From assembly GCA_016617855.1 (NCBI GenBank), contig JAECUM010003262.1:1-64000 (forward strand): a stretch of DNA of 64,000 nucleotides. Direction: 5' to 3'. How positions within the stretch are numbered: the stretch's first letter is position 1; every line of letters begins with the position of its first letter. A program made the position numbers and the translations under genes. Origin of the DNA: Megalonaias nervosa (Eukaryota > Mollusca > Bivalvia > Unionida > Unionidae). The notes beneath the pieces were generated by a model that was not told the DNA's origin, did not search any database, and saw only the letters and a program-made list of their open reading frames with translations. This document shows positions 1-64,000 of the stretch, piece after piece.

Positions 1-49
<49 letters not shown>
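1..49. repeat. (AG)n microsatellite
   Basis: Uninterrupted AG dinucleotide run at the left edge of the window; it may continue outside. Confidence 0.98.
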
Positions 50-51
<2 letters not shown>

Positions 52-555
52 CAGAGCAAAATGAATTTTATAGTACAAGAAGAGTATTGTACTTTTTTAA
101 AAAAAATAATTAAAATTTAAAAAAATTAAAAAGTCGGATCTGTAAGGAAAGGAATACCTTGGTGTCAATACTTGACACCCCAAAAAATGAATGGTTGGTC
201 CCTTTCAAATTTGTACAATTCTCACTCTTGATACAATGTATCCCCCAATATAAGAAAAGGCTCTGTACACTTAGCTACTAGTTTAAGCTTGATTTAATGT
301 AACTTGAAGTTGTTACTGAATGGGATGGCCATGTCACAGCACTTGTTTATCAACACATGATACAGTCCTACCCACTTATATCGACATCACTTATGTCGAC
401 AAGCTGCCTATTTCGACAAAAAAGCCAAGTCCCGGTCCCTTGGTCTACTATTACTACCAAAATTGTCATGCTTATGTCGACGTCGAGATAAAAAAATAAA
501 CATACATGTCGACAGAAGCCCTTGGTCCCAGCTTGAACAAATCCTTTGTTTTCTA

Positions 556-822
556 ATCATTTATGTCGACAAGCTGCCAGTTCCAACCCATTCTTTGTTC
601 AACAATTAGTTGATCTTGCCGCCAGGCTTTAATTTTACTGCCTTATCATTTATGTCGACCAGCTGCCAGTTCTGACCCAAACTTTGTTCAACAATTGGTT
701 GATCTTGCCGCCAGGCTTTAATTTTCTCACCTAATCATTTATGTCGGCAAGCGGCCAGTTCCGACCTGTACTTTATTCAACAATTAGTTGATCTTGCCGC
801 CAAGGCTTTAATGTCGCGGTCT
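556..822 (+). repeat. 89-bp tandem repeat, 3 copies, inside the pogo element
   Basis: Three copies start at 556, 645 and 734, an exact 89-bp period. Each opens with ATCATTTATGTCG, related to the transposon's terminal motif, then GCCAGTT, then CAACAATTRGTTGATCTTGCC. Repeating the terminal motif inside a transposon end suggests multiple transposase-binding sites (inference). Confidence 0.85.
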
Positions 823-1013
823 GATAAAAAAAAAAAACAACAGGCTTTTGTTTGGTCCTATAAAGTTGGCCTCTCGCGGCGACTTAAATAAAAGCAATGA
901 AATCTGATCTGATTCTTGCATTTTCCAAAGTGATCGGTGATTAAAACAAGTTTATTGTGCTGTGAAAGTTTCCTTTTTAACTTTATTTATATTTACGATG
1001 GCTACCAACGGCA

Positions 1014-1118
1014 GTGTAAACGCAGATTAAATTTACTGTCTCTGGAACCTAAATATCTGGCTGTCAAGAAAGTTGAAGGTGGGGCATCTCGCGCAGATGT
1101 CTGTGAAAAATTTTAAAT
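1014..1118 (+). pseudogene. pogo/CENP-B-type transposase N-terminal fragment
   Basis: One frame reads LSLEPKYLAVKKVEGG, then ASRADVCEKF and a stop. This is the first helix-turn-helix (psq/CENP-B N-terminal type) found in pogo-like transposases. The only upstream ATG (998-1000) is in another frame and hits a stop within ten codons, so the fragment is dead. No catalytic DDE segment was seen downstream. Confidence 0.65.
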
Positions 1119-1784
1119 GTATTGAGCTGACATTGTTACAATATTGTATTGTAAGAATCATTTTCTTTTAATACCTCATTAGCATGTGTCAATGTATACA
1201 ATATTATGCCTTCATTAATCATATCAGCCACATATCTCTTGTTTGCTTTTATGTACTTTTCACGATGACTTCTGTAACTAAATACAAGTACTGTTTAAAC
1301 CAACTTGTTGACAGGTTTTCATTTCCCTGTGAATAGCCCCATCCCCTTGGTAGCCTCAGTAAGATGGGAATTGACTGACCAAAATCTAGGCCAATTTAAG
1401 TGCATGTACTCCAAGTGTGTAAATAACAACTATGCAACCATGTGTTTATGCCGACATTGCATAATCGTAGTGAATGTTTTTCATATCAGGATGTGACCGA
1501 TGCAATATTTTATTGTGGATTTTATTACACAAAGGTAACCAAATGTAATTTGTCAATATACAAGTGTATTTGACACTGGTTTTGTCTTCATGTAATCAAA
1601 ATTTGCATTGTTTGGTTTCTCAGAGTGTAAATGCTACTCACTGATGACAGGTCACCCCTTACTGACGAATTTAACTTGTATCTTTTTTTCAGTAACCCCC
1701 CCACCAACACTTATCTCGACATCCGCCTATGTCGACAATATTTCCTCGGGCCCGAGGATGTCGACATAAACGGGTAGGACTGTA

Positions 1785-3573
1785 GTGTCAGAGCACTTTC
1801 ATATCAACATGTGGTGTATTCCTGCAGAAAATTAATTCACAAATTTGGAAAACTCTGCATTCTGCTATTTATACCTCTACACTTCCACAAAAAGCCCTAA
1901 TGAACTTTACTGTAATTCAGACTATAACATACATATATATGGTAATCAGACACAACTAGCTATGAGACAGCTGCGAGACTGCAACTACTAAACAGCCACC
2001 ATATTATTTACATCAACATCCACTGCTGACAACCAACTTTCCTGGGCAAATAAGTCTGTTGTAATATTTGTTTCACTGATGTTCTTTTACATTGATGTAA
2101 AGCCGTGATCTAAGAGACTATTATGTATGCTATCTCCCTTCAATTATTAGCACATGACTCATGTTTGGCCTAGACTGGACATCCATAGATGTCACTGCCC
2201 TGTGCCAAAAAAATATGGTATCCACACAGAGAGCTAGGTGACATTTGACCATAAATATATATGGTTCCAGCATACAAACCCAGGTGACGTCATCCATATG
2301 GCTTCTGCACTACCAGGGTTAATACTAGTCTTTCACCCTTTGTAAGCTATCAAGCATTAAAATTCATCCCATGCTAGAGTACTATTAAAGACCTTTGATT
2401 TGACATCTATGATGACATGCTTATAAAGATCTCAAAAGCCTTCAATTTGTTTAATGTACATGACAACATGGTTTTGTGACATCCCATTTTTTAAAATATC
2501 TTTTAACCTCTGATCTTGGGTCCTAGGGGTCACTGGGAAGAGTAAAATCCATTCCATGTGTAAATTCACTCAAAGACTGTTGATTTGACATCACCCCTAC
2601 CTCTTGACCAAGAACAACATGCTACGTGCATGGTACATCTTGAGTAATAAAAAAAAAACCTTCGAAATTCAGAGCATACTCAAAATACAGTAAAGATAAA
2701 TTTTATGCACTTCTGACATTTAACCCTGTTGGAGGCAAAATGGGGATTTACACCCTACTGATTTAATCACTGTAACAGTGAAAATGTTTTGCATTTGCAA
2801 GAAATAGGATGGTTTGGACACTAACAGAACTATTCCACCCACTCTTTTCCCCAAAACATGGGTTGCAAAAAATCAGATTCATAACTTGATAGGTGAATCA
2901 ACATTACTGAAAGTAAACCCCATAATAGTTACTACTAAAGATCATACTGCCTGACTTAAACATATGTTTTTAACATAAATTTCCTACACTATCAAACATT
3001 AAGACAAAAGGAATGACCTTAATGTTTATAATTTTCTGCAAAAGATTTTAGGAAAGAAAAAAGTTCCTGTACCTAGTACTTTAAATTATATAATTATCAA
3101 CGTTTTGGAAAATTTGGTGAGACAATGTATTCACATAAATAGGAACATAATTATAGTACTGATAATTCCTTTATCTGTGTGGTTTTGAACAAAAGGGTAT
3201 TTTCATGGATTCATACAATCAAGGATGTGTTCTGAGTGTCATTTCAATGCACCTTCAAATTTACTTTTTGAAGCATCCAAGAAATGTATGAGAAGTGGCA
3301 CAACAAGAATAAGTTCACAGTTTATGCATATTTAATGTTGGGAATATGCCTAATTAAATGAAATCTTTGGAAATGTATTTACCATATATATTTGCTTTTA
3401 AGTAAGGTCCCACTGCAAACTGCATAGACCCAGATCTTAAGCTGCATAATGTGCTTTGTCTATGCACTTTATTAGGAATAATCAGGTTAACAAACATAGC
3501 CCTTGAATTGCAAGCACCTTATGTCAAAGCTGAACAAGGTTTATGGTAGTTGCAGATGTACCTAATTATAATC

Positions 3574-3620
<47 letters not shown>

Positions 3621-4006
3621 TACAATACTGACTATATAGTGCTGATTAAATATTAAGTTCTAACTATGCAAAGATAAGGAATTGCAAAGAACTTTAGGAA
3701 GATAAACTCTTTCAATTAAGCATAAACACATAGTACTACATGATATACGATAACAAGGTACAGATTTCAAAATTCTTTAAAAGGTATATAAGATAAAAGA
3801 TCAAGGTAACACAATTATAATCCTTGAAATAGAGGGTGAAATACTGCTATTTAAAACTTCTTATATAAACTGTATTTCCTCATAAAGTTCTAAATGTTCT
3901 CTATAGGTACAACATAAAGTTTCTTAACTGAGTTCACATTCAAAAACTTAAGTTTCACATGTTGGACCACAAAAATGTAATGAGATTAAAATATCATCTA
4001 CATTAC
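1785..4006. other. TRIM37 3' intron or downstream region, no exon recognised
   Basis: AT-rich sequence downstream of the last recognised TRIM37 exon. I searched the minus strand for a C-terminal TRIM37 exon and found none. The only distinct feature is a TA microsatellite. Exon 20 ends in a proper GT donor, so the message continues leftward, probably outside the window. Confidence 0.5.
3575..3617. repeat. (TA)n microsatellite
   Basis: Pure TA run of about 21 units. Confidence 0.97.
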
Positions 4007-55820
<51,814 letters not shown>

Positions 55821-56629
55821 TTTTAGCTGGCTAAAGCTGTGTTTAGCTACTTTCCGTCCTGAATAGTGAATATTTGTCACATTCTTCAGAAGTAACTAAT
55901 TTGTTTTCTGTCATCCTATTGAAACCTCCATTAATGCTTTGTATTCCAATCCCGCAGTCCACTTCCTGTATGCATCCCGTTATATCATTTGTAATATTTG
56001 GTAGATACTTTTTTAAAATTAATTTAATAAAATCTTGTAATGAAATACAAAATTGTTTAATGCGTAACTTTTATATGACTTTTGTTTTCCTACTATAGAT
56101 TTGAAAATAATATTTTTACATTAGTATCAAGGATAAAAATGGAATGATTCGCATGATGTTTATTTTATTCATTTCCAACCCAATTCAAACGTTGAATTTA
56201 CTGTACAGTTTTCAGAAAATTCATCCAGGGAACGAATATTTAAATGTCTAATATAAACCGGCGCTTTTCCAATACCAATACTGACATATAGCGGAGGTTG
56301 TTTATACGAGATATATTTTAATTTAAAGTACTCTCATCTTGATCTTGTTCTTCCAGCAATTTACTTAACTCATATGCAGGCATAGTCGCACTATGGTGAA
56401 CTATGTACATATGTGAAGGAAGGGAACACACAATTTCCATGCTGAGACATAGTGCCTCCAACGCCGTTGTGGGCCTTAAAGGTTTAATGGATGCAGTGGC
56501 TTACTAAGAGTAAATAGCGCCCGGGGCGACGATGAAGGCCCAAAGGTGTTTTGGCGTCCGAAGAACTCTGGTGCCCGTGGTTTTGGCGCCCAGAGGAACC
56601 GTCCCGTCCGCACCCCCTCCCCTGTTAGT

Positions 56630-58154
56630 ACGCTACTGAATGGATGGCGCCTTAATGGCTGTCGGTAGCAAGCGGTTCCAAAGACGGATGCCCGTGGGGA
56701 AGAAGAAACACATATATGCGTCCACAGAACAGTATGGTACCCTGTATATGTTGGCATGACCTCTGGTTGATGCTCCTGTTGGTATCATATACCCTATATA
56801 TGCTGCACACTTCTGGACTCTTTCTAGTTTGGTTACATTGGTCTTGGAGTGTGGGTCCCGTACTGTGGTGGCATATTCGAAATGAGGGCGTACGAGCGTC
56901 TTGTAGCAGCAAGATTTAATTTGTTTTGGGCAAGATAACAAGTTTCTTTGCAGAAAAGATGTCTGATTGGCTTTGCTGGTAGCCGAGTCTATGTGGGAGT
57001 TCCTAGATAGTTTTGCTGTCCAAGGTAACACCAAGGTATTTGGCTTTGTTGCTCTTGTTCATGGTTTGCTCGTGGATAGAATAGGAGGTGCTAATGACTT
57101 TCCGCTTGTTGATTATGCGTATGTCTTCGCGCTTGGATGGGTTGAAATCCATTTGCCATTTTCTCTCCCACTCTTGAAAATTGTTAAGATCTTCTTGTAG
57201 TGACACTGCATCTTGTTTGGTATTAATCACACTATATAGTAGACAATCATCAGCAAAGAGTCTAGCTGTAGAGGAAACACTTGAGGGCAGGTCATTGATA
57301 TATACTAGGAATAGGAGAGGCCCTAGCACTGTCCACCTGAGGTCATTGGGGATAGTGATAATACCGACCCATCAAGCACGACTTGTTGTTTTATATCTGC
57401 TAGGAAGCTCTGTATCCAAGCAAGCGTCCTGTCTCTGACGCCATAATGTTGAAGCTTGATCGCAAGACGTTGATGCGGCACCTTATCAAAAGCTTTGCTG
57501 AAATCCAACAAAACTGTATCTATCTGCTGTTTATCGTTCAATCTGGTTGCAAGGTCATTAACAGTAGTAATCAACTGGGTCTCACAGGATCTTTTCTTTC
57601 TGTTGGTCTCAAAGGATGTTGATTTGCTTCATATGCTTCATCAGTTGGCTGTAGATAATGTGTTCTATGACCATACAGCAAATTTATATCAACGACACTA
57701 GTCTGTAGTTGGTGGTATTATTCTTGTATATCTTCTTGAAGAGTGGAGTGACCAGGGCTTAGACAGATTGGACCGATTTGGCCCAATCGATCTCTGCGCT
57801 CACAGGGGCCCCGCGCGTTAGTAATTTTTAAAAATATATCTATATAGAGAAAGTAACTTTAATGCGATGGAAGAAAATTTTAAGTTCAATATCATATAAA
57901 ACTTGTTTCAAAGTTTATTTCCAAATGCAGTGCTCACAGAGGGCAGCGAATGTAAATACGGGGCACCGCCAAATGATCCAACTCGGGTACGCTCCCTTCC
58001 AATCTTTTGGAACTTGACTTTGTTCATGTGATGCTTGAAAGATTAAGGACAGAGCTGGTGTGATGGATGGTGCTATTTCCTTCAAGAAATGAAATGATAT
58101 TTGGTCTGGACTGCTTGCCTTATTTGGATTCAGTCGTCCTAGGCGTTTCTTCAC
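56630..58154 (-). pseudogene. Non-LTR retrotransposon reverse transcriptase (CR1/L2/Jockey group), broken
   Basis: Minus-strand pieces in order: NPNKASSPDQISFHFLKE (about 58,130); LLDFSKAFDKVPHQRLAIKL (about 57,510); LGPLLFLVYINDLPSS followed by ARLFADDCLLYS, the catalytic ADD box (about 57,325-57,240); NPSKREDIRIINKRK; KYLGVTLDSK; LVRPHFEYATT; KLERVQKCAAY. Frameshifts break it near 57,325 and 57,010, and an insertion of about 240 bp lies at 57,743-57,983. The upstream endonuclease was not seen, so the copy is 5'-truncated and dead. Confidence 0.88.
57743..57983. other. About 240-bp insertion inside the reverse transcriptase pseudogene
   Basis: Reverse-transcriptase similarity stops at ..PKDWKGA on one side and resumes at VTPLFKK on the other. 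The intervening sequence includes CAGATTGGACCGATTTGGCC and GGGGCCCCGCGCG and does not resemble the retroelement. Origin unknown. Confidence 0.55.
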
Positions 58155-58740
58155 ATCCTCTTATTCAGTAAGAACTGGAGGAGCAGTTGAAGAAGGAGTA
58201 GATCCTACCTGAGGAGATTTGTCACAGTAATTGTAAAACTAGAAAATTTAAAACTTGAGAGAGACATATGCGGTTGATGGTGGAAATTTCACTCAAATTA
58301 TATGTAGACCAATAATAAGTTCATTACAACTCGAATTCATACACGTTTTATACAGTGGAAGCTTAGTAGGATGTAAAAGGTCGAATCTGGTACAAGCCTG
58401 GAAACCGGCGATTCACAGTTCAATGATAACTGGACTAAGTTGGGGTAGGACTGTTTTATTGTTGACCATTATAAAATTAAACATTTTTGTTATCATCTAA
58501 TGCGATTAAAAAATTTGGTTTTGTTTTTAAATTATTATTATTATTATTATTATTATTATTGTTGTTGTTGTTACTATTATTTTATAAATACCAAACTTAC
58601 GTTTAAGGGGTCTTTTTGCAATTATTTTACTTGCTGGTTCTTTTTCATCAAAAACCCCCAAACAGACATTTTTTTATAACGTGTGTAAAATTAGAGACTG
58701 TTGCATCATTAGTTTACACCATTAGCTCTTTTAATACCAG
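58155..58740. other. Intergenic AT-rich spacer
   Basis: No gene seen. Contains an (ATT)n microsatellite about 58,531-58,560 running into (GTT)n to about 58,572. Confidence 0.6.
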
Positions 58741-58743
58741 TTT

Positions 58744-58747
<4 letters not shown>

Positions 58748-58812
<65 letters not shown>

Positions 58813-58828
58813 GAGAGAGAGAGAGAGA
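58748..58828. repeat. (TA)n then (GA)n compound microsatellite
   Basis: About 30 TA units to 58,808, then (GA)9. It ends 70 bp before the inferred Polinton terminus. Confidence 0.97.
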
Positions 58829-58865
58829 TTACTAAGTATTAGATTTTGTCTTTCAAATATGTGTT

Positions 58866-58897
58866 GAGAGCATATGAAGATATAATGATATGCTCTC
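58866..58897. repeat. Perfect inverted repeat abutting the Polinton end
   Basis: GAGAGCATAT (58,866-58,875) and ATATGCTCTC (58,888-58,897), 12-base spacer. It ends exactly where the sequence beginning AGTAGTGTAG starts. Confidence 0.85.
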
Positions 58898-58907
58898 AGT
58901 AGTGTAG

Positions 58908-59067
58908 TGGGGTACTTTAGCGTCAATGGGAAAATACATTAGAGACCCCCCTTGGGGTACTATAGCGTCACGATTTTTGGCGTCAAAAAATCACCCTGGG
59001 GTACTTTAGCGTCAATGGGAATTTTGTATAGGGAACCACAGCCTGGGGTACTTTAGCGTCAACGGGA
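58908..59067 (+). repeat. Four iterated motifs at the Polinton terminus
   Basis: TGGGGTACTTTAGCGTCAAY starts at 58,908, 58,997 and 59,044, with a variant (TGGGGTACTATAGCGTCAC) at 58,953. Spacing is 44-47 bp. Most copies continue GGGA. A regular iteron-like array in a terminal repeat suggests protein-binding sites for replication or integration (inference). Confidence 0.9.
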
Positions 59068-59094
59068 ATTTAATATAGGGACAAGAGGAATGGT

Positions 59095-59170
59095 ACAGGT
59101 AAGGTGACGTCACGGTACTGGGCATTGGCAACAATGTAGCAATGTAGTACCGTGACGTCATGCCACCTGT
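59095..59170. repeat. Inverted repeat with TGACGTCA in both arms
   Basis: TGACGTCACGGTAC (59,105-59,118) and GTACCGTGACGTCA (59,147-59,160) are perfect 14-bp complements. An outer ACAGGT / ACCTGT pair lies at 59,095-59,100 and 59,165-59,170. Each arm contains TGACGTCA, the consensus for CREB/ATF bZIP factors. It lies between the iterons and gene A. Confidence 0.95.
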
Positions 59171-59278
59171 GTCATTTCTATATACAAACACGAATCATTC
59201 GCGTTCGTGTGAATAGTATAGTAGAGTATGTTTTATATATTAGCTTCTTTTTTTTTTTCCATTTTAGTGAGAATAAAT

Positions 59279-59289
59279 ATCTTTTCGTG
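59279..59289 (-). promoter_or_regulatory. Candidate histone downstream element, gene A
   Basis: Minus strand ACGAAAAGATA, 11 bases after the stem-loop. In replication-dependent histone genes a purine-rich element at this position pairs with U7 snRNA. Confidence 0.45.
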
Positions 59290-59300
59290 GCATATGAAGT

Positions 59301-59316
59301 GGCCCTGAAAAGGGCC
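59301..59316 (-). terminator. Histone-type 3' stem-loop, gene A
   Basis: Minus strand GGCCCTTTTCAGGGCC: a 6-bp stem with loop TTTC, preceded by CCCAAA and followed by AC. This fits the replication-dependent histone mRNA stem-loop in stem length, loop, and CCAAA / AC flanks. It begins 16 bases after the gene A stop codon. Confidence 0.85.
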
Positions 59317-59332
59317 TTTGGGTTTTTGTCGT

Positions 59333-59869
59333 CTATTTTCTCCACTTCTTTAACCAGTTTCTCACTTTTCCAATGATTCCTTTCTTCTTCTTCTTTTTTT
59401 CATCCTCTGGAATCCAATCTGGATGTCCCATTGATCTAAATTTTTCCTGTATTTTCATCCAGTTGCTGTTCAGTCTCTCAAAGTCCTCTTTTCTCTTTAT
59501 GTTTTCTTTGTCCTTCCTCTCTTTTGACCAGGTGTCTTTGATTTTCCTCACTTCTTCGTCCATCACCTTTCTCATGAGGTCTTCTGCTTTTTTTAACTGG
59601 TCTAACCCCCAATGGATAAAAGACCACTCTGTCAAATGGAATATCTCTTGCAAAAAACACCTCACTTTGATGACAACATCAAGGGCCTCCTTCAACGTCC
59701 CCACTCTTACATATTTAGGATCGATGAAGCCTCTTAATTTCTCTACTTCCTCTTCTATCATCCTTTGTATTTGATCCCTGGCTACTTTCAGGCTGTTCGC
59801 AAAGTCTAGACTGCCTGGGAACCTCCATTCCTGTTGAAGTCTTTCTACCACATAGGCTCCATCCACCAT
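59333..59869 (-). CDS. Polinton small gene A, charged helical protein of unknown function
   Basis: 178 codons from ATG 59,869 to TAG. The frame is open seven codons further up to a TAA. In the same frame, before that TAA, is a nine-codon open stretch from ATG 59,920, the first ATG after the TATA box. The protein is rich in Glu/Lys/Trp: KKAEDLMRKVMDEEVRKIKD forms a long helix and the tail is very basic (a run of six Lys, then GKVRNWLKKWRK). The AEDLMRKV / EEVRK pattern resembles AQDLIDEV / KEIKK in gene C. No signal peptide or membrane segment. TATA at 59,964-59,973 and stem-loop at 59,301-59,316 frame the gene. The start is uncertain and the gene may be damaged at its 5' end. Confidence 0.65.
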   Translation of the reverse strand: MVDGAYVVERLQQEWRFPGSLDFANSLKVARDQIQRMIEEEVEKLRGFIDPKYVRVGTLKEALDVVIKVRCFLQEIFHLTEWSFIHWGLDQLKKAEDLMRKVMDEEVRKIKDTWSKERKDKENIKRKEDFERLNSNWMKIQEKFRSMGHPDWIPEDEKKKKKKGIIGKVRNWLKKWRK

Positions 59870-59963
59870 CCAGAACCAACTATGTCTCAATTAGTTAAAC
59901 AAGTTCATGTTGCCAGCCATTTTTTATGTTCTGTGTAGAATGGCGCGAATGACGAACGCAATG

Positions 59964-60005
59964 CTTTTATATACTTCAAGCACGGACGTGAAGGAAAACA
60001 TCCCT
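59964..60005 (-). promoter_or_regulatory. Gene A promoter: shared upstream element plus TATA
   Basis: On the minus strand GGGATGTTTTCCTTCACGTC then CGTGC (60,005-59,980), six bases, then TATATAAAAG (59,973-59,964). The same element precedes genes B and C. Gene A lacks the GTTGACnnGTCAAC palindrome seen downstream of TATA in B and C. Confidence 0.8.
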
Positions 60006-60025
60006 TACACTCAGTTCACATATTA

Positions 60026-60246
60026 TCTACTATCCACACAATCGGGAAGAGAAGAAAAAAACACACATATCTACTATCCACACAATCGGGATGAGAAGAA
60101 AAAACATATCTACTATCCACACAATCGGGATGAGAAGAAAAAACACACATATCTACTATCCACACAATCGGGAAGAGAAGAAAAAAAACACACATATCTA
60201 CTATCTACACAATCGGGATGAGAAGAAAAAACACATATCTACTATC
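60026..60246. repeat. Minisatellite, 6 copies of about 39-45 bp
   Basis: TCTACTATCC starts at 60,026, 60,070, 60,109, 60,152, 60,197 and 60,238. Each full unit continues ACACAATCGGGA(T/A)GAGAA and an A-run with ACAC. It sits immediately upstream of the gene A promoter element. Confidence 0.95.
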
Positions 60247-60356
60247 CTCACAAACGTACGCGAACGCAAAACACACACACACACACACAACAGTAAAGGA
60301 GTGAGTGTTTATAGTCACACTACTCTACATTCACACAAATTGGCAACTTGAATAGA

Positions 60357-60370
60357 CTCTCTTTTCTAGA
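60357..60370 (-). promoter_or_regulatory. Candidate histone downstream element, gene B
   Basis: Minus strand TCTAGAAAAGAGAG, 9 bases after the stem-loop. The same block (CTCTAGAAATGAG) occurs at the same distance after gene C. Confidence 0.55.
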
Positions 60371-60379
60371 GATTTGGTT

Positions 60380-60395
60380 AGCCCTGAGAAGGGCG
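60380..60395 (-). terminator. Histone-type 3' stem-loop, gene B
   Basis: Minus strand CGCCCTTCTCAGGGCT: a 5-bp GCCCT/AGGGC stem with loop TCTC; the outermost pair is lost. Followed by AACC. Weaker than the other two but in the same relative place. Confidence 0.65.
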
Positions 60396-60593
60396 TTGTT
60401 TTTTTTTTTTTGAACTCAAAATGCACCTGGTTAATGATGACATCTTCCAGGGCGGGCACCACACACGCATCGCCGGCTGCAATCATTTTCCCAATTAATA
60501 AGTATGGTTCCGAGCGCAGAGGGAGCTTGAGTGGCCTCATGATCCCAGTTTTCAGTCTGAGGGATAGTGAAGACTTGTTCTCTCTGTCTTCTC

Positions 60594-60989
60594 CTATGCC
60601 AGACCCGGGGATGGTGAGGTCTCTGCGGCTCCCACTCTTGCCGCTGTCTCTCCAACTCCTCCAAGAACCTCCTGCTCCCAATTTTCAATTTGAGGGACAG
60701 CGTCTCTCGGTCGTTGTGGTGCTGGTAATGGTTGTGGTACTGGTAGTGGCTGCGGTGCTGGTACTGACTGTGGAGGTGTCCTCACCTCAGGCTTCACCTC
60801 ACACTGAGGCCTCATGATCAGGTGTGGCAGGATCCTTTCCTTCTCCTTTTCTTTCTTTTTCTTCTCCTCCTCCTCTATTCTGTCTTTCTCCGCTATGGCC
60901 TCCATAGCCAGTTCGTCTAAAAGACGCCTGGCATATTCCAGGTGCATTTGGAGCTCCAACAATGTGGCTAATCTGCTGCTCATCTTCAT
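60594..60989 (-). CDS. Polinton small gene B, coiled-coil protein, probably frameshifted
   Basis: 131 codons from ATG 60,989. The N-terminus MKMSSRLATL matches gene C's MTMPSRLAQL. Next comes a helix ARRLLDELAMEAIAEKDRIE, a Glu/Lys-only stretch, and a Pro/Gln repeat (PVPQPLPAPQ). The frame stops at 60,594, about 200 bases before the stem-loop. The other two frames carry the remaining open sequence, one with RSEPYL..GDA that resembles RSRPYR..GDA near gene C's end. A block is duplicated 133 bp apart (60,541 and 60,674), which itself shifts frame. The present gene probably has a frame lesion; an alternative is a genuinely short protein with a long 3' UTR. Confidence 0.6.
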   Translation of the reverse strand: MKMSSRLATLLELQMHLEYARRLLDELAMEAIAEKDRIEEEEKKKKEKEKERILPHLIMRPQCEVKPEVRTPPQSVPAPQPLPVPQPLPAPQRPRDAVPQIENWEQEVLGGVGETAARVGAAETSPSPGLA

Positions 60990-60993
60990 CGAA

Positions 60994-61075
60994 GTTGACT
61001 AGTCAACAATGATAGCCAGACCGACAATTGTGCCACTTTATATTCATGGAGCACGGACATGAAGGAAAACATCCC
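60994..61075 (-). promoter_or_regulatory. Gene B promoter: upstream element, TATA, palindrome
   Basis: Minus strand: GGGATGTTTTCCTTCATGTC + CGTGC (61,075-61,051), TATAAA (61,042-61,037), then a perfect 14-bp palindrome GTTGACTAGTCAAC (61,007-60,994) whose first base is 35 bases from the first TATA base, about where transcription should begin. The ATG follows 4 bases later. Confidence 0.85.
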
Positions 61076-61297
61076 TGACACCAAAATTTACAATACCACT
61101 ATTACCATCACATGAAACGCGCGGACCTAAAAGAAGCACTCAGGTTGACTTTTTTACTTATAAACACAGACATGCACGATTTGACAAGACAGAGACAACA
61201 AAGGATGGATTTTTTACTGACAAAAGAAACGAAGTGCTTATAGACACACTTCTATTTATTTTTTAAATTTTAAAAGTTTTGGCAATTGAATTAGTAT

Positions 61298-61309
61298 CTC
61301 ATTTCTAGA
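61298..61309 (-). promoter_or_regulatory. Candidate histone downstream element, gene C
   Basis: Minus strand TCTAGAAATGAG, 9 bases beyond the stem-loop and matching the gene B block at 11 of 12 positions. Confidence 0.5.
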
Positions 61310-61318
61310 GTATTGTTT

Positions 61319-61334
61319 AGCCCTGAAAAGGACT
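61319..61334 (-). terminator. Histone-type 3' stem-loop, gene C
   Basis: Minus strand AGTCCTTTTCAGGGCT: a 6-bp stem with one T-G wobble and loop TTTC, preceded by an A-rich stretch and followed by AAAC. It starts 15 bases after the gene C stop codon, almost the gene A spacing. Confidence 0.8.
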
Positions 61335-61349
61335 GTTTTTTTTTTTATG

Positions 61350-61736
61350 TTAACGGGAGTAATGGCAATCTTTTTTACTGTCTAAGATTGCGTCCCCGTC
61401 TGGCGATATACGATACGGTCTGCTTCTGCGGAAAGAGAAAGAGAATTCCTTGGTGTCTACTCGACAGTCCACAAAACCTCTGTCTGGTTCTTGCTGTTGC
61501 TGCTGTTGTTGCTGCTGTTGTTCTTCTCTCTGCTTCTTCTGAAGTCTGTACATCTCAGTCCATTCTTCTTGTTCTTTCTTGATTTCCTTTCTGAAGACCT
61601 CATCTATTAGGTCTTGGGCTATAGCTAACATCCTGACATTCTCTATCTCTTCAGGTTTAGGTATCAGGTTTAGCCTGACACGATGTAAACTGACGTAAGC
61701 TTCGTTCAGCTGGGCTAGTCTGGAAGGCATGGTCAT
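61350..61736 (-). CDS. Polinton small gene C, helical protein with polyglutamine
   Basis: 128 codons from ATG 61,736 to TAA. This start is chosen over in-frame 61,796 because the TATA box at 61,783-61,788 would put transcription start near 61,755, and because MTMPSRLAQL matches gene B's N-terminus. Layout: short N-terminal motif; helix NVRMLAIAQDLIDEVFRKEI; Lys/Glu/Gln coiled region; ten Gln in a row; basic C-terminal region FSFSFRRSRPYR and GDAILDSKKD. No domain recognised. Paralogy to A and B is inferred from the aligned helix pattern. No lesion seen, so this is the best-preserved cassette member. Confidence 0.75.
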   Translation of the reverse strand: MTMPSRLAQLNEAYVSLHRVRLNLIPKPEEIENVRMLAIAQDLIDEVFRKEIKKEQEEWTEMYRLQKKQREEQQQQQQQQQQEPDRGFVDCRVDTKEFSFSFRRSRPYRISPDGDAILDSKKDCHYSR

Positions 61737-61738
61737 AG

Positions 61739-61821
61739 GTTGACGAGTCAACAGTGGATGGTCAAACTGGAGACCAACCCGCTTTATATGGTTCAAACGC
61801 GGACGCGATAGAAAACATCCC
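61739..61821 (-). promoter_or_regulatory. Gene C promoter: upstream element, TATA, palindrome
   Basis: Minus strand: GGGATGTTTTC, a diverged middle, GTCCGCG (61,821-61,797), then TATAAA (61,788-61,783), then GTTGACTCGTCAAC (61,752-61,739; one central mismatch to a palindrome). TATA-to-palindrome distance is 36 bases, against 35 in gene B. Confidence 0.83.
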
Positions 61822-61954
61822 TACTCGGTTTTAGTGTCGGAACGTTATGATAGCTTATGTCATGGTGAGGGATAGAGAGAAAGTCAAAGAGCATATATTC
61901 ACAATGTTTTTGAAAACAAACAACAGACACATTTTTTTTCAAAACACAACATTT

Positions 61955-61960
61955 TTTATT
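61955..61960 (-). terminator. AATAAA poly(A) signal after the protease gene
   Basis: Minus strand AATAAA, 46 bases after the protease stop. A GTAACAA triplet repeat (three copies, about 61,969-61,990 on plus) lies in between. The capsid-to-protease genes thus end with an ordinary poly(A) signal, unlike the three small genes. Confidence 0.75.
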
Positions 61961-62005
61961 CAACCAACAAGTAACAAGTAACAAGTAACAATAACATCAA
62001 GCAAA

Positions 62006-62563
62006 TTATTTTTGACAAGGTTGACAACGTTGTGAAATCATGTGAGATTTCCATTGATGGATGTCATGAGGCCATTGATGTACACTACGTTTCCTAGCTA
62101 AAGACAAAAGATAACCATAATGGTCACAAAACCATCGATCTACTTTCTCATCGTTTCTAGAAGAGTGACAATCAAAATAAGTCACTACATGTTCTAAAGG
62201 ATATCCAAGACTGCGTTGATGAAGAAAATACACACAATATTGCCCACACACCATGGAATCTGTGCCTTGTAATTTCACATTATTGTATCGTGTCGTCTGT
62301 TCATTTCTTCTCATAAAGTCAATGATATCCTATTCCAAAGGGGGTAATCCATACGAATCAAAATATTCCACACAATCCTCTTGAGGGAAGTAGACGGCAA
62401 ACCAGTGAGTTCCTGGGAGATGACTTTCGTCCGTGTTGATGACATAAGCTTGATCGCCTTGAGGTTTGCGATGAGGTAGTTCATCTTTAGCGCACACGAC
62501 AGGATTCCAAGAAGCAATATACGAACTATTGTTCAAAAGGTAATAAAGTTCCCAGGTATCCAT
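62006..62563 (-). pseudogene. Polinton adenovirus-type cysteine protease (C5/adenain-like), one in-frame TAG
   Basis: Reads from ATG 62,563 through GTHWFAVYF (catalytic His) and FDSYGLPPLE (acidic residue) to a TAG at 62,332-62,330. The same frame resumes for about 107 codons containing MVCGQYCVYF, with the Gln and catalytic Cys, and ends at 62,006. This His-Asp/Glu-Gln-Cys order is that of the protease that matures Polinton and adenovirus capsids, acting on capsid precursors. Total length, about 185 codons, is normal. It starts 19 bases after the upstream gene's stop codon. The TAG separates His from Cys, so the product is inactive unless the stop is read through or is a sequencing error. 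Confidence 0.87.
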
Positions 62564-62582
62564 TTTTTGTTTTGTTGTTTTT

Positions 62583-63089
62583 TCACAGGTAATGATAAGT
62601 CATCAATTCAATTCTGACTTTTTGTTTGAAACAATCTGTCAAGTAGCCGTTTCTTCGCCTCGTCTCCGCACTCTGGGCTAAGAGAGATTTGATGCGATAG
62701 ATCTCTAGAGTAGACAATGGAGGGTAGGAATGATCACGCAAGCCTTTATACCACTCATGCAACACTGCTTCTTCCGAGATGAGACTCCAAGCGTCGTCCA
62801 GATACTCCTCCAATTTTTCTTCTTGACTCATCATCATACATTTATCGTGTTGAATTTGACTGGGATGATCGTTTTGACATCCATGACAATATTTCTTGGA
62901 CAATTCCGTAATTGTATTCGCCAGGTGTTTGGCAAAACAGGACACTAAATGTTGTTCTTGTTCTGGCCATCTGGACTTGACTACTACCTCGTCCTCTTTG
63001 TCTTGCTCTTGGGGTTCTGTTTTCACGCTATCCTCCCATTCCATGTCCAAAGATTCTCCATCGTTCAATGAGGGATAGGAGTCTTCCAT
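62583..63089 (-). CDS. Polinton-associated protein with CxxC..H..H..C motif, function unknown
   Basis: 168 codons, intact, from ATG 63,089. The first 45 residues are acidic (DMEWEDSVKTEPQEQDKEDE). The core has YCHGCQNDHPSQIQHDKC, spacing C-x2-C-x3-H-x5-H-x2-C, which looks like a zinc-binding knot. It is followed by EEYLDDAWSLI and a basic C-terminus. It lies 5 bases after the capsid gene stop and 19 bases before the protease, a tight co-oriented set. I recall similar small proteins in animal Polinton-like loci next to the capsid gene, but I cannot name a function; a virion or DNA-packaging role is a guess. Confidence 0.75.
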   Translation of the reverse strand: MEDSYPSLNDGESLDMEWEDSVKTEPQEQDKEDEVVVKSRWPEQEQHLVSCFAKHLANTITELSKKYCHGCQNDHPSQIQHDKCMMMSQEEKLEEYLDDAWSLISEEAVLHEWYKGLRDHSYPPLSTLEIYRIKSLLAQSAETRRRNGYLTDCFKQKVRIELMTYHYL

Positions 63090-63094
63090 TGTGT

Positions 63095-64000
63095 CTAATA
63101 GTCTAGAATGACTTCTCTCAAACTGTTGATTTCGATGGTATTATCGAATTCGGCATACAAGATGACGTTGACCGTCTCGGTGAGCGCTTCTGCAAACTGA
63201 AGTTCCACACGCAGTTGACCCGATTTTATAGGGTGGAAATGTCCCTCGTCGCTACCTTGGTCTGGAGTGAAATCAAAGGCCCACAAAGTGTAACCTCCGA
63301 CATAATCTTGGTACGAAATACCGTGACTCGCGTTGGTTTATCTAGTTGCCCCGTAGCTTCGTACAGGGACAAGTACGATCTCAAGTAATTCTTCTGGGCA
63401 AAGGTAGGTTCAAAGGGTCTGGTACACAAAGTCTTGCCATCGCGACTGACTTCGATCTTGGACACTCTGTAGTGCTTAAACTGGAAAGGATTTTGATCGT
63501 GGGCTCCGTTGAGGGCTGAATTACTGACGATGCCAACGATTAAACGTTTGGGTAACTGTCCTTGGAACAGATGATCTTCGATCTTGGATCGGAGTCCAGC
63601 AGCAATGGTGAATGTTTTCACTTCTACACGTCGTATTGGATACTTGGCGGTCGATCTGCTCAATGTTTGACTGATGTCGTTTCCCGCTTTAGGTAACACT
63701 TCTACACGACGCACGTAAAGTCTGGCTTCTTGGATGATGGCTTTGTACTCGTTGGCATGAGCCATCAAATGGAAAGCGACACTGCTGCGATTGAGTCTCA
63801 GGCGAATATCCACTCCGTTCAGCAAATACTTGTCTTGCAACCACATGTCCAAATGCAAACGATCCATCAGTTCTAAATTACGACCTTGCAGGATTTTCCT
63901 TCGACGGTTGTTAAAACCCACATTGTGAGAATTGTCATCTGCTGTCAGGGCTGTGTCGTTAAACGTGTCTTCACCTGCGGTGTCAGGTTTCCATACCACG
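63095..64000 (-). pseudogene. Polinton major capsid protein, C-terminal part, frameshifted
   Basis: The frame is open from the right window edge to 63,226 and holds the bulk of the visible protein (for example LHLDMWLQDKYLLNGVDI and FKHYRVSKIEV). True similarity changes frame near 63,337-63,343. From there GYTLWAFDFTPD, SGQLRVELQF and ETVNVILYAEFDNTIEI run in another frame to the stop at 63,095. This ending is that of the double-jelly-roll capsid protein of animal Polintons, often annotated as 'F54H12.2-like'. The shift is one base. The N-terminal part lies outside the window. It is the first gene of the capsid / zinc-ligand / protease set. Confidence 0.83.

What the first reader, a model, noticed from the sequence alone, without database searches (positions are those of the whole stretch)
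59279..61334. Histone-type 3' ends on three consecutive transposon genes
Seen: after each of genes A, B and C lies a stem-loop of replication-dependent histone-mRNA form (GGCCCTTTTCAGGGCC after A; AGTCCTTTTCAGGGCT after C with a G-T wobble that keeps pairing; a weaker form after B). They start 15-16 bases after the stop in A and C. A purine-rich block follows 9-11 bases later, where U7 snRNA binds in histone genes. Known: this signal pair marks metazoan S-phase histone mRNAs, bound by SLBP and not polyadenylated. Inference: the element ties these genes to host S phase, while its capsid-type genes use AATAAA. I know of no report of this in Polintons.
Basis: partly seen in the sequence, partly recalled or inferred. 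Interest (0 to 1): 0.88.

Follow-up and report, generated by a model that had tools for sequence, protein, structure and literature searches.

The report
Polinton genes with histone-type mRNA ends
A very abundant virus-like transposon in an animal genome ends five of its own genes with the stem-loop signal that a host histone gene uses, which suggests that the element borrows the host's histone RNA-processing machinery.

Summary
The window element is a 15.7-kb Polinton (6-bp target-site duplication, about 430-bp inverted repeats, integrase, ATPase, capsid gene). Not three but five of its genes end in a histone-type stem-loop: A, B and C at one end, E and F at the other; those of A and F sit at the inner edges of the terminal repeats. 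Rfam scores A 39.5 and F 39.1 bits; a host H2A.X-like gene scores 37.8 and has the same 16-base hairpin and the same downstream GAAAAGAT. The host has an SLBP gene and a weak U7 snRNA candidate complementary to that core. Of 69 copies of A found by protein, 68 keep the hairpin; in 38 diverged copies median dS is 0.51 but mean hairpin divergence 0.05. The neighbouring protease gene has AATAAA and no hairpin in 7 of 7 copies read. The genome holds 4,794 exact hairpin-plus-core sites (reversed pattern: 0). Best reading: these mRNAs are cleaved by U7 snRNP, bound by SLBP and not polyadenylated, which would tie them to S phase. Processing, missing poly(A) and timing are inferred; no RNA data were available. 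Five other capsid-bearing contigs lack the signal. The papers listed in seven searches report nothing of the kind.

The parts
58892..58897 (.). 6-bp target-site duplication GCTCTC (the other copy is at C2738:74560-74565, outside the window)
58898..59326 (.). left terminal inverted repeat; its inner edge holds the A hairpin; the right copy is L082 1121-1559
   Evidence: (94.8% identity)
59279..59286 (-). purine core GAAAAGAT, 14 nt after the A stem
59301..59316 (-). histone-type stem-loop of gene A
   Evidence: RF00032, 39.5 bits at 59275-59321
59333..59869 (-). gene A, 178-aa open frame; the N-terminal part seen in relatives lies beyond a stop in this copy
59966..60010 (-). shared promoter-like repeat with TATA box upstream of A
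60359..60366 (-). purine core GAAAAGAG, 13 nt after the B stem
60380..60395 (-). histone-type stem-loop of gene B, 5 of 6 pairs in this copy
60594..60989 (-). gene B, 131-aa open frame in this copy
61037..61081 (-). shared promoter-like repeat upstream of B
61298..61305 (-). purine core after the C stem, altered in this copy (GAAATGAG)
61319..61334 (-). histone-type stem-loop of gene C, one U-G pair
61350..61736 (-). gene C, 128-aa open frame, apparent paralogue of B
61783..61827 (-). shared promoter-like repeat upstream of C
61955..61960 (-). AATAAA after the protease gene (neighbouring gene with the ordinary poly(A) signal)
62006..62566 (-). Polinton cysteine protease gene (recognised by eye, no Pfam match), one in-frame stop in this copy
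63226..64000 (-). part of the Polinton major capsid gene (F54H12.2-like), frame broken in this copy; the element runs on to C2738:74559 with integrase, ATPase and the hairpin genes E and F

Best explanation
Five small genes of this Polinton family (A, B, C near the left end; E, F near the right end) form their mRNA 3' ends as host replication-dependent histone genes do. Shown here: each is followed on its sense strand by a 6-bp stem with a 4-base loop and a purine core; A and F carry theirs inside the terminal repeats; the A hairpin and core are conserved across many copies; the neighbouring protease gene has AATAAA instead. Inferred: SLBP binds the hairpin, U7 snRNP pairs with the core and CPSF73 cuts between them, giving mRNAs without poly(A) tails. 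Inferred one step further: these mRNAs are stable and translated mainly in S phase, when the DNA-copying machinery is at hand, so that the element has two gene classes separated by 3'-end type, histone-like genes near the ends and polyadenylated genes in the middle.
For: RF00032 above gathering for A (39.5 bits) and F (39.1); 26.9 for E. Host H2A.X-like gene: identical 16-base hairpin and GAAAAGAT core, 37.8 bits. 68 of 69 A copies found by protein search keep the hairpin, with the core 14 nt on in 60 of 69. 38 diverged copies: median dS 0.51, dN/dS 0.22, mean hairpin distance 0.049, core 0.039; 30 close copies: hairpin 0.037, core 0.013. In 34 copies under 80% identity the majority identity is 0.94 in the hairpin, 0.93 in the next 30 nt, 0.80 at 46-66 nt and 0.54 at 66-100 nt from the hairpin start. 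48 distinct aligned hairpins: 99% of cells paired against at most 66% when slid; closing pair G-C 33, A-U 14. SLBP domain in two pieces on one contig. Protease copies: AATAAA 41-48 nt past the stop and no hairpin in 7 of 7 read. 4,794 exact sites, reversed control 0.
Against: No RNA data. The U7 candidate scores 21.2 bits, below gathering 34, is outscored in its own 501-base stretch by three chance-level miRNA models, folds no better than shuffles as a whole (z -0.45), and was sought with a pattern taken from the core that has no more hits than its control (232 against 223); the window's own C and F cores pair with it no better than shuffles (p 0.13, 0.14). Stem variation is small: the number of pairs with two-sided change (2) is reached by 135 of 500 shuffles and the number of pair types (5) by 500 of 500. 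C has an AATAAA about 58 nt past its hairpin. The last 60 coding nt of A are also well conserved (0.91). The A and F hairpins lie in terminal repeats, where a DNA-level function could conserve them. Five capsid-bearing contigs from elsewhere lack the signal.
Confidence: 0.87

Rival explanations
1. The hairpin is a DNA element of the terminal repeats (replication origin, terminal-protein or integrase site) that merely looks like a histone signal.
For: The A and F hairpins lie at the inner edge of the inverted repeats; 14 outward-facing pairs and no inward one at 14-21 kb among the first 100 listed sites.
Against: B, C and E have it outside the repeats; in the window element all five lie on the sense strand after a gene; conservation falls off past the core although the repeat goes on; a host histone-type gene has the same hairpin and core.
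Confidence: 0.05
2. A host histone 3' end was captured once by an ancestor and has been copied along passively, without use.
For: Identity of the 16-base hairpin and the core to the host H2A.X-like gene; high copy number; B and C 3' ends are a duplication.
Against: Hairpin and core stay at the level of young-copy decay while synonymous sites reach 0.51; five genes carry it at the expected place; the protease gene has kept AATAAA.
Confidence: 0.03
3. The hairpin serves only as an SLBP-binding site for stability or translation in polyadenylated or read-through transcripts, or as a sponge for SLBP, without U7 cleavage.
For: C has a downstream AATAAA; a human histone gene is known to use either 3' end (PMC9756948, passages).
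Against: The core is conserved as well as the hairpin at 14 nt spacing in 60 of 69 A copies, which a mere SLBP site would not need.
Confidence: 0.05

Closest known systems
Metazoan replication-dependent histone mRNA 3' end (Rfam RF00032 plus histone downstream element)
   Same: 6-bp stem, 4-base loop, CCAAA-type 5' flank in A and F, ACCCA-type 3' flank in intact C and many E copies, purine core 13-14 nt on; same hairpin and core as the host H2A.X-like gene.
   Different: The genes are not histones; they belong to a transposon; A and F carry the signal inside terminal inverted repeats.
Polinton/Maverick elements (and adintoviruses)
   Same: Terminal repeats, 6-bp target-site duplication, rve integrase with chromodomain, A32-like ATPase, capsid gene, protease.
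   Different: Histone-type 3' ends on five small genes; not found in five other capsid-bearing contigs nor in the papers listed by my searches.
Host genes with dual histone/poly(A) 3' ends (human H2AC18, PMC9756948, passages only)
   Same: Hairpin and core with a poly(A) signal near by, as after gene C.
   Different: There one histone gene can use either end; here the two signals sit on different neighbouring genes, apart from C.

Membership tests
Polinton/Maverick | terminal inverted repeats and 6-bp target-site duplication | tested here: met
   440-column match of the two ends, 94.8% identity; GCTCTC on both sides
Polinton/Maverick | retroviral-type integrase | tested here: met
   rve 42.8 bits, cut-off 32.6; chromodomain 27.8, cut-off 25.1
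Polinton/Maverick | packaging ATPase | tested here: met
   Pox_A32 32.4 bits, cut-off 22.8
Polinton/Maverick | major capsid protein | tested here: met
   138 relatives, named ones F54H12.2-like; no Pfam family above cut-off
Polinton/Maverick | adenovirus-type cysteine protease | tested here: inconclusive
   no Pfam match; similar frames follow the capsid gene in L016, L018 and L019; named by eye
Polinton/Maverick | protein-primed DNA polymerase B | tested here: inconclusive
   one 215-aa frame in the expected place, no Pfam match
Replication-dependent histone 3' end | 6-bp stem, 4-base loop, conserved flanks (RF00032) | tested here: met
   A and F above gathering; E 26.9, B 18.3, C 16.6 bits below it in this element
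Replication-dependent histone 3' end | purine downstream element complementary to U7 | tested here: inconclusive
   core present and conserved; pairs with the U7 candidate better than shuffles in 43 of 49, but the candidate is weak and was sought with the core
Replication-dependent histone 3' end | SLBP present in the host | tested here: met
   PF15247 at 67.6 and 39.5 bits on C954
Replication-dependent histone 3' end | transcripts without poly(A), SLBP-bound, S-phase limited | not testable with these tools
   needs RNA and cell data
Replication-dependent histone gene | encodes a histone | tested here: not met
   no histone family in Pfam for A, B, C or E; F was not scanned; none of the 30 best hairpin loci matched the typed histones

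The most novel reading that the evidence does not exclude
A virus-like transposon has made the host's histone mRNA pathway into its own gene-class switch: the genes near both ends are expressed as histone-type mRNAs during S phase, the inner genes by poly(A). With thousands of copies, the element's signals far outnumber the histone genes found in this assembly and could draw on the host's SLBP and U7 snRNP.
Probability: 0.55. Interest if true: 0.93.

Novelty: new variant of a known kind. Interest (0 to 1): 0.87.

Why it matters
Histone-type 3' ends are, as far as I recall, nearly confined to replication-dependent histone genes. A mobile element that uses them on five non-histone genes would be a new way for a virus-like element to follow the host cell cycle, and a natural test of what the signal does outside histone genes. 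It also warns that RF00032 hits in animal genomes may mark transposons: 28 of the 30 best hits in this genome fall into groups of loci related to this element.

Tried and rejected
IMG/VR was scanned for the hairpin (15 stretches; cmscan of 14 of the 15 found no RF00032 match), for hairpin plus core (0), and for the capsid and A proteins (no relative). GTDB contigs: none with A, five with capsid relatives, no RF00032 match at gathering score in those five. Rfam U7 search of the whole genome: nothing, with empty controls, so uninformative. L039 and L042 have good hairpins without a recognised gene. H2B-like fragments L122 and L124 show no hairpin of the kind sought in 0.8-0.9 kb. Structure of an A relative (P0121): all-helical, mean pLDDT 77.7, no function suggested. 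One search failed and was rerun; one search contained a stray one-base row and was replaced.
Full report
What was checked. In the window, the only gathering-level Rfam match is RF00032 after gene A, 59275-59321 minus, 39.5 bits; with a relaxed threshold the sites after B and C give 18.3 and 16.6 bits. Stems start 16 nt (A), 15 nt (C) and 198 nt (B) after the stop of the open frame in this copy.

The element. The window is G000:C2738:1-64000 of an unnamed 2.19-Gb assembly. Continuing along the contig in separate pieces shows the right end: the left terminal repeat (58897-59326 in the match) reappears inverted at L082 1121-1560 with 94.8% identity, and GCTCTC stands at both outer edges, so the element runs from 58898 to C2738:74559, 15,662 bp. 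It has an rve integrase, a chromodomain and an A32-like ATPase and an F54H12.2-type capsid gene (138 relatives, 120 listed, the named ones mostly oysters). A protease gene is recognised by eye and by similar frames after the capsid gene in L016, L018 and L019, without a Pfam match; DNA polymerase B was not confirmed by Pfam. I take this to be a Polinton. Several genes of this copy are broken: the N-terminal part of A, the protease (one stop) and the capsid gene (frame break). The host is probably a bivalve; this rests only on the nearest named capsid relatives.

Five genes, not three. Beyond the window, gene E (L082 104-643, minus) is followed by a hairpin at L081 8934-8979 (26.9 bits; stem 129 nt after the stop of E's frame in this copy), and gene F (L082 from 870, plus) by one at L082 1126-1172 (39.1 bits). 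E and F point away from each other. F's frame holds one stop in this copy. The A and F hairpins lie at the inner edges of the two terminal repeats, so both end genes read outward into nearly the same 3' end. Genome-wide the exact hairpin plus core occurs 4,794 times (2,363 forward, 2,431 reverse; reversed-pattern control 0). Among the first 100 sites listed, 14 pairs face outward at 14-21 kb and none inward, with one same-direction pair, as terminal repeats predict.

The host's own signal. A host H2A gene with an H2A.X-type C-terminus (label recalled; L123) ends in the identical 16-base hairpin, followed 12 nt later by GAAAAGAT (37.8 bits). Only this one host histone hairpin could be read: the histone family search gave 11 hits, best 72 bits, and four of the 11 regions were fetched, of which L122 and L124 (H2B-like) and L125 showed no such hairpin. 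None of the 30 best RF00032 loci matched the typed histones; 28 of 30 fall into three groups of related loci that include matches to A, B, E or F; L039 and L042 stand alone. RF00032 scored only 75 of 423,121 first-look candidates in this genome.

Conservation. A was searched by protein, without regard to RNA: 150 of 6,635 candidates were scored. I read the 3' flanks of 69 of these 150, the window copy included: the 30 best given as loci and 39 picked further down the list. 68 of 69 have a hairpin matching the host one in at least 13 of 16 bases (38 exactly); in L109 it is deleted; six pairs form in 48, five in 18, fewer in 3; 100 shuffles of each region never exceeded 12 of 16. Against the window copy, 38 diverged copies have median dS 0.51, dN 0.11 and dN/dS 0.22, but mean hairpin distance 0.049 and core distance 0.039 (L109 included); 30 close copies have dS 0.044, hairpin 0.037, core 0.013. 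Most hairpin change is therefore of the size that even young copies show. In 34 copies under 80% identity, majority identity is 0.91 in the last 60 coding nt, 0.74 in the spacer, 0.94 in the hairpin, 0.93 in the next 30 nt, 0.80 at 46-66 nt and 0.54 at 66-100 nt from the hairpin start. The hairpin was located by best match, which flatters its identity somewhat.

B, C and E in other copies. Of 30 A loci, 20 gave a B hairpin region; by inspection each has at least five of six pairs, mostly AGCCCTTCTCAGGGCT with flank AACCA and core GAAAAGAG. C was read in nine copies (six, three): eight have six pairs, L078 four. Intact C copies have the flank ACCCA, the histone-type one (recalled). An alignment of 49 hairpins (A 9, B 9, C 6, E 11, F 9, A-like G 4, host 1; a chosen set, part of it found by RF00032) gives 99% paired cells against at most 66% when slid, and 15 cells with two-sided change against 4.7 in shuffles. 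Against this, the number of pairs with two-sided change (2) is reached by 135 of 500 shuffles, pair types by all 500, and the main change, G-C in A, E, F to A-U in B, C, may be a single event. Covariation is supporting, not decisive.

U7 and SLBP. A pattern built from the core and a U7-type Sm site gave 232 hits, about as many as its control (223), so the count means nothing; but among the 100 listed is C1356:56946-56965, which resembles sea-urchin U7 (recalled) and is followed by a 7-bp hairpin. Rfam's U7 model picks the same spot at 21.2 bits, E 0.027 in 501 bases, below gathering and below three miRNA models in that stretch; the 82-nt region folds no better than shuffles. Its AUCUUUUC is the exact complement of GAAAAGAU; duplex energy beats shuffles at p<=0.05 in 43 of 49 downstream regions, but not for the window's own C and F copies, and the pattern choice makes this partly circular. 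In mouse the matching parts are CUCUUU in U7 and AAAGAG in the downstream element, and cleavage falls 5 nt (fly: 4) after the stem-loop (PMC7026596, passages). The host's SLBP RNA-binding domain is present in two pieces on C954, 67.6 and 39.5 bits.

The neighbouring gene as control. Eight regions expected to hold the protease 3' end were fetched; seven of eight could be read there, L130 could not. All seven have AATAAA 41-48 nt after the stop, and no stretch in the next 300 nt matches the hairpin in more than 11 of 16 bases. Hairpin genes and a poly(A)-signal gene thus lie side by side in one element. cmscan of the window, L081 and L082 found RF00032 only after A, B, C, E and F, although with different thresholds for the pieces. 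A, B and C also share an upstream repeat with a TATA box; its core was not found near E or F with up to one mismatch.

How far it reaches. Five capsid-bearing contigs in bacterial or symbiont genome bins (titles name a tubeworm for two and a deep-sea mussel for one) show no RF00032 match at gathering score and no A, B or C; E and F were not sought there. Relatives of A exist in metagenome contigs of about 0.6-1.1 kb (nine proteins) whose DNA could not be read. The signal was thus not found in other Polintons; its range beyond this genome is unknown.

Literature. Searches of the open PMC library for the histone stem-loop, SLBP, U7 or histone pre-mRNA together with Polinton, Maverick, adintovirus, transposon or virus terms: no paper holds both 'histone stem-loop' and 'Polinton', and none of the titles and abstract starts listed describes such 3' ends in a transposon or virus. 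Most listings were capped (20 of 143, 8 of 233, 8 of 390, 15 of 48, 20 of 21 papers). Passages were read only in PMC9756948 and PMC7026596. Most subscription papers are not in this library.

Verdict. The histone-type 3' ends are real; the A hairpin is conserved beyond synonymous sites, and five genes of a high-copy Polinton family carry one. That they work through SLBP and U7 is the best-supported reading; S-phase control is the natural but untested consequence.

Noticed in passing
L126:177-227 minus (G000:C1356): Weak candidate for the host U7 snRNA gene: Sm-type site AAGTTTCTCTAG and a 3' hairpin, Rfam 21.2 bits.
   Followed up: partly
L126:6-78: Long, nearly perfect hairpin beside the U7 candidate, perhaps a small inverted-repeat element.
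   Followed up: no
L014:13-80 and 5897-5960: Two type II hammerhead ribozymes on an IMG/VR contig (43.6 and 50.0 bits).
   Followed up: no
window 60024-60253: Tandem repeat of about 45 nt, 5.4 copies, between genes B and A.
   Followed up: no
window 59086-59179: Imperfect palindrome with TGACGTCA motifs inside the terminal repeat.
   Followed up: no
L039:1501-1546 and L042:1501-1546: Two strong histone-type hairpins without a recognised gene upstream.
   Followed up: partly
L122, L124: H2B-like fragments of the host genome without a histone stem-loop of the kind sought in 0.8-0.9 kb.
   Followed up: partly
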